Positions 1-64,000 of a stretch of 64,000 nucleotides of DNA are shown in pieces (within the stretch, counting starts at the first letter, position 1; each line of letters begins with the position of its first letter). The translations under genes and the position numbers were made by a program. This stretch comes from Trichothermofontia sichuanensis B231 (GTDB lineage Bacteria; Cyanobacteriota; Cyanobacteriia; B231). The notes beneath the pieces were generated by a model. It was not told where the DNA came from and made no database searches. It saw nothing but the letters and a program-made list of their open reading frames with translations. Location of the stretch: assembly GCF_026240635.1 (NCBI RefSeq), contig NZ_CP110848.1, forward strand, positions 2,172,501 through 2,236,500, given 5' to 3'.

Positions 1-1
1 A

Positions 2-1807
2 AGCACCCTCGATGCTGAATATCGAGGGGTAACCCATGAATATTTATATGTTCCCAATGTCCGGAGAACTACACTCACTGGGATCAGATTTATTGAGTAT
101 TGTGATGGAGGAAATCGCCCAGAGAAATTGCAACGAGATGTCCAACTTCTCAAAGTAGGCTTGAAAATAGAGCCAGAAAATGAGAGATATTGGTTTTATC
201 TTGGTCAAACCTATAAAGACTTGAAACAGTATGATAAAGCTATTTTCTGTTATAAAAAACGATTAGAATTAGGGATTGCATTCAAGGAGAAACAATGGCA
301 AGAAGAAATGTACTATTCTCTCTATATGCTAGGTCGCTGCTACCAAGAGATTAAAAATTGGGCTGCGGCTCTTGCCTATTACTTGGAAGCCTATGAATAC
401 TATCCAAAACGATCCGAATCGATTTATGAAATTACCCAGTACTATCGTAGTCTTAAAAAGCATAAACTAGCCTATAAGTTTGCTCAATGGGGGGCCGCCA
501 TACCCTATCCCCACGATGATATTCTCTTTGTCAGTCGCGATGTTTATAATTACAAATTCCTATATGAATTAAGTATCCTTTTTTACTACTCTGGTGAGAA
601 AGATAAAGGTTATTTGCTATCGGAACTATTAATTCACGATCGCGAGCGGGGTGTCAATGACACAACCCGCTTTAATGTCCATGCAAATCTATTGTTCTAT
701 ATTGAATCCCTGGAAAGCTATCTTCAACCGATTGAGGCGCAACAACCCTGCATTACTTTCCAACACTTGACAGCTCAGAAAGTCAAAGACACCAATAAAC
801 TTATTAACCCTTCTATTCTTTTCGACCCAGCAGAAAACCGATACCTCCTTAACGTTCGCGAGGTCAACTATATCTACGACTTAGAAAGAAACCTACACAT
901 CCCCGATGGTGATGCGGCCATTACCCATAACCATTTACTAGAGATCAGTGCGGATCACATTGCTAATCTAGAAACCTTATACAAATCTGGAAGTCCCCTA
1001 GTTCGAGAATATTTCATCACCGAACCTCAAGATGCAACCATTGTCAAGACTTATCCTAGCCTTGTCATTGGTTATGAAGACATGCGACTCCTCAAAATCC
1101 AGGGAGAATTGTGGGGACTAGCGGCGGCACGGATGACCAATGAGAAGAACCTAAATGAAATGGTTATTTGTCGGCTTAACCACCAGGCCAGGACCCCTGC
1201 TAGCACTCGCCATGATGCTGAAAATCAACCTCGCATTGATACTAACAAGGTCTTGATCCTCAGAGGGTATGAGGAAGAAAAACATCAAAAGAACTGGATG
1301 CCCTTTTGCTTCAAAGATGAACTCTATTTGATTTATCAAATGGAACCCTTAACTATCTTGAAGCCCAACCTAGAAACGGGTTATTGCGATCGCGTCCACG
1401 AAAGTCGAATCGAACTCAATCTGGGTCAATATCGAGGCGGGAGCCAACTTATTGAGTATGAGGCCGGCTACTTAACCCTCGTCCACGAAGTGATTTGGCA
1501 AAATAATCGACGCTATTATTGTCACCGTTTTGTGTATCTCAAACATCAACAACCGATTGAAGACTGTCAATATCCCCAATTAGAGGTTGCTGAAATTTCC
1601 CCTCTCTTCTACTTTAAGGAGAAATCCGTTGAATATGTCTGCGGGCTGAGCATGACCCCCGATCGCCAATCCCTGCTCATTAGCTTTGGCGTCAACGATC
1701 GTGAAGCCTATCTCGCCACCCTGCCCACGCGATCGCTCCCACACCTGCTTACCCTACGGCACCAGATTGCAACTTACCCCGTCTGTCCACCAGCGGCGAT
1801 CAACTAG
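2..1807 (+). CDS. Glycosyltransferase/TPR protein with C-terminal beta-propeller-like domain (5' end outside window)
   Basis: The frame is open from the first bases of the window, so this gene starts upstream. The first residues (STLDAEYRGVTHEYL..., then IEYCDGGNRPEKLQRD) resemble the end of a family 2 glycosyltransferase catalytic region followed by tetratricopeptide repeats (visible residues about 40-180: YWFYLGQTYKDL, AIFCYKKRLELG). A second domain follows from about residue 260, with recurring blocks INPSILFD, YEDMRLLK, HQKNWMPF and YRGGSQL. It looks like the five-bladed propeller found behind such glycosyltransferases or in GH130-like proteins. The probable role is glycan or cell-surface polysaccharide modification, with no substrate inferable. 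The TTG at 128 is an internal codon, not the start, because the homologous-looking sequence continues upstream of it. The DNA is A+T-rich compared with the following genes. Confidence 0.75.
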   Translation, partial: STLDAEYRGVTHEYLYVPNVRRTTLTGIRFIEYCDGGNRPEKLQRDVQLLKVGLKIEPENERYWFYLGQTYKDLKQYDKAIFCYKKRLELGIAFKEKQWQEEMYYSLYMLGRCYQEIKNWAAALAYYLEAYEYYPKRSESIYEITQYYRSLKKHKLAYKFAQWGAAIPYPHDDILFVSRDVYNYKFLYELSILFYYSGEKDKGYLLSELLIHDRERGVNDTTRFNVHANLLFYIESLESYLQPIEAQQPCITFQHLTAQKVKDTNKLINPSILFDPAENRYLLNVREVNYIYDLERNLHIPDGDAAITHNHLLEISADHIANLETLYKSGSPLVREYFITEPQDATIVKTYPSLVIGYEDMRLLKIQGELWGLAAARMTNEKNLNEMVICRLNHQARTPASTRHDAENQPRIDTNKVLILRGYEEEKHQKNWMPFCFKDELYLIYQMEPLTILKPNLETGYCDRVHESRIELNLGQYRGGSQLIEYEAGYLTLVHEVIWQNNRRYYCHRFVYLKHQQPIEDCQYPQLEVAEISPLFYFKEKSVEYVCGLSMTPDRQSLLISFGVNDREAYLATLPTRSLPHLLTLRHQIATYPVCPPAAIN

Positions 1808-1991
1808 AGCGTCTTGCTCGTCTATTCAAGCGCCAAACTCCAAACCGATTCCCTGCCCCCGATGCCCATCCTTCGCTATATCCTGCCGGCGCTAAATCTA
1901 ACTCCGCCCACCTCAGTTAACGGGCATCAAGGGATGCAACAAAATGCCAACTTCCCATGCGGCGATCGCCGCCGTAGGGTAAATTACACGT

Positions 1992-2744
1992 ATGCACGAT
2001 GATGACGAGCGACTAGTTCTGGACCCGGACGCCGTTCTGGGTAGCCCCCTGGATGACTTGGAGGCGATCGATGCTGATACGACGCCCAAGCCCGATCCAG
2101 AGGCCATGTTGCAATTGCTTGACTCCCCCGACCCCCAGCAACGCATGTTAGCCGCCCGCGCCTTCTGCGATATTCAAGATGAACGGGCGATTCCCCAACT
2201 AATCCACCTTCTGCGCGATCGCTGTCCCCTTGTGCGGGTAAGTGCCGCCTATGCCCTGGGACGCAACCCCAGCATCACGGCAGTAGACGCTCTGATTGCC
2301 CAACTCGCGGACTGGAATGGGTATGTCCGCAAAGGCGTTGTCTGGGCATTGGGAAATTGCCACGACGAACGATCGTTACTCCCGCTGATTGATGCCCTCA
2401 AGACTGATATTGCAGCAGTACGCCTCTGGGCCGCCAGTGCTCTGGGGCAGATGGCCGCAGTCGGCTATGAGGCAACGATCGCCGCAATCCCCCCCCTGAT
2501 TGAAGCCCTCCGCCGCGATCCGGCAGCCGTGGTACGCAGTAATTGTGCTTGGTCTCTGGGCCAACTGTGCCGTGAACTCCCCTCGAACGTGGTCTATGCC
2601 ACAGCCGTAGATGCCCTGATTGAAACCCTCGTCGAAGATCCCGATCTGGGCGTCCAGGCCGATGCCAAAGCCTCCCTCCTTAAAATCGGTGATTCCCGGG
2701 CACTCCAGATGATCGAAACGCTGGAACAGGAAGGATTTTTATAA
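1992..2744 (+). CDS. HEAT-repeat protein (PBS lyase HEAT-like)
   Basis: This 250-residue protein has an acidic N-terminus (MHDDDERLVLDPD) followed by about five HEAT-like units of roughly 30 residues. Typical unit starts are DERAIPQLIHLLRD, AVDALIAQLAD, DERSLLPLIDAL and AVDALIETLVED, each with the PLVRVSAAYALG-type second helix. HEAT-repeat proteins of this type in cyanobacteria include phycobilin lyase subunits (CpcE/F), NblB and many general scaffold proteins. Nothing here proves phycobiliprotein work, and no phycobiliprotein gene is nearby. ATG 1992 is the only good start. It is a single-gene unit, 184 bp after the glycosyltransferase and followed by a repeat-rich gap. Confidence 0.8.
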   Translation: MHDDDERLVLDPDAVLGSPLDDLEAIDADTTPKPDPEAMLQLLDSPDPQQRMLAARAFCDIQDERAIPQLIHLLRDRCPLVRVSAAYALGRNPSITAVDALIAQLADWNGYVRKGVVWALGNCHDERSLLPLIDALKTDIAAVRLWAASALGQMAAVGYEATIAAIPPLIEALRRDPAAVVRSNCAWSLGQLCRELPSNVVYATAVDALIETLVEDPDLGVQADAKASLLKIGDSRALQMIETLEQEGFL

Positions 2745-2885
2745 TTCTCCCCACTTCTTTACCAAAAATTCATATAATTGAAGACCACAAACCTGTTCCC
2801 TCCGTAGATCTACCTGACACCATACAGTGTCACCCCTTGTATTTGTCTTGAGTAGTTAGGGAATTCTATGTAAGTGTGCTGGTGA

Positions 2886-3073
2886 CCCTGGTTGACTGAC
2901 CCATCTTTTCCCCTTATGAGAGCAAAGAGAAAAAGAGAAGAGAGGCAAGAGAAACGCAGATAGTCGCTCAGTTTCCCTCACTTCTCACGCCTCTATCCCC
3001 ACTTCTAAGTCCCTGAGCAGCTCGGGCAGAGGGGTTGGGGTGAGGGTAGTTCGAGTTTTGTCGGTCAATCAGG
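2886..3073. repeat. Dispersed repeat family D copy 1, containing family E motif
   Basis: The ends are inverted: the left end reads CCTGGTTGACTGACCC and the right end, reverse-complemented, reads CCTGATTGACCGACAA. Other copies are at 24743-24954 and 44647-44808. Inside, 2956-3015 carries the family E motif (GATAGTCGCTCAGTTTCCC and onward), also seen at 45993-46053 and, inverted, at 61008-61050. No coding capacity is visible. The rest of the gap 2745-3277 holds no gene that I can support. Confidence 0.6.
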
Positions 3074-3277
3074 CGAGTCATCGGTTCGATGCGATTACGA
3101 GGCCGGATCGTCAAGGGATTCTGGTGGTCTTTGGCCTAGTCTCGTCAGCAGCTTACGATCGGTGCCAACCGGCTGGTGACAGTACTCATTACTTTTGGCC
3201 AATGAGATGCTGATTGGATCAGGATCTTGAACGCTCTCTAGTTTCCCCATGCTGATCTTAAACTGTTGGATTTGATT

Positions 3278-4047
3278 ATGAAGTTTGTACTGACAGCTAG
3301 CCTGGTGGCAGCTACAACTGCGACAACCCTTCTTAGCGGGACGCGCCCGCCCAGTCCTTCTCATTTACAACCAATTTTTCTGGGAACCCGCCGACGGGCA
3401 ATATCATCCTGGAGTCTATTGTTGCCGAGGATGGGATGCTGTTTACAGATTTTGTCCTCGTTGAAACTGCTCGGATTCTGACAAACCCAGCATACACGGG
3501 GGGCAATAGTGGTGCCGCGAGTGCTGATCGCGGGGACGAAGCCGATGGCATTGCGGTCGAAGATCCGACAGCGGCTCATATTGTTGCGAGTTTAGGCAAC
3601 CTGAATCTGAATAACATTATTGATACGGAGGATCAAGGGTACTTCACGATCGACCTAGGGTTTGCCCAAGCTGTCAACTATCTCTTCGTCTGGGAGCGGG
3701 GCCAAAATAGCCGGTTAGGTCTCCAAGCCCTGGATGCTCAGAACAACCCGATCGGTCAGTTCCTAGAACTATTTAGTGGTGACTTTGCGAGTGCTGGCTT
3801 CAGCATTGATACAACCGAGATTGCGGGACCACAACCCGTTGGTTCACGGGGGATTCGTGTCTCAGAGTTCGGTATTACCGATCCCATCACAGGGATTCGG
3901 GTTTCGGCCCAACCCCACTATAATGGTCCAGATTTCAAAGTTGTCGGGGCTTCGGAGGGGGTCCCTGAACCCACAACGATGTTAGGACTGGCTTTAGCAG
4001 GAGCAGGCTTAGTCTATAGTCGTCGCCGTCGGCTAGTGCAACCCTAA
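3278..4047 (+). pseudogene. PEP-CTERM sorted exoprotein, frameshifted in the signal peptide
   Basis: ATG 3278 opens a signal peptide (MKFVLTASLVAATTATTLLSG), which then runs into the wrong frame. The mature protein continues in another frame from about 3341 (DAPAQSFSFTTNFSGN...) to the stop at 4047. Adding one G to the GGG run at 3338-3340 would join the halves as LLSG-DAPAQS, with a normal signal-peptidase site (APAQ-S). The C-terminus has the canonical sorting signal: VPEPTTMLGLALAGAGL, a hydrophobic stretch, then SRRRR. PEP-CTERM proteins are processed by an exosortase and exported to the surface or matrix. The body is about 200 residues and low in cysteine, with no recognised enzymatic domain. 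The frameshift may be real, phase-variable in the G run, or an assembly error. Confidence 0.75.
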
Positions 4048-4076
4048 GAAAATACCAGCAATGGTTGATTGAGCAC

Positions 4077-4182
4077 TATAGTCATTGCCATTTAGCTGAA
4101 ACAGCCCCCTCACCCCCAGCCCCTCTCCCGCTCTGGGAGAGGGGAGTGAAAAACTGTATCGTTCTTATTTGGATTGGCCATA
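4077..4182. repeat. Dispersed repeat family C copy (TA-flanked, about 106 bp)
   Basis: This copy begins TATAGTCATTGCCATTTAG and ends GGATTGGCCATA. The centre holds the palindrome CCCTCTCCCGCTCTGGGAGAGGGG. Similar copies lie at 8309-8415 (inverted) and 31912-32018 (inverted), with partial copies near 22620, 45908 and 61230. TA at both ends is compatible with insertion into TA dinucleotides, as for IS630/Tc1-type non-autonomous elements, but that assignment is inference. Confidence 0.65.
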
Positions 4183-4279
4183 TCCTCGGATGCCTTCCCT
4201 TCCCTGCAAAGGGAGGTGGCCTCCCCCTCCCCCAAGCGACAGCGGGGGAGAAGCCCAACGGCATCACGCAGACTACTCA

Positions 4280-4321
4280 CTGATGCTCACCTACTGATGC
4301 TCACCTACTGATGCTCACCTA
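4280..4321. repeat. Three perfect 14-bp tandem repeats overlapping the hrcA stop codon
   Basis: The unit CTGATGCTCACCTA occurs three times without interruption. On the minus strand the last unit supplies the TAG stop codon of hrcA (4319-4321), and the other two lie just downstream. Confidence 0.9.
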
Positions 4322-5458
4322 ACGCAGTGACTCCGATAGGTAATTGGCCCCCGCTTCTACTGCCGCGATCGCTGTTTCATAGACCATCCGCGTGGGACCT
4401 AGGACGGTAACACTCCCCACTGGCGTTAAGCCACGATAATAGGTAGACGACACCAGCGCACAGGTCCGAATGGATTCCAGGGGATTTTCTGCCCCAATAC
4501 GGACCGTGACGCGGCTGCCCGGCAGCGGGTCCTCCGAGGCTTCAAAAATCAGTGGCGACAATTGCTCCTGGTGCTCTTCCAACAATTGCATCAGGGTTTG
4601 TACCTGCTCTAGCTCAGCAAACTCTGGTTGCCGCAATACCTCCGAAACTCCTGCAACCAAAACAGGGGGAACTGTCCAGGAGTGGGCAAGGGACTTCAGG
4701 TGGGATACCAGCATCCGCAAGAAATCCGCATACTGGGCAAACTCCTGATCCAATTCCTCAGGATTGATCGTACTCAGTGTGGTCAACGGCTGGCCCCGCC
4801 AGCGCTGATTCAGAAAATTCGACAGGATTTTGAGTTCATGCTCGATCGCTTCGGGATCATCCCACTCGAACGGCGGTAACGATCGATATCTAGGGGCGGG
4901 GGACGTTGAACCCGATAGCTGGGCCATCCCATTAGCATATCGCTGCAAATCGATCAACACCGATTGCGTTTCATAGATATCGGTGACCACAATCAGCATG
5001 ATTTGCCCCGGATCAACCTGGACTAATTGCAGGTGACGAATCGTAGCCGTCGAGGTTTGGGGCAGCGTGATCAGCGTAATATATCCACTTAAGCGGGCCA
5101 GCAGATGGGCTGCACCCCATAGTAACGCCTCCAGACTCATGGTCTGCCGTCCCAATTGCTGCGACAGGGCGGTATACACCTGCTGCTCCAATTCCTCGGA
5201 GGGCGTGAGGAGTTGATCGACATAAATCCGATAGCCCGAGTCCGAGGGGACCCGTCCAGCGGAGGTATGGGGTTGGTATAACAAGCCGGCCTTTTCCAGC
5301 ACCCCCATCGCATTGCGAATCGTTGCCGGACTCACTCGGAAGTCAAATTCCTCCGTGAGCGCCTTTGATCCCACTGGCTCCGCAGTCGCAATATAATGTC
5401 GTACGGTTGCCCAGAGGACTTGTTGTTGCCGACTGGTCAGATTTACACGCACAGCCAT
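4319..5458 (-). CDS. hrcA: Heat-inducible transcription repressor HrcA
   Basis: HrcA is the repressor that binds CIRCE operators of groESL-type heat-shock genes and is itself folded by GroEL. The 379-residue length is close to the cyanobacterial norm. The N-terminal winged helix is clear: [17 protein letters not shown], then EPVGSKAL and the recognition part [17 protein letters not shown], ending with [19 protein letters not shown]. The effector/inserted dimerisation region follows ([19 protein letters not shown] near the C-terminus). ATG 5458 directly precedes [10 protein letters not shown] see no CIRCE inverted repeat upstream of this gene or upstream of clpB at 55.9 kb, so its targets are probably elsewhere. 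The gene upstream on the same strand is the IMPase-family gene, 152 bp away. Confidence 0.95.
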
Positions 5459-5610
5459 TGAAGTCGCCAGCTTAATATCTAAGGCTTGATATCTTAAGGA
5501 TGGTATCGGTGTTTGAAAAATGCAAGGTAAAGACTAGGATACAGTGCTCTTACCAACTTTGTGTGTCGATCGCGACGACTGGCGGGCTGAACGTTAACCC
5601 CTCTGGCGGT

Positions 5611-6492
5611 CTAGGGAGACTTGGGCGCAGGTGTTCCTATCGCCGGTTCGCCAGACACTTCACGCTGGCGAAGGGGCTGTACTAGCGGCAAAAAGACAGA
5701 AACTAAATTAGGGTGGCTGACTAGGAGGGTGGGATAGGCCCGCTGACCGTAATCCGTATGGGGAACCAGGGGAAATAGACGATCAGTATGGAGAGGGACC
5801 CAAACGGTCCCTGCTGCCTGGGCGATCGGCCACACCCCAGCAATATCCCAGATTTTCGGCGTTGCTTCCACACCGCCTAGGGAGATTCCCGCTGCTACCA
5901 TCAGCAGGTTATAGCTGGCAACACCCAACATCCGGATCTTACAGGGAAACCCCTGCGCCAATACGGCAGTACTACGGGTGCAGAGGTTAAAGAAATGGGT
6001 GTGGGTGTTAATCAGGGGTTCCCCTTTCCACAGATCATCTCTGCTGCGGATCATTCGCTGATTGAGGTAAGCTGCGGGTGTGAGGTCAAGGCCAGAGCTA
6101 CCGGGCCAAAAGCCGTAGAAGATTTGCCGAATGGGGGGAAGTGCCACATAGCCAAAGACAGGCGTCCCTTGGTAGAGCAGACCGAGGGAAATGCCCCAAA
6201 GGGGAATCCCCCTGGCGAAATTCGTGGTCCCATCCAGGGGGTCAACAATCCAGCACCAGTCACCGGTAGGAAAGGTGTGGGCTAACTCTTCGGTTAGGAC
6301 CCCATGATCCGGAAAAACCGTCGCGATCGCTTCGCGAATCACTTGATCCGCCCATTGATCGGAACGAGTCACCAAACTCCCATCCGCCTTTTGGGTGGCC
6401 TGGACCTGACCAAAATCCGCCAGCAGTTGTTCCCCCACTTGAGTAGTGGTCGCTTCTGCCAAATTCAGAACACGCTTCCAAAATTCATCCAT
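5611..6492 (-). CDS. Inositol monophosphatase family protein
   Basis: This is a metal-dependent sugar-phosphatase superfamily enzyme of 293 residues. Visible metal/phosphate motifs are GVLTEE (E68-E69), WIVDPLDGTTNF (D84-P-L-D87-G-T) and the late WDIAG aspartate. Family members hydrolyse inositol-1-phosphate, histidinol phosphate, fructose-1,6-bisphosphate or 3'-phosphoadenosine phosphate. The sequence does not decide among these. It is soluble, with no signal peptide. It lies 66 bp downstream of the BCD-family transporter gene on the same strand and could be co-transcribed with it. Confidence 0.88.
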   Translation of the reverse strand: MDEFWKRVLNLAEATTTQVGEQLLADFGQVQATQKADGSLVTRSDQWADQVIREAIATVFPDHGVLTEELAHTFPTGDWCWIVDPLDGTTNFARGIPLWGISLGLLYQGTPVFGYVALPPIRQIFYGFWPGSSGLDLTPAAYLNQRMIRSRDDLWKGEPLINTHTHFFNLCTRSTAVLAQGFPCKIRMLGVASYNLLMVAAGISLGGVEATPKIWDIAGVWPIAQAAGTVWVPLHTDRLFPLVPHTDYGQRAYPTLLVSHPNLVSVFLPLVQPLRQREVSGEPAIGTPAPKSP

Positions 6493-6558
6493 TGCTAGAA
6501 ATTTGCCATTTACCGCTGGGGGTAGCTGCCCCCCTCTCCCCTGTTGCCTAATCAGTGC

Positions 6559-8040
6559 CTAATCGAGTTCACTCTCCAGGATCGTCGTAATGGCCTGCTT
6601 CGCGTTCTGGCGAAACTCCTGTACATTCACCTTTTGCAAGAACCCGACAGCGATCAACATGCCAATTGCCTGGAGAACAAACACGGCTCCGTAGGACACC
6701 AGCGGTAGGGCAATCCATTGCTCCATAAGGGTTTGTACGCTGCCCCCCAGCACAGTGGCCACCCCACGGGCGATCGCCTGGGACAACCCCCACGCCCCAA
6801 TGAAGGTCCCGGCAGTTTCCGCGATCGTCAGATCCAACATCATGCTAATCGCACCGGTGGTTGTGATACCAGAGGCCAAGCCAAACAGCAACAGGGCTGC
6901 TAACAACAGGGACACCTCGTGACTGAAGCCCGCCAACAGGATGAGGACAAAACACCCCGAAACGGCGAAACAGCCGAGGCGAGTTGTCTGTTGCTTGCCT
7001 AAATGGGGCACGACCAGAAACCCGGTGGTACTGAGGCCAACCAACGTCCCCAGTCCCCAAAAGGCATTTAACCGCGTGGTCTCTGCCACCGGCATCTGGA
7101 ATACTTTAGCAGCATAGGGTTCCAAAATGGGTTCCTGCATAAACAGGCTAATGGTCATGACCAGCAGGAAGGTGAAGAAGAGTGCTGTCTGCCGGGATGC
7201 CGTGAGGACTCGAATCGCACGCCCCAGGGTAACGCTTTCTTCCCGATCGGCGATACTCGATCGCGAGCGATAACGGGAAAACGTTTTTTCGACACCGATC
7301 GTGCCCACGGCAATTAAGCCTAGCACTAGGAGCAAAATCGTTGAGAAAAGACGGTTAAGGGAGGCTTGTACCGTGGCGATCGCGGCCCCTAGTTCCAATT
7401 GTTTGAGGAGGATACTACTGATGATCGCCCCGATAATAATGCCCACCATCAGCATCGACCAGACAACACCGACCAGTTTCGAGCGATTATTCTCTTCCGA
7501 CACATCCACAAGCAGGGCTGCAAAAGGGGTGGAACTGGCACTGAGGGCAAGACCGTAGAAACCAAAGATGGCTGCTAACACCCCCACTAACCCATAGGTC
7601 TGGAGGGACCAACCCTGGGTTTCCAGACTGCTGCCCAACTGCCAACTGACTTGTAGGGCCAGGAAGGCAGCAGCTACGAAACAGAGGGCACCAACCCAGA
7701 TATAGCCTGTCCGGTGATAGCCCAGAAAGGGTTTGGCATCGGACAGTTGCCCAAACCAAACCCGGGCCGGAGCCATAAACTGGTGAACCGCGATCGTGCT
7801 GGCCGCCACCACTGCCGGAATGCCCAACTCGGCAATCATGATCCGGTTCAGAACCCCTAGGGTAAGGAGCGACATCATCCCCAGGCCCATTTGAAACAGG
7901 CCGAGGCGCAGCATGGTAACAATGCCCAGTGTTGGCGGTGGGGAACCCGCGGGGAGGACAGATGAGGCGGACGCGATCGGCGCGTCGTTAGGGAGTTTAG
8001 AAGGGAGTTTAGAGGTCTCATCAGGGAGCTTAGACGTCAT
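6559..8040 (-). CDS. BCD-family MFS transporter (PucC/LhaA-like)
   Basis: This polytopic membrane protein has about twelve hydrophobic segments. The signature region after the first helix reads LGVLNRIMIAELGIP, then MAPARVWFGQLSDAKPF and GYHRTGYIW. This matches the bacteriochlorophyll/chlorophyll-associated major facilitator family (PucC, LhaA), whose cyanobacterial members are thought to act in pigment or light-harvesting assembly. ATG 8040 is preferred; an upstream extension of 12 residues with non-ATG starts looks spurious. The first 45 residues (SKLPDETSKLPSKLP...) are low-complexity, and their DNA contains short repeats of GGGAGTTTAGA, so this tail is likely recent sequence. Confidence 0.85.
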   Translation of the reverse strand: MTSKLPDETSKLPSKLPNDAPIASASSVLPAGSPPPTLGIVTMLRLGLFQMGLGMMSLLTLGVLNRIMIAELGIPAVVAASTIAVHQFMAPARVWFGQLSDAKPFLGYHRTGYIWVGALCFVAAAFLALQVSWQLGSSLETQGWSLQTYGLVGVLAAIFGFYGLALSASSTPFAALLVDVSEENNRSKLVGVVWSMLMVGIIIGAIISSILLKQLELGAAIATVQASLNRLFSTILLLVLGLIAVGTIGVEKTFSRYRSRSSIADREESVTLGRAIRVLTASRQTALFFTFLLVMTISLFMQEPILEPYAAKVFQMPVAETTRLNAFWGLGTLVGLSTTGFLVVPHLGKQQTTRLGCFAVSGCFVLILLAGFSHEVSLLLAALLLFGLASGITTTGAISMMLDLTIAETAGTFIGAWGLSQAIARGVATVLGGSVQTLMEQWIALPLVSYGAVFVLQAIGMLIAVGFLQKVNVQEFRQNAKQAITTILESELD

Positions 8041-8177
8041 GGACCACACCATACAGACTAGCAATAGCACGCACACTCACAGGCGAGTTATTCCCCATCC
8101 TACAGGGGGATACCCCCAGCACAGCTTTTTCAAAGGCAAGAGTCAGCCCATCTCCAAGGCGATTGCCACCCAGAAGC

Positions 8178-8308
8178 ATACAGCCTTTACCTAATTTCTT
8201 CACTTTACCTAATTTCTTCAGTACACCGTTAAGGTTTGACTTTTGGCTTTTGATCCGACCGGCAGCCTTCATCCCCCAACCCCTTCTCCCACCGGGGACG
8301 CAGGAACT
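8178..8308. repeat. Partial family B repeat with an internal 18-bp tandem duplication
   Basis: This starts ATACAGCCTTTACCTAA, the family B left end. TTTACCTAATTTCTTCA is duplicated in tandem here, followed by the usual GTACACCGTTAAGG and GATCCGACCGGCAGCC segments. Full-length relatives are at 17387-17612, 31684-31914 and 32146-32369. Confidence 0.6.
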
Positions 8309-8415
8309 TTATGGCCAATCCAAATAAGAACAATACAGTTTTCACTCCTCTCTCCTGCCCTGGGAGAGAGGCTGGGGGTGAGGGGGCTGTTTCAGCCTAA
8401 ATGGCAATGACTATA
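8309..8415. repeat. Dispersed repeat family C copy, inverted
   Basis: The left end is TATGGCCAATCCAAATAAG and the right end is CCTAAATGGCAATGACTATA, the reverse of the copy at 4077-4182. It abuts the family B fragment and lies 12 bp beyond the stop codon of the 1369-aa membrane protein. Confidence 0.65.
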
Positions 8416-8426
8416 ATTAGGGGACT

Positions 8427-11400
8427 TTACTCCCACAGATCAAGGATCTCGAACCAGCTTTGCACAAGCGATCGCCATTGGAGACGGCGGCTTTCAAACG
8501 TAGCTGCTACCCAGATCAAGAAGCTGCCAGCAATCAGGCCACCAATCCACTTGGTTAAGGGATAAATCTGATTCAGAATCACCAATTGATTAAACACATC
8601 TGCTAGAAAAATGACTGTTCCAACATAGAGGGGGGCACGCATTTTTAAGCCTAACCCTGCCAAGATTGAGAGTAAGCTGACAATCCCCACGGCTAAGCCA
8701 GTCCAGCGATCGCTCAATAACATACCCCCCTGGATTAACCCCAATCCCACTAACCGTAACCAGTGGCGATTATCCCGCTGTTCCCGTTGTTGTAATCCTG
8801 GATCAAATTGGGCGATATAGAGCAATGTCAGGGCGAGGGGGAGCGTTGTCAGGAGGCGATCATCGATCGCCTGCCAATCTAACCAACGCCAGATCGCCCA
8901 ATCGGCCAGAAATACACTGACATAGGTGAATTGGAAATTGCGCGATCGATAGGCTAACCAGCCATAGTAACCCGCTGCGATCAGGGCATTACCCGGATGC
9001 AACCAATCCAGGGTCGTCATCAGGGCCGTAACCAGGGGCAGTCCGATCGCCGATCGTCGCCAGGGTTGCGGTTGCCAGCCCCACCGTTGCCAGGGCAGGC
9101 TATACCAAACCACACCCAGGCCACAAGCGACAAAGCCCAGCCACTGATCGATCACACTTAACTGGCTCCAGTTGATGCGGGCAAAGCCCAAGAGCACTAA
9201 CCCTTGCCAAAGGCCCGCATAGACCCACATCCCCGCTATTTCAGGCAAAGTTGCATGGCGTCCCCGCAGCAGCGCATAGAGACAGAGATAGCCCGCGATC
9301 GCCAACCCCAGTTCCTTGAGCGTTGGCGGCGCAAACAGGCTGATGAGGGTAGCAAAGAGCATAAGAAAAATGCCCAAGCCCCAGTGCAAATTGGCCCAGA
9401 GATCCAAGGGGGTGGCGGGAAGATTCAGTAACCAAACCCAGAACCGCTGCCCGCTTTGGCCAACCAGCATCATCGCTGCTGCTGTGCCCGCGAGAATGAT
9501 CAAGCCATCCGCCGCACTGCCCCCTGGTGTCTGGAACAGTTGGTAGCCCACCCCTTCGTAAATCCCCAGGGATAGGCCAATTAACCCCATGACTTGCAGC
9601 GGTCGCCACACCGGTTGCTGTCCCCCCACTCCCAATGCCACAATCGCCGTTACTAGGGTTAGCCCCCCCGTCCAGGCCGTGATCACCGCCAACCGCAATG
9701 CCCAGCCCAGTAGGGCCACCAGTAGGGGCAACCAGCGTACCCAGGGGGAGGGCCGCCGCCAACGCCAACGGCCCCAAGCCATCAGCAGTAGGCCGGTGAG
9801 GTCATAGGCAACCGCCAGATCTAAGCCGCCGCCCCCTGCTAGCCAAACGGCTTCGGCCAGAGCTAGACCGAGGGGAACGGCGATTCCATACACGCTGAGG
9901 TCGTCCGCGAGCGACCAACGGCGCAGGGCCACCGCCGCTGCCGTCACGATGGCCGCCCCCAGCACCAGCCCCGTTGCCGGGGACGCGAAGGCGGAACCCA
10001 GACTGAGGGGGGAATAGCGGGCTGTGACCTGGAGCAATAGTGCCAGGATTTGTACCCCATAGAAGACGATCGCCCAAAAATCCGCCGCATTGGCATAGAG
10101 CCAGGGCAAGGGGGTTCGCGTCGCCGGTGGGTCGGCGGTGGGGGCAACCGTCACCCTCTGGTTGAGGTAGCGATAGAGTCCCCACAGTAGGGCGATCGTC
10201 AGGGCGCCTGCCAGTAACCATTGCGGTGACGAAAAGGGCGACAAACCAGGCCACCCCTCCCACAGCAGGGTAACGCCACTGGCAAGGCCAAAGCCAAGGG
10301 CGATCGCGGTTGTCCACCGGGTTGGCCAATAGTAGGTATTGATTACCATGAGCACTGCCGCTGCCCCTAACCCCAATAACCGCACCCGGAAGTCCGGCAG
10401 GGTCAGCACTTGCGCCAGGAACAGAGTGACCACCGTTAAGGGCACGGTCACTGCTGGCGGGGCCAGGGTTGCCCGCCGCGTCATCAAGGTTAGTCCCAGG
10501 GGAACCACCAGCCAGATCAGGGGCCAACCGGGGCGATCGGCCATGACCGTATTGCCCATGCCCATTGCCATTCCCTGACGGACTCCCAGTAACAGGACAT
10601 AACTCAGCCCGGCCAACCCCAGTCCCAAATGCCAGGTACTTCGTCGCCAGCGATCCCCCAGCCGACTCAGACTAATCCCCCACAGGCCGAGGGTTTGCCC
10701 CAGAAGCACCCCTGCCCACTGCCACGCATCCATCTGGGGGAACCGCAGGGCGATCGCGGCGCAGAGGGTCGCCATCCCCGCCGTCAGGGTGAGATAGACT
10801 AACCGCCGTTCTGGAGTGGGCCGACGGACCAATCCCCCGATTAAAACCAAGGTTGACGTACCCAGGTTGAGCAATCGCACCACGGGATTGGCCAAACTGA
10901 TCAGAGTGAGCAGGCTGCCAAAGAGGAACGCGATCCTTTCCGCAACAGTGGCCCCCTGGATCTGTCCCTGCCGTCGTAGCCAATGGCTATAAACCACGAT
11001 GCCGATCAGGTAGGGCAACCCCGCGATCGCCAGCAGGACACTGGGCATGGCTTGCGCCCCTGTCCATTGCAAGAGGCCGGTGATCAGGGCCTGTTGGAAC
11101 ACATCTGGGACCAGCCGCCAGAGGAGCCAACCCCCTTGTAGGCCGATGAGAAACAGCCCCCAACCATCCCCCGCTTCCCCGGAGCGTCGGAACCGTCGAT
11201 GGCAGAGGTTCAGAATCAGGCCACTCACCACCAGCGCTTGACCGGGATGGGTACCGATCGCGGCTAACCAACCCAGAATGAGTAATACTCCCCCTGTCCG
11301 TTCCCAGCGTTGTGCGGGGGTTAGTTGCGGAGCGATCGCCGTGGCTACGCGAGAGGCCGCGCGGGTTGCCTCTTCGGTGGCCCAGCGTTGCGCCAACTCG

Positions 11401-12536
11401 GTTAAGAGCCATCCACAACCCCCGATCGCCAACCCCACTTGACCGATCGCGACCCCCTGGCTAAACACTGCCCGCACCAGCAGTACGACCAGACCATAGG
11501 CGACGAGCGCCGCCCCCAGGGTCAGGCGTGGGGGTGCCGGAGGCGGTTCTAGGGATAAGGCCGAAGGAGTGCGAGGAGGATTTGCCGACATGGGCTGGGT
11601 AAAGCCAGAACGGCGCTGGTCTACCCCGGTAATCAGGATCGTGGCAATGACACCGCTATAGACCGCGAGCAGCGACCAGCCAGCCATCGCCCACCCCCAG
11701 TGCAAGCAACTTAGCCCCAGATAATTAAAGGCCCGCAACCGCGATCGGGGGGGACTGGCCTCAGAGGCAAGACTGGGGGCATGGGGAAGCAGGGACAGGA
11801 CGATCGCCGTCAGGCTACCACTGGCGATCGCCCCTAGCAGCCACCCTGACAGACTCGTCCAGAGACGTAAGGCATCCATTGCCCAGGTGTTGATGGCCAC
11901 CAGCAAGAGGGTGATCAAGTGCAGCATCCAGGCCGTCGATCGCAAATTGGGTTGTCGAGCGCTCCAAACGGCTGCCCCCCAGAAGACCAGGGTATAGGTC
12001 CAGAGAATGGCATATTGCCCGGTGGGTGCAAACTGTTGCCATTGACTGGCCGCCAGGACAGCGGAAGAAACCACGACCAAGACGACACCCAACCCCAACA
12101 GCCACAGCACACTCAACTCCGCCATGAGTGATTGCAGGAAGCGGGCGATTCCGGTTTGGGGACGCTGTGGGAACGGGCCAAGGGCAGGTTCCAGGTCAGT
12201 AGACCGGGACGTTGGGGATGGGCCGGAGCGATCGCGAACGGGGGACGGGTGGGGAATGCTGCGAGAGCTTGAGACCACTGCTTCTGGAGAACCGGTGGGC
12301 ACCGGCTGGGGACTGATGCTTGGGGGGAACATCCCCGATCCAGGCGAGAGGCTAGTTGGTTGCGCGGCGGGCGTTGGCAGGTGGCAGGTGAGCCTTTCCC
12401 GGCACAGGCGACGAACGGTTGCATCGGAAATCAGCCCCCGCTGGAGCCAATCATCCAAGCCAGCCAACAGTTGCGGATGGGAAGTAGAAACCGAAATTTC
12501 CAGGTATTGGCGGCGGGAATCGGACTGGGAAGCCAT
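8427..12536 (-). CDS. Large polytopic membrane protein (DUF2157-like), function unknown
   Basis: This 1369-residue protein has an N-terminal soluble part. Residues about 20-50 (LDDWLQRGLISDATVRRL) resemble the start of DUF2157-type cyanobacterial membrane proteins. A Pro/Ser-rich linker follows to about residue 130, then around 30 hydrophobic segments rich in Leu, Ala, Gly and Trp to the end (LFEILDLWE). No catalytic motif is visible. The repetitive pattern of paired helices suggests duplication of a membrane unit. It is G+C-rich with many GCGATCGC sites, like the neighbouring housekeeping genes. ATG 12536 is a clear start. It is isolated by a repeat-filled gap downstream and 133 bp from the permease upstream. 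Confidence 0.7.
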   Translation of the reverse strand: MASQSDSRRQYLEISVSTSHPQLLAGLDDWLQRGLISDATVRRLCRERLTCHLPTPAAQPTSLSPGSGMFPPSISPQPVPTGSPEAVVSSSRSIPHPSPVRDRSGPSPTSRSTDLEPALGPFPQRPQTGIARFLQSLMAELSVLWLLGLGVVLVVVSSAVLAASQWQQFAPTGQYAILWTYTLVFWGAAVWSARQPNLRSTAWMLHLITLLLVAINTWAMDALRLWTSLSGWLLGAIASGSLTAIVLSLLPHAPSLASEASPPRSRLRAFNYLGLSCLHWGWAMAGWSLLAVYSGVIATILITGVDQRRSGFTQPMSANPPRTPSALSLEPPPAPPRLTLGAALVAYGLVVLLVRAVFSQGVAIGQVGLAIGGCGWLLTELAQRWATEEATRAASRVATAIAPQLTPAQRWERTGGVLLILGWLAAIGTHPGQALVVSGLILNLCHRRFRRSGEAGDGWGLFLIGLQGGWLLWRLVPDVFQQALITGLLQWTGAQAMPSVLLAIAGLPYLIGIVVYSHWLRRQGQIQGATVAERIAFLFGSLLTLISLANPVVRLLNLGTSTLVLIGGLVRRPTPERRLVYLTLTAGMATLCAAIALRFPQMDAWQWAGVLLGQTLGLWGISLSRLGDRWRRSTWHLGLGLAGLSYVLLLGVRQGMAMGMGNTVMADRPGWPLIWLVVPLGLTLMTRRATLAPPAVTVPLTVVTLFLAQVLTLPDFRVRLLGLGAAAVLMVINTYYWPTRWTTAIALGFGLASGVTLLWEGWPGLSPFSSPQWLLAGALTIALLWGLYRYLNQRVTVAPTADPPATRTPLPWLYANAADFWAIVFYGVQILALLLQVTARYSPLSLGSAFASPATGLVLGAAIVTAAAVALRRWSLADDLSVYGIAVPLGLALAEAVWLAGGGGLDLAVAYDLTGLLLMAWGRWRWRRPSPWVRWLPLLVALLGWALRLAVITAWTGGLTLVTAIVALGVGGQQPVWRPLQVMGLIGLSLGIYEGVGYQLFQTPGGSAADGLIILAGTAAAMMLVGQSGQRFWVWLLNLPATPLDLWANLHWGLGIFLMLFATLISLFAPPTLKELGLAIAGYLCLYALLRGRHATLPEIAGMWVYAGLWQGLVLLGFARINWSQLSVIDQWLGFVACGLGVVWYSLPWQRWGWQPQPWRRSAIGLPLVTALMTTLDWLHPGNALIAAGYYGWLAYRSRNFQFTYVSVFLADWAIWRWLDWQAIDDRLLTTLPLALTLLYIAQFDPGLQQREQRDNRHWLRLVGLGLIQGGMLLSDRWTGLAVGIVSLLSILAGLGLKMRAPLYVGTVIFLADVFNQLVILNQIYPLTKWIGGLIAGSFLIWVAATFESRRLQWRSLVQSWFEILDLWE

Positions 12537-12669
12537 GATGATTAGCCCTGGACAGCAATACCCCCATCATGCCGATCTATGGCCCATTCCCGATCGCGAT
12601 CGGGCAACTTTTACAAGTGTCCCTCTCCTAGAGGACACCTGCTGCCCGACCGGCCCAGGGCAGCCCGCC

Positions 12670-13515
12670 TTAACTGGCTTCCGCATCGGCTCCCCTGGGT
12701 TTCAACCGGGATTGCAACACGGTCCAACTCCAGCCCAGGCTAAACCCACCAAATACCGTGAGCGCGATCGCGGGGCCAGAAGGAACATTCAGATAGTAAC
12801 TGAGGTATAGGCCCACCAGACTGGCGATCGCGCCTAACCCCGCACCTAAAATCATCATCCAGTGCAGTTCCTTGACAAACAAATAGGCCGTTGCGGCTGG
12901 CCCCACCATCAGGGCAACCACCAGAATCACACCCACTGCTTTCATGCTGGCAATAATGGTGAGGGTAATCCCTGCCATCAACCCCAAATTAAGCACCTGC
13001 ACGGGGAGTCCCATCGCTTCGGCCCCCTGGCGATCGAAAGTAAAAAATAGAAGTTCTTTATAAAAGCATCTGATCGCAACCAGGATAATAATGCCGATCG
13101 TGACAATTTCTCGAATGTCATCCGGGGTAATACTGAGGATATTACCAAAGAGCAGATCTTCTAAATCCAGCGAACTCTTGAAAAGCGTTAATAGGGTAAC
13201 GCCTAGGGCAAAAAAACTCGCAAACGTTAATGCCATTGCCGTATCAACCTTAATCCGGCCTTGCCACTGTACCCAGGCAATAATAAAAGTACTCATCATT
13301 CCAAATAGGAAGGCACCCAGGAGCAGATTAATTCCCAAAAAATGAGCGATCGCCAAACCAGGCAAGATCGCATGGGCCACCACATCCCCCAACATCGCCA
13401 TGCGTTGTACAATCAGAAAACTACCCACGATCGGGCACAGAACACCTACCAGAATCCCTGTAGTCAATGCCAGGCGCATAAAGTCATAGTTCAGGGGATC
13501 GAGAAACCAGTGCAT
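12670..13515 (-). CDS. Manganese/zinc-type ABC transporter permease (MntB/ZnuB family)
   Basis: This is an integral membrane permease of the ABC-3 family with about eight or nine hydrophobic segments. Family hallmarks are visible: RMAMLGDVVAHAILPGLA near residue 45, DLLFGNILSITPDD, and the late KAVGVILVVALMVGPAATA. Such permeases import Mn, Zn or Fe with a separate ATPase and a solute-binding lipoprotein. Neither partner is in this window, so the permease is an orphan here. I chose ATG 13515 (MHWFLDPLNYDF), the usual start of cyanobacterial members. The 21 residues upstream are not family-like. Confidence 0.88.
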   Translation of the reverse strand: MHWFLDPLNYDFMRLALTTGILVGVLCPIVGSFLIVQRMAMLGDVVAHAILPGLAIAHFLGINLLLGAFLFGMMSTFIIAWVQWQGRIKVDTAMALTFASFFALGVTLLTLFKSSLDLEDLLFGNILSITPDDIREIVTIGIIILVAIRCFYKELLFFTFDRQGAEAMGLPVQVLNLGLMAGITLTIIASMKAVGVILVVALMVGPAATAYLFVKELHWMMILGAGLGAIASLVGLYLSYYLNVPSGPAIALTVFGGFSLGWSWTVLQSRLKPRGADAEAS

Positions 13516-13594
13516 GATCGCGTTTGCCTGCTTGTTTGGTATTTTTAAGTACGATCTTTTTATCGCACACTTTATCAAAGTCTGATCATTAAGA

Positions 13595-14737
13595 CTAATC
13601 CAGGTTGATTTGTATTAATGAAAGATCATCTTCTAAGTTTTGAAGTAGATTGACAGATTGGATGCTGTTTAGAATTGAATTGAGATCACGTTTTTTACAA
13701 GTTTTAGAGAGCTTTAAGACCTCCACCAGCTTATCCAAGCCCCAAATGGTTTCATCTGCTTGCATGATCTCATAGGCTCCGTCACTCATAATATAGAGTG
13801 AGCTATTAGGTGCAACCAGTTGGTAGCTATTCTCGAACTTAGCCTCTGGGAACATCCCGATCGGCATTCCTGATGATTTAAGTCTTTGCACCTCTAACTC
13901 ATGGTTAGCATGTTCAGAAATAAGGATCGCCGGTGGATGACCCGCGCTGGCATAGGTTAACTGTCGCCTGACACGATTGTACACACCATACCAGATCGTA
14001 AAGTAGCGATCGCCATGCTTATCCATCTGGAAATTTTCATTCAGAGCTTCTAGCACATTAGCCGGTTGATAAAAATTCACATCGGGCAGGGATTGGGAAC
14101 GTAGCATATTAAGCACTGAAATTGATAATAAAGCTGCACCAATTCCATGCCCAGACGCATCTAATAGATAAACCACTAGGTAATCAGGATCTAACCAGTA
14201 ATAATCAAAACAGTCTCCACCTAGCTGCATTGAAGGGATAAACTGGGCATTAATTTGGATCGGCTCAGTCATTGGAGGTGGCAGCAGCGATTGCACATAG
14301 GCTGCGGCTTCAGCCAGTTGACTTTCTAACAATTGTTTCTGTAATTGGAGATCGCGGGTCAGATCGCGAATGCGCAGCGCAGCCCGAATGCGAGCCATCA
14401 TTTCCCCCATGTCAATTGGCTTCGTCAGGAAGTCATCAGCACCCGCATCTAACCCCTCAATACGATCGGCAATTTTATCCTTAGCGGTCAGTAAAATAAA
14501 AAAGATAGCAGCTAACTCTGGATCGGCCTTCAACCGTCGACAAACCTCTAGCCCATCCATGTGAGGCATCATCCAATCACAGATGACTAAATCTGGAGCA
14601 GGATTAGCTCCCTGAATGAGGGTTAACCCTTCGATTCCGTCTGCCGCTAGCGAGATTGTGTGTCCTAGCTTCTCAAGCGTTCTCCGTAGCAATAGCCGAA
14701 TAACGGGATCATCATCAATAATTAGAATATGTGCCAT
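13595..14737 (-). CDS. Response regulator with PP2C/SpoIIE-type phosphatase output (RsbU-like)
   Basis: The N-terminal receiver domain (residues 1-120) has the acidic pocket IIDDD, phospho-acceptor D54 (CDWMMPHMDG), LLTAKD and K106 (LTKPID). After a coiled-coil linker (LQLQKQLLESQLAEA) comes a PPM/SpoIIE phosphatase domain. Its metal motifs are GGDCFDYYWLD and DASGHGIGAALLS, with YASAGHPPA and IMSDGAYE further on. Proteins of this layout dephosphorylate anti-sigma-factor antagonists in partner-switching cascades. No STAS or anti-sigma gene is adjacent. The group 3 sigma factor at 49.6 kb is only a conceivable endpoint. ATG 14737. Confidence 0.93.
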   Translation of the reverse strand: MAHILIIDDDPVIRLLLRRTLEKLGHTISLAADGIEGLTLIQGANPAPDLVICDWMMPHMDGLEVCRRLKADPELAAIFFILLTAKDKIADRIEGLDAGADDFLTKPIDMGEMMARIRAALRIRDLTRDLQLQKQLLESQLAEAAAYVQSLLPPPMTEPIQINAQFIPSMQLGGDCFDYYWLDPDYLVVYLLDASGHGIGAALLSISVLNMLRSQSLPDVNFYQPANVLEALNENFQMDKHGDRYFTIWYGVYNRVRRQLTYASAGHPPAILISEHANHELEVQRLKSSGMPIGMFPEAKFENSYQLVAPNSSLYIMSDGAYEIMQADETIWGLDKLVEVLKLSKTCKKRDLNSILNSIQSVNLLQNLEDDLSLIQINLD

Positions 14738-14743
14738 AGTCAG

Positions 14744-14779
14744 AGGGCATTCTCATTGGGCAGGGCATTCTCATTGGGC
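14744..14779. repeat. Two perfect 18-bp tandem copies upstream of the response-regulator gene
   Basis: AGGGCATTCTCATTGGGC occurs twice back to back, 6 bp upstream of the ATG of the minus-strand response regulator-phosphatase gene. It therefore occupies the ribosome-binding region/5' leader. It may affect expression, but no operator is recognised. Confidence 0.9.
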
Positions 14780-15299
14780 AGAGTCATTTTGCCATAGGAT
14801 CAGAGTATGATAAAATATTGCGAGTATTTAAATGTAATTAATTACGTGATACATCTATTGATGGTGTTAGCTTTTTCTAAGTTAATAGTTCCTCAATCAA
14901 CTCTCGTGTAATTTACTGGATTAATTTATTATTAACGATAACTTCAATTACTGTCTCTGCTCCCCTGGTTTAGCGGCTTAACTACCCTGCTGAAGTTAAG
15001 TTATCTAACGTTGCCCTGTGTATCAAGCAATTTGATCATTGCAGCGATCGCTCAGGAGGATACTGCTGGGTATGGTCATCCAGGCATCTCCCGCACCCAG
15101 GGAGATGACACTCCTATTTTGCACGAATGATCGTCAAACCCCGGATAATCGATCCGGCTGTAGGCAAGCGAGGGACTGCGTACGTGCTCCCCTGTTTCTA
15201 GAGCTTAGCAGGTCCCTACCCTACCTAAGGGGAAAAGATGCATCAGTCAACCCGCCTTGTTCCCAGAACTGGCAAGTGGCGATCGATCTCTGGCATGGA
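14780..15299. other. Intergenic region, no gene supported
   Basis: Positions 14800-15000 are strongly A+T-rich and probably contain the promoter of the minus-strand response-regulator gene. 15030-15299 is mixed composition with an open plus-strand frame that runs into the SpoIID gene in antisense. It shows no protein-like pattern, and I do not call it. No known non-coding RNA was recognised. Confidence 0.5.
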
Positions 15300-17003
15300 T
15301 TACTGTTGCGGGGGATTGAGCGATCGCGCCCGTTGGGCCAAGGTTTCCCCTTGCCACAGTACGATCGCAGGATTCAACATTTGCAGTTGGGTACCGGGAT
15401 AGTAAAAGTTGAGAATCCGCGCGGCGGGCCAGCCGATCTCAGCCAGGTGATAGGAGCCGGTTTGGCTCATGCCTACCCCATGTCCAAAGCCACCGCCAAT
15501 AAAGGCATAACCCCGCAAACCCCCTTGCCCCATCAAGGGATCTAGATAAAAGAGGGTACTGTTGGGTGCCTCAAACGCACGGATAATTTCGTCTTTTTCC
15601 AGGACAACCGGGCCGCGATCGGTCGTGACCGTCAGATGTAACACGCGCCCCCCCGGTGCCCGCTGGGTGACCTGCATCTGTTGAATCATCTGGAAATTGG
15701 CCAGGGGATGCTGCTTACTGGTGAGATAGCGCCGTAACTGCTGGTTGAGCGCTGCTAGACTGCTTTCCTCGCGCCAACGAAAAGCCCACCAACCGACCTC
15801 ATTAAAGCCCTGTTTTTGACTCAGAAAAGCCCGCACATTTTGCTCCTGGGCCAAACTCTTTTGGGCCAAATTCCAAACTGGGTTGACCGCATCAACCACA
15901 CTGCGTAAATAGGGTCGGGGGGACCCATTCCACACATCCTGAAACGCCGCTGTAACCCCACCGGTGGTCGAAGAATAAAGAGCATCCACCATTTCATTTT
16001 GGTAGGTCAACACTAATCCCCGTGTCGCCTGAATCGCTTGATCGGTGGCGGTGGCGGTTCCACTTAAGCCCCAATACACCTGACATTGGGTATCCGCACA
16101 CAGTTCATAATCATCGATCGCAAACCGACGCAGGTTACGTAATGCATAAGTCCGCGCCAAAATGGCCTGGGCTTCCACCGCCGCTCGCGGTGCTTCTGCC
16201 CCAATCTCATGGGGAACCACGCCCCGTAAATAGGTTTCGATCGGCACCCAGTTTACCAGGGTATAGGTGCCATAGGCATTCGGTTGAACGCGGAAGGCCC
16301 CCCCATAGCGCCGCGCTTCCTGACGGGGTTGCTCCACCTGCAGCACTCCCGTGCCCGTCGTAATCTCTAGACGATCGCGGTTATAACGGTAGCCATTGAC
16401 AATCCAGGACAAACCGGGCTGGTTGTTGAGCACCTGAGTGTCCAAATGGGGTAGCGTATGCCCCTGAGATCGCAAACTCTGGAGTAGCCAGCGCCGCAAC
16501 AGGGGCGTGTGATAGGTTTGGCGATCGGCCCATACCTGCCAATCCTCCGGTTGAGCCACTTCGATCGCAATGCCACGGGCCTGCCACTGATTTGCACTAT
16601 CCTCAGCACTTTCAAAACTGCGATGGGTACTGAGGACCAGCCGTTCTTCCACCCGCGGAGCCGCGAGGGCACGGCGGGTGGCCTCCAGGCGCACCTGGGT
16701 TGCGGTTAGCGTCTCCGGTTGGCCGTTGGTTTCAAATCGCAGGGTGAGGCGATCGCCCGGTACAGCCCGCAGAATCAGGTAATCGTCGGGCCGACGACTA
16801 AACCGCTGGACAATCCCGACCTGAAGCACTGGCTCGGTATAGGCCAGCGTCGGCGCGATCGGCCCAATAGCTACCCCCCCGGCCACCCCCAGGGCTAACG
16901 GCCCAACAGTTCGGCAACATAGCCGCAGCCACAGCGGCAAACCAACCGCAGCCCGATTTTTATCCTGAGATGGGCGCAAACACAAACAGTGAACAATCGT
17001 CAT
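15300..17003 (-). CDS. SpoIID/LytB domain protein (secreted, peptidoglycan-related)
   Basis: The protein has an N-terminal hydrophobic segment (about residues 30-55, GPLALGVAGGVAIGPIAPTLAY) acting as signal or anchor. A low-similarity region follows, then the SpoIID domain from about residue 250: WVPIETYLRGVVPHEIG, AEAPRAAVEAQAILARTYAL, and YSSTTGGVTAAFQDVW. The late GFGHGVGMSQTG motif is typical of the family. SpoIID is a lytic transglycosylase acting on denuded glycan in Bacillus, and cyanobacterial homologues are presumed cell-wall enzymes. ATG 17003 was chosen over TTG 17012. The gene stands alone between two long gaps. Confidence 0.9.
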   Translation of the reverse strand: MTIVHCLCLRPSQDKNRAAVGLPLWLRLCCRTVGPLALGVAGGVAIGPIAPTLAYTEPVLQVGIVQRFSRRPDDYLILRAVPGDRLTLRFETNGQPETLTATQVRLEATRRALAAPRVEERLVLSTHRSFESAEDSANQWQARGIAIEVAQPEDWQVWADRQTYHTPLLRRWLLQSLRSQGHTLPHLDTQVLNNQPGLSWIVNGYRYNRDRLEITTGTGVLQVEQPRQEARRYGGAFRVQPNAYGTYTLVNWVPIETYLRGVVPHEIGAEAPRAAVEAQAILARTYALRNLRRFAIDDYELCADTQCQVYWGLSGTATATDQAIQATRGLVLTYQNEMVDALYSSTTGGVTAAFQDVWNGSPRPYLRSVVDAVNPVWNLAQKSLAQEQNVRAFLSQKQGFNEVGWWAFRWREESSLAALNQQLRRYLTSKQHPLANFQMIQQMQVTQRAPGGRVLHLTVTTDRGPVVLEKDEIIRAFEAPNSTLFYLDPLMGQGGLRGYAFIGGGFGHGVGMSQTGSYHLAEIGWPAARILNFYYPGTQLQMLNPAIVLWQGETLAQRARSLNPPQQ

Positions 17004-17386
17004 ACAGGGCAAACAGTGCAGGGCAAGGCTAGTAAAATCAACCTTTGTCGGTTAGTCTATCGAATGCCGCTGGCGATCGCCCAGGCTCGGCCCGCCCTAG
17101 CCCCTATCTCCATTAGCACTCACAACAGATGCCCTCGCTGCTAGCCAAAACACTAACCAGAACACTAACACGCCAGTCCTCTATAAGCGGTGAGGCTGAC
17201 GCGTTAGCGATAAATCCCAGGTTTTATGAGTTAGAGCCTTTATCCAGGTGGCTCCATTTGAACTGAGCTTAATCATCCTTCATTCCATTCCCCACTTCTG
17301 TTTTTGTAATACTTTCTTTATTTTTTTTTCCGAATATGGTCCGACTTGAATTTTTATAACTAAATATAAAGAATTGTGATCATGGG

Positions 17387-17612
17387 TATACAACCTTTAC
17401 CTAATTTACTCAGTACACCGTTAAGGTTTGGATCTGGATCCGACCGGCAGCCCGCATCCCCCAACCTCTTCTCCCAAGCGGGGAGAAGCAAACCCTCACC
17501 CTAAATCCCTCCCCCAGAGCAGGGGAGGGATTTAGGGTGAGAGCCGCACCCGCGGGCTGCCCCCATCTTACCCCTGTAAAACTGCACTTTATGATTGAGG
17601 TAAAGGCTATAT
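17387..17612. repeat. Family B repeat, full length (about 225 bp)
   Basis: The left end is TATACAACCTTTACCTAA and the right end is TTGAGGTAAAGGCTATA, which form an inverted terminal repeat. An internal inverted pair is CCTCACCCTAAATCCCTCCC against GGGAGGGATTTAGGGTGAG. Copies occur at 31684-31914 and, inverted, at 32146-32369. The rest of the gap 17004-17703 holds an A+T-rich stretch at 17280-17390 with a T9 run and no supportable gene. Confidence 0.65.
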
Positions 17613-17703
17613 ATCCTTATAAAATTCCTTATAAACTGGGAGCCTGTTAGCAGTCAGGGCCAATCGGCAAAGACAGCTCGCAAGCCCTATTGGGTTGCAG
17701 GAC

Positions 17704-18018
17704 TTAGCGATCGCGTCGGGTGCGGTTTTCCAGGCGAAAGAGCCAGAGCATCAAGGCAACAACCCCTAATTGCAGCACCAAATTGGGCAAGAGGTTAGTG
17801 ACGTCGTGGCCTGCGAGGAGTTGAGTCAGAAAAATGAAGGCTCCAATCGTGCCTGATGCGGCAAAGGCCAAATAGATAAACAAGCGCAGACCCCGATAGG
17901 GAGCCGCCACTTCCGCCTTAAGGCGGGCATATTGCTCAGCGGTGAGGTGGGTGGGGCGCGACGCCACAGGCGGCTCGCAGCGATCGGGTGGGGGTTGGAC
18001 AGGCTGGGACTCTGGCAT
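17704..18018 (-). CDS. DUF3493 / LPA1-REP27-like membrane protein
   Basis: This small protein is about 104 residues from ATG 18018. A conserved block LTAEQYARLKAEVAAPYRGLR is followed by two transmembrane segments (LFIYLAFAASGTIGAFIFL and LVLQLGVVALMLWLF). This matches the DUF3493 family, related to the membrane domain of chloroplast LPA1/REP27, a photosystem II assembly factor. Function in cyanobacteria is inferred only. A GTG at 18072 would add 18 residues that encode a duplicated LFREP, which lies in a 15-bp tandem DNA duplication (18020-18049). I therefore prefer 18018. Confidence 0.8.
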   Translation of the reverse strand: MPESQPVQPPPDRCEPPVASRPTHLTAEQYARLKAEVAAPYRGLRLFIYLAFAASGTIGAFIFLTQLLAGHDVTNLLPNLVLQLGVVALMLWLFRLENRTRRDR

Positions 18019-18019
18019 A

Positions 18020-18049
18020 GGTTCTCTGAACAGCGGTTCTCTGAACAGC
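18020..18049. repeat. Two perfect 15-bp tandem copies upstream of the DUF3493 gene
   Basis: GGTTCTCTGAACAGC is duplicated immediately 5' of the preferred ATG of the minus-strand DUF3493 gene. Confidence 0.9.
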
Positions 18050-18100
18050 AGGTTTGTCCCTGATCTTGTCACGTGCTGGTCCGAACTGGGCGGTGCGGTG

Positions 18101-18237
18101 ATGGGGTATTGTGGCTACAGGGCTTTTGTGGCAACGGTGAATGCGATCGTCATGGGCCGCCAAACCTTTGAGTCAGTGCAGGCATTTGACCCGTGGCCCT
18201 ATGGCCAACTCCCAGTGATCATCCCCCAAAGCACTTA
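18101..18237 (+). pseudogene. Remnant of a dihydrofolate-reductase-family (RibD C-terminal) gene
   Basis: The plus strand encodes about 45 residues including GYRAFVATVNAIVMGRQTFE and FDPWPYGQLPVII. This is the core of the DHFR/RibD-C family (the MGR-T-[FY]-E and WPYG-PV motifs). Neither the N-terminal third nor the C-terminal half is present. The fragment ends where the 3' end of pfkA begins on the other strand. It is best read as a decayed gene left between DUF3493 and pfkA. Confidence 0.7.
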
Positions 18238-19386
18238 TTGCGGGACTAACTCAGTATGGGGAGCCAAGGGGGGAATGAGGCTTGACCCTGTACCCGGCCC
18301 TACCATTGTCTCGTTCACAAACTCACCAATATAGACGTTGAGGGCACGGGCCGTCTGGACCAGGAAATGGTTGGGGTCCACAAAGGTAGGACTCTTGGCA
18401 AACACTTCGGTTTGGGGCACGCTCACCAGTTCGCCATGTTGCCAGGCCACCATGTGATTGAAACGCCCCTCCGCCACCAGATCCACAGCCGCTTTCCCAA
18501 AGGTGGTTGCCAACAGGCGATCGAGGGCGGAGGGAATCCCCCCCCGTTGCACATGACCCAACACGGTTACGCGCGCTTCCAGGTTACCCTCACTACAACG
18601 ACAGACCCGATCGGCAATATAGTCCCCAATGCCGTGGAAGCGAAGATGGCCTTCCGCATCCTTTTCGGCAACGAATCCCCCTTCCAGGGTGCGTGCCCCC
18701 TCTGCCACCACCACGATCGCAAAACACCGTCCCCAGCGTTCCCGCAGTTCACGAATCTTGCGACAGACACTATCAATGGTATAGGGAATTTCCGGGATCA
18801 AAATCACATCAGCCCCACCCGCAAGCCCCGCATTCAGAGCCAAATGCCCCGATGCCCGACCCATGACCTCCACGACCATCACGCGATCGTGGCTGGCTGC
18901 CGTACAGGAGAGGTTGTAGAGGGCGTTGGTCACCGTATTAACCGCTGTGTCAAAGCCGATCGCGCGATCCGTCAGGGCCACATCATTGTCGATCGTCTTA
19001 GGAATCGACACCAAATTCCAATTCCCCTTCTGAGCCAGGGTATGCAAGATAGCCAAACTCCCATCGCCCCCGATCGCGATCAAGGCATCCAGGCCCAACC
19101 TGTGATAGCCAGCGATAATCGCATCAGCATTCGCAACCGTATCACCTTTGTTAACCGAGCCGAGAATCGTTCCCCCGAGGCTTAGGAGGGGGTCAATCCC
19201 CCGTAGGTCCTGGCAATGCACTGTCAGACGCGAAGCTTTGGCCTCCATCAACCCCTGGGTTGCATACGGGATGCCCAACACCTCCCAGCCATAGGTTAAG
19301 GTTGCATGGCTGACCACCGCCCGAATCGCTGCATTCAAACCAGGACAATCACCGCCACTTGTGAGGATTCCAATGCGCTTCGTCAT
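18235..19386 (-). CDS. pfkA: 6-phosphofructokinase
   Basis: This is the glycolytic kinase converting fructose-6-phosphate to fructose-1,6-bisphosphate. The 383-residue protein begins MTKRIGILTSGGDCPGLNAA. It has the nucleotide motif GGDGS (106-110) and the catalytic PKTIDND (129-135), followed by GFDTAVNTV and EVMGRASGHLAL. The combination is mixed: glycine in GGDG is typical of ATP-dependent enzymes, while lysine in PKTIDND is typical of pyrophosphate enzymes. Cyanobacterial and group III Pfk enzymes share this mix, so the phosphoryl donor cannot be assigned by motif alone. gap1 lies 0.8 kb away in divergent orientation. Confidence 0.93.
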   Translation of the reverse strand: MTKRIGILTSGGDCPGLNAAIRAVVSHATLTYGWEVLGIPYATQGLMEAKASRLTVHCQDLRGIDPLLSLGGTILGSVNKGDTVANADAIIAGYHRLGLDALIAIGGDGSLAILHTLAQKGNWNLVSIPKTIDNDVALTDRAIGFDTAVNTVTNALYNLSCTAASHDRVMVVEVMGRASGHLALNAGLAGGADVILIPEIPYTIDSVCRKIRELRERWGRCFAIVVVAEGARTLEGGFVAEKDAEGHLRFHGIGDYIADRVCRCSEGNLEARVTVLGHVQRGGIPSALDRLLATTFGKAAVDLVAEGRFNHMVAWQHGELVSVPQTEVFAKSPTFVDPNHFLVQTARALNVYIGEFVNETMVGPGTGSSLIPPLAPHTELVPQ

Positions 19387-19718
19387 CGATCGTTACCCAG
19401 GATACTACTACAAAATTACTATGACAGCATTACGTTCACAACAATCCAGAATGACGTTCACAGAATCATTATCAAAAGCTAAAGATTTCTAGCTGACTAG
19501 ACGGGGTGAGCTAGGCAAAACTGTGTTTGAGAATGATGCCTTTATCTTAAAGCCTAATGGCTGCTATTTTGCAAGTCTAAATGTTATCTAATTCCGACAT
19601 CCCGAGCTTAAACAGCACGATCGCCCCCGCCCAGAAGTCTCCTGCCATCAATGCTAATCGCTTCAATGCCGATCACGGATATCCCGCTATTCCCCTGATC
19701 AAGTCACCCCCACCTACC

Positions 19719-19830
19719 GACTCTTCTGAGATTGGGGTGTGAACCGTACAAGCAACTACAAACACAAGATTTGAAACACGGAGTTTATGGCGGCAGTGCT
19801 AGGCGCTCCCACCATAAACTCCGGAGAGTC
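19719..19830. mobile_element. 112-bp non-autonomous element, family A copy 1
   Basis: The ends are GACTCTTCTGAGATTGGGG and, reverse-complemented from the right, GACTCTCCGGAGTTTATGG. The flanking 8-mers are CACCTACC (19711-19718) and AACCTACC (19831-19838), 7 of 8 identical. Length is exactly 112 bp, as in the copies at 45773-45884 and 54588-54699. This is the most diverged copy: the inner hairpin GAGTTTATGG...CCATAAACTC has mismatches. The rest of the gap 19387-20188 shows no gene, and 19840-20188 presumably carries the gap1 promoter. Confidence 0.85.
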
Positions 19831-20173
19831 AACCTACCCAAGCTTGAAAGATGGTGAAGATTTGGTTAGCCGTGGAGGACTTTCAGTATGATTGCCATGA
19901 TTGCGGCTGCTAGAACCCCCTCCAGTTGGCTAAAATGCCTGAAAGACTGCGAGGTAAATCAAAGCGGTAACTGCTGTCAGTTTCTTTATGTTTATTTTAT
20001 GTTTTTCTAGGAGAAAAGCAATGCATTTCAATTTGGTATGTTAGCAGGATTACGTTGAGAAACGCAGCAAGAATAGCAGAGTGATGGGGACAATCCTGAA
20101 ATTTTGCTAAATAGTTATTGAAAACCACAAAGGGATATTACAGACTGTTACTGAAACCAGTGTTGTTGACTGA

Positions 20174-21205
<1,032 letters not shown>

Positions 21206-21229
21206 AGCCACACTCAGCAGTCGGATAGT

Positions 21230-21256
21230 CAGGAGTCGGGTAGGGCCTGACTCCTG
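21230..21256 (+). terminator. Candidate hairpin downstream of gap1
   Basis: CAGGAGTC and GACTCCTG form a perfect 8-bp stem with an 11-nt loop, 24 bp after the gap1 stop codon. There is no T run after it, so it may be a processing or stabilising hairpin rather than an intrinsic terminator. Confidence 0.4.
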
Positions 21257-21371
21257 GCCTGTTGTATGCAGTTCGCCCGGATTTTGCCCGAAAGCGTGCC
21301 CTATGATTGAGCTTGGGAGGAGGCAGCGATCGCTCCCTACCACCACTAGTAGCACGGATGGAAGAAAGGCG

Positions 21372-21950
21372 ATGACGGAATCAACGGAGGAAAACCGGAT
21401 AGATCTACGAGAATTACTGGCCCTCAGTGCCGATCTGGTGCGGGCGACACAGCAAAATACTCGACACTTGGAGATCCAAACCCAGCAAATTGGCGAATTA
21501 ACCGAGTCGATCACGGCTATGCGCCTAGAGTCCGAGGCCCAAGGCCGACGCATGGAGCAAGGCTTTGAGCGTATGGAGCAAGGCTTTGAGCGCATAGAGC
21601 AAGGCTTTGAGCGCATAGAGCAAAGCTTAGATCGCCTAGAAGAGGCAGTACACCAACAAGGGCGACAAATGCACGAGAGCCTAGATCGCCTAGAAGAGGC
21701 AATACACCAACAAGGGCGACAAATGCACGAGAGCCTAGATCGCCTAGAAGAGGCAATACACCAACAAGGGCGACAAATGCACGAGAGCCTAGATCGCCTA
21801 GAAGAGGCAATACACCAACAAGGGCGACAAATGCACGAGAGCCTAGATCGCCTAGAGAAAGTCGTTCAGGACCAGGGGAGTCAAATGCTCACCATTGTGC
21901 AACAACTCGTCCAAGTCGTCGATCACCTAGTTGCCGATCGCGGGCATTAA
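21372..21950 (+). CDS. Coiled-coil protein with heptad and 18-residue tandem repeats, function unknown
   Basis: This is about 192 residues from ATG 21372, which is preceded by GGAAGAAAGG. The protein is almost wholly helical coiled coil. It has four successive 7-residue units of the GFERMEQ/GFERIEQ type, then four 18-residue units of type HESLDRLEEAIHQQGRQM, and a C-terminal leucine/valine heptad region (LTIVQQLVQVVDHLV). An alternative ATG at 21303 would add 23 residues. There is no signal peptide or catalytic motif. Similar short cyanobacterial proteins are annotated only as hypothetical. Repeat number may vary between strains. Confidence 0.75.
   Translation: MTESTEENRIDLRELLALSADLVRATQQNTRHLEIQTQQIGELTESITAMRLESEAQGRRMEQGFERMEQGFERIEQGFERIEQSLDRLEEAVHQQGRQMHESLDRLEEAIHQQGRQMHESLDRLEEAIHQQGRQMHESLDRLEEAIHQQGRQMHESLDRLEKVVQDQGSQMLTIVQQLVQVVDHLVADRGH
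21624..21855. repeat. 54-bp coding tandem repeats
   Basis: Near-identical 54-bp units start at 21672, 21726, 21780 and 21834 (the last diverges after about 22 bp), preceded by a 48-bp partial unit from 21624. The 54-bp length preserves frame and encodes 18-residue coiled-coil units. A run of 21-bp units precedes it (21555-21620). Confidence 0.9.
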
Positions 21951-21969
21951 CGACTCCGAACTAGCGAAC

Positions 21970-22319
21970 TTAATTCCAACCGGGGAAGTAGGCATTCTTG
22001 AGAGCAGGATTGAGTCGGATTAGTTGACCTGTACGGTTGCGAACCCCAGCCTGTCCCGGCGTACAAAACCCCCTTAAAGCCGCATAGACGATTAACTTGC
22101 GATTTTCCTCGCGTAGACCTAGCGGGATATCAAAATCATCACCGGCACCGGAATAGAGATATTGAATCAGATCGTTGGCAAAATCATTACCAGCCTCCAT
22201 GTACTCACAGAAACGCTTACCGCGTGTGATCGTTTGTTCATTGTTATAACCGTCCTGATGCGAAAGGGCGAGTAGCGCCTCCTCTATAGAGCCATCATAT
22301 TGTTGCCTTGCTAATGGCG
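21970..22319 (-). pseudogene. Probable 5'-truncated hypothetical gene
   Basis: The minus strand has an open frame from just after a TGA (about 22322) to a stop at 21970. It reads like real protein (QQYDGSIEEALLALSHQDGYN, then RGKRFCEYMEAGND and LKNAYFPGWN) but has no ATG before residue about 40. An internal ATG at 22200 would give 76 residues but would drop sequence that looks equally coding. I do not recognise the family. It may be a truncated gene or use a non-standard start. Confidence 0.4.
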
Positions 22320-22550
22320 ATATTCAGACAGTAGACCTACGGATGTGCCTCTGGGCCGGGGTTTGGCTTGGGCAACAGCAACCCCTAGCGTGGGGCAAGA
22401 CCATACAGATAGGGACAGCATCAGCAGGATTGTTCCAGTTAACGGGGCAATTTTACTCCTGAACATCTTGAATTTTAAAAAAATCAAAAATAATTACTTC
22501 TACGCCTCCTGGTATCAAAGCGAGTATAACATAAGCTTATGTATTTAAAA

Positions 22551-22735
22551 ATACAGCTTTTACCTAATTTACTCAGTACACCGTTAAGGTAGCTCTTCCG
22601 ATATTTGGGTGTAAACCGTATAATCATTGCAATTTAGGCTGAAACAGCCCCCTCACCTCCTGCTGCTCTCCCAGAGCGGGGGAGGGGGCTGTCCCCTGTT
22701 CCCTGTCCTTTCCCCCCTTGTAAAGTGAAAAACTG
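22551..22735. repeat. Composite repeat: family B left end, family A-like fragment, family C
   Basis: 22551-22590 is the family B left end (ATACAGCTTTTACCTAA...CCGTTAAGG). 22591-22620 resembles the family A left terminus (GCTCTTC, then TTTGGGTGTAAACCGTA). From 22620 the family C end follows (ATCATTGCAATTTAGGCTG, then the GGGGGAGGGGG palindrome). It looks like nested or recombined elements. The remaining gap 22320-22550 contains no supportable gene. Confidence 0.55.
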
Positions 22736-22756
22736 TGGGGGGCTATCCATACCCAG

Positions 22757-23980
22757 CTACTGCCCATTAGGTCCCGATCGCAGGGCTGATGGGAGGATGA
22801 GCATGGCATCGCCAAAGGAATAGAAGCGGTATTGGTGGGCGATCGCTTCCTGGTAGAGGGCCAAGGTTCGCTCGCGGCCAAGCAGGGCACTGACTAACAT
22901 TAAGAGGCTGGATTTGGGCAAATGGAAGTTGGTAATCAAGCCGTTGATAACCTGCCACTGATAGCCGGGATAGATGAAGAGATTGGTTCTTCCTCGAAAG
23001 GGTTGCAGGCTGCCGGTTTCCTTGACGACGCCTTCGAGGGAGCGCACGACGGTTGTCCCTACGGCAATGATGCGTCCACCCCCGGCTTGGGTGTGTTGGA
23101 TTTTGGCGATCGTGGCAGCAGGGATCTCGAACCACTCGGAATGCATGGCATGGGCAGTGATATCGGTTGCTTCTACCGGACGAAAGGTGCCAACTCCGAC
23201 ATGCAGGGTGACGAAGGCTTGCTCAATGCCTCGTTCCTGCAGGCGGGTGAACAGGGACTCGGTGAAGTGCAAGCCGGCGGTGGGTGCAGCCGCAGACCCT
23301 GCTTCCCGGGCGTAGACGGTTTGATACCGATCGGGGTCAGCGGTGCTGTGGTGAATATAGGGGGGCAGGGGCATTTGTCCCAGCACTTCGAGGTAGCTTT
23401 CTAGTCTGGCGGATTCGGGTAAATGAAATTGGAGGATACGCCCCCCGGTGGCGGTGTCCTTGGCCAGGATGGTAGCAGTGAGGGTGACGGCGGCTGGGTT
23501 GTCAGGGTGATTCGCTGGTGGAAACGCGGCGTGGTTATTGGCTGAGGGATCAGGGGGCTGGGCCTGGGTGGGTTGATGGCCGAAGTATAGGCGTGACCCC
23601 ACTTTCATCCGTTTGCCTGGCCGGACGAGAGCAAGCCAGCAGTGGGGAGGCAAGGGTTGGCCACTGGGGTCAGTTTGGCGGGGTTCCAGGAGGAGAATTT
23701 CGATCGCGGCCCCACTGGTTTTATGCCCATAGAGACGGGCGGGGATGACGCGGGTGTCATTCAGGACGAGCAGATCGCCCGGTTGGAGCCAGTCGGGCAA
23801 ATCCCGGAAGAGGCTGTGGTGGTGCTGGGTGGGGGAGGCGACGACCAGCAGGCGGGAACTGTCCCTGGGGGTGACGGGATTTTGGGCAATACGATCGGCG
23901 GGCAGGTCATAGTCGTAGGCTGCCAGGGAGCGATCGCGATCTGAGTCAGTGGTCAAGGACTTGTCAGGTCTGCACAACAC
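22757..23980 (-). CDS. queA: S-adenosylmethionine:tRNA ribosyltransferase-isomerase (QueA)
   Basis: QueA transfers the ribosyl part of SAM to 7-aminomethyl-deazaguanine in tRNA, making epoxyqueuosine. Family motifs are present: [19 protein letters not shown] near the N-terminus, [32 protein letters not shown] and the C-terminal [18 protein letters not shown]. The length of about 407 residues is slightly above average because of a Pro/Asn-rich insert ([15 protein letters not shown]) around residue 150. No ATG start is available. GTG, TTG 23980 or TTG 23956 are candidates, and the exact start is uncertain. Confidence 0.93.
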
Positions 23981-24146
23981 GAGTATCCCTTTCAGGTGTT
24001 AAGTCAGCTCAGAACGTGAAGGAAATCTAAAATTTGGGGGAACTTCCCCATGTTCTTGCCCCAAAGTTGGGGACTTTTCCCCTATGAGCCAAGGCGAGTC
24101 CTGGGGAGAATAAATATGTAGCATTGTTGCTTTGTCCAGAGGTGAT

Positions 24147-24536
24147 ATGCAATACCTCTATTATCTCGCCAACGCCAGTTTAACCATGCGCGTGGTTGAA
24201 TATCTCCATGCCCATCCCCAATTGGGTGCCCAATTTGTCACGGTCATCCACCGCATTGACGGTTGGGTTGTCCGTATCAAGTTGCGCCATACCCTTGATC
24301 CGCAACAAGCGGGAGATTTCCGGGCATTCCTGAATGAGTTGGGAATTCCTTATGAGGCAGATGCCCGTTTACAGATGGTGCTGTGGAGCCTGGAAATTGG
24401 CCAATCGCCGATCGAGGTGATGCGCCGCTATCAGGTGGCGATCGTGTCCCACGGGTTGCCCGACAGTCAGGAAATTGAAGCGTTCCGCAGTCAGTTTGTT
24501 CGTGGTTTGGGCTATTGCCCAGAAACACTGGCCTAG
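24147..24536 (+). CDS. Conserved-looking hypothetical protein
   Basis: This is a 129-residue soluble protein starting at ATG 24147, preceded by AGAGGTG. It shows normal amino-acid composition and an alternating strand/helix pattern (QFVTVIHRIDGWVVRIKLRH, then helices FRAFLNELG and PIEVMRRYQVA). It has no signal peptide and no motif that I recognise. It could be a small alpha/beta fold. A TTG at 24132 would add five residues. It stands alone after queA, in the opposite orientation. Confidence 0.65.
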   Translation: MQYLYYLANASLTMRVVEYLHAHPQLGAQFVTVIHRIDGWVVRIKLRHTLDPQQAGDFRAFLNELGIPYEADARLQMVLWSLEIGQSPIEVMRRYQVAIVSHGLPDSQEIEAFRSQFVRGLGYCPETLA

Positions 24537-24742
24537 GTCGGGTTCAGGGAGGCCTATTGTGGCGGCTATCCTCCAGTCTTATCTAAGACACCCTCCTAAG
24601 GGCAGGAAGCTAGCGTCTCTCTACGTTCCAGGTTGATGACGGCTAGCTCAGCCTATGCCCACTCCCTTTATTAAAATTTATCGTTATTGGCGTGAGGCGC
24701 GATCGGGCCTTTTGGGGTATGGTAGGTGCTTTAAGAGTCACC

Positions 24743-24954
24743 CCCTGGTTAACTCACAAAACCTCGCAGCATCGTCACCCCAACCTCCTTCCTAGAGCGG
24801 CTGAGGGGTTCATCGAGCCAGTTTTGAGGCTTAAAGTCCCTTCGCCCCCTGTGGGAGCAGGAACTGAGGGATGAGGGGTAAAGAAAAGTCCCTCCGCTCC
24901 TTGTGGGCGAAAATAGCTAGAGATGACGGGAAAAGATGGGTCAGGTAAGCAAGG
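24743..24954. repeat. Dispersed repeat family D copy 2 with 6-bp flanking duplication
   Basis: The ends are CCCTGGTTAACTCAC and, reverse-complemented, CCTTGCTTACCTGACCC. GTCACC flanks both sides (24737-24742 and 24955-24960), suggesting a target-site duplication. The centre carries TCGTCACCCCAACCTCC and inverted G+C-rich tracts. The remainder of the gap 24537-25125 holds no supportable gene, and 24980-25125 is A+T-rich and probably contains the promoter of the C1 peptidase gene. Confidence 0.6.
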
Positions 24955-25125
24955 GTCACCTCTTACCTTTTCCTACCCTTAACATTGCACATTATTTACG
25001 AAAGTTGGTGTTTCTCAGTAATGAGTGCCGCTTTTCTTGCTTTATGTCAATAATATAACCTGCACTCTAGCAATAGGTAGTATTATCCCATTAGACATTG
25101 AGTTTAATATGTATTAGGAATCATT

Positions 25126-26424
25126 ATGGATCTTACTTATTTAAAGCTGGATTGCTTGGGCGATCGGCCAGATATTAGAGACTTCACACTAATTGACGCC
25201 TTCAAGAGACTAAAAAGGTACGGATGTCGCGAGTTTGAATATACACTTTTAGACATTTCTAAAAAACCTACCGATTCCGGAGAGGGATTAAAATATAAAT
25301 TAGATAAAATTGATGCTCCCCTATTAGCAACGTCAGTCATCATACCTTTGCAAGCAGATCAGACAAGCATATTACTAGAGGGCGAAAAGGGAGGGGAAAT
25401 TGCAATTAAGGCAGAGAATTCAGATCAACCCTCAGCAACTTTTAGACAAGGTGAGTTAACTATTAATGAGTATGGCCGCCTTGTAATTAAGAAACAACCA
25501 GCAGAGTTTCTTTATTTAAATGAAGCTTTTAAGAAGTATGATTTAGTTGAAGAGAGGAAAGCGGCTTGGCCCTCCGTGGAAGACCAAAAATCAGAGGGTA
25601 TGTGTGCTGCTTGTGCTGGCGTTGGTTTATTGGAGTACTTTGAGCGTCGCCTTACCGGTAGACATCTAGATGCATCGAAGTTATTTTTACATCAGGTGGC
25701 CTGCAAGCTGATGAAATCACCTCCTCAACTAGGTGCTTCTATCCGATCTGTTATTGCTGCTATGACCCTATTTGGTGTCCCACCTGAAGAATATTGGCCC
25801 TATGATATTCAAAAATTAAATGAGGAGCCACCTGCTTTCTGTTATGCCTATGCAAGGAATTATCGTGTGGCAAGTTATATACGCTTAGAGCGTTTTGGTA
25901 TGACAAAAGAAGCCTTAGTATTTCAGATTAAGATATTTGTCAATGCAGGTTTTCCTGTAATGGCTAGCTTCTCTGTTCATGAGTCAATTACAGCCAAAGT
26001 TCAAGCCGAAGAAGAACAAGGCTTTATTCCTTATCCAGCGTTTAACGAGCGTCAACTCGGTGGTCATGCAATCATTATTGTTGGCTATGATGACGATCTA
26101 GTGATTGAGAATCGATACGCTAACGTCACTGAAGTAGAGAAGCAGCGGTTCCCAACATTCAATCAAATTGGGCAAGACTTAAATTATTCTTCCCCTGCTT
26201 ATACTGAAGGCGAGAGGATTAAAACTAAAGGAGCATTTAAGGTTCGGAATTCTTGGGGAGAAGATTGGGGCAACCGTGGATATGGTTGGTTACCCTATGC
26301 CTATGTGTCTCAAGGTCTAGCAACTGATTTCTGGACTATTCTTAAAGTTGATCTGGGTGAACTAGGGCTTGGCTTTATGGGAGGGAATGTACTGAATTGT
26401 ACCCCAGGACATGCCCATTGTTAG
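25126..26424 (+). CDS. Papain-like (C1 family) cysteine peptidase, cytoplasmic
   Basis: This 432-residue protein lacks a signal peptide. The N-terminal 145 residues are unassigned (GDRPDIRDFTLID resembles the pro-region start of bacterial C1 peptidases). The C1 catalytic set is present: oxyanion Q154 and C160 (VEDQKSEGMC), H314 (LGGHAIIIVGYDD) and N375 (VRNSWGEDWGNRGYGWLPY). The spacing of Q to C is six, as in papain. The residues after the cysteine (AACAG) differ from the usual W or T-A-N-A. The gene is A+T-rich. It converges with the WD40 frame, and the stop codons are 1 bp apart, inside a putative conflict-type island. A protease effector or maturation role is possible. Confidence 0.85.
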   Translation: MDLTYLKLDCLGDRPDIRDFTLIDAFKRLKRYGCREFEYTLLDISKKPTDSGEGLKYKLDKIDAPLLATSVIIPLQADQTSILLEGEKGGEIAIKAENSDQPSATFRQGELTINEYGRLVIKKQPAEFLYLNEAFKKYDLVEERKAAWPSVEDQKSEGMCAACAGVGLLEYFERRLTGRHLDASKLFLHQVACKLMKSPPQLGASIRSVIAAMTLFGVPPEEYWPYDIQKLNEEPPAFCYAYARNYRVASYIRLERFGMTKEALVFQIKIFVNAGFPVMASFSVHESITAKVQAEEEQGFIPYPAFNERQLGGHAIIIVGYDDDLVIENRYANVTEVEKQRFPTFNQIGQDLNYSSPAYTEGERIKTKGAFKVRNSWGEDWGNRGYGWLPYAYVSQGLATDFWTILKVDLGELGLGFMGGNVLNCTPGHAHC

Positions 26425-26425
26425 C

Positions 26426-27922
26426 TTAGGGGTACGCTTTAGGTGAACCAACGCATATTGCTTCTATCTCTTTAGGCTTCTCTATTACATACATATTAAA
26501 TAGTGAGCAAGCATAGTCTAAAGATTGTTTCACTGAAGATAGATCTTTCCTTCTGAGAGAGAATGATTGCCAATCCCACAGTCGTATTGTTGCATCATTA
26601 CTAGCAGAAATAATTAAAGGATTTCCTACGGTATGATTGTCTTTTTGAAGGTAATCCATCAGGAATTTTACATTTTGAACAGTAGCGCTATGTCCTTCTA
26701 GATTAGAAAGTGCTTCTATCTGCCCTGTCACGTCAGAAGCCTGTTGATTTTTAGTTAGTTTTTCTATATCCCATACCTTGATAGTATGATCCGTACTACC
26801 TGTTACTAAAAACTTGCCATCTTTACTAATATCAATGCTATAAATACTTTCTTGACCTGATGAAAACTCTTTTATTAAACTGGGGGATGTTAGTGATTTC
26901 ATAGACCATATTTTTATAAGCCCCTCATCATCAGTTGCGATCAGCATTGAACCATCAGGACTAAATTTGATCTGAATAATCCCTACCAGGGTTTTTGGAT
27001 TTTCCAGCTTGGCTACTATCTGATTAGATTCTAAATCCCAGATTTTAATGCTCTTATCACCTTCACCTCCATAGGCAATAATATTTCTATTTTTAGGATG
27101 AATATCAATACCATAGATATAGTAATCCATCGGATATCCATTGATGTCTAATTCAACTGGTGAGGATTTTATACTGCTCCCACCTTTATCAAGATCCCAT
27201 ACTCTAACTCTACCATCTGCTCCACATGAAATGATTATATTATCATTGGCAGTAAATCTAGAATCAAAAGTTTGTCCTGTATGACCTGGCAAAGTCTTGA
27301 TTAAATTCCCTGTCTCAACCTCTAAAATTTCAATTTTTCCATTCATGCCTGCGGATGAAAGTAACCTTCCATTGGCGCTAAAATCTATTTTCCAAATGCC
27401 AGAATTCTGTTTGTTTATACTCTTAATCAAGTTACCTCTAATATCCCATAGTTTAATAACTCCATCTGAATCAGCAGAAGCAAAAGCAATATGAGATGAT
27501 TTCAGAGATTCTAGATTAGAATTAATGCTTAGTCCGTAAACTTCGCTTTCATGTTCTGTTAGTCGATTTCTCTCTTGTAGAGAAGAGATAATAAAATTTA
27601 TCTTGTTGAAATCTGAATATGATTGGATATTATACTTTTTGAGTAAAGACAAAGCCTGTATACTAATGAAAAGAGCTTCTAACTGCTGATGATCAGTAAA
27701 GTAGGAGTCAGCAAGTCTAGTTAGTGTGTTGATTTCCCCTTTCTGTGCAATTAGTGCTGATTGTTGAGCAGATTGGGCGAAAATGAGGGCTGAGGTTGAG
27801 ATTGCAGCTAACAACCCGGCAACCAGCAACCAACTTCTAAAAACGAGGCGACTGCGTTGTTTCTCTAGGTGTAAATTTTTCTTCCGCACAGCGATCGAGG
27901 AAATCCCCCCGGATTGCCACAA
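26426..27922 (-). pseudogene. WD40 C-terminal half of a broken caspase/nSTAND/WD40 gene
   Basis: The frame begins with LEKQRSRLVFRS and a transmembrane segment (WLLVAGLLAAISTSALIFA). A helical linker (SAQQSALIAQKGEINTLTRLADSYF) and about seven WD40 blades follow (HIAFASADSDGVIKLWD, GRVRVWD, SIKIWD, TIKVWD, ATIRLWD). This is the standard C-terminal part of cyanobacterial caspase-nSTAND-WD40 proteins. The caspase/NTPase half lies directly upstream in another frame, and the two overlap by 86 bp. No ATG is available (TTG 27922). The DNA from 26426 to about 27780 is markedly A+T-rich, unlike the upstream half. It could be translated from an internal start, but I judge it a gene fragment. Confidence 0.75.
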
Positions 27923-29153
27923 TCACCCGACCCTCCCGATGGGTATCCGTCGCCTCTTGGGCTATCAAACGAATAAACGATCGCCGTTGTTCATCATCCT
28001 TACAGAGTGTAAAAATCTCCTCCAACTGATCCACAAACAGCAACGATTGGGGCGAGCGATGCAACTGAGCCAACGTCTCCAACAACAGCGGCAAAGGCCG
28101 ATCCCCCGGCGTTAACATCGCTGTTACCCAGTGACTACTATTCGCTAGCCGATCGTCCCGTAATTCCGCCAACACCCCCGCCTTCACAAGGGACGACTTC
28201 CCACAGCCCGACGCCCCAATGACTGCCACAAATCGAGACGATCGCAGGCGATCGAACAACTGCCAACTCGCTGCTTGACGACCATAAAAATAGGCTTTCG
28301 TTTTCTGATCAAATGCCTTAAGGCCCACATAGGGGTTTTCTGGATTAAACAAGGCCACAGGCGGGGCTGGTCGCTCACCCGATTTCACCACAGGCGGGGG
28401 ATAATGCAACAACCGCAACGGGCGTCCCATATACAACCGCAACGGCTCTTGCCCCGATCGCTCTAATTGGTAATAGAGATGGCCTGACAGTGTATCACTA
28501 TCTACCCAACCCAACGCATCGGCCCGATCTGCCGCCAACCCCGCCAGTAATGCCTCCGTAAACACACTATGCTGACTTCCGACCCAGGCTTGCTCAAACC
28601 CGCGACAGGCGGTTAACAGGCAATAATCCGTTCTTTGGCCAAAAACCGCCAGCGATTGACGGACCCCCTGCTTTTCCAAAAAATAACCACTGTGACAACA
28701 ATCTAACAGCAGCACCAAGCTACTCAAATTTGCCCGTTGCAGCAGCACATTTAAACTCTCAAAGGGATACGCCCCCACCTGAGCTACCACCTGATCACCC
28801 TGCTGTACCACCTCACAATCTGAAGTTGCCAGAAAGCCTCGCAGGTTCTGAAACTCCTGCACCACAAAGCCATGCCCCGTGAAATAGATCACTGCCTCAC
28901 CCTGGGTGGCCCGTTCTAGCAAAAACGTTGTTAACACCTGATCGAGAGCCGCCGCTGTCACCTCAGTATCAGCCATCTCGTCAGTTTGGCGATCGGGATT
29001 CCATCGCCTTGGAAACCGCTCTACGAATTGAAATTCCCCATACCGCTCTAAAAGCTGAGCCACCTGCTCCGCATCCGTCAGCGCCTTGGGCAAGACCGAT
29101 AACCGTCGGTCTTTATACTTAGCAATCCCGATCACCAGCGCGTAACGAGCCAT
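27837..29153 (-). pseudogene. Caspase-like (C14) peptidase fused to truncated nSTAND NTPase
   Basis: ATG 29153 gives MARYALVIGIAKYKD, the standard start. The metacaspase-like domain has catalytic H94 (YFTGHG) and C153 (LLDCCHSG). A novel-STAND NTPase begins at about residue 270 (NPYVGLKAFDQ) with Walker A GASGCGKSS (313-321) and Walker B LLFVDQLEE (371-379). It continues to IRGDFLDRCAE (414-424), then leaves frame and stops at 438. The second half of the NTPase (winged-helix part, about 250 residues expected) is missing. The WD40 frame resumes immediately. The caspase domain itself looks intact and may still be expressed. The gene is divergent from the Trypco1 gene, with 207 bp between them. 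Confidence 0.85.
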
Positions 29154-29360
29154 GCAGTAGGGACACCCCAATTAGGTTAAGGATGCGTTCTCAGCGTTAT
29201 TAAACAGGCAGTTCTTCAGGATTAATCCCGATCGACCGGCTAGGAATCGCTATCTCCCTATCTTATGCTGAGGAGCAGAGCAGCCCCCCGATCCTGTCAA
29301 AAGCGATCGCAAACTTAAACAATTGATACAAACTTCTTACCGTATCGATCGAGGCCAATA

Positions 29361-29705
29361 ATGACCGATATCCAACGCCTATTAATCGAAGAAAATGGCG
29401 AAACCTACGAAATCTACATCGAGTCAAAAGATGAACCCGCAATGCCCACGCCATCGAGATACGATCGCCCCGGTATGGGCATTCGGGAAGACACCGCCAC
29501 CAAAATGCAGTCTGCGCATCGCCTGATTCGGGGCTATACCGCCTACGTGCTCAGTGCCTTCCGGGACTTCAGTGCCGCCCAAGTCGAAGAAGTGACCCTC
29601 ACCTTTGGCATCAAAATCGGTGGTAAAACCGGCATTCCCTATATCACCGAAGGGTCCGCCGAGAGTAACCTGCAAATCCAGGTTAAATGTAAATTCCCCC
29701 CCTAG
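29361..29705 (+). CDS. Trypsin-co-occurring domain 1 (Trypco1, CU044_2847-type) protein
   Basis: This small soluble protein of 114 residues has the family layout. The strand-rich start is RLLIEENGETYEIYIES, a central helix follows (ATKMQSAHRLIRGYTAYVLSA), then the hallmark strand pair VEEVTLTFGIKIGGKTG and SNLQIQVKCKF. In established work this domain is linked with trypsin-like peptidases, caspases and STAND NTPases in bacterial conflict systems, where it is thought to be an adaptor or activation module. Here it diverges from the caspase/nSTAND gene. ATG 29361 was chosen. There is a family-consistent acidic/Pro insert at residues 25-45. Confidence 0.8.
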   Translation: MTDIQRLLIEENGETYEIYIESKDEPAMPTPSRYDRPGMGIREDTATKMQSAHRLIRGYTAYVLSAFRDFSAAQVEEVTLTFGIKIGGKTGIPYITEGSAESNLQIQVKCKFPP

Positions 29706-29766
29706 GCGTTAACACGAGGCGCTATAGTTTCAGACAGGTAGACGCTTGTGTAGGGTGGGTAGCAGT

Positions 29767-31611
29767 ATGGTTTTCGATTGGTTTCGTCGTCAATTTAAGC
29801 GCGAGGAAGACGCGCCCCCATCGGCAGAACCCACCCCAACTCCAACGCCTGATCAGCCCACGGCTGAGGCGTCTACCCCTGCAACACCAACGGCGACGCC
29901 GGCGACTCCCGATGACTATTTGGCTTGGGCAAAAGCCGCTTATCAAAATATCCAACGTCAGCAGGCAGAACGCACACCCCCGCCTGCCGCTGAGGCTGCC
30001 ATTCCCACACCTGAACCCACGGCTGAGCCAACGCCTGAGCCAACGGCTGCACCCACGCCTGCAAGTCTAGCGCCTGAAGCAGCGGCCCCAATTCCAGAGG
30101 CGATCGCGCCGGTGCTCACACCGGAAGCGGAACCCGGTGAACCCGCCCCGATCGCGGTCTCCGCTGCCGCGGGGGTTCCTGAGCCGGAACCGGAAGCGGA
30201 ACCAGAGGCGATCCCAGTTGCCCCCCCACCAGAAGTTGTGCCCTTGTCCGAACGGGTTCCATCGACGATCGCGCCAGAACCAGCACTAACTGCCGAATTA
30301 GCAGAGGCCGTTGCTACAGAAAAAACCATTGCCACCTTAGAAACAACACCCGCGGCCTCCCCTGAAGCGACGTCTGAAATTGCACCCGATGTTGTGCCTG
30401 ACGTTGTGCCTGGAGTTGTGCCCGAAGTGCCGGTATCTGCACCAGTAGAGGTGGGTGTAGAAGCAGCTCCCCTGCCCTTCTGGGTCAAGGCTGAAGCCGA
30501 ACGTCAAGCACGACTGGAACGCTTGAAAGCAGGCGCGATCGAAGAGCCGGAACCGGAACCCATCACCCCTACCCCCGAACCGGAAGCAACGCTCCCTGGT
30601 CTCGCCTTTGATGAAAATTTCATCTGGTCTGCTGAAGTGTTGGCTGCCCAGGGACGGCGACCGGAGGAGATTTCCGTTGAAGAAATTACCTGGCTCAAGC
30701 GCCTGCGCCAGGGGCTTGATAAAACCCGGCGCGGTTTAGTCAACCAACTCAAGGCGATCGTTGGCCAGGGTCCCCTCAATCAAGCCGCTGTCATGGAGAT
30801 TGAGGCCCTATTACTCCAAGCCGATGTGGGGATTGACGCAACGGATTACATCATCGAGGCGTTGCAAGCCAAGTTGCGGGAAGAGGCCCTCCCGCCAGAG
30901 CAGGCGATCGCTTATCTCAAGTCGATTCTGCGGGAAATGCTCGATCGGCCTTTGCAAAAAACGGGCAAGCCGATTCTGATCCCGGACAAGGATCGCCTGA
31001 ATATCTGGCTCATTACTGGCGTCAATGGGGCAGGCAAAACCACCACGATCGGCAAACTGGCCCATCTAGCCCGTAAGTCAGACTATAGCTGTCTGATTGC
31101 CGCCGCCGATACCTTCCGGGCTGCTGCCGTTGAACAAGTCAAGGTATGGGGACAACGCAGTGGGGTTGAAGTGATTGCCAATCCGGGCAAAAATACAGAT
31201 CCCGCCGCCGTGGTCTATGATGCCATTACCGCTGCCCAGTCGCGGGGAACCGAGTTACTGTTGGTCGATACAGCAGGGCGTTTACAGAATAAGAAAAACT
31301 TGATGGATGAATTGAATAAAATCCGGCGGGTGATTGATAAACAAGCCAGGCAAGCCACGATCGAATCCTTGCTGGTACTCGATGCTACCCTAGGGCAAAA
31401 TGGGCTGCGTCAAGCTGAAGTGTTTTCGGAAGCTGCTAATTTGAGTGGCGTAATTCTAACTAAGTTGGATAGTACAGCCAAAGGTGGGATTGCCCTTGCG
31501 ATCGTGCAACAGTTGGGCTTGCCGATTTACTTTATTGGTGCGGGGGAAGGCATCACCGATTTGCGGCCCTTCTCCAGTTACGAGTTTGTGGAAGCCCTGA
31601 TCAGTGGTTAG
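29767..31611 (+). CDS. ftsY: Signal recognition particle receptor FtsY
   Basis: FtsY docks the SRP-ribosome complex at the membrane. ATG 29767 starts MVFDWFRRQFKRE. The acidic A-domain is very long (about 270 residues), composed of Pro/Ala/Glu/Thr repeats (PTPEPTAEPTPEPTAAPTP; PDVVPDVVPGVVPEV). The NG domain follows from about residue 300: helical N domain, then P-loop GVNGAGKTTTIGKL near residue 419, DTFRAAAVEQ, DTAGRLQNK and TKLDSTAKGG. Total is about 614 residues against about 500 in many bacteria, the excess being in the A-domain. GTG 29746 would add seven non-conserved residues. Confidence 0.95.
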   Translation: MVFDWFRRQFKREEDAPPSAEPTPTPTPDQPTAEASTPATPTATPATPDDYLAWAKAAYQNIQRQQAERTPPPAAEAAIPTPEPTAEPTPEPTAAPTPASLAPEAAAPIPEAIAPVLTPEAEPGEPAPIAVSAAAGVPEPEPEAEPEAIPVAPPPEVVPLSERVPSTIAPEPALTAELAEAVATEKTIATLETTPAASPEATSEIAPDVVPDVVPGVVPEVPVSAPVEVGVEAAPLPFWVKAEAERQARLERLKAGAIEEPEPEPITPTPEPEATLPGLAFDENFIWSAEVLAAQGRRPEEISVEEITWLKRLRQGLDKTRRGLVNQLKAIVGQGPLNQAAVMEIEALLLQADVGIDATDYIIEALQAKLREEALPPEQAIAYLKSILREMLDRPLQKTGKPILIPDKDRLNIWLITGVNGAGKTTTIGKLAHLARKSDYSCLIAAADTFRAAAVEQVKVWGQRSGVEVIANPGKNTDPAAVVYDAITAAQSRGTELLLVDTAGRLQNKKNLMDELNKIRRVIDKQARQATIESLLVLDATLGQNGLRQAEVFSEAANLSGVILTKLDSTAKGGIALAIVQQLGLPIYFIGAGEGITDLRPFSSYEFVEALISG

Positions 31612-31683
31612 AGCAGCACCCGTTGGAGACTAAATCCGTCCTAATTCATTCATGAGTTAGCCTTCGCTACGCTGTATGAAGAA

Positions 31684-31914
31684 ATACAGCCTTTACCTAG
31701 TTTACTCAATACACAGTTAAGGTTGGGATCTGGATCCGACCGGCAGCCCTTATCCCCCACCCCCTTCTCCTCACTTGGAAGAAGGGGAGCCGGATTTTCA
31801 AGTCCCTCGCCTACTCCGCTCTGGGGGAGGGATCTAGGGTAAAGGCCGCACCCGTGGGGCGCACCCACTCTACCCCTATAAAACTGTACTTGATAATTAA
31901 GGTAAGGGCTGTAT
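31684..31914. repeat. Family B repeat, full length
   Basis: The ends are ATACAGCCTTTACCTAG and TTAAGGTAAGGGCTGTAT (inverted). The interior has GGATCTGGATCCGACCGG and opposing G+C-rich tracts, as at 17387-17612. It abuts a family C copy, with the TAT at 31912-31914 shared. Confidence 0.65.
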
Positions 31915-32018
31915 AGTCAATCCCAATAAGAACGATACAGTTGTTCACTCCCCTCTCCCGCTCTGGGAGAGGGGTGGGGGGTGAGGGGGGTGTTTCAGCC
32001 TAAATTGCAATGACTGTA
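31912..32018. repeat. Family C repeat adjoining family B
   Basis: TATAGTCAATCCCAATAAG forms the left end and TAAATTGCAATGACTGTA the right end. The central palindrome is CCCCTCTCCCGCTCTGGGAGAGGGG. Confidence 0.65.
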
Positions 32019-32145
32019 AGTGTGGGCTGCGATCGGGAACACCTTCTTCTGGATAAAACTATTTGCACGCATCAGGTAACTTACCTCAGTGCCCACGGGA
32101 TGTCTTGTCAAACCCGGTATCGGGTTCATTTATACACGTCTACAA

Positions 32146-32369
32146 TATAGCCTTTACCTCAATCATAAAGTACAGTTTTACAGGAGTAGGATGGGGGCAG
32201 TCCACTGGTGTGGCCCTCACCCTAAATCCCTCTCCCGCTCTGGGAGAGGGACTTGAAAATCCGGCTCCCCTTCTCCCCACTTGGGAGAAGGGGGTGGGGG
32301 ATGAGGGCTGCCGGTCTGATCGAGATCCCAACCTTAACTGTGTACTGAGGAAATTAGGTAAAGGCTGTA
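32146..32369. repeat. Family B repeat, inverted orientation
   Basis: It begins TATAGCCTTTACCTCAATC and ends AATTAGGTAAAGGCTGTA. It is the reverse orientation of 31684-31914, so the two form a long imperfect inverted repeat spaced by about 230 bp. The whole gap 31612-32530 has no gene that I can support. Confidence 0.65.
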
Positions 32370-32530
32370 CCTGTGAAATCAAGCGGCAAGATCCCCCCTA
32401 AATCCAGATATTCTTAGGAGTGTTGCCGCTGAAATGCTTCCCGGTTCAACCTGATCGCACCGCGTCTCGCCTGGAGAATCGTGTCGCGTCTCCCCTGGTC
32501 AAGCCCGATCGCTCTCTGTCCTAACGTATC

Positions 32531-33307
32531 ATGCCGACTTTCTTCATAACGCTTAACCCTTGGTTCGTCGCTGTGGGGTTAAACTCCCTCCTTCTGCCCC
32601 TAGCCATCCTGGCTCCCAAAAAGCTATTGACACCGATGGGACTGGCCCATGCCTGGTTACTCGGTGTCCTGCTCTGGGGCACCTTGGGCTGGCCGGGGTA
32701 TCTCGTGGTGATGTTTTACTTTCTGGTGGGGTCAGCCGTGACCCGCATTGGGTTGGCGGCGAAAGAGGCCGCAGGGATTGCCGAAGCACGAGCGGGCGCA
32801 CGGGGACCAGAAAATGTCTGGGGATCAGCCCTGACGGCCACGGTGCTTGCCCTGATGACGCTATTACCCCCTGCCTATTTACCCATCCCGATTCCCCTCT
32901 TACTCCTAGGCTATGTGGCAAGTTTCAGCACTAAACTTTCAGACACCTGTGCCAGTGAGGTGGGCAAAGCCTACGGCCAGCGCACGTTTTTGATTACCAC
33001 GTTCCAAGCGGTGCCTAGGGGCACGGAAGGGGCGGTGAGTTTAGAGGGAACCCTGGCTGGCATCGTGGCTTCGCTGGCGATCGCCACCCTCGGTTGGGCG
33101 GTTCACCTGATTGATGGGGTCGGGGTGCTCTTGTGCGCGATCGCAGCCCTTGTTGCCACCAGCCTGGAAAGCGTCATTGGGGCCACGCTTCAAACCCGGT
33201 TTGCCTGGCTAACCAATGAGGTGGTGAATGGGATCAACACCACGATCGGGGCACTGGTGGCCATCCTGCTGGGGCTACTGGTCACGCCATTGGGGTGGGG
33301 AAACTAA
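32531..33307 (+). CDS. DUF92/TIGR00297 membrane protein, VTE6-like phytyl-phosphate kinase
   Basis: This is a polytopic protein of 258 residues with about six hydrophobic segments. Conserved loops are ENVWGSALTA, FSTKLSDTCASEVGKAYG, and RGTEGAVSLEGTLAG, typical of the DUF92 family. Plant VTE6 and the Synechocystis homologue convert phytyl phosphate to phytyl diphosphate for tocopherol and phylloquinone synthesis and for chlorophyll phytol recycling. The role here is inferred from the family. The rsmA start follows 2 bp after the stop, so the two genes are probably co-transcribed. Confidence 0.85.
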   Translation: MPTFFITLNPWFVAVGLNSLLLPLAILAPKKLLTPMGLAHAWLLGVLLWGTLGWPGYLVVMFYFLVGSAVTRIGLAAKEAAGIAEARAGARGPENVWGSALTATVLALMTLLPPAYLPIPIPLLLLGYVASFSTKLSDTCASEVGKAYGQRTFLITTFQAVPRGTEGAVSLEGTLAGIVASLAIATLGWAVHLIDGVGVLLCAIAALVATSLESVIGATLQTRFAWLTNEVVNGINTTIGALVAILLGLLVTPLGWGN

Positions 33308-33309
33308 CG

Positions 33310-34167
33310 ATGCCGTCTCCCCCTGCCCGTAAACGCTTTGCCCAACACTGGCTCCGGAGTGAGACAGCGCTCAATCAAATTGTCCAGGCAGCAAACCTAG
33401 CCCCCAACGATCGCATTTTGGAAATTGGCCCCGGTACCGGCATCCTCACCCGGCGATTGTTGTCCCTAGTGGCAGCTCTGGTGGCGATCGAAGTCGATCG
33501 CGATCTGTGTCAACGGCTGGTGAAACAACTGGGAGACCAGGAGAATTTTCTGCTGCTCCAAGGGGATGTCCTGAGCCTCGATTGGCCCGCCCGGCTGACC
33601 GACTTTCCCCGGTTCCAAGCACCCAACAAGGTCGTTGCCAACATTCCCTACAACATCACGGGCCCCATTCTGGAACACCTGCTGGGGACGATCGCCCAAC
33701 CCAATCCCACCCCCTTTGAGCGCATTGTCTTGCTGGTTCAAAAGGAAGTCGCCGATCGCCTCTGTGCTAAACCGGGGTCGAAAACCTTTGGTGCCCTGTC
33801 AGTACGGGTGCAATATCTGGCCCGTTGTGAAACCATTGCCCTAGTTCCAGCCCATGCCTTTCACCCCAAACCCAAGGTCGATTCCGCGATCGTTTGTTTG
33901 CAACCCCAAATCCCCCCCACCCCTGCTCAGAATCCCCACTTTCTGGATACCCTGGTGCGGCTGGGCTTTGCTAGTAAGCGCAAGATGTTGCGCAATAACC
34001 TGGATGGGATCGTCGATCGGGAAAAATTGTTACAAGTGCTGACGGATCTGGGTATTGATCCCCAGGTGCGGGCGGAAGCGGTGGGTGTGGCCCAGTGGGT
34101 TGCCCTCAGCGATGCGCTCAGGGCGTTGCCCAGCGATCGGTTCACAGTTCCCCGCTGCCCTGAGTAA
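33310..34167 (+). CDS. rsmA: 16S rRNA (adenine-1518/1519-N6) dimethyltransferase RsmA/KsgA
   Basis: The enzyme dimethylates two adjacent adenines in helix 45 of 16S rRNA. It has the SAM-binding motif ILEIGPGTGILTRRLL (about residues 34-50), acidic EVDRDL, GDVLSLD, and the catalytic NIPYNITGPIL. The C-terminal helical domain includes RLGFASKRKMLRNNL. Length is 285 residues from ATG 33310. A GTG at 33295 would overlap the upstream gene and add nothing conserved. It is the last gene before the convergent CHAT gene, with 3 bp between the stop codons. Confidence 0.95.
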   Translation: MPSPPARKRFAQHWLRSETALNQIVQAANLAPNDRILEIGPGTGILTRRLLSLVAALVAIEVDRDLCQRLVKQLGDQENFLLLQGDVLSLDWPARLTDFPRFQAPNKVVANIPYNITGPILEHLLGTIAQPNPTPFERIVLLVQKEVADRLCAKPGSKTFGALSVRVQYLARCETIALVPAHAFHPKPKVDSAIVCLQPQIPPTPAQNPHFLDTLVRLGFASKRKMLRNNLDGIVDREKLLQVLTDLGIDPQVRAEAVGVAQWVALSDALRALPSDRFTVPRCPE

Positions 34168-34170
34168 ACT

Positions 34171-36840
34171 TTACTGCCAATTGCCCACCAGGATAAAGGG
34201 TGCCCAGAAGAACGGACTTTGGAAATCAGGCTGCTGTTTTAGGGCAATTTGCGCGTTGCGTAGGGCTTGGGCCCTTGTAATCCCTGGTTTTGTGAGTTCC
34301 TGATAGAACTGGGCCATAAAGGCCGCTGTTGAGACATCATTCACCTGCCATAGGGTCGCGACCGTACTGCGGGCACCCGATCGCACCGCCACCCCTGCTA
34401 ACCCCAAGGCCGCACGATCGTCCCCCCGTGCGGTCTCGCAGGCACTCAGTACCAATAACTCCAACGGCGTCTGTTTCCCCTGGGCACGGGAGCGCAGGAG
34501 TTGATCCAATTGCTTGACACTAATGCGATCGTCCCAGGTCAGGATAAACGTATCCTCCGCTTGAGAGCTAAATTGGCCGTGGGTGGCCAGATGCACCACT
34601 GGGAAGGCTTGGCTCGTCATTTGGGACTGAAGGTTTTCGCGGGTAAAGGTCTGGTTTAACAAGACCTCCGCCGGTACCTCCGCTGCAATTTCCGCCAATT
34701 CTCCTTGCACTGCCGGTAATGGTGCAAACCCCTGACGGCCTTCTGCTAACCCCCCTATCAACGTCCGTATCGGGGTTTGGCTGAGGGGTTGACTGGCCAA
34801 AAGTTGGAGACCGGGTGTAAGCGCAATGTTGTATTGCTCCATCAGAAAATGTTCACCATCGTTTAAAACGGCCATTGGCACATTGCGCAGGTAGCCATCC
34901 AGGACAAAGACCAGGGTTTTGATCTGATGCTGGGTTAACTGCGCCGCCGCAGGCCGAATCAGGAGGTCGTACAGGGATTGCGCTGTGGCTAAATACTCAT
35001 CGGGGAACGCTCCCGGTTGCAGCGCCAGCCGTAGATCGCGCAGGGTTGATTCGAGGTCCGATCGCGCGATCACGCTGGAGTAGTGCAATAGCGGCTGGTT
35101 CGGGATCGAGACAATGACCGTGAGGCGATCGGGCAAGATAATGGGGTAAATGACGGCGGCGGTCTGGTCTAGTTGATCAATCGACTGGGGTTTAGTTTCG
35201 ACACAGGCATCCTGGAAGAAGTTATCCAGTTCCGCCACCTGGAGGGATTCAATCACCTGCCGTGCCCGTTGCAGATCCGTTTGCGTAGGGTTGGCTCCCC
35301 CCACCAGCAGTCCCACAAACTCGCGATAGATCGGTTCCACCTGTTCCCGGAAGGAAAATTGCACCTCCGGGTTCACCGCTACTAGGTCGCCGCGCAAACT
35401 GGTGAGAATTTGGATCGCTTGACCGTAGGCGGCGATCGCGGCTTCCCGTTCCCCTTGCTCAGCCTGGAGGCGACCCAATTGCCAGAACAGAGGATAGGCC
35501 ACCTCCGGCGCTTGGAAGGGAGGAACCAAGGCAAGGGCACGGTGGGTCAGGGCGATCGCTTCGTGACGCCCTTGGCGTATCGCACCCGTCGGTTGGCCTT
35601 GTAAGGCTGCCAAGCGGCCCCAACTTCCCAGGGCATAGGCTTGCAGACGATCGTCGCCGAGGGTGGTTGCCTGCTGGACGGTGGTTTTAATTAGGGCCTC
35701 CACGTCGGCGCTGGTAACCCCTAGGCCCTCTCCCCCAGCCCCTCTCCCTGCGGACGAGGAGAGCAAGGTTAAGAGACTTTCAACCAGGTTGAGGCGAATT
35801 TCTAGACCCGTGCGGTTGGGAGGGAGTTGGGCTAATCCCGGCTTGAGATCCGACCACAGGGCGATCGCCGCCCGCTGGTCACCCGTTGCCACCAAAAAAC
35901 TGAGCAGGTTGGCCTGGGCTTGGCGGCTGAGGAGGGGGTATGGGGCCTGGGCGGCTTGTTGATAGGCCGTGATCGCCGCTTGCCTCGCTTGCACCCGTTG
36001 GGTCATCGTTCGCGTCGGTTGCACCGCCTGCGCCCGCCAGACATTGCCCTGCTGGAGGATCACCCTCGCCGTAGTTTCAGGCATACCCAGACCTTGGGCT
36101 TGGCCATGAGCGATTTCTAAGAGCACCGCCGCCTGATCCAGGTGGCCCAGCACCCGTAGCACATTGGCCAACTGGGTCATCGCCTGCACCCGTTCCGGTG
36201 TCGCAGCCGTCGTGCTTAAGGTATTGAGGCTAGCCGCAGTTAAATCACAGGTAGTTTCCGCAAGGGCTAAGCTTCGGAGCAACGTTTGACAGGCACGGGG
36301 ATAGAGACCGAGCGCTTGCAGGGCACGGCTCTGATTCAGATAATTTTGCCACTGGAGGGTAGCCAGATTTTGGTTGGCGTAAACCCTCGCCGCCTGCGTC
36401 CAGCGATCGAGGGCGGCTTGGGGTTGGCCCCGTTCCATCTCCTGTTGGCCCTGAACCTCCCAGAGTTGGGCGAGAATGCGTTGTTGGTCTGGGGCCTGGG
36501 GCTGGGTGGTTACCAGGTCAAGGGCACGATCGAGGGCCGCTGTCGCTGCGGGTCCCTGACCGAGGCTGAGGTGCGTAGCGGCCAGGTTACCCAGGGCCAT
36601 TGCCTGATTCAGGACATCCCCTTCGGCAGCGAATCGGGCGGCTGCGGTCGTGAGCAGCGCGATCGCAGCGTCTGGCTCCCCTTGGGCCGAACGCATTTGG
36701 GCTTGCTGGATCAGGCTCAAGGGCGAGGGAGATCGGGCGACCCCTGGTTCAGGATTGCCCCCCCGTAGCCCTAACACAACAGTTATCAAAAGGGCCAGGA
36801 GGCAGTAACCAAGGCGGCGTAACCAGCGGGGGAAGGACAT
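34171..36840 (-). CDS. CHAT-domain protein with tetratricopeptide repeats
   Basis: From ATG 36840 there is a signal/anchor segment (LGYCLLALLITVVLGLRGG). About twelve TPR-like helical pairs follow (for example AMALGNLAATHLSLGQGPAATAAL), to about residue 530. The CHAT caspase-related domain takes up the C-terminus, with probable catalytic histidine in HLATHGQFS and cysteine in LVLSACETARGDD, then GARSTVATLWQVND and PFFWAPFILVGNW. The upstream ATG at 36930 would place 30 non-hydrophobic residues before the signal and is less likely. An in-frame G+C-rich repeat copy encodes SSSAGRGAGGEGLG near residue 365. It is downstream of the hemagglutinin gene on the same strand (138 bp) and likely in one operon. 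CHAT-TPR proteins often accompany such exoproteins in cyanobacteria. Confidence 0.9.
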   Translation of the reverse strand: MSFPRWLRRLGYCLLALLITVVLGLRGGNPEPGVARSPSPLSLIQQAQMRSAQGEPDAAIALLTTAAARFAAEGDVLNQAMALGNLAATHLSLGQGPAATAALDRALDLVTTQPQAPDQQRILAQLWEVQGQQEMERGQPQAALDRWTQAARVYANQNLATLQWQNYLNQSRALQALGLYPRACQTLLRSLALAETTCDLTAASLNTLSTTAATPERVQAMTQLANVLRVLGHLDQAAVLLEIAHGQAQGLGMPETTARVILQQGNVWRAQAVQPTRTMTQRVQARQAAITAYQQAAQAPYPLLSRQAQANLLSFLVATGDQRAAIALWSDLKPGLAQLPPNRTGLEIRLNLVESLLTLLSSSAGRGAGGEGLGVTSADVEALIKTTVQQATTLGDDRLQAYALGSWGRLAALQGQPTGAIRQGRHEAIALTHRALALVPPFQAPEVAYPLFWQLGRLQAEQGEREAAIAAYGQAIQILTSLRGDLVAVNPEVQFSFREQVEPIYREFVGLLVGGANPTQTDLQRARQVIESLQVAELDNFFQDACVETKPQSIDQLDQTAAVIYPIILPDRLTVIVSIPNQPLLHYSSVIARSDLESTLRDLRLALQPGAFPDEYLATAQSLYDLLIRPAAAQLTQHQIKTLVFVLDGYLRNVPMAVLNDGEHFLMEQYNIALTPGLQLLASQPLSQTPIRTLIGGLAEGRQGFAPLPAVQGELAEIAAEVPAEVLLNQTFTRENLQSQMTSQAFPVVHLATHGQFSSQAEDTFILTWDDRISVKQLDQLLRSRAQGKQTPLELLVLSACETARGDDRAALGLAGVAVRSGARSTVATLWQVNDVSTAAFMAQFYQELTKPGITRAQALRNAQIALKQQPDFQSPFFWAPFILVGNWQ
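35722..35772. repeat. Dispersed-repeat core inserted in frame inside the CHAT-TPR gene
   Basis: CCCTCTCCCCCAGCCCCTCTCC and flanking bases match the core of the intergenic family C repeats (compare 4105-4140). On the minus strand this codes for SSSAGRGAGGEG, a low-complexity insert that breaks the helical TPR pattern without shifting frame. Confidence 0.6.
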
Positions 36841-36978
36841 ATTAGCTTGAAGGATTGAGGTTGAAGGATTCAGGCAAGTATCTAGGGGCGGAATTTGGAA
36901 GCGAGTGGGAAGCGGGAACAGGATTGCCATGATTCGCTGGCTCCTCGTGCCTATTCCTGATTCCCCTGGTGGCTCGCA

Positions 36979-39900
36979 TCAACGGGGTGGGGGACAGGCG
37001 GCGGATTGGGGGGCAAGCCGATGGGCAGCCGGTGGGGTGATGGGAGTTGGGATGTTGATATCCCGCTGGTTGGCGACAAGGAGGATTTCGCCGCGATCGG
37101 TGACGACCCAACCCTGGGCCGGTACGATCGCCGGACGCTCCGTCCTCCGTATCTTCGTGTCTTCATGCCTGGGTGTTGATAATTCTGCCCGATGCCTGGG
37201 GGTCGATTCGCCTGGGGAGACGCGGTGCGAACGCGGGGTCACTGGCTCAATCCAGGTGAGCGGCGCTTCTCCTTGGGCCAGCAGTTCCTGGGGCGTGGGC
37301 GGCAACCCACCTCGGCCCGTGATCACAAATTCACTGTCCTGACCTTGCACACAGGCATTGGCCGCAATCAACGCCGCCGGATCAACCACATTTTCCGGTA
37401 ACTCCACCAATCCCTGACTGGGGTCAATCTCAGGGGTTTGGATCTCAACAATGCCACTGAAGGCTGGCCCCAATTCCGATGTGGCCGTAATATCGCTCGT
37501 CGGCGTGGCCTGGGTTCTAAACTCAGTCCCCAAAATCCCCTGGGCATTGATGATCACCCGTCCACCAAAACTTTCCTGAGCGTTGGCGGTGATATCACTG
37601 TTTTCCAGGGCGGCCAGGACCCCCGTAGCGATCGTGATATTGCCCCCCGTTGCCGTCCCGATCGCATTGGTCGTGATGTTGCTATGGCGGCGCAGTTGGA
37701 TATCCTGGGCCTGGAGGGTGATATTCCCCTGGCTACCGGTACTGGTCTCGGCCCGCAGGCTGGCATTCCGGTTCAACCGAATCGAGTCTGCCGTAATGCG
37801 CAAATCCCCAGCACTGCTAAACCCAGACGTATCACTAACCGAAATCTGAGCACCGTCTTCAACCCGCAGGATACCCGTCCTCGCCGTCAGGCTACCCGCT
37901 GTGCCAAAACCGCTCGGCTCAACCGTGGCAAACAGCCCCGTCGGGAAACCATTAGGAGACTGGCCGACCAGCCGAATGTGGTCCCGCGCCTCGACCTCAA
38001 CATTACCGGCATTGCCAAAGCCAAAGGTGGCCGCCAGAATCTGGGCACCGCTATTGAGGGTGAGGCGATCGGTCTCGACACTGAGATTACCCGCATCCCC
38101 CAGCGCATCGGCCTGCACCGAGGCCGTGATCAGGGAACTGTCCGCGAGGTCGATCGCTTGCTGCGCCAGAATCGCCAGATTCCCCCCATTGCCCTCGCCA
38201 AAGGTGTCCACCCCAATCTGGGCACCCCCCGTTAACCGCAGGCGATCGCCGACCACAGCCAAATTGCCCCCCTCCCCCGTCGCCCCGGTCTCCACTCGTG
38301 CCAACAAAGCACTGGGCGCAAAGCCCGTCGAATTTTTCCCCGTTAGTTCCACCGTATCAGCGGCCACCAACAAGTTCCCGGCATCGCCTTCGCCCTCCGT
38401 GCTGGCGGAAATTTGGGCACCGTCTCGCACCTGGAGTAGGGGCGTCATGATCGTCAAATCGCCGCCCCGACCCGTTGCACCGGTATCCACCTGGGCTGTA
38501 ACTAAACTAACGGTGCCATCAACAGCTTCCCCCAGCACCTGCATCGATTCCGTGGCTTCAATCGTCAAGCTCCCGGCGTTGCCTGCCCCCGCCGTACTCA
38601 CAGAAATCCGGGCACCGTCGCGGAGGGTCAGTTGACGTGTCTGGAGCGCCAGGTTGCCGCCGTTGCCGATCGCCCCCGACTCGACCGTAGCAAACAGGCC
38701 GCTAGGCGTATTGCCATCACTGGTTTCCCCCTGCAAGTCAATGCGATCGGCTACGATCACCAAATTCCCGGCATCCCCGGCCCCAAAGGTGGCCACACTC
38801 ACTTGGCCCCCGTCCCTAGCCCGCAGGCGATCAGCTTCGATCAACAGGTTGCCGCCAGCGCCCGTGGCATTCCTTTCAACCTGGGCATAGAGACCACTGG
38901 AGGTACGGGCATTCGCCGAGTTACCTTGCAGATCAATCTCGCCCGCCTGGACGACTAAATTCCCCGCATCTCCAGCGCCAAAGGTTCCTGCTGAGATTTG
39001 GGCACCGTCGCGCAACTGCAAACGGGGGGTGGTGATCAGCAAATCGCCCCCAGCCCCGGTGGCCTCGTCTCGGACTTCAGCAGTAATGCGGGTAGAGACC
39101 CCATCCGGAACTTGGCCCTGGAGCACGATTGCGTCACTGGCCTCAATCTGGACAAATCCAGCATCTCCCTGGCCAAAGGTACTGGCGCCAATCCGTGCTC
39201 CATCCTTAACTTCTAAGCGTCCGGTCTGAATTAGGAGGTTTCCCCCAGTCCCTGTAGCCTCCGCATTGACATCAGCGGTGAGGAAAGTATTGGCCCCGGC
39301 AACTTCCAGGTAATCACTGGCGATCGTTAAATTACCCGCATCGCCAAACCCAAAGGTATCAGCGGAAATGCGCCCACCGTTACGCAGGAAGAGGCGCGGG
39401 GTTTGGATCAAGGTATCGCCACCGTTGCCGGTTGCCGCTGGGTTCACTTGAGCACCCAGGAAACTACCATCCCCAGCAATCTCCACCCCATCGGTGGCTA
39501 TGACTTGCAAGCTCCCGGCATCCCCCCGGCCAAAGGTACTGGCCGTCACTTCCGCCCCATCAGTAATCAGTAGGCGTCCGGTTTCAATTTGCAGACTCCC
39601 CCCAGTTCCCGTGGCCTCAGCCCCCACCCGGGCACGCAGGCGGCTGCTGCTGAGGTTTTCACCGTCCTGAACGCGATCACGCACAATGACCGCATCGGTC
39701 GCCCGGATCAGAACCCTACCGGCATTCCCCTGGCCGAAGGTACCCGCGCCCACGATCCCGCCTCCGGTAATTTCCAAGCGGTTAGTGGTAATTTCCAGGT
39801 TGCCGCCGGTGCCCGTCGCTTCCGCACCAACATCAGCGGTGAGGAAGGTATCGATGCCGTCCACTTGCACGCAATCGCTGGCATTGATGACCAAATTTCC

Positions 39901-41895
39901 GGCATCCCCTTGGGCAAAGGTATCTGCCGAGATCCGACCGCCGTCGCGCAGGACAAGGCGCTGGGTGGTAAGGGTGGTGTCTCCCCCACGTCCCGTGGCC
40001 CCGGTATTAACCTGGGCACCCAGAAAACTCCCCCGGCCACTAATCTCCACGTCATTGGCAGTGAGGGCAATACTGCCCGCATCCCCCTCACCCGCTGTGC
40101 TGGCCGCGATCGTCGCGCCATTGGCAACGCGCAGGCGATCAGTGGCGATCGTCATCAGGCCCGCTTGCCCCCGTGCTTCGGCATTGACCTGGGCATAGAG
40201 GCCACTGGGACTATCCTGAAGGTCGATCGTTTGCGCCTGCAGCGTGAGGTTGCCCCCGTTACCGATGCCAAAGGTACTCACCGAAATCTGGCCCCCCTGG
40301 CTAATCTGTAACTGCTGAGTGGTGATATCCAAATTGCCGCCATTGCCAATCCCCCCCGGATTCACCTGGGCGTAGAGGCCACTGGCGGTAGCTCCATCCG
40401 GTGTGGTCCCCGCGATCGTGATGCGATCGGCAGTAACGCTCAGGTTGCCTGACTCCCCCTGCCCAAAGGTGTCGACGGCAATCAGCCCGCCATTACTTAG
40501 GGTTAATTGGGGGGTGGTGAGGATCAGATCGCCCCCATCCCCCGTTGCTTCGGCATTAACACGGGCAGACAGGGTACTGGTCGAGCCATCGGCAGCCACT
40601 CCATCCAGGGTGATCGATCGTGCCGCCCGGACCACCAGACTGCCCGCATCGCCATCGCCAAAGGTATCTGCAAACATCTGGGCACCGTCAAGGAGGGTGA
40701 GGTCGCCCGTGGTGATATCGAGGCTACCGCCCTGGCCCGTTGCCCCCGACTGCACCGAGGCAAACAGCCCACTCGGAAATCCCCCCCCATCTTCTCCGAT
40801 CGCCGTGATCCGGTCCGCCGTGACCGTTAAATTGCCCGCATTCCCCTGACCAAAGGTATCGACGTTAATTTGTGCCCCCTCGCTGAGGTGGACTTCCGGG
40901 GCAGCGATCGTGATATCCCCGCCACTGCCAGTTGCTCCGGCAGCCACCTGGGCGGCAATATTCCCCCCGACCATTGTTAAGCGTTCGGTCAGCTGGAGGT
41001 TAATGCTGCCCCCGGTCTTCTCTCCTAGGGCATTGGCATCAATTTTGGAATCTCCCAAGAGGGTTAAGTTGCGGCTATAGAGATTGATATTGCCGCCATC
41101 GGTGATGGTGATCGTGCTTCCCTGGAGCAGTTGGGTGTCGCGAAATTGTTGGACCGTTGTGGGCGCAAGGGTGAGAAAATTATCGCTAAAATCCAGACCC
41201 ACTTGTTCGTTGGTAGCAACACTAGCTAATTCGATCTGAGCAACGGTTGCTGATAGTTGAGCGCGATCGAAGGTGAGATCTCCCCCGACTAGGGCTAGGG
41301 TCTGATCCGGTTGAATGGCTAAACCTGGAGAGCGGGATTGGACCAGAATTGGGGCGGGGTTATCGCGGAAGCGCAGCCCGATCGGGATATTAATCGCTAA
41401 CAGTGGGGGTGGCGCTGGGTTGCTGGCGCTGAATTCAAAATTATCGAAGACAACCCGATCAGCCGTTGACCCGACAAATGAACCGGCCAGATCAAGGCGG
41501 GCGTTGGGACCAAAAACAATACCATTCGGGTTAATCAAAAACAGGTTAGCAGTGCCCAAAACGCCTAGAGTGCCCAAAATATTGGAGCGATTGGCCCCCG
41601 TTACCCGGCTGAGAATATTCTCAATCCCCGTCGGGTTGGCGAAATAGACCCCGCGATTCTCCCCCACATTAAAGTCTTGGAAGCTGTGGAATAAATGGCT
41701 GCCCCGGCTAGCCCCGCCCTCTATGCGATCGCTGGGCATGCCGTTAATGACCGCCGGTTGCACAACGGAGTTTTCTGACCCCAGGCTGTGATCGGGGATG
41801 ACCTGCCCAGAACTGGGGGTGCTCAGGAGTAACCATAAACCTGGAACGGTCAGGATTACCAGGAGGGTAGGGGGCAGGGGCGAAGACATAGGCAT
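36979..41895 (-). CDS. Filamentous-hemagglutinin-type two-partner secretion exoprotein (TpsA)
   Basis: This 1638-residue protein has a signal peptide (LPPTLLVILTVPGLWLLLSTPSSG). The TPS secretion domain follows (FHSFQDFNVGENRGVYFANP, SRVTGANRSNILGTLGV, NLFLINPNGIVFGPNARLDLAGSF). Around twenty degenerate repeats of 45-70 residues come next, pattern GATGxGGxLxITTxxLxLRDGAQISAxTFGxGDAGNL, expected to form a right-handed beta-helix. The C-terminal Pro/Arg-rich tail follows the VDPAALIAANAC motif common in cyanobacterial members. Export needs a TpsB outer-membrane transporter, not present in this window. A surface adhesin or matrix role is likely. The start may be 41895 or 41889. Confidence 0.92.
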   Translation of the reverse strand: MPMSSPLPPTLLVILTVPGLWLLLSTPSSGQVIPDHSLGSENSVVQPAVINGMPSDRIEGGASRGSHLFHSFQDFNVGENRGVYFANPTGIENILSRVTGANRSNILGTLGVLGTANLFLINPNGIVFGPNARLDLAGSFVGSTADRVVFDNFEFSASNPAPPPLLAINIPIGLRFRDNPAPILVQSRSPGLAIQPDQTLALVGGDLTFDRAQLSATVAQIELASVATNEQVGLDFSDNFLTLAPTTVQQFRDTQLLQGSTITITDGGNINLYSRNLTLLGDSKIDANALGEKTGGSINLQLTERLTMVGGNIAAQVAAGATGSGGDITIAAPEVHLSEGAQINVDTFGQGNAGNLTVTADRITAIGEDGGGFPSGLFASVQSGATGQGGSLDITTGDLTLLDGAQMFADTFGDGDAGSLVVRAARSITLDGVAADGSTSTLSARVNAEATGDGGDLILTTPQLTLSNGGLIAVDTFGQGESGNLSVTADRITIAGTTPDGATASGLYAQVNPGGIGNGGNLDITTQQLQISQGGQISVSTFGIGNGGNLTLQAQTIDLQDSPSGLYAQVNAEARGQAGLMTIATDRLRVANGATIAASTAGEGDAGSIALTANDVEISGRGSFLGAQVNTGATGRGGDTTLTTQRLVLRDGGRISADTFAQGDAGNLVINASDCVQVDGIDTFLTADVGAEATGTGGNLEITTNRLEITGGGIVGAGTFGQGNAGRVLIRATDAVIVRDRVQDGENLSSSRLRARVGAEATGTGGSLQIETGRLLITDGAEVTASTFGRGDAGSLQVIATDGVEIAGDGSFLGAQVNPAATGNGGDTLIQTPRLFLRNGGRISADTFGFGDAGNLTIASDYLEVAGANTFLTADVNAEATGTGGNLLIQTGRLEVKDGARIGASTFGQGDAGFVQIEASDAIVLQGQVPDGVSTRITAEVRDEATGAGGDLLITTPRLQLRDGAQISAGTFGAGDAGNLVVQAGEIDLQGNSANARTSSGLYAQVERNATGAGGNLLIEADRLRARDGGQVSVATFGAGDAGNLVIVADRIDLQGETSDGNTPSGLFATVESGAIGNGGNLALQTRQLTLRDGARISVSTAGAGNAGSLTIEATESMQVLGEAVDGTVSLVTAQVDTGATGRGGDLTIMTPLLQVRDGAQISASTEGEGDAGNLLVAADTVELTGKNSTGFAPSALLARVETGATGEGGNLAVVGDRLRLTGGAQIGVDTFGEGNGGNLAILAQQAIDLADSSLITASVQADALGDAGNLSVETDRLTLNSGAQILAATFGFGNAGNVEVEARDHIRLVGQSPNGFPTGLFATVEPSGFGTAGSLTARTGILRVEDGAQISVSDTSGFSSAGDLRITADSIRLNRNASLRAETSTGSQGNITLQAQDIQLRRHSNITTNAIGTATGGNITIATGVLAALENSDITANAQESFGGRVIINAQGILGTEFRTQATPTSDITATSELGPAFSGIVEIQTPEIDPSQGLVELPENVVDPAALIAANACVQGQDSEFVITGRGGLPPTPQELLAQGEAPLTWIEPVTPRSHRVSPGESTPRHRAELSTPRHEDTKIRRTERPAIVPAQGWVVTDRGEILLVANQRDINIPTPITPPAAHRLAPQSAACPPPR

Positions 41896-42482
41896 ACTCC
41901 ACTAGCAGTCGGTGAGCGGTTGTTGCTGAGCGAATGGGGGGGCAGATGCTGAATGGCGGCAGCGGGCTAGGTGTCTGCTCTTAACCATACCCTGAGTGTT
42001 CTCCCCAGGATACCCAAGCACGCTAGGGGGCAGCGAGGGTAACCGCAGTTTTCATCAGGAATTCCCCTTTGGTTTCGTCCAGTCGAGGGGAGCAATCGAG
42101 ATTGAGTGAATTATTGAGTCAATGTATCGGCCCCATCGCCTTAGCGCAATTGCGTCCTGTTTTGCTCCTCCTTTAAAAAATTTAGATAAAATTCAAGAAA
42201 GTGACTTCCCATTGGCAATAATTCACGATCAATGAGGTCTGGTCACGATGGGTCAAGCCTTTCAGGTCAGGAATGGGTTCACCCTCTCCCCATTGGAATC
42301 TTGCGCCATTGGAATCTTGCGATAGCTGTTGGCAATAGTCGTTCGCGCTCCTCAGTGTGTATTTACTCAAGGTGTTTTCCTGAAGCAATTGCCCATTAAG
42401 AGTAGGTAAGCCGTGGGTGTCCCTGCCAACCTTGGTGAACCCAGAACAGACCGTTGCCTGCTGGCTGAGAAGGAGGCCAATT
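41896..42482. other. Intergenic region with a 16-bp tandem duplication
   Basis: This region lies between the divergent hemagglutinin and PIN genes. CCATTGGAATCTTGCG is repeated perfectly at 42290-42305 and 42306-42321. An antisense frame at 42182-42523 overlaps the PIN start and has no protein-like pattern, so I do not call it. Confidence 0.6.
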
Positions 42483-43352
42483 ATGCCAAATTTGCCATCC
42501 ATTTGTTTACTGTTTGATACCACGGCCCTCCTAGCGGGGAAAACCCGTGACTGGCAAGACTATGCCAAACTGGGGACCTGCTATCTGCCCCAGGTGGTGT
42601 TGGACGAAATGGCCTTCTTGTGCGATCGGGCGGTAGAACCAGCCCAGGAACTGACGGCCCGCGAGTTTCGCCGCTTTCATCGCCACAGTGGGTGGCAGGT
42701 GACCACAGCTACGGCCAGGCATCCCCAACTAGAGGGATCCAGTAGTGGGCGCGAGTTGAGTAAAAAAGCCCGGCTCCTGCTTGCCACAGCGGAGTCGGCC
42801 TATGGGCTATCCCAAACGCTGCCGGATTGTCTGGTGGTGGTGGTCTCCAATGATCAAAATCTGCGGCGGCGGGTGGATCATCTCAAAGCCCCTAATCTGT
42901 GTGCGATTCCTGTGGCCAGCCTGGTACAGTGGGTGCGATCGCACCAACGGCCTGCTAATGTGGTGCAAAAGCTTCAGGGAATGCTACAAACAGAAGCTGT
43001 GCAGGCGGGGATGTTGAACCTGAGCACACCCAAAACCCCCCTCCCGGAGGCTCAGACGCCAGGACAGTTGCTGACCGATCGCCAGGGACGCAGCCACAGG
43101 ACAGCTACCCAACCCCGGCGGCATCCCCGCAAAGGGGGAGTTGCTCCCGTCGTTAATCCGGCCAACCTCAAGCAGCGCCTCACGCCCCGCCAGCCCGGCG
43201 TTCTCTCGCAGGTTCTCTCTTTTACTACTGCCCTCACCAGTACGGTGGTGGCCCTAGTTTTGATATGGGCCTTGATCCAACCGAGTAGCTTTCAGCGAAC
43301 GTGGCGACAGTTTGGCCTCCCGCCACTGCCTGGTCAGTCGACTAACCGTTAG
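42483..43352 (+). CDS. PIN-domain putative ribonuclease with C-terminal membrane segment
   Basis: From ATG 42483 the protein starts MPNLPSICLLFDTTALLAG, placing the first PIN aspartate in strand 1. Other metal-site candidates are the glutamate in VVLDEMAFL and the aspartate in VVVSNDQNLRRRV. The PIN domain covers about residues 1-165. A Pro/Arg-rich linker follows, then one hydrophobic segment (SFTTALTSTVVALVLIWAL) at about residue 255, so the nuclease would face the cytoplasm from the membrane. It is not paired with an antitoxin. The next gene, DUF790, starts 20 bp downstream and is probably co-transcribed. Confidence 0.82.
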   Translation: MPNLPSICLLFDTTALLAGKTRDWQDYAKLGTCYLPQVVLDEMAFLCDRAVEPAQELTAREFRRFHRHSGWQVTTATARHPQLEGSSSGRELSKKARLLLATAESAYGLSQTLPDCLVVVVSNDQNLRRRVDHLKAPNLCAIPVASLVQWVRSHQRPANVVQKLQGMLQTEAVQAGMLNLSTPKTPLPEAQTPGQLLTDRQGRSHRTATQPRRHPRKGGVAPVVNPANLKQRLTPRQPGVLSQVLSFTTALTSTVVALVLIWALIQPSSFQRTWRQFGLPPLPGQSTNR

Positions 43353-43371
43353 GGCAGGGTGACACTATCCC

Positions 43372-44625
43372 ATGCTGCCTTCGGAGTTATTGCTGCATCG
43401 CTATGTGGGGGAAACGATCGTCCCCAAACGGGTGCCGCTGGATGGGAAACATCGGGCGATCGCCCAAGCCATTATTGATTGTTGCCAACAATACCAGGGC
43501 AAATCCCAGGGGGATCTCGATCGTCAACTGGCTGCATTGGAAGGCCATAGTCCCAACTACCGCTTTCAGCGGGGGCTAGTCCATCTGCTCAAATCCGGGT
43601 TTTGTACGTTTGAGGTTATCAGTCCCGTTGATCCGGCTGTACTACGCCAACGGGTGTTTACGTTGGCGGCTGAGACAGCACCCAGTCCGCAGCAGACACT
43701 GACCATCCTGGGTAACCTGGCCACCACCCTCAGCCATGAATTGGGGCAAGAGGTGCGGGTGGAGCAACTTCGGGCGGGGTTGTATGCCGATTTACCGGAA
43801 AATCGGATTTTGACGGCCTTTGAGCCGCCCACTGCCGATGCGCTTCTCCATCGGTATAACCTCTCCCAGGTGCAGGGTATTTTCTATCGGGCTACCCAGG
43901 TCACCATCAATGCTCACCGCAATGATCCGGGCGAATATAAACTCCTGTTTCGCTACCTCAAACTGTTTCAACTGATGGCCTATATTGAAGGCGATGCGGA
44001 TCACGGCTTTACGATCACGATCGATGGTCCTACGAGTTTATTTAAACCCAGTACCCGGTATGGGTTAGCGATCGCCAAACTGCTCCCGGCCCTGCTCCAC
44101 GTCAGCAAATGGAGCCTCCATGCCACTTTGCAAATGCGGGATGCCTATAGCCAGCGGCCCCGTACCGGACGCTTTAGCCTGAGTTCCGATTGCGGCTTGG
44201 TCAGCCACTACCCTGCCGGTAAACCCTATGACAGTCTGCTCGAAGCCGCATTTGTCGATCGTTGGCAGCAATTAAAAACGGATTGGCGACTGGAGCGGGA
44301 GGTGGATTTAATCCCGATTCCAGGGAGTGTTATGATTCCCGACTTTCGCCTAGTGCATCCTGACGGGCGCACGGCGCTGCTCGAAATCGTAGGTTACTGG
44401 CGATCGGAATATCTACGCAAAAAGCTTGCCCAGGTCCGGCAAGTGGGGGACATTCCTTTGATCCTAGCCATCTCCGAACGTCTTAACCTGGAAAAAGCGG
44501 GCATCAATCCCCAGCAGATTCCCGTACCCACAGTGTGGTTTAAGGATAAATTGCAGCCCAAAGCAGTGTTGACAGCCCTGGAAAACGCAGTCTGGCACAA
44601 CCCATCTCAAGCTAATCTCACTTAA
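43372..44625 (+). CDS. DUF790 family nuclease (Bax1-like)
   Basis: This 417-residue protein has the DUF790 N-terminal block LPSELLLHRYVGETIVPKRV and a conserved middle (RYNLSQVQGIFYRATQVTI; GDADHGFTITIDGPTSLF). The C-terminal PD-(D/E)xK-like core is MIPDFRLVHPDGRTALLEIVGYWRS, with D, E and a following lysine-rich helix. Archaeal Bax1 of this family is a structure-specific nuclease that partners the XPB helicase in nucleotide excision repair. No XPB-type helicase gene lies in this window. The coupling with the PIN gene upstream suggests a nucleic-acid processing unit. Confidence 0.85.
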   Translation: MLPSELLLHRYVGETIVPKRVPLDGKHRAIAQAIIDCCQQYQGKSQGDLDRQLAALEGHSPNYRFQRGLVHLLKSGFCTFEVISPVDPAVLRQRVFTLAAETAPSPQQTLTILGNLATTLSHELGQEVRVEQLRAGLYADLPENRILTAFEPPTADALLHRYNLSQVQGIFYRATQVTINAHRNDPGEYKLLFRYLKLFQLMAYIEGDADHGFTITIDGPTSLFKPSTRYGLAIAKLLPALLHVSKWSLHATLQMRDAYSQRPRTGRFSLSSDCGLVSHYPAGKPYDSLLEAAFVDRWQQLKTDWRLEREVDLIPIPGSVMIPDFRLVHPDGRTALLEIVGYWRSEYLRKKLAQVRQVGDIPLILAISERLNLEKAGINPQQIPVPTVWFKDKLQPKAVLTALENAVWHNPSQANLT

Positions 44626-44646
44626 GCTGATCTCCGTAGACCGTGT

Positions 44647-44808
44647 CCCCTTGATCGACTGACAAAACCCGTAGTACCCTCACCCCAACCCCTCGCCCAG
44701 AGCAAGCGAGGTGCTCATCAAACCAGGGGTTACGGTTCAAGTCCCTTCGCCCCTGGTGGGAGAAGGGATTTAGGGACGAGGGGCCAAGATTTGTCAGCTA
44801 ACCAAGGG
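44647..44808. repeat. Dispersed repeat family D copy 3
   Basis: The left end is CCCCTTGATCGACTGACAAAAC and the right end, reverse-complemented, is CCCTTGGTTAGCTGACAAAT. The interior TACCCTCACCCCAACCCCTCGC matches the copies at 2886 and 24743. Its right end runs into the 5' region of the next gene. Confidence 0.6.
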
Positions 44809-44844
44809 ATCGATACTCAAATTGTTCATAAGGATAGCAAACGC

Positions 44845-45726
44845 GTGCGTATCTTATTCACGATTCCCCATTACTTCAATCCAGACGGCGGTCGCCACGG
44901 CTCACGCCGGAAACATCCCAAACCCCGCTTGCAAGCACTCAGCTTAAACCTAGCTGCCCTACATCAGCTATTTAGCCAATCCCAGGTGATGATTGACGTG
45001 AGCCAGCGGGTAGCCCATCCGGTCAATCCAATTCATGCTGGGGATATCGACATTGTGATTTGCACAACTCCCAATCACCACTTATTGGATCAGTTATCCC
45101 TACCCGACTATTTCTCCTATCATCATCACCCCAAAAAAGTCAATCCATTCTTATTAGGATTTGAGTGTCAAGCAGTACTGCGAGACTGCCTAGGTCAGTA
45201 TGACTATTACTGTTTTCTGGAAGATGATCTGATTCTCCATGATCCCTGGTTTTTTATCAAACTAGATTGGTTTACTCAACAGGTAGGTCCCCTCAGCCTT
45301 CTTCAACCTAATCGCTATGAAATCTCGGTTGAAACTCGTGTTGCCAAAGCTTACATTGATGGTAACCTCTCACCAGAGGTAACGGCTCCGTTCCAAAATG
45401 TTCAGGAAATGCCGCAAGTCCAGGCTTCCTTCCTCGGTATGCCCATGACATTTGAGCGGGCACTGAACCCCCACGCTGGCTGTTATTTCCTCAATCAGGC
45501 CCAAATGGCGCATTGGGTCAAGCAACCCCACTTCCTCGATCGCAATACCCAGTTTATCGGTCCATTGGAAAGTGCTGCTACCCTGGGAATCATGAAAACA
45601 TTTCGGGTTTATAAACCCATTGCTCAACAGGCGAGTTTTCTGGAAATTCAACACTTTGGTAAGGGATTTATCGGCCTTATTGGCTCCGAAATCACACTGG
45701 CAACCTCACCCCAAACGACTCTTTAG
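44845..45726 (+). CDS. Glycosyltransferase-like protein
   Basis: The protein opens VRILFTIPHYFNPDGG and carries a DxD-like metal/nucleotide-sugar motif in YYCFLEDDLILHDPWFF. It also has the acceptor-side block PHAGCYFLNQAQMAHWV and a late SFLEIQHFGKG. This organisation resembles uncharacterised cyanobacterial family 2/GT-A-like glycosyltransferases. Substrate unknown. I prefer the GTG at 44845, with AAGGATA just upstream. An alternative TTG at 44791 lies inside the family D repeat terminus and would code for repeat sequence. Confidence 0.65.
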   Translation: MRILFTIPHYFNPDGGRHGSRRKHPKPRLQALSLNLAALHQLFSQSQVMIDVSQRVAHPVNPIHAGDIDIVICTTPNHHLLDQLSLPDYFSYHHHPKKVNPFLLGFECQAVLRDCLGQYDYYCFLEDDLILHDPWFFIKLDWFTQQVGPLSLLQPNRYEISVETRVAKAYIDGNLSPEVTAPFQNVQEMPQVQASFLGMPMTFERALNPHAGCYFLNQAQMAHWVKQPHFLDRNTQFIGPLESAATLGIMKTFRVYKPIAQQASFLEIQHFGKGFIGLIGSEITLATSPQTTL

Positions 45727-45772
45727 CCTTGCTAAATTGTGGGCACTAATGCAGTAAACATTAAAGTTTTGT

Positions 45773-45884
45773 GGCTCTCCTGAGTTTATGGTGGGGGCGC
45801 TACGCGCCCCCACCATAAACTCAACGTTTCCGATCGTTTATTTGTAGTTGCTGATACTGTTTACCCCAAAATCCCAGAAGAGCC
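45773..45884. mobile_element. 112-bp non-autonomous element, family A copy 2 (inverted)
   Basis: The ends are GGCTCTCCTGAGTTTATGG and, reverse-complemented, GGCTCTTCTGGGATTTTGG. Flanking 8-mers are AGTTTTGT (45765-45772) and AGTTTCGC (45885-45892), 6 of 8 identical. The left half is a near-perfect hairpin (GAGTTTATGGTGGGGGCGC against GCGCCCCCACCATAAACTC). It is almost identical to the reverse complement of 54588-54699. It lies 46 bp after the glycosyltransferase stop codon. Confidence 0.9.
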
Positions 45885-45907
45885 AGTTTCGCAGCGTTGG
45901 TTGTATC

Positions 45908-46053
45908 GTCATTGCCATTTAGGCTGAAACAGCACCCTCACCCCCAGCCCCTCTCCCAGAACTTCACGAGGAGAGAGGAGAGAGAAAAGAGAACAGAGAT
46001 AGTCGCTCAGTTGCCCTCACTGCTCACTGCTCTATCCTCATTCCTAAATCCCT
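45908..46053. repeat. Partial family C repeat joined to family E motif
   Basis: 45908-45960 is the family C end (GTCATTGCCATTTAGGCTG...). 45993-46053 is family E (GATAGTCGCTCAGTTGCCC and onward), as at 2956 and 61008. Family E overlaps the 3' end of the GvpL/F gene, so the gene's last codons derive from the repeat. Confidence 0.6.
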
Positions 46054-46734
46054 TCTCCCACCAGGGGCGAAATGATAGGGTGGCAACGGCCCTTCATAGC
46101 TTAGCTGCCAATGGGGGCACTGATCCTGCCAGGTTTGCCAGATTGCTTGCCAATCGGATGGGGTACGACTGGCCAGGATGTGTACGGTGTGGACTGCCTC
46201 TGCCTCGGTATCGGGAAGGACGTAAGGAAACGTTTGCCCGATCGCGCTCAATAGGGCCTGCCGTTCACCCTGCTGCTGCGCCTGCTGTTGTTGCAAGGTT
46301 TGATATCGCTGCTTTTTGGCCAGAAAATATTGACGACCGCCGATCGTTGATGGTAGCTCTGGTTCGTTGACTGGAGGTGTTATCGGCTTAAGTTTAATCG
46401 TATATTCGGCCAGACCGGTTAGAGCATCCAGTTGCTGTAAATGCAAAGCAGCTTGTGTCTGTAAATACTGCCGTAAACTGGCTTCCGAAACAAAGCAGCA
46501 TCCAAACCGCAGGGGTAATACGGTGGTCTGCTCAAAGATCTCACACACCACGCGATCGTGGTGCAAAACCGCTTGGATTAACGGTGCTTCTGCTGTTGGC
46601 AATCCATCTGCGGTCAATCCTGGTTCCGCGATCGCAGCCAATGCACCCACCTTGATCACAACCAGTGGAGCTTGCCATCCTGGCGGCAGCACGATCGGCT
46701 CAGCATCAGCCCGTAGCAAGGCGTAGACATACAT
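46024..46734 (-). CDS. Gas vesicle protein GvpL/GvpF family
   Basis: From ATG 46734 the protein starts MYVYALLRADAEP. It shows the family blocks APLIQAVLHHDRVVCEIFEQ, TVLPLRFGCCFVSEASLRQYL, and a helical QQ-rich middle. GvpF/L are minor gas-vesicle assembly proteins. No gvpA, gvpN or other gas-vesicle gene is in this window, and isolated GvpL/F homologues also occur in species without vesicles. The last residues (GRRDLGMRIEQ) are encoded by a dispersed family E repeat. The 764-aa protein gene ends 24 bp upstream on the same strand, so the two likely form an operon. Confidence 0.85.
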   Translation of the reverse strand: MYVYALLRADAEPIVLPPGWQAPLVVIKVGALAAIAEPGLTADGLPTAEAPLIQAVLHHDRVVCEIFEQTTVLPLRFGCCFVSEASLRQYLQTQAALHLQQLDALTGLAEYTIKLKPITPPVNEPELPSTIGGRQYFLAKKQRYQTLQQQQAQQQGERQALLSAIGQTFPYVLPDTEAEAVHTVHILASRTPSDWQAIWQTWQDQCPHWQLSYEGPLPPYHFAPGGRRDLGMRIEQ

Positions 46735-46758
46735 GGCAACATTTGGCAAGCGACGTTA

Positions 46759-49053
46759 TCAATCCGTGGCCACAAACTCTAGATTACTGGTTAATTGCCA
46801 CTGCCCCGCTTGCCATGTCGTTGCCTCAGGGGCCTGCCATGCCAGCGGAAGACCCTGTTCCCAGAGCATGATCTGGGGAGCATTCATCTGAAGTTGGTGT
46901 CTGATCTGCGTCTGGAGGGTGGCCACTCGCAGGGGAGTCGAGTAGGCCAGTCGGGCGTCCCAACAGATCACGGCTTGCGGATCCAAGGCCGGTGGGATCG
47001 TTGTCAGCAGTTGGCGAGTGGTCAGATCCCAGGACCATGCCTGCGCATCGGTGGTGATCGTCAGCATCCACAGCAGCCGCAGGGTACCTGTTTGCCATCC
47101 CTGCTGGGGTTGTAGCACCTGGGCAGATACCCCGCCCACCAATTGGGCGATCGCATAGGCACTGCGGGTCACCGACCAAAACAGCCCTAACAACAGTTCA
47201 CCCAACGAACAGCCCCCTGTTGTGTGGAACGCAGCTAAGGCGGGGGGAAGCAGCCAGGATTCCGGTTGCTCCCATTGGGCAATGAGGGTGCAGGCTGTCT
47301 CAACCATCGCCAGGATGAGGGGATCGGGATCAAGCGCATCGCGATCGGACCGTTGGGCCAAGCGTTGCCAGGTGGGAAACTGGGTTAAGAGGTGGTATCG
47401 CAGCAATGTCTCCCGCCAGAGGGGAAGGCGATCAGGGGAAGGAGAGGATAGCGGCCCCCGTACCCGCGCAATCGGGCCAGCCGTCGCGATCGCCCGACCA
47501 ACGGTCGGCAAGTCGGGAAATATAGCGGCGGCTGTCAGTAAAGGGTCGTCCGTGCGAGCTGCTGCCAGATTCTCTGCTAAATGCTCTGCTCGACCTGCTG
47601 CCATTTCGGGGGCAGCTTCGAGGTTCCCCAGGTCAGGCATAGCAACTGGCGATGATTGCGGCAGGTCTGTGGGTGGCGCAGGCCGATCGCCTTCAGCCAC
47701 GTCGTCAAACAGGGAACTTGCCGTCAGCGGCCCCGAGTCTGGGACATTGGCAGCATCGGTCAGGGAGGTCGGCGGGAAAGGCGGCATAAGATCATTGCGG
47801 TCAGCAGGCGTGTGCTCCCCCTTCTCCCGATCGGGATCTACATCCCTATCCAGATTCTCATCATTGTCTAGCTTATCCCCTAGCTCGTCATCGTCTAGCC
47901 GGTTATCTCCTAGATACTCCTCCTCATCCAAGAAGAAGATCGTTGTTTCCCCCTCGATGTCGCCCTCCGCTTCGCGATCGGTATCCCGCGCCCAGTCAAA
48001 TAAACTTAAGGGAACCGAGATACCAGTAACCGGCTGGGTAGAGGACTGGGTGAGATCCGCGGCTGGGGGCTGGGGGCTATCCAGCGAGGGGGTCTCGACC
48101 ATGGGCACTGGCGGTAAGCCCAGAACCCAATCCCCCCCGGTTGGGGGTACCAAGGTGGGGAGGGGGATAAATTCTAAATCACAGTGCAAGGTTAAGGTCC
48201 CCGATTGCCAGGGGCTGCCTGGAATTAGCCAGTGCCCTGGGATTCCCCGCAACCACGCTGTCAGGTTAGGGAAGTCCTGCTCAATGAGGGTGTGGACTTG
48301 GGTCAATAGCTGGGCGGCTGTCCCATCCGTCCAACTGGGGAGCGGAGTGTGAATGCGCAAGGGACGATCAGCGGGGATGCCGGGCAAGGGTGGACGTTGT
48401 ACGGCCAAATCCACTGCCCAGGCTTCAGTTTCAACCGTCGTTGGTCTGGTCGTTAAGATGACCACCAATCGTAGCAATCCCCCTTGCCATTCCCCCTGGG
48501 GAGTCTGGATCGCAGCCGTGACCCCACTTAATAAATTCATTACAGCAGCACCGCTGTGGGCGATCGCCCACAGCAAGCGGGGGGCGAGGTCCTGGAGGGT
48601 CCACTCACGGGCGGGGGCAACGGCGCTCGCCACAGGGGGGGACGGGGAGATAGAGATTAGGGCTGATTCATAGGCATTACAGACTTCATACGCCTCGTCA
48701 GCCACATAGGGATAGACATTTTCTGGTGTCCACGGCAAATCCGCTGGCCAGTCGCCAGCCGGCGATCGCAGGTAAGTCACCATATCCAGGAGCGGGTTGA
48801 TCGCCCCCAACACCGCGGTGAGGGCACCGGCCATGCTCACGTTCGGTTCCCCCGTGAGCAGCCCATTGCCCATCCCAGCCAGCTCCGCCTCGGTCAAGGT
48901 CAGAATCGTGCGGCTGAAGGTATCGGCATCGGTCGCAAGCAGGCGATCGCTTGGCAAGGTTGTAGAAGCGTGGGCAATTGGGGAGTCGGTCATGGCAAGG
49001 GAAGTATTAGCCCGATCGGACTCAGGCAGGGGCGAAGACGGGGAAGAGGTCAT
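46759..49053 (-). CDS. 764-residue protein with internal duplication and acidic linker, function unknown
   Basis: The protein consists of two related halves. Blocks in the first half (GVTAAIQTPQGEWQGGLLRLVVILTT; TLTLHCDLEFIPL) recur in the second as GVSAQVLQPQQGWQTGTLRLLWMLTI and QLTSNLEFVATD. Between them lies a Pro/Asp/Glu-rich stretch, very acidic at DNRLDDDELGDKLDNDENL. Residues about 90-125 (LRSPAGDWPADLPWTPENV, then ADEAYEVCNAYE) recall the MazG-type NTP pyrophosphohydrolase helix pair (CPWD...EEAYEV), but I cannot confirm the full metal site. There is no signal peptide. It is co-oriented with GvpL/F. Similar unnamed proteins are known to me only as hypothetical. Confidence 0.7.
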   Translation of the reverse strand: MTSSPSSPLPESDRANTSLAMTDSPIAHASTTLPSDRLLATDADTFSRTILTLTEAELAGMGNGLLTGEPNVSMAGALTAVLGAINPLLDMVTYLRSPAGDWPADLPWTPENVYPYVADEAYEVCNAYESALISISPSPPVASAVAPAREWTLQDLAPRLLWAIAHSGAAVMNLLSGVTAAIQTPQGEWQGGLLRLVVILTTRPTTVETEAWAVDLAVQRPPLPGIPADRPLRIHTPLPSWTDGTAAQLLTQVHTLIEQDFPNLTAWLRGIPGHWLIPGSPWQSGTLTLHCDLEFIPLPTLVPPTGGDWVLGLPPVPMVETPSLDSPQPPAADLTQSSTQPVTGISVPLSLFDWARDTDREAEGDIEGETTIFFLDEEEYLGDNRLDDDELGDKLDNDENLDRDVDPDREKGEHTPADRNDLMPPFPPTSLTDAANVPDSGPLTASSLFDDVAEGDRPAPPTDLPQSSPVAMPDLGNLEAAPEMAAGRAEHLAENLAAARTDDPLLTAAAIFPDLPTVGRAIATAGPIARVRGPLSSPSPDRLPLWRETLLRYHLLTQFPTWQRLAQRSDRDALDPDPLILAMVETACTLIAQWEQPESWLLPPALAAFHTTGGCSLGELLLGLFWSVTRSAYAIAQLVGGVSAQVLQPQQGWQTGTLRLLWMLTITTDAQAWSWDLTTRQLLTTIPPALDPQAVICWDARLAYSTPLRVATLQTQIRHQLQMNAPQIMLWEQGLPLAWQAPEATTWQAGQWQLTSNLEFVATD

Positions 49054-49611
49054 ATCTCACCTGGCAGCACACGGTCAGCATCGATCTTAGGTAAGACGGT
49101 CGCACGATCAGTAGCACCCTAGCACAGACCACAATTCTTCACGATCGGCGGTTGAGGCTCGAAGCATCATTGACAGAACTTATCATTGACAGAACTTTAT
49201 AGTTGGAATTAACCCCCTCTGTCTCAGCTAATTGCTCAGCCAATGGGTCAAGGATTAGTCACCTGGGTTAGTGGGTTCAGTAACCCTTAACATTTCAGAA
49301 TTGGATGGAGTAATGCTGAAGAAATCAGCAAAGATAAACTTCATCAAAAATTATTAAGTTAATCCTGCATATTTCATGTTTGCCTTATTCCTCTCATCAA
49401 GGAGTAGTCACTGATCTCTTGTAGCAGGGAGTCCCCGTCTTGATCCGGAAGTTTTGCTGCCGAGAGAAGCAGTTAACTGTCCCTATCCCAAACTTGCGTG
49501 TTTCCGCTGAGGAGGCGTTGGCTCTTGTCTCGACAATACCGTAAAACAACGCTAGTCCCTTACAGGCGGGAGATCCACAATAAAATTGCACCTGCGAAGT
49601 CTCTGCGAATC
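49054..49611. other. Intergenic region upstream of the sigma factor gene, with a 16-bp tandem duplication
   Basis: ATCATTGACAGAACTT is repeated perfectly at 49166-49181 and 49182-49197. The remainder, A+T-rich around 49300-49390, probably holds promoters for the divergent 764-aa protein and sigma factor genes. No other gene or RNA is recognised. Confidence 0.6.
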
Positions 49612-50388
49612 ATGGCAACTCAATCGACTCTCCGTTCCCGCGGGATGGAACTGCTGTTAGCCTACTATCAGAATCCTTCCCTATCCCTGCGCAATCAATT
49701 AGTTAGTTTGAATGCCGGTTTAGTCCGAAAGGTGGCTTATCGCCTTAGCTACCAATGTACAGAACCCTACGAAGATTTAGAACAGATAGGCTACATCGGT
49801 CTTATCCGGGCGATCGAACGCTTCAACCCGAACCAGGGGTGTGCCTTTAGCTCCTTTGCCGTCCCCTACATCCGGGGCGAAATTCTCCATTTTTTGCGCG
49901 ATCGCGGCAGTACTGTCAAAGTCCCCCGTCGCTGGCAGGAACTTCACAAGGAAGGCCAACGCTTACGGGAAGAACTCCTGAAGCAGTTGGGAACCGTTCC
50001 CTCGGATCAACAGATTGCGGATGCCCTTCAGGTTTCCCTGCAAGACTGGCTGGAAGCGAAGCAAGTGAGCCAAAACCGTCTGCCCCTGAGTCTGGATTCG
50101 ATTTGCCAACAAACTGATTCCTGTACGACCCTGGGGGAGACGCTACCAGACCCCGCCTATCAATCGCTACAACGACTGGAAGAAGAACGCCAGCAAATCC
50201 AGGGTGCCCTGAGCCAGTTAGAGGCAAAAACCCGGGCAGCGATTGAATTTGTTTTTATTCAAGGGCTATCCCGTAAGGAAGTGGCCAAGCGGATTGGCGT
50301 GAGTCCGATGACCGTGAGTCGGCGCATTCAGCGCGGTCTGCGCCAACTGACCCTCGCACTCCAGGCCAAGGCGTCCCTTTCCGCGTAG
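49612..50388 (+). CDS. sigF: RNA polymerase sigma factor, group 3 (SigF type)
   Basis: This 258-residue sigma-70 family protein starts at ATG 49612 (MATQSTLRSRGMELL). Region 2 contains YEDLEQIGYIGLIRAIERFNPNQG and FSSFAVPYIRGEILHFLRDR. Region 3 includes VKVPRRWQELHKEG. Region 4 has LSRKEVAKRIGVSPMTVSRRIQRGL, a helix-turn-helix for the -35 element. The resemblance to SigF/SigB (LRDRGSTVKVPRRW) places it in the alternative, stress or motility group of cyanobacteria. Upstream in-frame codons back to 49498 are not conserved-looking. SigF-type factors are often controlled by partner switching. A PP2C-type regulator occurs 35 kb away, with no proof of a link. Confidence 0.92.
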   Translation: MATQSTLRSRGMELLLAYYQNPSLSLRNQLVSLNAGLVRKVAYRLSYQCTEPYEDLEQIGYIGLIRAIERFNPNQGCAFSSFAVPYIRGEILHFLRDRGSTVKVPRRWQELHKEGQRLREELLKQLGTVPSDQQIADALQVSLQDWLEAKQVSQNRLPLSLDSICQQTDSCTTLGETLPDPAYQSLQRLEEERQQIQGALSQLEAKTRAAIEFVFIQGLSRKEVAKRIGVSPMTVSRRIQRGLRQLTLALQAKASLSA

Positions 50389-50472
50389 TTGCAAGGATAC
50401 GTTCTCCCTTAAAATTGCAGGGACTCACGAATCGGTTAGGCGAGGGGGAGAACGCTGGGGATGGGAGCTTGA

Positions 50473-51141
50473 TTGATCTCGCTGTTGCCCTATATCCTGG
50501 GCAGCGCGATCGTGCCTGTGTAGATCATTGTGGGGTTGTTATTGCTGCAAAGTCCGCAGCAGGGCCTCCTCAAGGCGGAGGCCTATGTGAGCGGTATGAC
50601 GCTGACCCGTTTGGTGCAGGGGGTGATCTTTGGGGTCGTGTTAGCGGGACCAGCAGTGGCGGCCCAGAAAGGGGGTGGCAAGCATGCGATCGTTTCAACG
50701 CTGTTAAGGGTCCTGGGGATTCTGTTATTGATTACGGCCTATAAAAAATGGCGGGGAGCCGATGATCCCGATGTGCCACCGCCCCAGTGGTTAACCCTTA
50801 TTGAGCAGGCAACCCCGGCCAAGGCATTGGGGATCGGGATTGGCCTCCCCTTGATTGCGGCCAAATTGTGGGTGTTTACCCTGAGTGCGCTGGCAACGAT
50901 CGCGGCGGCCCAATTGGGACAACCCGCCAGTGCGATCGCCTTTCTCCTGTTCGTGATCCTGGCGAAGGTTTTCCTGTGGTTGCCGATCGGGATGCGGGTA
51001 TTCCTCCCGAAGCCATCCCAACCCCTGCTCCAGCGTGTGGCCAACTGGTTAACCGATCACAACCGGGAAATCATCGTGGTGATTTCGCTGGTCTTTGGCC
51101 GCTGGTTTTTGGCCTCTGGCCTCTCAGGTCTTGTTCCCTAA
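50473..51141 (+). pseudogene. GAP-family membrane protein with an early amber codon
   Basis: From TTG 50473 the frame reads LISLLPYILGSAIVPV, then TAG at 50521-50523, then IIVGLLLLQSPQQGLLKAEAYVSGM and on to 51141. Family members (sulfolipid-addressing/GAP-like membrane proteins) keep this N-terminal helix intact, commonly with glutamine (CAG) where TAG stands. The rest is complete: about five hydrophobic segments, with KALGIGIGLPLIAAKLWVF and a C-terminal LVFGRWFLASGL. Re-initiation at GTG 50530 is possible and would lose the first helix. It lies 84 bp after the sigma gene, same strand. Confidence 0.7.
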
Positions 51142-51189
51142 TTGTTAAGATGACTGCATCTAGTCTCCCTGTGGAAAGATAACTGTCGC

Positions 51190-52068
51190 GTGATTACGAA
51201 ACCAGAATGGCTGCGGGTGAAGGCCCCACAATGGCAGCGGGTGGGCAGTGTTAAGGACATCCTGCGGGATCTTGCCCTGAATACGGTCTGTGAGGAAGCC
51301 TCTTGTCCCAATATTGGCGAATGCTTCCATCACGGAACGGCAACCTTTTTGATCATGGGACCCGCCTGCACCCGTGCCTGTCCCTACTGCGATATTGACT
51401 TTGACAAAACCCCCAGGGGGCTTGATCCGACGGAACCCGATCGCCTGGCCGAAGCGGTGTGTCGCCTGCGTCTGAACCATGTGGTCATTACGGCGGTGAA
51501 TCGAGATGATCTGGCTGATGGGGGAGCCAGCCAATTTGTGCGTTGTATTGAAGCGGTGCGATCGCATTCACCAGGGACGACGATCGAGGTTTTGATTCCC
51601 GATCTGTGCGGTAATTGGGCGGCCCTAGATTTGATCCTGGCGGCTTCTCCAGAAGTCCTGAACCACAATACGGAAACGGTACCCCGGCTCTATCGACGGG
51701 TGCGGCCCCAGGGGGACTACGATCGCAGCTTAGAACTGTTGCGTCAGTGCAAGGCCAAAGCGCCCTGGCTCTATACCAAATCGGGCCTGATGGTTGGCCT
51801 AGGGGAAACCGAAACCGAAGTTCTGGCCGTCATGCAAGATCTGCGGGCCGTGGGTTGCGATATTTTGACGATCGGGCAATACCTCCAGCCCAGTCCTAAG
51901 CACCTGGCTGTACAGAACTTCGTACCACCAGACCAATTTAGCCACTGGCAACAACAGGGCGAAGCAATGGGCTTTTTGCAGGTAGTGGCGTCTCCCCTTA
52001 CCCGCAGTTCTTACCATGCGGAACAGGTGCGTGCTTTGATGGCACGGTATCCTCGTTCCCGGCCTTAG
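51190..52068 (+). CDS. lipA: Lipoyl synthase
   Basis: This radical SAM enzyme inserts two sulfur atoms into octanoyl groups on lipoyl domains. The auxiliary cluster motif [12 protein letters not shown] lies at about residues 35-47. The radical SAM motif [10 protein letters not shown] is at about residues 62-72. GGASQF and [15 protein letters not shown] follow, and the C-terminal SSYHAE serine is present. The length of 292 residues is normal. The start is GTG 51190 and no better ATG is nearby. Cyanobacteria often have two LipA paralogues, and this one stands alone between the GAP-family gene and the amidase. Confidence 0.95.
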
Positions 52069-52315
52069 GTTGGGGTCAGTTGGGTTCAGCAACTGGGGCC
52101 AGGATTGCCAGAATGCCGGGGGGATCCCCCTAGGCAAAGGGGCCAATCCTGTCCTAAGATGCAGGTTCGCTAATTGATTCGGAGCGCAGGGGGGTACCTT
52201 GCGTACAGTCCTGTGGCGCTGATTGCAGGTGTGTGGAGTGGGGGGAACCCCGAACGTGAAGGAGTGGTCAATAACGCTACCGTCAGGAGCAGGTTTACGA
52301 CGAGGTAATACAACC

Positions 52316-54148
52316 GTGCGAGCTTACTGGTTGCTACCCACGCTATTGGGTGCGCTCTTATTCTCTACAGTGGCTGAAGCTGCCCAACTCCGAACCTGGC
52401 GCTTTGATGCCAATCGGAATCAGTTAGAATTCACCACCAATGGGGGAGTGCAACCCACGGCCCAACTCATCCCTAACCCCACCCGTCTGGTCATTGATCT
52501 GCCGGGGGTGATCTTTGGGCAACCAATGGCCAGCCAAGCCGGACCCGGGGCTATTCAAGCGATCCGGGTAGCCCAGTTTAACCCTCAAACGACCCGGATT
52601 GTGGTTGAACTCGCCCCTGGTTATACGCTCGATCCCAATGGGGTCCAGTTTCGCGGTATCACGGCGAGTCAATGGCAAGTCCAATTGCCCACCCCCCAGC
52701 CGGTGGCAGTGACGGCACCGCCCCCCAGCCCACCCCCCACTCGTCCTGGGACTCTTGCCGTTGGCCCAACAGCGGGTACCGCCAGCACCCAATTGGAGGA
52801 TGTATTTGTTACGTCGGATGGCTTTTTTGTGCGGACTGCCGGGGCCAATCCCACGATCAATGTCGACCGTAGCCGCGATCGCCGCACCATTACTGTGGAA
52901 CTGCGGGATACGACTATTGCCCAGACTTTTACCGATCGCACGATCACAGTTAACCGCTATGGCGTCAATCGCCTGCAAGTGGCCCAAGTCTCCTCAAACC
53001 CACCTGCTGCCCGCCTGACTCTCGATGTTGATCCCAACAGCCCCGACTGGCAGGCCAGTACTAGTGGCTCTAGGGGGATAGTGCTGATTCCCAATAGCCG
53101 CACGGCTGCGGTGGCTGTACAGCAATCGCCGTCGCGAGCCAATACCCGGCAACCCACAGCCACCATTCAGTCAGTCGAACTGAGCAATAATGATTCCCAA
53201 CTGCTGGTAAAGGCCGATCGCCCCCTATTTTATCAAAGCAATTGGGATCGCCAGACGGGACTGTTCCGAATCGAAGTGGCCCCAGCTCGGTTGCATCGGC
53301 GGGCACGCAATGCCCCCCGCCTCGCCCGCAATAGCCCTCTACAAAAGTTAGAGGTACGCCAAGAGGGGGACAAGGTGGTCATTTTGGTCCAGCCAGCCCC
53401 TGGTTCACAGGTGGGGGAAGTTAACCAGCCTACCTCGCAAACCCTGGCACTACAAGTCAGCCGAGTTGTGGTCAGCACTGCCCCACCGCCACCGCCGCCG
53501 AATCCTCCCTCAACAGTCCAGATTCCAGTTCCTCCCACGACGAATCCCCCACCTCCTCCCCCCACGCCCCTGCCCCCGACGGGACCCCTCCCCCGCGTGC
53601 CCAATGGGCAGGTGATTGTGGTGATTGATCCAGGACATGGGGGACCTGATCCGGGTGCAGTGGGAATCGGCAATATCTATGAGAAAAACATCGTGCTGGA
53701 TATTTCCCGCCAAGTTGCAGCTATCTTGCAACAGCAGGGGGTACAGGTGGTGATGACGCGATCGGACGATCGGGATTTAGATCTCGAACCCCGCGTCCAG
53801 ATTGCTGAACAAGCCAATGCCAACGCATTTGTCAGCATCCACGCCAATGCGATTAGCATGAGCCGTCCAGAGGTGAATGGGCTGGAGACCTATTACTACG
53901 TGTCGGGTTTGGGGTTGGCCCAAGCGATTCATAGCAGTATTTTGCAAAGTGGATTGGGGATGCGCGATCGCGGGGTGCGGCAGGCACGATTCTATGTCCT
54001 CCGGCGCACCTCGATGCCTGCCGTGTTGGTGGAAACCGGGTTTGTGACGGGGGCTGAGGATGCCCCCCGCTTGGCTGACCCCAATTTCCGCGCTCGGATG
54101 GCCGCGGCGATCGCCCGTGGGATTCTCAACTATTTTCAGGGACGTTAG
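52316..54148 (+). CDS. N-acetylmuramoyl-L-alanine amidase with AMIN domains (AmiC type)
   Basis: This secreted cell-wall hydrolase starts at GTG 52316, giving a signal peptide (YWLLPTLLGALLFSTVAEAA). An AMIN domain (about residues 25-120, WRFDANRNQLEFTT; VIDLPGVIFGQ) is followed by a second AMIN-like stretch and a proline-rich linker (PPPPPPNPPS). The zinc amidase_3 domain starts at about residue 435: VIDPGHGGPDPGAVG, YEKNIVLDIS, FVSIHANAIS and PAVLVETGFVTG hold the expected His, Glu, His and Glu. In filamentous cyanobacteria AmiC-type enzymes make septal nanopores, which fits but is not proven here. Confidence 0.93.
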   Translation: MRAYWLLPTLLGALLFSTVAEAAQLRTWRFDANRNQLEFTTNGGVQPTAQLIPNPTRLVIDLPGVIFGQPMASQAGPGAIQAIRVAQFNPQTTRIVVELAPGYTLDPNGVQFRGITASQWQVQLPTPQPVAVTAPPPSPPPTRPGTLAVGPTAGTASTQLEDVFVTSDGFFVRTAGANPTINVDRSRDRRTITVELRDTTIAQTFTDRTITVNRYGVNRLQVAQVSSNPPAARLTLDVDPNSPDWQASTSGSRGIVLIPNSRTAAVAVQQSPSRANTRQPTATIQSVELSNNDSQLLVKADRPLFYQSNWDRQTGLFRIEVAPARLHRRARNAPRLARNSPLQKLEVRQEGDKVVILVQPAPGSQVGEVNQPTSQTLALQVSRVVVSTAPPPPPPNPPSTVQIPVPPTTNPPPPPPTPLPPTGPLPRVPNGQVIVVIDPGHGGPDPGAVGIGNIYEKNIVLDISRQVAAILQQQGVQVVMTRSDDRDLDLEPRVQIAEQANANAFVSIHANAISMSRPEVNGLETYYYVSGLGLAQAIHSSILQSGLGMRDRGVRQARFYVLRRTSMPAVLVETGFVTGAEDAPRLADPNFRARMAAAIARGILNYFQGR

Positions 54149-54255
54149 AGGGAAAAAGGAAGGGTAAATGAGTGAACATGTACCTATTGTCTCTATCGTC
54201 TGTAAACTAGAGATCGTAATAACACCAAGAACTGATCTGAAAGATACGTTACCCT

Positions 54256-54890
54256 ATGGTTACCACACCACTCACACCGCCCAGGGAGTTAATACACCTG
54301 TCTGGGATTAGCTGGCAAACCTATGAAACCCTGTTACAAGAGTTGCGCGAGCAGGCTGCGCCTAACGCATAACCGAGGCACCTTAGAAATCATGACCCCA
54401 TCACCAGAACACGAAAGGGCTAAGAAAATAGCAGGGCGCTTTGTCGAGACAATAGCTGAGGAACTCGATATTCAGATAGAGCCATTGGGGTCAACTACAT
54501 TCAAGCGAGTGTCCTGAATTAAGTGGTGTAGAACCAGATGAGTGCTTCTATATTAAGAATATAGATGCGATTCACGGTAAAAAACGTGGCTCTTCTGGGA
54601 TTTTGGGGTAAACAGTATCAGCAACTACAAATAAACGATCCGAAACGTTGAGTTTATGGTGGGGGCGCGTAGCGCCCCCACCATAAACTCAGGAGAGCCA
54701 AAAACGTTTAGATTTAACAGAAGATCCGGCACCAGATTTAGTGGTTGAAATTGATGTAGCGAGTAGTTCCAAAATCGACTTCAGGTGTATTCCGAATATT
54801 CCGATTGCAGCGATCGCGGGATTTTTACAACGGGCAGGTACGGAAGATTATTTAACACTGGTAAAAGCGTTTCGGCGTTGGGTCGGCCAG
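54256..54890 (+). pseudogene. Uma2-family (DUF820) endonuclease pseudogene interrupted by a 112-bp element
   Basis: ATG 54256 opens MVTTPLTPPRELIHLSGISW, a typical Uma2 start. A frameshift near 54350 leads to RLTHNRGTLEIMTPSPEHE, another near 54510 to PELSGVEPDECFYIKN. Then a 112-bp family A element (54588-54699) follows. Afterwards KRLDLTEDPAPDLVVEID and ASSSKI continue, and a further frame change gives GTEDYLTLVKAFRRWV. PD-(D/E)xK core residues (PDLVVEID) are still recognisable. Removing the element with one 8-bp duplication joins GKK-RLDLTED in frame. The gene is inactive. Confidence 0.85.
54588..54699. mobile_element. 112-bp non-autonomous element, family A copy 3
   Basis: The ends are GGCTCTTCTGGGATTTTGG and, reverse-complemented, GGCTCTCCTGAGTTTATGG. 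The 8-bp flanks AAAAACGT (54580-54587 and 54700-54707) are identical, a perfect target duplication. The right half is a long hairpin (GAGTTTATGGTGGGGGCGC against GCGCCCCCACCATAAACTC). It is inserted in the Uma2 gene. The 8-bp duplication and the GGCTCTTC terminus resemble ISL3-family ends; that assignment is tentative. Confidence 0.92.
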
Positions 54891-54944
54891 TGGCACTAGG
54901 CATCGGTAAACCGCGCTTGTCCTCGCCTAATTTTGTAACTAACT

Positions 54945-55610
54945 TTACAAGCTATGCCGAGCTATTGATGTCCGCGTCTCGTAGGTGGCGGGTGGCAAGG
55001 CCAGAAACTTATGGGGGGAGAGGCGCTGTGCTGGGGGGCGGGCAGTTTTAGGGAGTGAACGAGGACGGGCTTTATTTTTTTTTAGGCGCTTATAGGTAGA
55101 ACCCAGCCAATCACTCAGACTATGGCTCATGGCTCCGATTTCTAGACCAATGAACAGCGCGATCGCTTCTAGGGGATGCTGTTGCAGCGTCGTCAGGTAA
55201 GCATGGGTAATGCCGGCTAATTGTTGCCGGAGCAGGGCTTGCCAGTATTGGGTGCCGACAAAGTATTGATAGGCGAGCGCCCACAGGGTGAGACCCACTA
55301 GCCCCATAATGGCCACACAGCCCATGAGATAGGCCAACCGCAAGAGGGTACCAATCAGGAAGCCGTGGGTCCAAATCGCGCGATGGCGCAGACTTTTTTG
55401 GTACGGCAACCAGAGCCACCGCAGCCAACCCCAACGTTTATACTGGCGCGATCGCGTATCCAGATCGGGGCCAAACATGAGACCGCTAAACAGGAATCCC
55501 CCGGCAACCAGGAGGGTCAGGTTGCCACTGCGGGTTACGCCCAGGGTAAAGCCGACGATGAACGGCAAACTCCAGAGGGTAATGCGATCGTGGGTTTGAC
55601 CTAGGGACAT
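54945..55610 (-). CDS. DUF2227 family membrane protein (putative metal-binding)
   Basis: The start ATG 55610 gives MSLGQTHDRITLWSLPFIVG, the standard start of DUF2227 proteins. FGPDLDTRSRQYKRWGWLRWLW and SLRHRAIWTHGFLIG carry the conserved Asp/His residues thought to bind metal. Two further hydrophobic segments and EIGAMSHSLSDWLGS follow. Function is unknown. The C-terminal 45 residues (KKNKARPRSLPK...) come after a run of nine A/T bases and may be a recent extension. The 3' end lies 55 bp from the Uma2 pseudogene. Confidence 0.8.
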   Translation of the reverse strand: MSLGQTHDRITLWSLPFIVGFTLGVTRSGNLTLLVAGGFLFSGLMFGPDLDTRSRQYKRWGWLRWLWLPYQKSLRHRAIWTHGFLIGTLLRLAYLMGCVAIMGLVGLTLWALAYQYFVGTQYWQALLRQQLAGITHAYLTTLQQHPLEAIALFIGLEIGAMSHSLSDWLGSTYKRLKKNKARPRSLPKTARPPAQRLSPHKFLALPPATYETRTSIARHSL

Positions 55611-55723
55611 AGGAACACTCAGCCATTTGCTGCCGCTATCATAACGCCAACTTTTTGAATTGCGGTATGATTCGGGTGCTAAGGTTTGCTACAATGACTT
55701 AGCGCAAGCGACGTTACGCAAGC

Positions 55724-55795
55724 GGGCGATTAGCTCAGCGGTAGAGCGCCTGCCTTACAAGCAGGATGCCACTGGTTCAAATCCAGTATCGCCCA
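55724..55795 (+). tRNA. tRNA-Val (anticodon TAC)
   Basis: The acceptor stem GGGCGAT pairs with ATCGCCC and the discriminator is A. D-arm GCTC-AGCGGTA-GAGC, anticodon stem CCTGC/GCAGG with loop CTTACAA (anticodon TAC), and T-arm ACTGG-TTCAAAT-CCAGT are all present. CCA is not encoded. Confidence 0.95.
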
Positions 55796-55929
55796 TCTCC
55801 TCAAACTGGCCCCAGCCAGCCAGATGCTCGGCCCTGCGACTTCTGAAATGAGCCACAAGAATGGTATTACACTAAAAACGCAGGTATCCCTACTGTCTCA
55901 CTGCTGCTGGCTGACGACCCACTGCCCCT

Positions 55930-58755
55930 ATGCAACCCACCGACCCCAACAAATTTACTGATAAGGCCTGGGAGGCGATCGTCCAATCCCAGGATATCGC
56001 CCGCCATTACCGCCAACGCCAGCTAGAGGTTGAACACCTGATCCTGGCCCTGCTGGATCAGGAAGATGGTCTAGCGGACAAAATTCTGGTCAAGGCTGAG
56101 CAGGACCCTGCCAAGTGGCAACAACAACTAGAAGCCTTTGCTCAACGTCAACCCAAGGTGATGGGGGAAACCACAGAACTCTACTTGGGCCGGGGGCTGG
56201 ATATCTTACTCGATCGCGCCGAATTGGCCCGCAAGGCCCTCCACGATGAATATATTTCGGTTGAACATTTGCTGCTGGCCTTAGGGGAAGACGATCGCAT
56301 CGGTCGTCGCCTCTTCAAAACCTTTAATCTTGAACAAAAGCCCCTGGAACTGGCGATTCGGGGCCTACGGGGCAGTCAGAAGGTCACCGACCAAAGTCCT
56401 GAAAACCGCTACGCTGCTCTGGAAAAATATGGACGGGATCTCACGGAACTGGCCCGGGCGGGAAAGCTAGACCCGGTGATTGGCCGTGATGAAGAAATCC
56501 GGCGGGTGGTGCAGGTCCTCTCGCGGCGCACCAAGAATAATCCCGTCTTGATTGGCGAACCGGGGGTGGGGAAGACGGCGATCGCCGAAGGCTTAGCCCA
56601 GCGCATTGTGAATGGGGATGTGCCGGAATCCCTAAAGGGACGACGGTTGATCTCCTTGGACATGGGGTCACTGATTGCTGGGGCAAAGTATCGGGGCGAA
56701 TTCGAGGATCGGCTGCGGGCAGTACTGCACGAAGTAACCCACTCAGACGGTCAGATTGTCCTGTTTATCGATGAACTGCATACGGTCGTTGGGGCTGGGG
56801 CGGCGCAGGGAACGATGGATGCCGGGAATTTACTCAAACCGATTCTGGCACGGGGCGAGTTGCGGTGTATTGGGGCCAGCACCTTGGATGAGTACCGCAA
56901 ATATATTGAAAAGGATGCCGCCCTAGAACGGCGTTTCCAACAGGTGATGGTAAACCAGCCCAGCGTTGAGGACACCATTTCTATCCTGCGGGGGTTGAAG
57001 GATCGCTATGAAGTACACCACGGCGTGAAAATTACCGACTCGGCATTGGTGAGTGCCGCTACCCTGTCCAACCGCTATATTTCCGATCGCTTTCTCCCTG
57101 ACAAGGCGATTGATCTCGTTGATGAAGCTGCCGCCAAGCTCAAGATGGAAATCACCTCCAAGCCCACGGAGTTGGAAACCCTCGATCGCCGCCTAATGCA
57201 ATTGGAAATGGAAAAGCGATCGTTGGAGGGAGAGCAAGCCGGGGTGGCTCGGACCTTTGGTACTTCCCAGGATCGGTTGGAACGGATCGCTCAGGAAATT
57301 GCCGAGCTGCAAGTCCGGCAACAGAAACTTAATGCCCAGTGGGAAAGTGAAAAACACCTGCTCGAAGAGATTAACCAACTGAAAAAGCAAGAGGATCAAT
57401 TAAAAGTCCAAATTGAGCAGGCGGAACGGGATTACGACCTGAATAAGGCTGCCCAGTTGAAATATGGCCAACTGGAAAATATTCAGCGCGATCGCGAAGC
57501 GAAGGAAAGCCAATTACAGGATCTGCAAACCCAGGGGACCAGTCTGTTACGGGAACAGGTGACCGAGGCCGATATTGCCGAAATCGTTGAAAAATGGACC
57601 GGGATTCCCGTCAGCCGCCTGTTGCAATCGGAACGCCAAAAATTACTGCAATTGGAGGCGTACCTGCACCAACGGGTCATTGGGCAAGAGGAAGCGGTCT
57701 CCGCCGTGGCCGCCGCCATTCGCCGGGCGCGATCGGGGATGAAAGATCCCGGTCGTCCGATCGGTTCCTTCCTATTCATGGGGCCGACGGGCGTTGGGAA
57801 AACGGAACTGGCGCGGGCATTAGCCCAAGCCCTCTTTGACACTGAAGACTCCCTAGTGCGGATCGATATGTCCGAGTACATGGAAAAACACGCGATCTCG
57901 CGGTTGATCGGCGCCCCACCGGGCTATGTCGGCTATGACGAAGGCGGGCAACTCTCGGAGGCGATTCGACGGCATCCCTACGCCGTGGTCCTGCTGGATG
58001 AGGTGGAAAAGGCCCACCCGGACGTGTTTAACATCCTGCTGCAAGTGCTCGATGATGGGCGCATTACCGATTCCCAGGGCCGGACGATCGACTTCCGTAA
58101 TACCGTCATCGTCATGACCAGCAACATCGGCTCCCAGTATGTGCTGGATATGGTTGAGGTGCCCAACCAGCTTAACGCCGCTCTACGCAACGAAGGCTTA
58201 ACCCTGGCAGAGGTGTCCGGAGAAGTGGCCTTTGACTGGCTAGCCCGGATTGTGGAAAAACGCCTAGCCCAGCGTTTCCGTGACCAGATCCTGCGCACCA
58301 CGAAACTGGAAACGCTCACCGGGAACACCCTACTAGACCAATTCCTCACCTACCTGCAACATCGGGTTACCGATGCCCTGCGCAGTCACTTCCGCCCCGA
58401 ATTCCTCAACCGGGTGGATGATATCATCCACTTCCATACCCTGTCCAAGCAGGAACTCCGCCAGATTGTCAATATCCAGGTGCGTCGCATTGAACGGTTG
58501 CTCACTGATCAGAAAATTAGGCTAGAACTGACTGATGCAGCCCTCACCTACATCGCTGATGTGGGCTACGATCCGGTCTACGGTGCCCGTCCCCTCAAGC
58601 GTGCCCTGCAACGAGAACTCGAAAATGTTTTAGCGATGAAACTGCTGGAAGAGACCTTTGAAGAAGGTGACACGATCGTCGTCGATGCGCCGGATGGCCA
58701 CGGTCTTCAGTTTACCCATAAGGAAGACCAACCTCAGCCCATAGCAACTCCGTAG
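55930..58755 (+). CDS. clpB: ATP-dependent chaperone ClpB
   Basis: This Hsp100 disaggregase works with DnaK to recover aggregated proteins. It has an N-domain ([16 protein letters not shown]) and AAA1 with Walker [10 protein letters not shown] and Walker B LFIDELHT. The coiled-coil M-domain spans residues about 415-540. AAA2 has Walker [10 protein letters not shown], Walker B VLLDEVEK and sensor NIGSQ, and the C-terminal [17 protein letters not shown] is present. Length is 941 residues against about 870 normally. The excess is an insert of roughly 50 residues between NIGSQ (about 736) and FRPEFLNR (about 821). No CIRCE site is visible upstream. The gene follows tRNA-Val by 134 bp. Confidence 0.95.
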
Positions 58756-59140
58756 TTCTTCCGTAGTTTTGCGGGTACTAACCGCTATTCTCCTAGGAAG
58801 ATCAGCCCTGACCTGTAGTGACTCCATATTTATGCGGAGGATGTCAATCCTGATTTGACGAAGATAGGAGCGGCATTCCCCATAGAAATACGGATTTTCC
58901 CCTTGCTACACTGAATTCATAGTTGAATAATAAAAACCGCTGTCCATTGAACAGATGTTGACACCGTGGTGGAAGGGGTCCCGCTGCTCGGCCATCGCTG
59001 CAACTGCGGCGGTTAAACGGGGCAACCTGATCGAAGATAGTTCAGCGTCCCAGACCGCTAGCTGGCTCATCGTGTGGGTTGATGCAGTGGTGAATGCTCG
59101 AAGTCCCCAAAAGAGAATCCTTCAGATATAAGATACGCCT
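58756..59140. other. Intergenic region between clpB and the histidine kinase gene
   Basis: 58756-59140 shows no repeat family member and no protein-like frame. An A+T-rich stretch at 58910-58950 (TTGCTACACTGAATTCATAG) could hold a promoter for the kinase gene, but I see no conserved operator. Confidence 0.4.
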
Positions 59141-60991
59141 GTGGACGATCACGAGAGTATGCACAGAGACTTGACCCTTCAACGGCAGATTGAACGGGAA
59201 CGCTTGATTGTGGCGATCGCCCGCCGCCTGCGCCAGGATCTTGATTTAGATACGATTCTCAATACGACCGTTACTGAAGTTCGGCAGTTTTTACGCAGCG
59301 ATCGGGTCGTGCTCTATCAATTTGAGCCGAATTGGAGTGGCCGGGTTGTGGTGGAATCGGTGGATCCCCGCTGGATGTCGCTGCTGAATCAACTTATCCA
59401 TGATCCTTGTTTTGGGGCTGCCCAAGCTGTCGCCTACCGTCATGGGCGGGTGTCGGTGATTGAAAACGTGGAAGCAGGGATAGTGAAACCCTGTCATGCT
59501 GAACTCCTGCGCCAATTTCAGGTACGGGCCAACCTGGTGGTTCCGATTTTGCAGGGGCAGCGCCTCTGGGGATTACTTATTGCCCACCAGTGTGATGCGC
59601 CCAGGGTGTGGGAAGTGCTAGAAGTGAATCTGCTCAAACAATTAGCGGAGCAGGTGGGGGTCGCCATCAAACATGCAGAACTGTTTCAACAGGTGAATCG
59701 CTTGGCAGCTAGCCTGGAGCAACAGGTGCAGGAACGGACAGCCCAATTACAAATGGCCCTCAACTTTCAGCAAACGCTGCAACGCATCACTGCCAAAATT
59801 CGAGAAAGTCTCGACGAGGACCATATTCTACAAACGGTGGTGCAGGAACTGGGGCAGGTCCTAGGGGTAGACTGTTGTGATGTGGCCATGTTTGATGCTA
59901 ATCAAACTGAATTAACTATTTGCTATGAGTATGCCCCCGATTTTCCTTCTGCCCACCATCGCACCACGCAAAAAGCTGATTTGGGTGACCTTTATTCGCA
60001 GCTATTGCAAGGCCAAATCTTGCAATTTTGTACCTTGGAATTAGACGGGAAACGCCCCATCCCCGCTCGGACTGCGGTCCTAGCCTGTCCGATCGCGGAT
60101 GAGACCAAAATCCTGGGTGATCTGTGGTTGTACCAGCAAGATACAGAAGGGTTTTCTGAAGCGAAGGTACAATTGGTGCGCCAGGTGGCCAACCAGTGTG
60201 CGATCGCCCTGCGGCAGTCACGTCTCCATCAAGCGGCCCAAGCCCAAGTCCATGAACTGGAGCGTCTCGATCGCCTGAAGGATGATTTTCTCAGTCGGGT
60301 TTCCCATGAACTGCGATCGCCGATCGCCAATATCAAAATGTCGGCGGAAGTGCTGGCTATGCTCATGGCCAATAGCTCCCTCACGCCGGAAAAGGCAAGT
60401 CGTTATCTGAAAATTCTCAACGATGAATGTGAACGGGAGATGAGCCTCATTAACGATCTCCTGGATCTGACGCGGCTGGAGGCGGGTAACCAGCGCCCTT
60501 CGCTGACCCTGATTCGCCTACAGGACTGGATTCCCCACCTGGTTGAACCCTTTTACCTCCGCACCCAGCAAAATCAGCAAACACTCGTGATCACCCTTGC
60601 TCCTAATTTGCCTGACCTGGTTTCGGATCTATCCAGTTTGGGCCGAATTCTAACAGAGTTGCTCAATAATGCGTGTAAATACACCCCTGCTGGGGGCACA
60701 ATTAGCGTAGCAGTTGGGCAGCAGCAAGATGAGGTGCAGTTAAGTATCAGTAATAATGGGGTCGAAATCCCGTTGGAGGAGTTACCCCGGATTTTTGATA
60801 AGTTTTACCGTATTCCCAGCAGCAATCGCTGGCAGCATGGGGGAACGGGATTAGGATTAACCCTGGTGAAGGGATTAGCAGAACATCTGGGGGGCACGAT
60901 CCAGGCAAGCAGCGTGAATGATACCATCACCTTTACCGTTACACTCCCCTTACACCAGCCATCGCCTGTAGCTTCCCCGACCCCGTCCTAG
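59141..60991 (+). CDS. GAF-domain sensor histidine kinase, cyanobacteriochrome-like
   Basis: This 616-residue soluble kinase has GAF1 at residues about 35-180, with DPCF (88-91) and PCHAELLRQFQVRANLVVPI containing C118-H119. These match the DXCF motif and the canonical bilin-attaching Cys-His of cyanobacteriochromes. A coiled coil (LEQQVQERTAQLQ) leads to GAF2 at about 225-360. HisKA has phospho-acceptor H389 in FLSRVSHELRSP. HATPase contains NNACKYTPAGG, IFDKFYR and GGTGLGLTLVKGL. There is no transmembrane segment or receiver domain. A DXCF GAF implies a blue/green-type light sensor if the bilin attaches, which is inferred. The start is GTG 59141 or ATG 59159. No response regulator gene is adjacent. 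Confidence 0.88.
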   Translation: MDDHESMHRDLTLQRQIERERLIVAIARRLRQDLDLDTILNTTVTEVRQFLRSDRVVLYQFEPNWSGRVVVESVDPRWMSLLNQLIHDPCFGAAQAVAYRHGRVSVIENVEAGIVKPCHAELLRQFQVRANLVVPILQGQRLWGLLIAHQCDAPRVWEVLEVNLLKQLAEQVGVAIKHAELFQQVNRLAASLEQQVQERTAQLQMALNFQQTLQRITAKIRESLDEDHILQTVVQELGQVLGVDCCDVAMFDANQTELTICYEYAPDFPSAHHRTTQKADLGDLYSQLLQGQILQFCTLELDGKRPIPARTAVLACPIADETKILGDLWLYQQDTEGFSEAKVQLVRQVANQCAIALRQSRLHQAAQAQVHELERLDRLKDDFLSRVSHELRSPIANIKMSAEVLAMLMANSSLTPEKASRYLKILNDECEREMSLINDLLDLTRLEAGNQRPSLTLIRLQDWIPHLVEPFYLRTQQNQQTLVITLAPNLPDLVSDLSSLGRILTELLNNACKYTPAGGTISVAVGQQQDEVQLSISNNGVEIPLEELPRIFDKFYRIPSSNRWQHGGTGLGLTLVKGLAEHLGGTIQASSVNDTITFTVTLPLHQPSPVASPTPS

Positions 60992-61007
60992 CCTAATACA
61001 TTTAGGA

Positions 61008-61265
61008 GTGAGGATAGAGGAGTGAGAAGTGAGGAAAACTGAGTGACTAGAGCCTTTACCTTAATCATAAAGTACAGTTTTACCAGGGTAGGAGGGGTGC
61101 ACCCCGTTGGTGCGACCCTCACCCTAAATCCCTCTCCCGTTCTGGGAGAGGGACTTGCCAATCCGGCTCTCCTTCTCCCCATCCCCCCGCAAACAGGGGG
61201 TTAGGGGGGCTGGGAGAGAGGCTGGGGGTGAGGGTGCTGTTTCAGCCTAAATTGCAATGACTATA
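61008..61265. repeat. Composite repeat: family E, family B left end and family C right end
   Basis: 61008-61050 is family E inverted (TAGGAGTGAGGATAGAGG...). 61047 onward carries the family B terminus (AGCCTTTACCTTAATCATAAAG). The right end is the family C terminus (CCTAAATTGCAATGACTATA), with a G+C-rich middle. This is a recombinant or nested copy downstream of the kinase gene, and no gene is present in 60992-61328. Confidence 0.6.
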
Positions 61266-61328
61266 TCAGTCGACCAGGGGAGGAACTGTATCTTCTTCAT
61301 TAGGCATTGGAACGGAACATCTAAAAGT

Positions 61329-63593
61329 TTATTTAAAGTAAATCAACAGGTTTAGACCAGGAATGGTGCGGGATAATGTCCACAGCAACAGCGATAGGTA
61401 AAATAACCCTAGCGTCCATTGGTACCATACTAGGGCAGTGATTAAACCGGGCAGGTGCTCATCGCGCAGACGGATATCATTAAAACCGAACTTGAGTAAA
61501 TTATTAAAACTAAAATCGTAGTAATTCAACCAGTTCCACCGTCGTCCCCAGGGCAGGGGAGTATAGCGATCGCGGAAAAAGGGAAAGCGGGGAATAACTG
61601 GCAGACGGCCAATGAGTAACCGCAATTGCCGAAAACTGCTGTCTTCCACAAAATAGCTGGAGTCGATTAGATCATGATGGCGTCCTTGGCGATAGAGCCA
61701 AGCCGTCAACGCCATTGGCACCGGTACAATCAGCATTGCCAGACACAAGAGGGTTTGCCAGGGATAATCGGCGGTTTGAAAAATTGCACTTAACCCCCAA
61801 GCCATCAATGCAGCCCCCCCACCCATCACCCATAGCCCTTCCTCAAAGCTAGGGACGATCGGTGTTGGGTGCAAACGGCGGGCACGATCAATGACCCAGA
61901 ACAACACCCCAAAATAAGCAATCGCGCCAATACCCACCCCAAAGACTAACCCAAACTTCGTCCCATATCCACTTAAGCGCAATAGAATCGTCAAAATCAT
62001 CCAATCCCAGGCTTTACTAAACCAGGCACCGACGGTAATCGGGGGAGCAATTGTCACCCGATCGCGCACAGTTACATAGGTTGCCAAATCAATCCCTTGG
62101 AGAGAGAGCAACTCGGTAAAGCTATGAAATAACTGGGCCGATCGGGTTTGGACAATTAACTCAGCCTGTTGGGGCGAAAACCCTAGCTGGATCAACTTGT
62201 TTGGTGAAGCTGTATTCAGATTAACGCGAACAAGCTGTTGGGTTAACTGTTGCAGGCGCAGGCGTTGCGTTAAATACTCGATCGCATTGGCATCGCTGAT
62301 TTGCTCTAACTGTCGGAAGCGACGCACTAGGTTCCTTAAAACAGTCTCATTTCCCTGAAGTGTGGGTACTGAGAGCAATGGACCAATTTGACCCACATTT
62401 CCCAAAATTTTAGCATTATCTGACTCCAACTTGAGGCTCGAAACATTAATATAGCTGTGGGGTGAAAAGTCAGCATCACTAAAATCTATCGCATTCAATA
62501 ACGTCACACCGCGCAGGTTAATCGGTTGGCTAAAACTAGCTTCACGCAGATTTAATGATTGATTAAAAGTAGCATTTGTAAAAAAGAGCGACTTTAGAAA
62601 TTTGCCCTTGACCATCCCTGCGGTCGCCTGCCAGATGGATTGTGAAAAATCTGCATTGCCCTGCCACTGTCCCCGACTAAAATTAGCAGGTTGTTGAAAG
62701 GTTACCTGGTTGAAACTAGCTGTGGCTTCAAACTGACTACTCTGAAAGTTTACTTCACCCTGAAATTGAACTTGACTGAATCGAGCTTGATCAAAAAATA
62801 TACTATTCCGGAATCGGGCAATTTTTTGAAAACGAGCACCGATAAAGTTAGCAACTTTACTAAACCGTGTCCCTGACCAATCTGTTTCCTGTAAAAAGGT
62901 AACGCCCTTTGCCTGTACCGGTCCCAGGAAGAAGATATTACTAAAAGTCGTTATTCCCTGAAATTGAGTGTCCTGCAAGCGTAATAGCCCCTGGAAAACG
63001 GTAACTTGCGTTTCATTGTCTGGAGGACTACTCAATAACGATCGTGATAATTGTTGAAGTTGACTGAGTCGCCGTTGATCATAGCGAAGTTGAGCCTGGA
63101 CAGCGGGTGAAAATAGGGGCGATCGCTCCAAGCGATCGGGTGAGAGACGCACACTGAGTTGACTGAGATCAAACGCTCCCTGCACGATCGTGTGGGATAA
63201 GTCTAGCCCGATCGTCGGACTGGTTTGGGCTAACTGCGATCGCAGCAAAGTGTAAAACTGCTCCCGAAAAATAGCATTATCTGTCCCTAGATCGATCACC
63301 AGATTCTGCAGATCGATCGCCATATACCCTTCTACCCGTACCGGCTGTTTGAGGCGCTGTTCTAGCAACTCTACGGTTAGGGGAATGCGCTCAGCAGCCA
63401 GCGGTGCGGCAAGAGCCGGCTGCCCGCCTCCCCAAACCCCACCCATCAAACTGATCAGGAGAAGGACAATGCTGAATTGAACCAACCAGTCCAGCCAGCC
63501 TCCCCTAGGGATGACTCGGACTCCCTGGCAATGGCTGACCCTGGGACTGAGCACTGTGAATGGCTTGAATCTTCTGATTGAAATAGGCTTCAC
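61329..63593 (-). CDS. Pentapeptide-repeat membrane protein with helix-hairpin-helix motif
   Basis: The N-terminus has a signal/anchor (VQFSIVLLLISLMGGVWGGG). A region of about residues 60-200 is uncharacterised. Residues about 215-380 form a pentapeptide-repeat beta-helix of the A(D/N)FxxxxF type (ANFIGARFQ, VNFQSSQFE, ASFNQVTFQ, ANFSRGQWQ). Then comes a helix-hairpin-helix pair, VNLNTASPNKLIQLGFSPQQAELIV, like ComEA. At the C-terminus about five hydrophobic segments occur. This mix is unusual and no function is assigned. The 5' end overlaps the upstream TPR gene by up to 89 bp, suggesting translational coupling, and the exact start is uncertain. Confidence 0.75.
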   Translation of the reverse strand: MKPISIRRFKPFTVLSPRVSHCQGVRVIPRGGWLDWLVQFSIVLLLISLMGGVWGGGQPALAAPLAAERIPLTVELLEQRLKQPVRVEGYMAIDLQNLVIDLGTDNAIFREQFYTLLRSQLAQTSPTIGLDLSHTIVQGAFDLSQLSVRLSPDRLERSPLFSPAVQAQLRYDQRRLSQLQQLSRSLLSSPPDNETQVTVFQGLLRLQDTQFQGITTFSNIFFLGPVQAKGVTFLQETDWSGTRFSKVANFIGARFQKIARFRNSIFFDQARFSQVQFQGEVNFQSSQFEATASFNQVTFQQPANFSRGQWQGNADFSQSIWQATAGMVKGKFLKSLFFTNATFNQSLNLREASFSQPINLRGVTLLNAIDFSDADFSPHSYINVSSLKLESDNAKILGNVGQIGPLLSVPTLQGNETVLRNLVRRFRQLEQISDANAIEYLTQRLRLQQLTQQLVRVNLNTASPNKLIQLGFSPQQAELIVQTRSAQLFHSFTELLSLQGIDLATYVTVRDRVTIAPPITVGAWFSKAWDWMILTILLRLSGYGTKFGLVFGVGIGAIAYFGVLFWVIDRARRLHPTPIVPSFEEGLWVMGGGAALMAWGLSAIFQTADYPWQTLLCLAMLIVPVPMALTAWLYRQGRHHDLIDSSYFVEDSSFRQLRLLIGRLPVIPRFPFFRDRYTPLPWGRRWNWLNYYDFSFNNLLKFGFNDIRLRDEHLPGLITALVWYQWTLGLFYLSLLLWTLSRTIPGLNLLIYFK

Positions 63594-64000
63594 GAAATTT
63601 GAGTTGCTGGGCTAGGGCTAAGCCCTGTTGAAATGCCCCGATCGCCTGGGGATAGGCCCGCAGATATAGCTGAATTTGGCCAATCTGATCGTAGGTATTC
63701 ATCATGCCATAGTAATCATAGGAGCGTTGTCCCACATCCAGTAAAACCTGGTACACTTGCAGCGCCGCATCCGGTTGATTTTGGCTTTGGTAAAGCAAGG
63801 CTAATTTATTTAAAGCATCACTGGCACGGGCAAATTGCTGTTGGGCAATCGCCCGTGTATAGGCATCTTGATAGCGCAAAGCGGCTGCTTCCAGTTGAGC
63901 CAGTGCCTGATGGCTATCCGCCAGTTCCACTAACCACCCCGGAATCGGTGCCAATTGCTGTTGGGATTGGGCCGTAGCAATCAATTCCTGTAAAACTGGA
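63505..64000 (-). CDS. TPR protein, 5' end beyond the window
   Basis: The minus-strand frame is open to the window edge (VLQELIATAQSQ...) and ends at 63505. It contains tetratricopeptide pairs of about 34-40 residues (SHQALAQLEAAALRYQDAYTRA; ALNKLALLYQSQNQPDAALQVY; DQIGQIQLYLRAYPQAIGAF). It is probably an operon partner of the pentapeptide protein, whose start lies within its last codons. Function unknown. Confidence 0.75.
   Translation of the reverse strand, partial: PVLQELIATAQSQQQLAPIPGWLVELADSHQALAQLEAAALRYQDAYTRAIAQQQFARASDALNKLALLYQSQNQPDAALQVYQVLLDVGQRSYDYYGMMNTYDQIGQIQLYLRAYPQAIGAFQQGLALAQQLKFREAYFNQKIQAIHSAQSQGQPLPGSPSHP

What the first reader, a model, noticed from the sequence alone, without database searches (positions are those of the whole stretch)
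54588..54699. A defined 112-bp non-autonomous transposable element present three times
Copies at 19719-19830, 45773-45884 and 54588-54699 are each exactly 112 bp, with imperfect 19-bp terminal inverted repeats (GGCTCTTCTGGG type) and flanking 8-bp duplications: 8/8 identical at 54.6 kb, 7/8 at 19.7 kb and 6/8 at 45.8 kb. This gradient suggests insertions of different age. One half is a long G+C-rich hairpin. A fourth terminal fragment lies near 22591-22620. The 8-bp duplication and terminus resemble ISL3-family elements, but no transposase is in the window. I do not recall this element being described.
Basis: partly seen in the sequence, partly recalled or inferred. Interest (0 to 1): 0.72.

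Follow-up and report, generated by a model that had tools for sequence, protein, structure and literature searches.

The report
ISL3-type miniature transposon in a cyanobacterium
The 112-bp repeat is a small parasitic DNA element that lacks its own enzyme, borrowed the ends of a known bacterial transposon family (ISL3), and recently copied itself about a hundred times through one cyanobacterial chromosome in which only a dead fragment of that enzyme's gene is left; the kind of element is known, this family is new.

Summary
Copies at 19719, 45773 and 54588 are each 112 bp with a 15/19 inverted repeat and 7/8, 6/8 and 8/8 flanking duplications. They belong to one large family: I recovered 106 full copies in the 4.44-Mb chromosome; 101 are exactly 112 bp and 78 have an exact 8-bp duplication. 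Empty sites exist: an uninterrupted paralogue matches the joined flanks of one copy over 120 bp at 95% without gaps, and joined flanks restore Pfam domains in several genes. Both ends match ISL3-family insertion sequences; the right end is identical over 21 bp to both ends of an intact 1236-bp ISL3 element in another cyanobacterium. The only ISL3 transposase here is a frameshifted, truncated relic. It is an ISL3-derived MITE, now apparently orphaned. Two near-identical subfamilies (A, 35 copies; B, 51) mark recent bursts on top of older waves. The right half is a foldback hairpin made from the terminus and its inverted copy; its 3-nt loop occurs in both orientations in otherwise identical copies, a template-switch signature. 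ISL3-type MITEs are known from Microcystis. New member of a known kind.

The parts
54588..54699 (+). full 112-bp copy, subfamily A, one substitution from the consensus
54580..54587 (.). target duplication AAAAACGT, left
54700..54707 (.). target duplication AAAAACGT, right (8/8)
54588..54606 (+). left terminal inverted repeat GGCTCTTCTGGGATTTTGG, like the left end of the ISL3 relic in this genome
54650..54690 (+). 19-bp perfect stem with 3-nt loop (GTA here; TAC in about a third of copies); outer 12 bp of the stem are ISL3 terminus sequence
54681..54699 (+). right terminal inverted repeat; reverse complement GGCTCTCCTGAGTTTATGG is part of a 21-bp stretch identical to the ends of an intact ISL3 element
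45773..45884 (-). full 112-bp copy with the commonest subfamily-A sequence
45765..45772 (.). flanking 8 bp, 6/8 match to the other side
45885..45892 (.). flanking 8 bp, 6/8 match to the other side
45782..45822 (-). stem-loop of this copy
19719..19830 (+). old full-length copy, 85/112 identical to subfamily A
19711..19718 (.). flanking 8 bp, 7/8 match to 19831-19838
19831..19838 (.). flanking 8 bp, 7/8 match to 19711-19718
22591..22626 (+). left-end fragment of the older type, running into another intergenic repeat; no right end

Best explanation
[quoted passage not shown] It has no coding capacity, and both ends are ISL3 transposase recognition ends, so an ISL3-family DDE transposase supplied in trans would cut it out or copy it and insert it with an 8-bp target duplication. 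Shown: copy number, fixed length, 8-bp duplications, empty sites, ISL3 identity of both ends, absence of an intact ISL3 transposase from the assembled chromosome, recent expansion. Inferred: that an ISL3 transposase (since lost, or on a replicon not in the assembly) mobilised it. The right end is a foldback: the ISL3 terminus followed by its own inverted copy around a G+C-rich core, most simply created by a replication template switch, which would also explain why the 3-nt loop is found inverted in about a third of copies and why the stem stays perfect (inferred). After insertion, copies act as recombination sites, giving A/B chimeras without target duplications (inferred).
For: 106 full copies, 101 of exactly 112 bp, 78 with an exact 8-bp repeat and almost none with other lengths. 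Empty sites: the joined flanks of the copy at 3654740 match an uninterrupted paralogue at 95% over 120 bp with no gap, and 13 of 78 joined flanks have a match running across the junction; joined flanks restore proteins whose Pfam matches run across the junction: Uma2 9.5e-18, DUF3137 1e-33, Pyr_redox_3 2.7e-20, DUF4351 4.3e-24, DDE_Tnp_1 1.1e-9. Right end identical over 21/21 bp to both ends of an intact 1236-bp ISL3 element with an 8/8 duplication in another genome (best of 20,000 shuffles 15/21); left end 29/41 to the left end of the ISL3 relic in the same genome. ISL3 elements in many cyanobacteria have GGCTCTYCYG-type ends and 8-bp duplications. The genome holds one ISL3 transposase match, a relic ending half-way through the DDE domain. 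Recency: 74 of 86 pure A or B copies carry no substitution outside the loop, 13 substitutions in all.
Against: No intact ISL3 transposase was found, so present mobility is unproven and the exact parent IS is not identified. The relic matches the left end only partly (29/41), and its right end is lost. 28 of 106 copies lack an exact duplication. No sister strain is held (the order contains only this genome), so there is no strain-level presence/absence comparison.
Confidence: 0.94

Rival explanations
1. A REP/REPIN-like extragenic palindrome moved by a RAYT (HUH tyrosine transposase), in which the hairpin is the moving unit.
For: High copy number, mostly intergenic position, strong hairpin (z -8.6 as RNA).
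Against: Fixed 112-bp unit with ISL3-type terminal inverted repeats and 8-bp target duplications in 78 copies; HUH/RAYT systems make no such duplications (established knowledge). The hairpin's outer part is the ISL3 terminus itself.
Confidence: 0.02
2. A non-autonomous element of another DDE transposase family that also makes 8-bp duplications, resembling ISL3 ends by convergence.
For: No intact ISL3 transposase in the assembled chromosome; other transposases are present (for example a DDE_Tnp_1 gene), and their ends were not compared with the element.
Against: 21/21 identity of the right end to both ends of an intact ISL3 element and close similarity to the ends of many others.
Confidence: 0.03
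3. A domesticated regulatory element, in which the hairpin serves as an RNA processing, stabilising or terminating structure and copies are kept for that function (this would be in addition to a MITE origin).
For: Very stable hairpin; only 8 of 76 TSD-bearing copies lie in a joined ORF of 120 aa or more against 258 of 495 random points in the same loci; neighbour arrangement includes 23 convergent, 48 tandem and 14 divergent pairs.
Against: Near-identity of copies is explained by recent transposition; intergenic bias is expected from selection against gene disruption; no strong preference for 3' ends (median distance 158 bp); no U-run follows the stem; no Rfam match.
Confidence: 0.1
4. Near-identity reflects gene conversion among old copies rather than a recent burst.
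For: A/B chimeras suggest that copies recombine.
Against: Target duplications, which conversion of the element would not repair, are also nearly unmutated: 72 of 86 pure copies exact.
Confidence: 0.06

Closest known systems
187-nt ISL3-type MITE of Microcystis aeruginosa PCC 7806 (PMC11448079)
   Same: Cyanobacterial MITE, termini starting GGCTCTTC, 8-nt direct repeats, stem-loop, 31-33 identical copies, proposed to be moved by ISL3 transposases; also inserts in genes.
   Different: 187 against 112 bp; there, ISL3 elements with matching ends are present in the same genome, here only a relic; more than 100 copies here. The sequence of the Microcystis element was not compared with this one. A foldback right end and loop inversion were not reported in the passages read.
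ISL3-family insertion sequences of cyanobacteria (intact copies at L065, L061, L063, L137-L139)
   Same: Terminal sequence (right end 21/21 with L065) and 8-bp duplication.
   Different: About 1.24 kb with transposase; ends do not continue into a hairpin.
Approx. 113-bp ISL3-ended elements in two other cyanobacterial genomes (L242, L249; G039, G352)
   Same: Length, both ISL3-type ends, 8-bp duplication at L242 (TGAATTTT).
   Different: Ordinary interior, no foldback hairpin, few copies; no interior similarity seen by eye.
Nezha, cyanobacterial MITE (Zhou et al. 2008, cited in PMC10969869)
   Same: Cyanobacterial MITE.
   Different: Original paper not held; family and ends could not be compared.

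Membership tests
MITE | short (<500 bp), no coding capacity | tested here: met
   112 bp; stops in all six frames
MITE | terminal inverted repeats | tested here: met
   15/19
MITE | target site duplication and empty sites | tested here: met
   78 of 106 exact 8-bp; paralogous empty sites
MITE | high copy number of uniform units | tested here: met
   106 full copies, 101 of 112 bp
MITE | mobilised in trans by a related transposase | not testable with these tools
   no intact ISL3 transposase in the assembly
ISL3-derived element | ends match ISL3-family termini | tested here: met
   right end 21/21 to L065, left end 29/41 to the relic
ISL3-derived element | 8-bp target duplication | tested here: met
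   same length in intact ISL3 elements
ISL3-derived element | ISL3 transposase gene in the same genome | tested here: inconclusive
   one frameshifted, truncated relic only
REP/REPIN | no target duplication; palindrome alone as unit | tested here: not met
   8-bp duplications around a 112-bp unit

The most novel reading that the evidence does not exclude
The foldback right end is not incidental: a MITE whose transposase-binding terminus was turned into an invertible, self-repairing hairpin by template switching gains better transposition or avoids decay of its end, and this drove two successive bursts to about 100 copies.
Probability: 0.1. Interest if true: 0.6.

Novelty: new member of a known kind. 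Interest (0 to 1): 0.33.

Why it matters
It is a clean, very recent expansion of an ISL3-type MITE in a cyanobacterium that is the only held genome of its order, with only a dead transposase relic left in the assembled chromosome. The identical copies with both loop orientations give a natural record of hairpin inversion, and the A/B chimeras lacking duplications mark recombination between copies. For annotators it explains over a hundred dispersed hairpins and several broken genes.

Tried and rejected
Age gradient from duplications: rejected. The idea that a MITE insertion killed the transposase: rejected on reading the relic; the coding match already stops at about FDRFHV and is frameshifted, and the subfamily-B copy (duplication TGACTTAT) landed at the broken edge. 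Reciprocal exchange of flanks between copies lacking duplications: no pair found. In-frame read-through (112+8 = 120 bp): all six frames contain stops. Presence elsewhere: 0 exact matches in genome contigs and viral contigs (own genome is left out of these), none in plasmids or phages, 1 of 386 cyanobacterial genomes (own). Genus, family and order hold no other genome. A separate 59-bp right-end palindrome (L130) has no duplication, so I do not call it an element.

Full report
Observation. The fragment near 22591 is a left end of an older type.

Scale. The window lies in a single 4.44-Mb contig (99.8% complete), a cyanobacterium as judged from its GCGATCGC-rich DNA and its relatives; it is the only held genome of its genus, family and order. 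I could not name the species: named collections leave the own genome out. The left-end 26-mer with up to 3 mismatches has 118 hits and its reversed control none; the right-end 23-mer has 179 and none. I fetched the listed copies and recovered 106 full ones. Of these, 101 are exactly 112 bp and 78 are flanked by an exact 8-bp direct repeat; exact repeats of 7 bp occur in 2 and of 5, 6, 9 or 10 bp in none. The count is a lower bound: the similarity search scored only 40 of 203 candidates, pattern lists stop at 100 places, and the excess of right ends indicates further old or broken copies.

Insertion is proven by empty sites. Joining the flanks of TSD-bearing copies with one 8-bp repeat removed gives sequences that in 13 of 78 cases match another place in the fetched sequence across the junction (some of these with small gaps); the cleanest, for the copy at 3654740, aligns 120 of 120 columns at 95% identity without gaps to an uninterrupted copy of the same transposase gene. 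At the protein level, joined flanks give reading frames whose Pfam matches run across the junction: Uma2, DUF3137, Pyr_redox_3, DUF4351, DDE_Tnp_1. The 54.6-kb copy itself lies in a Uma2 remnant (joined match 3.9e-5, below the Pfam cut-off, so only suggestive).

What it derives from. The only ISL3 transposase sequence found in the chromosome is a relic at about 3638790-3639563, with an ISL3-type left end, an N-terminal part, a frameshift and half of the DDE domain. A subfamily-B copy with duplication TGACTTAT sits at its broken edge, and a B-type right end directly abuts its left end. Relatives of this transposase occur in other cyanobacteria at 51-74% identity, and 73 loci were found in named genomes. 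Intact ones are about 1.24 kb with 8-bp duplications. The element's right end, GGCTCTCCTGAGTTTATGGTG, is identical over 21 bp to both ends of the ISL3 element at L065 (duplication GACTAATC); shuffled sequences reached at most 15. The left end matches the relic's left end at 29/41. Both ends are therefore ISL3 ends.

Subfamilies and age. Seven positions separate subfamilies A and B. Of 35 pure A copies 29, and of 51 pure B copies 45, have no substitution outside the loop; 13 substitutions in 86 copies over 109 bp. Duplications in these copies are likewise almost unmutated, which argues for recent bursts rather than conversion. Older waves exist: the 19.7-kb copy is 85/112 identical to A, and others (L212, L227, L131, L240) are similarly diverged. 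The five copies with one subfamily's left end and the other's right end (L031, L055, L079, L080, L086) all lack a duplication, against 14 of 86 pure copies (Fisher p = 2.5e-4). The chimera set was picked by inspection after seeing the data, so the p-value is descriptive. Recombination between copies followed by loss of one junction is the simplest reading.

The hairpin. Positions 63-103 form a 19-bp perfect stem with a 3-nt loop; the whole element folds far better than shuffles (z -8.6 RNA, -8.4 DNA). The outer 12 bp of the stem (GAGTTTATGGTG) are part of the ISL3 terminus and the other arm is its inverted copy, so the right half is a foldback of the end. The loop reads GTA in 65 copies and TAC, its reverse complement, in 32; among exact consensus copies with perfect duplications the split is A 20:6 and B 24:12. 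Inversion of a loop between perfect arms is a known signature of replication template switching (PMC8794818). At least one change within each subfamily, or ancestral polymorphism, is needed; I cannot count events. Some older copies have paired changes in both arms (L212, L215; L125 at the TATCGTG/CACGATA step), consistent with the same process, but the 19.7-kb copy has mismatched arms.

Effect on the host. Only 8 of 76 TSD-bearing copies lie inside a joined ORF of at least 120 aa, against 258 of 495 random points in the same loci. The control points come from loci chosen around insertions, so this is a rough comparison. All six frames of the element contain stops, so an insertion in a gene truncates the product. 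No strong preference for gene ends was seen.

Comparison with the known. A 187-nt MITE of Microcystis with GGCTCTTCG ends, 8-nt repeats and a stem-loop has been assigned to ISL3 transposases (PMC11448079). Two other cyanobacterial genomes carry ISL3-ended elements of about 113 bp without the foldback. The present family is therefore a new member of a known kind; its distinctive traits are the foldback right end, the invertible loop, the high recent copy number and the missing transposase. Its left-end pattern (26-28 nt) is absent from the other genomes and viral contigs searched, and the 112-bp element finds no similar plasmid or phage record.

Limits. Plasmids may be missing from the assembly. 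No mobility was observed directly. The library holds only open-licence papers, so an earlier description cannot be excluded.

Noticed in passing
L033 (G000:C1:3376500-3377600), element near 3377150-3377312: A 164-bp variant with the same ISL3 ends and an 8/8 duplication (TACCCATT), whose interior is replaced by another intergenic repeat (TTTCAGCCTAAATTGCAATGACTATA type).
   Followed up: partly
L130:1108-1166 (G000:C1:3949107-3949165): A 59-bp near-perfect palindrome made of two right ends facing each other, without a target duplication.
   Followed up: partly
L020:743-1677 (G000:C1:3638742-3639676): ISL3 relic whose left end directly abuts a subfamily-B right end with hairpin, as if the IS had inserted into a MITE copy (possible duplication ATAAACTC, right side lost).
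   Followed up: partly
window 22560-22700, 17554-17608, 32149-32213, 61051-61112 and many loci: Further high-copy intergenic repeats (for example TTTAGGCTGAAACAGCCCC and CTCTCCCAGAGCGGGAGAGGG types) that host several of the insertions.
   Followed up: no
L242 (G039 C97:4163-4275), L249 (G352 C81:13953-14065): ISL3-ended elements of about 113 bp in two genomes of another genus; at least one with an 8-bp duplication.
   Followed up: partly
window 55724-55795: A tRNA gene about 1 kb from the 54.6-kb copy (Rfam RF00005).
   Followed up: no
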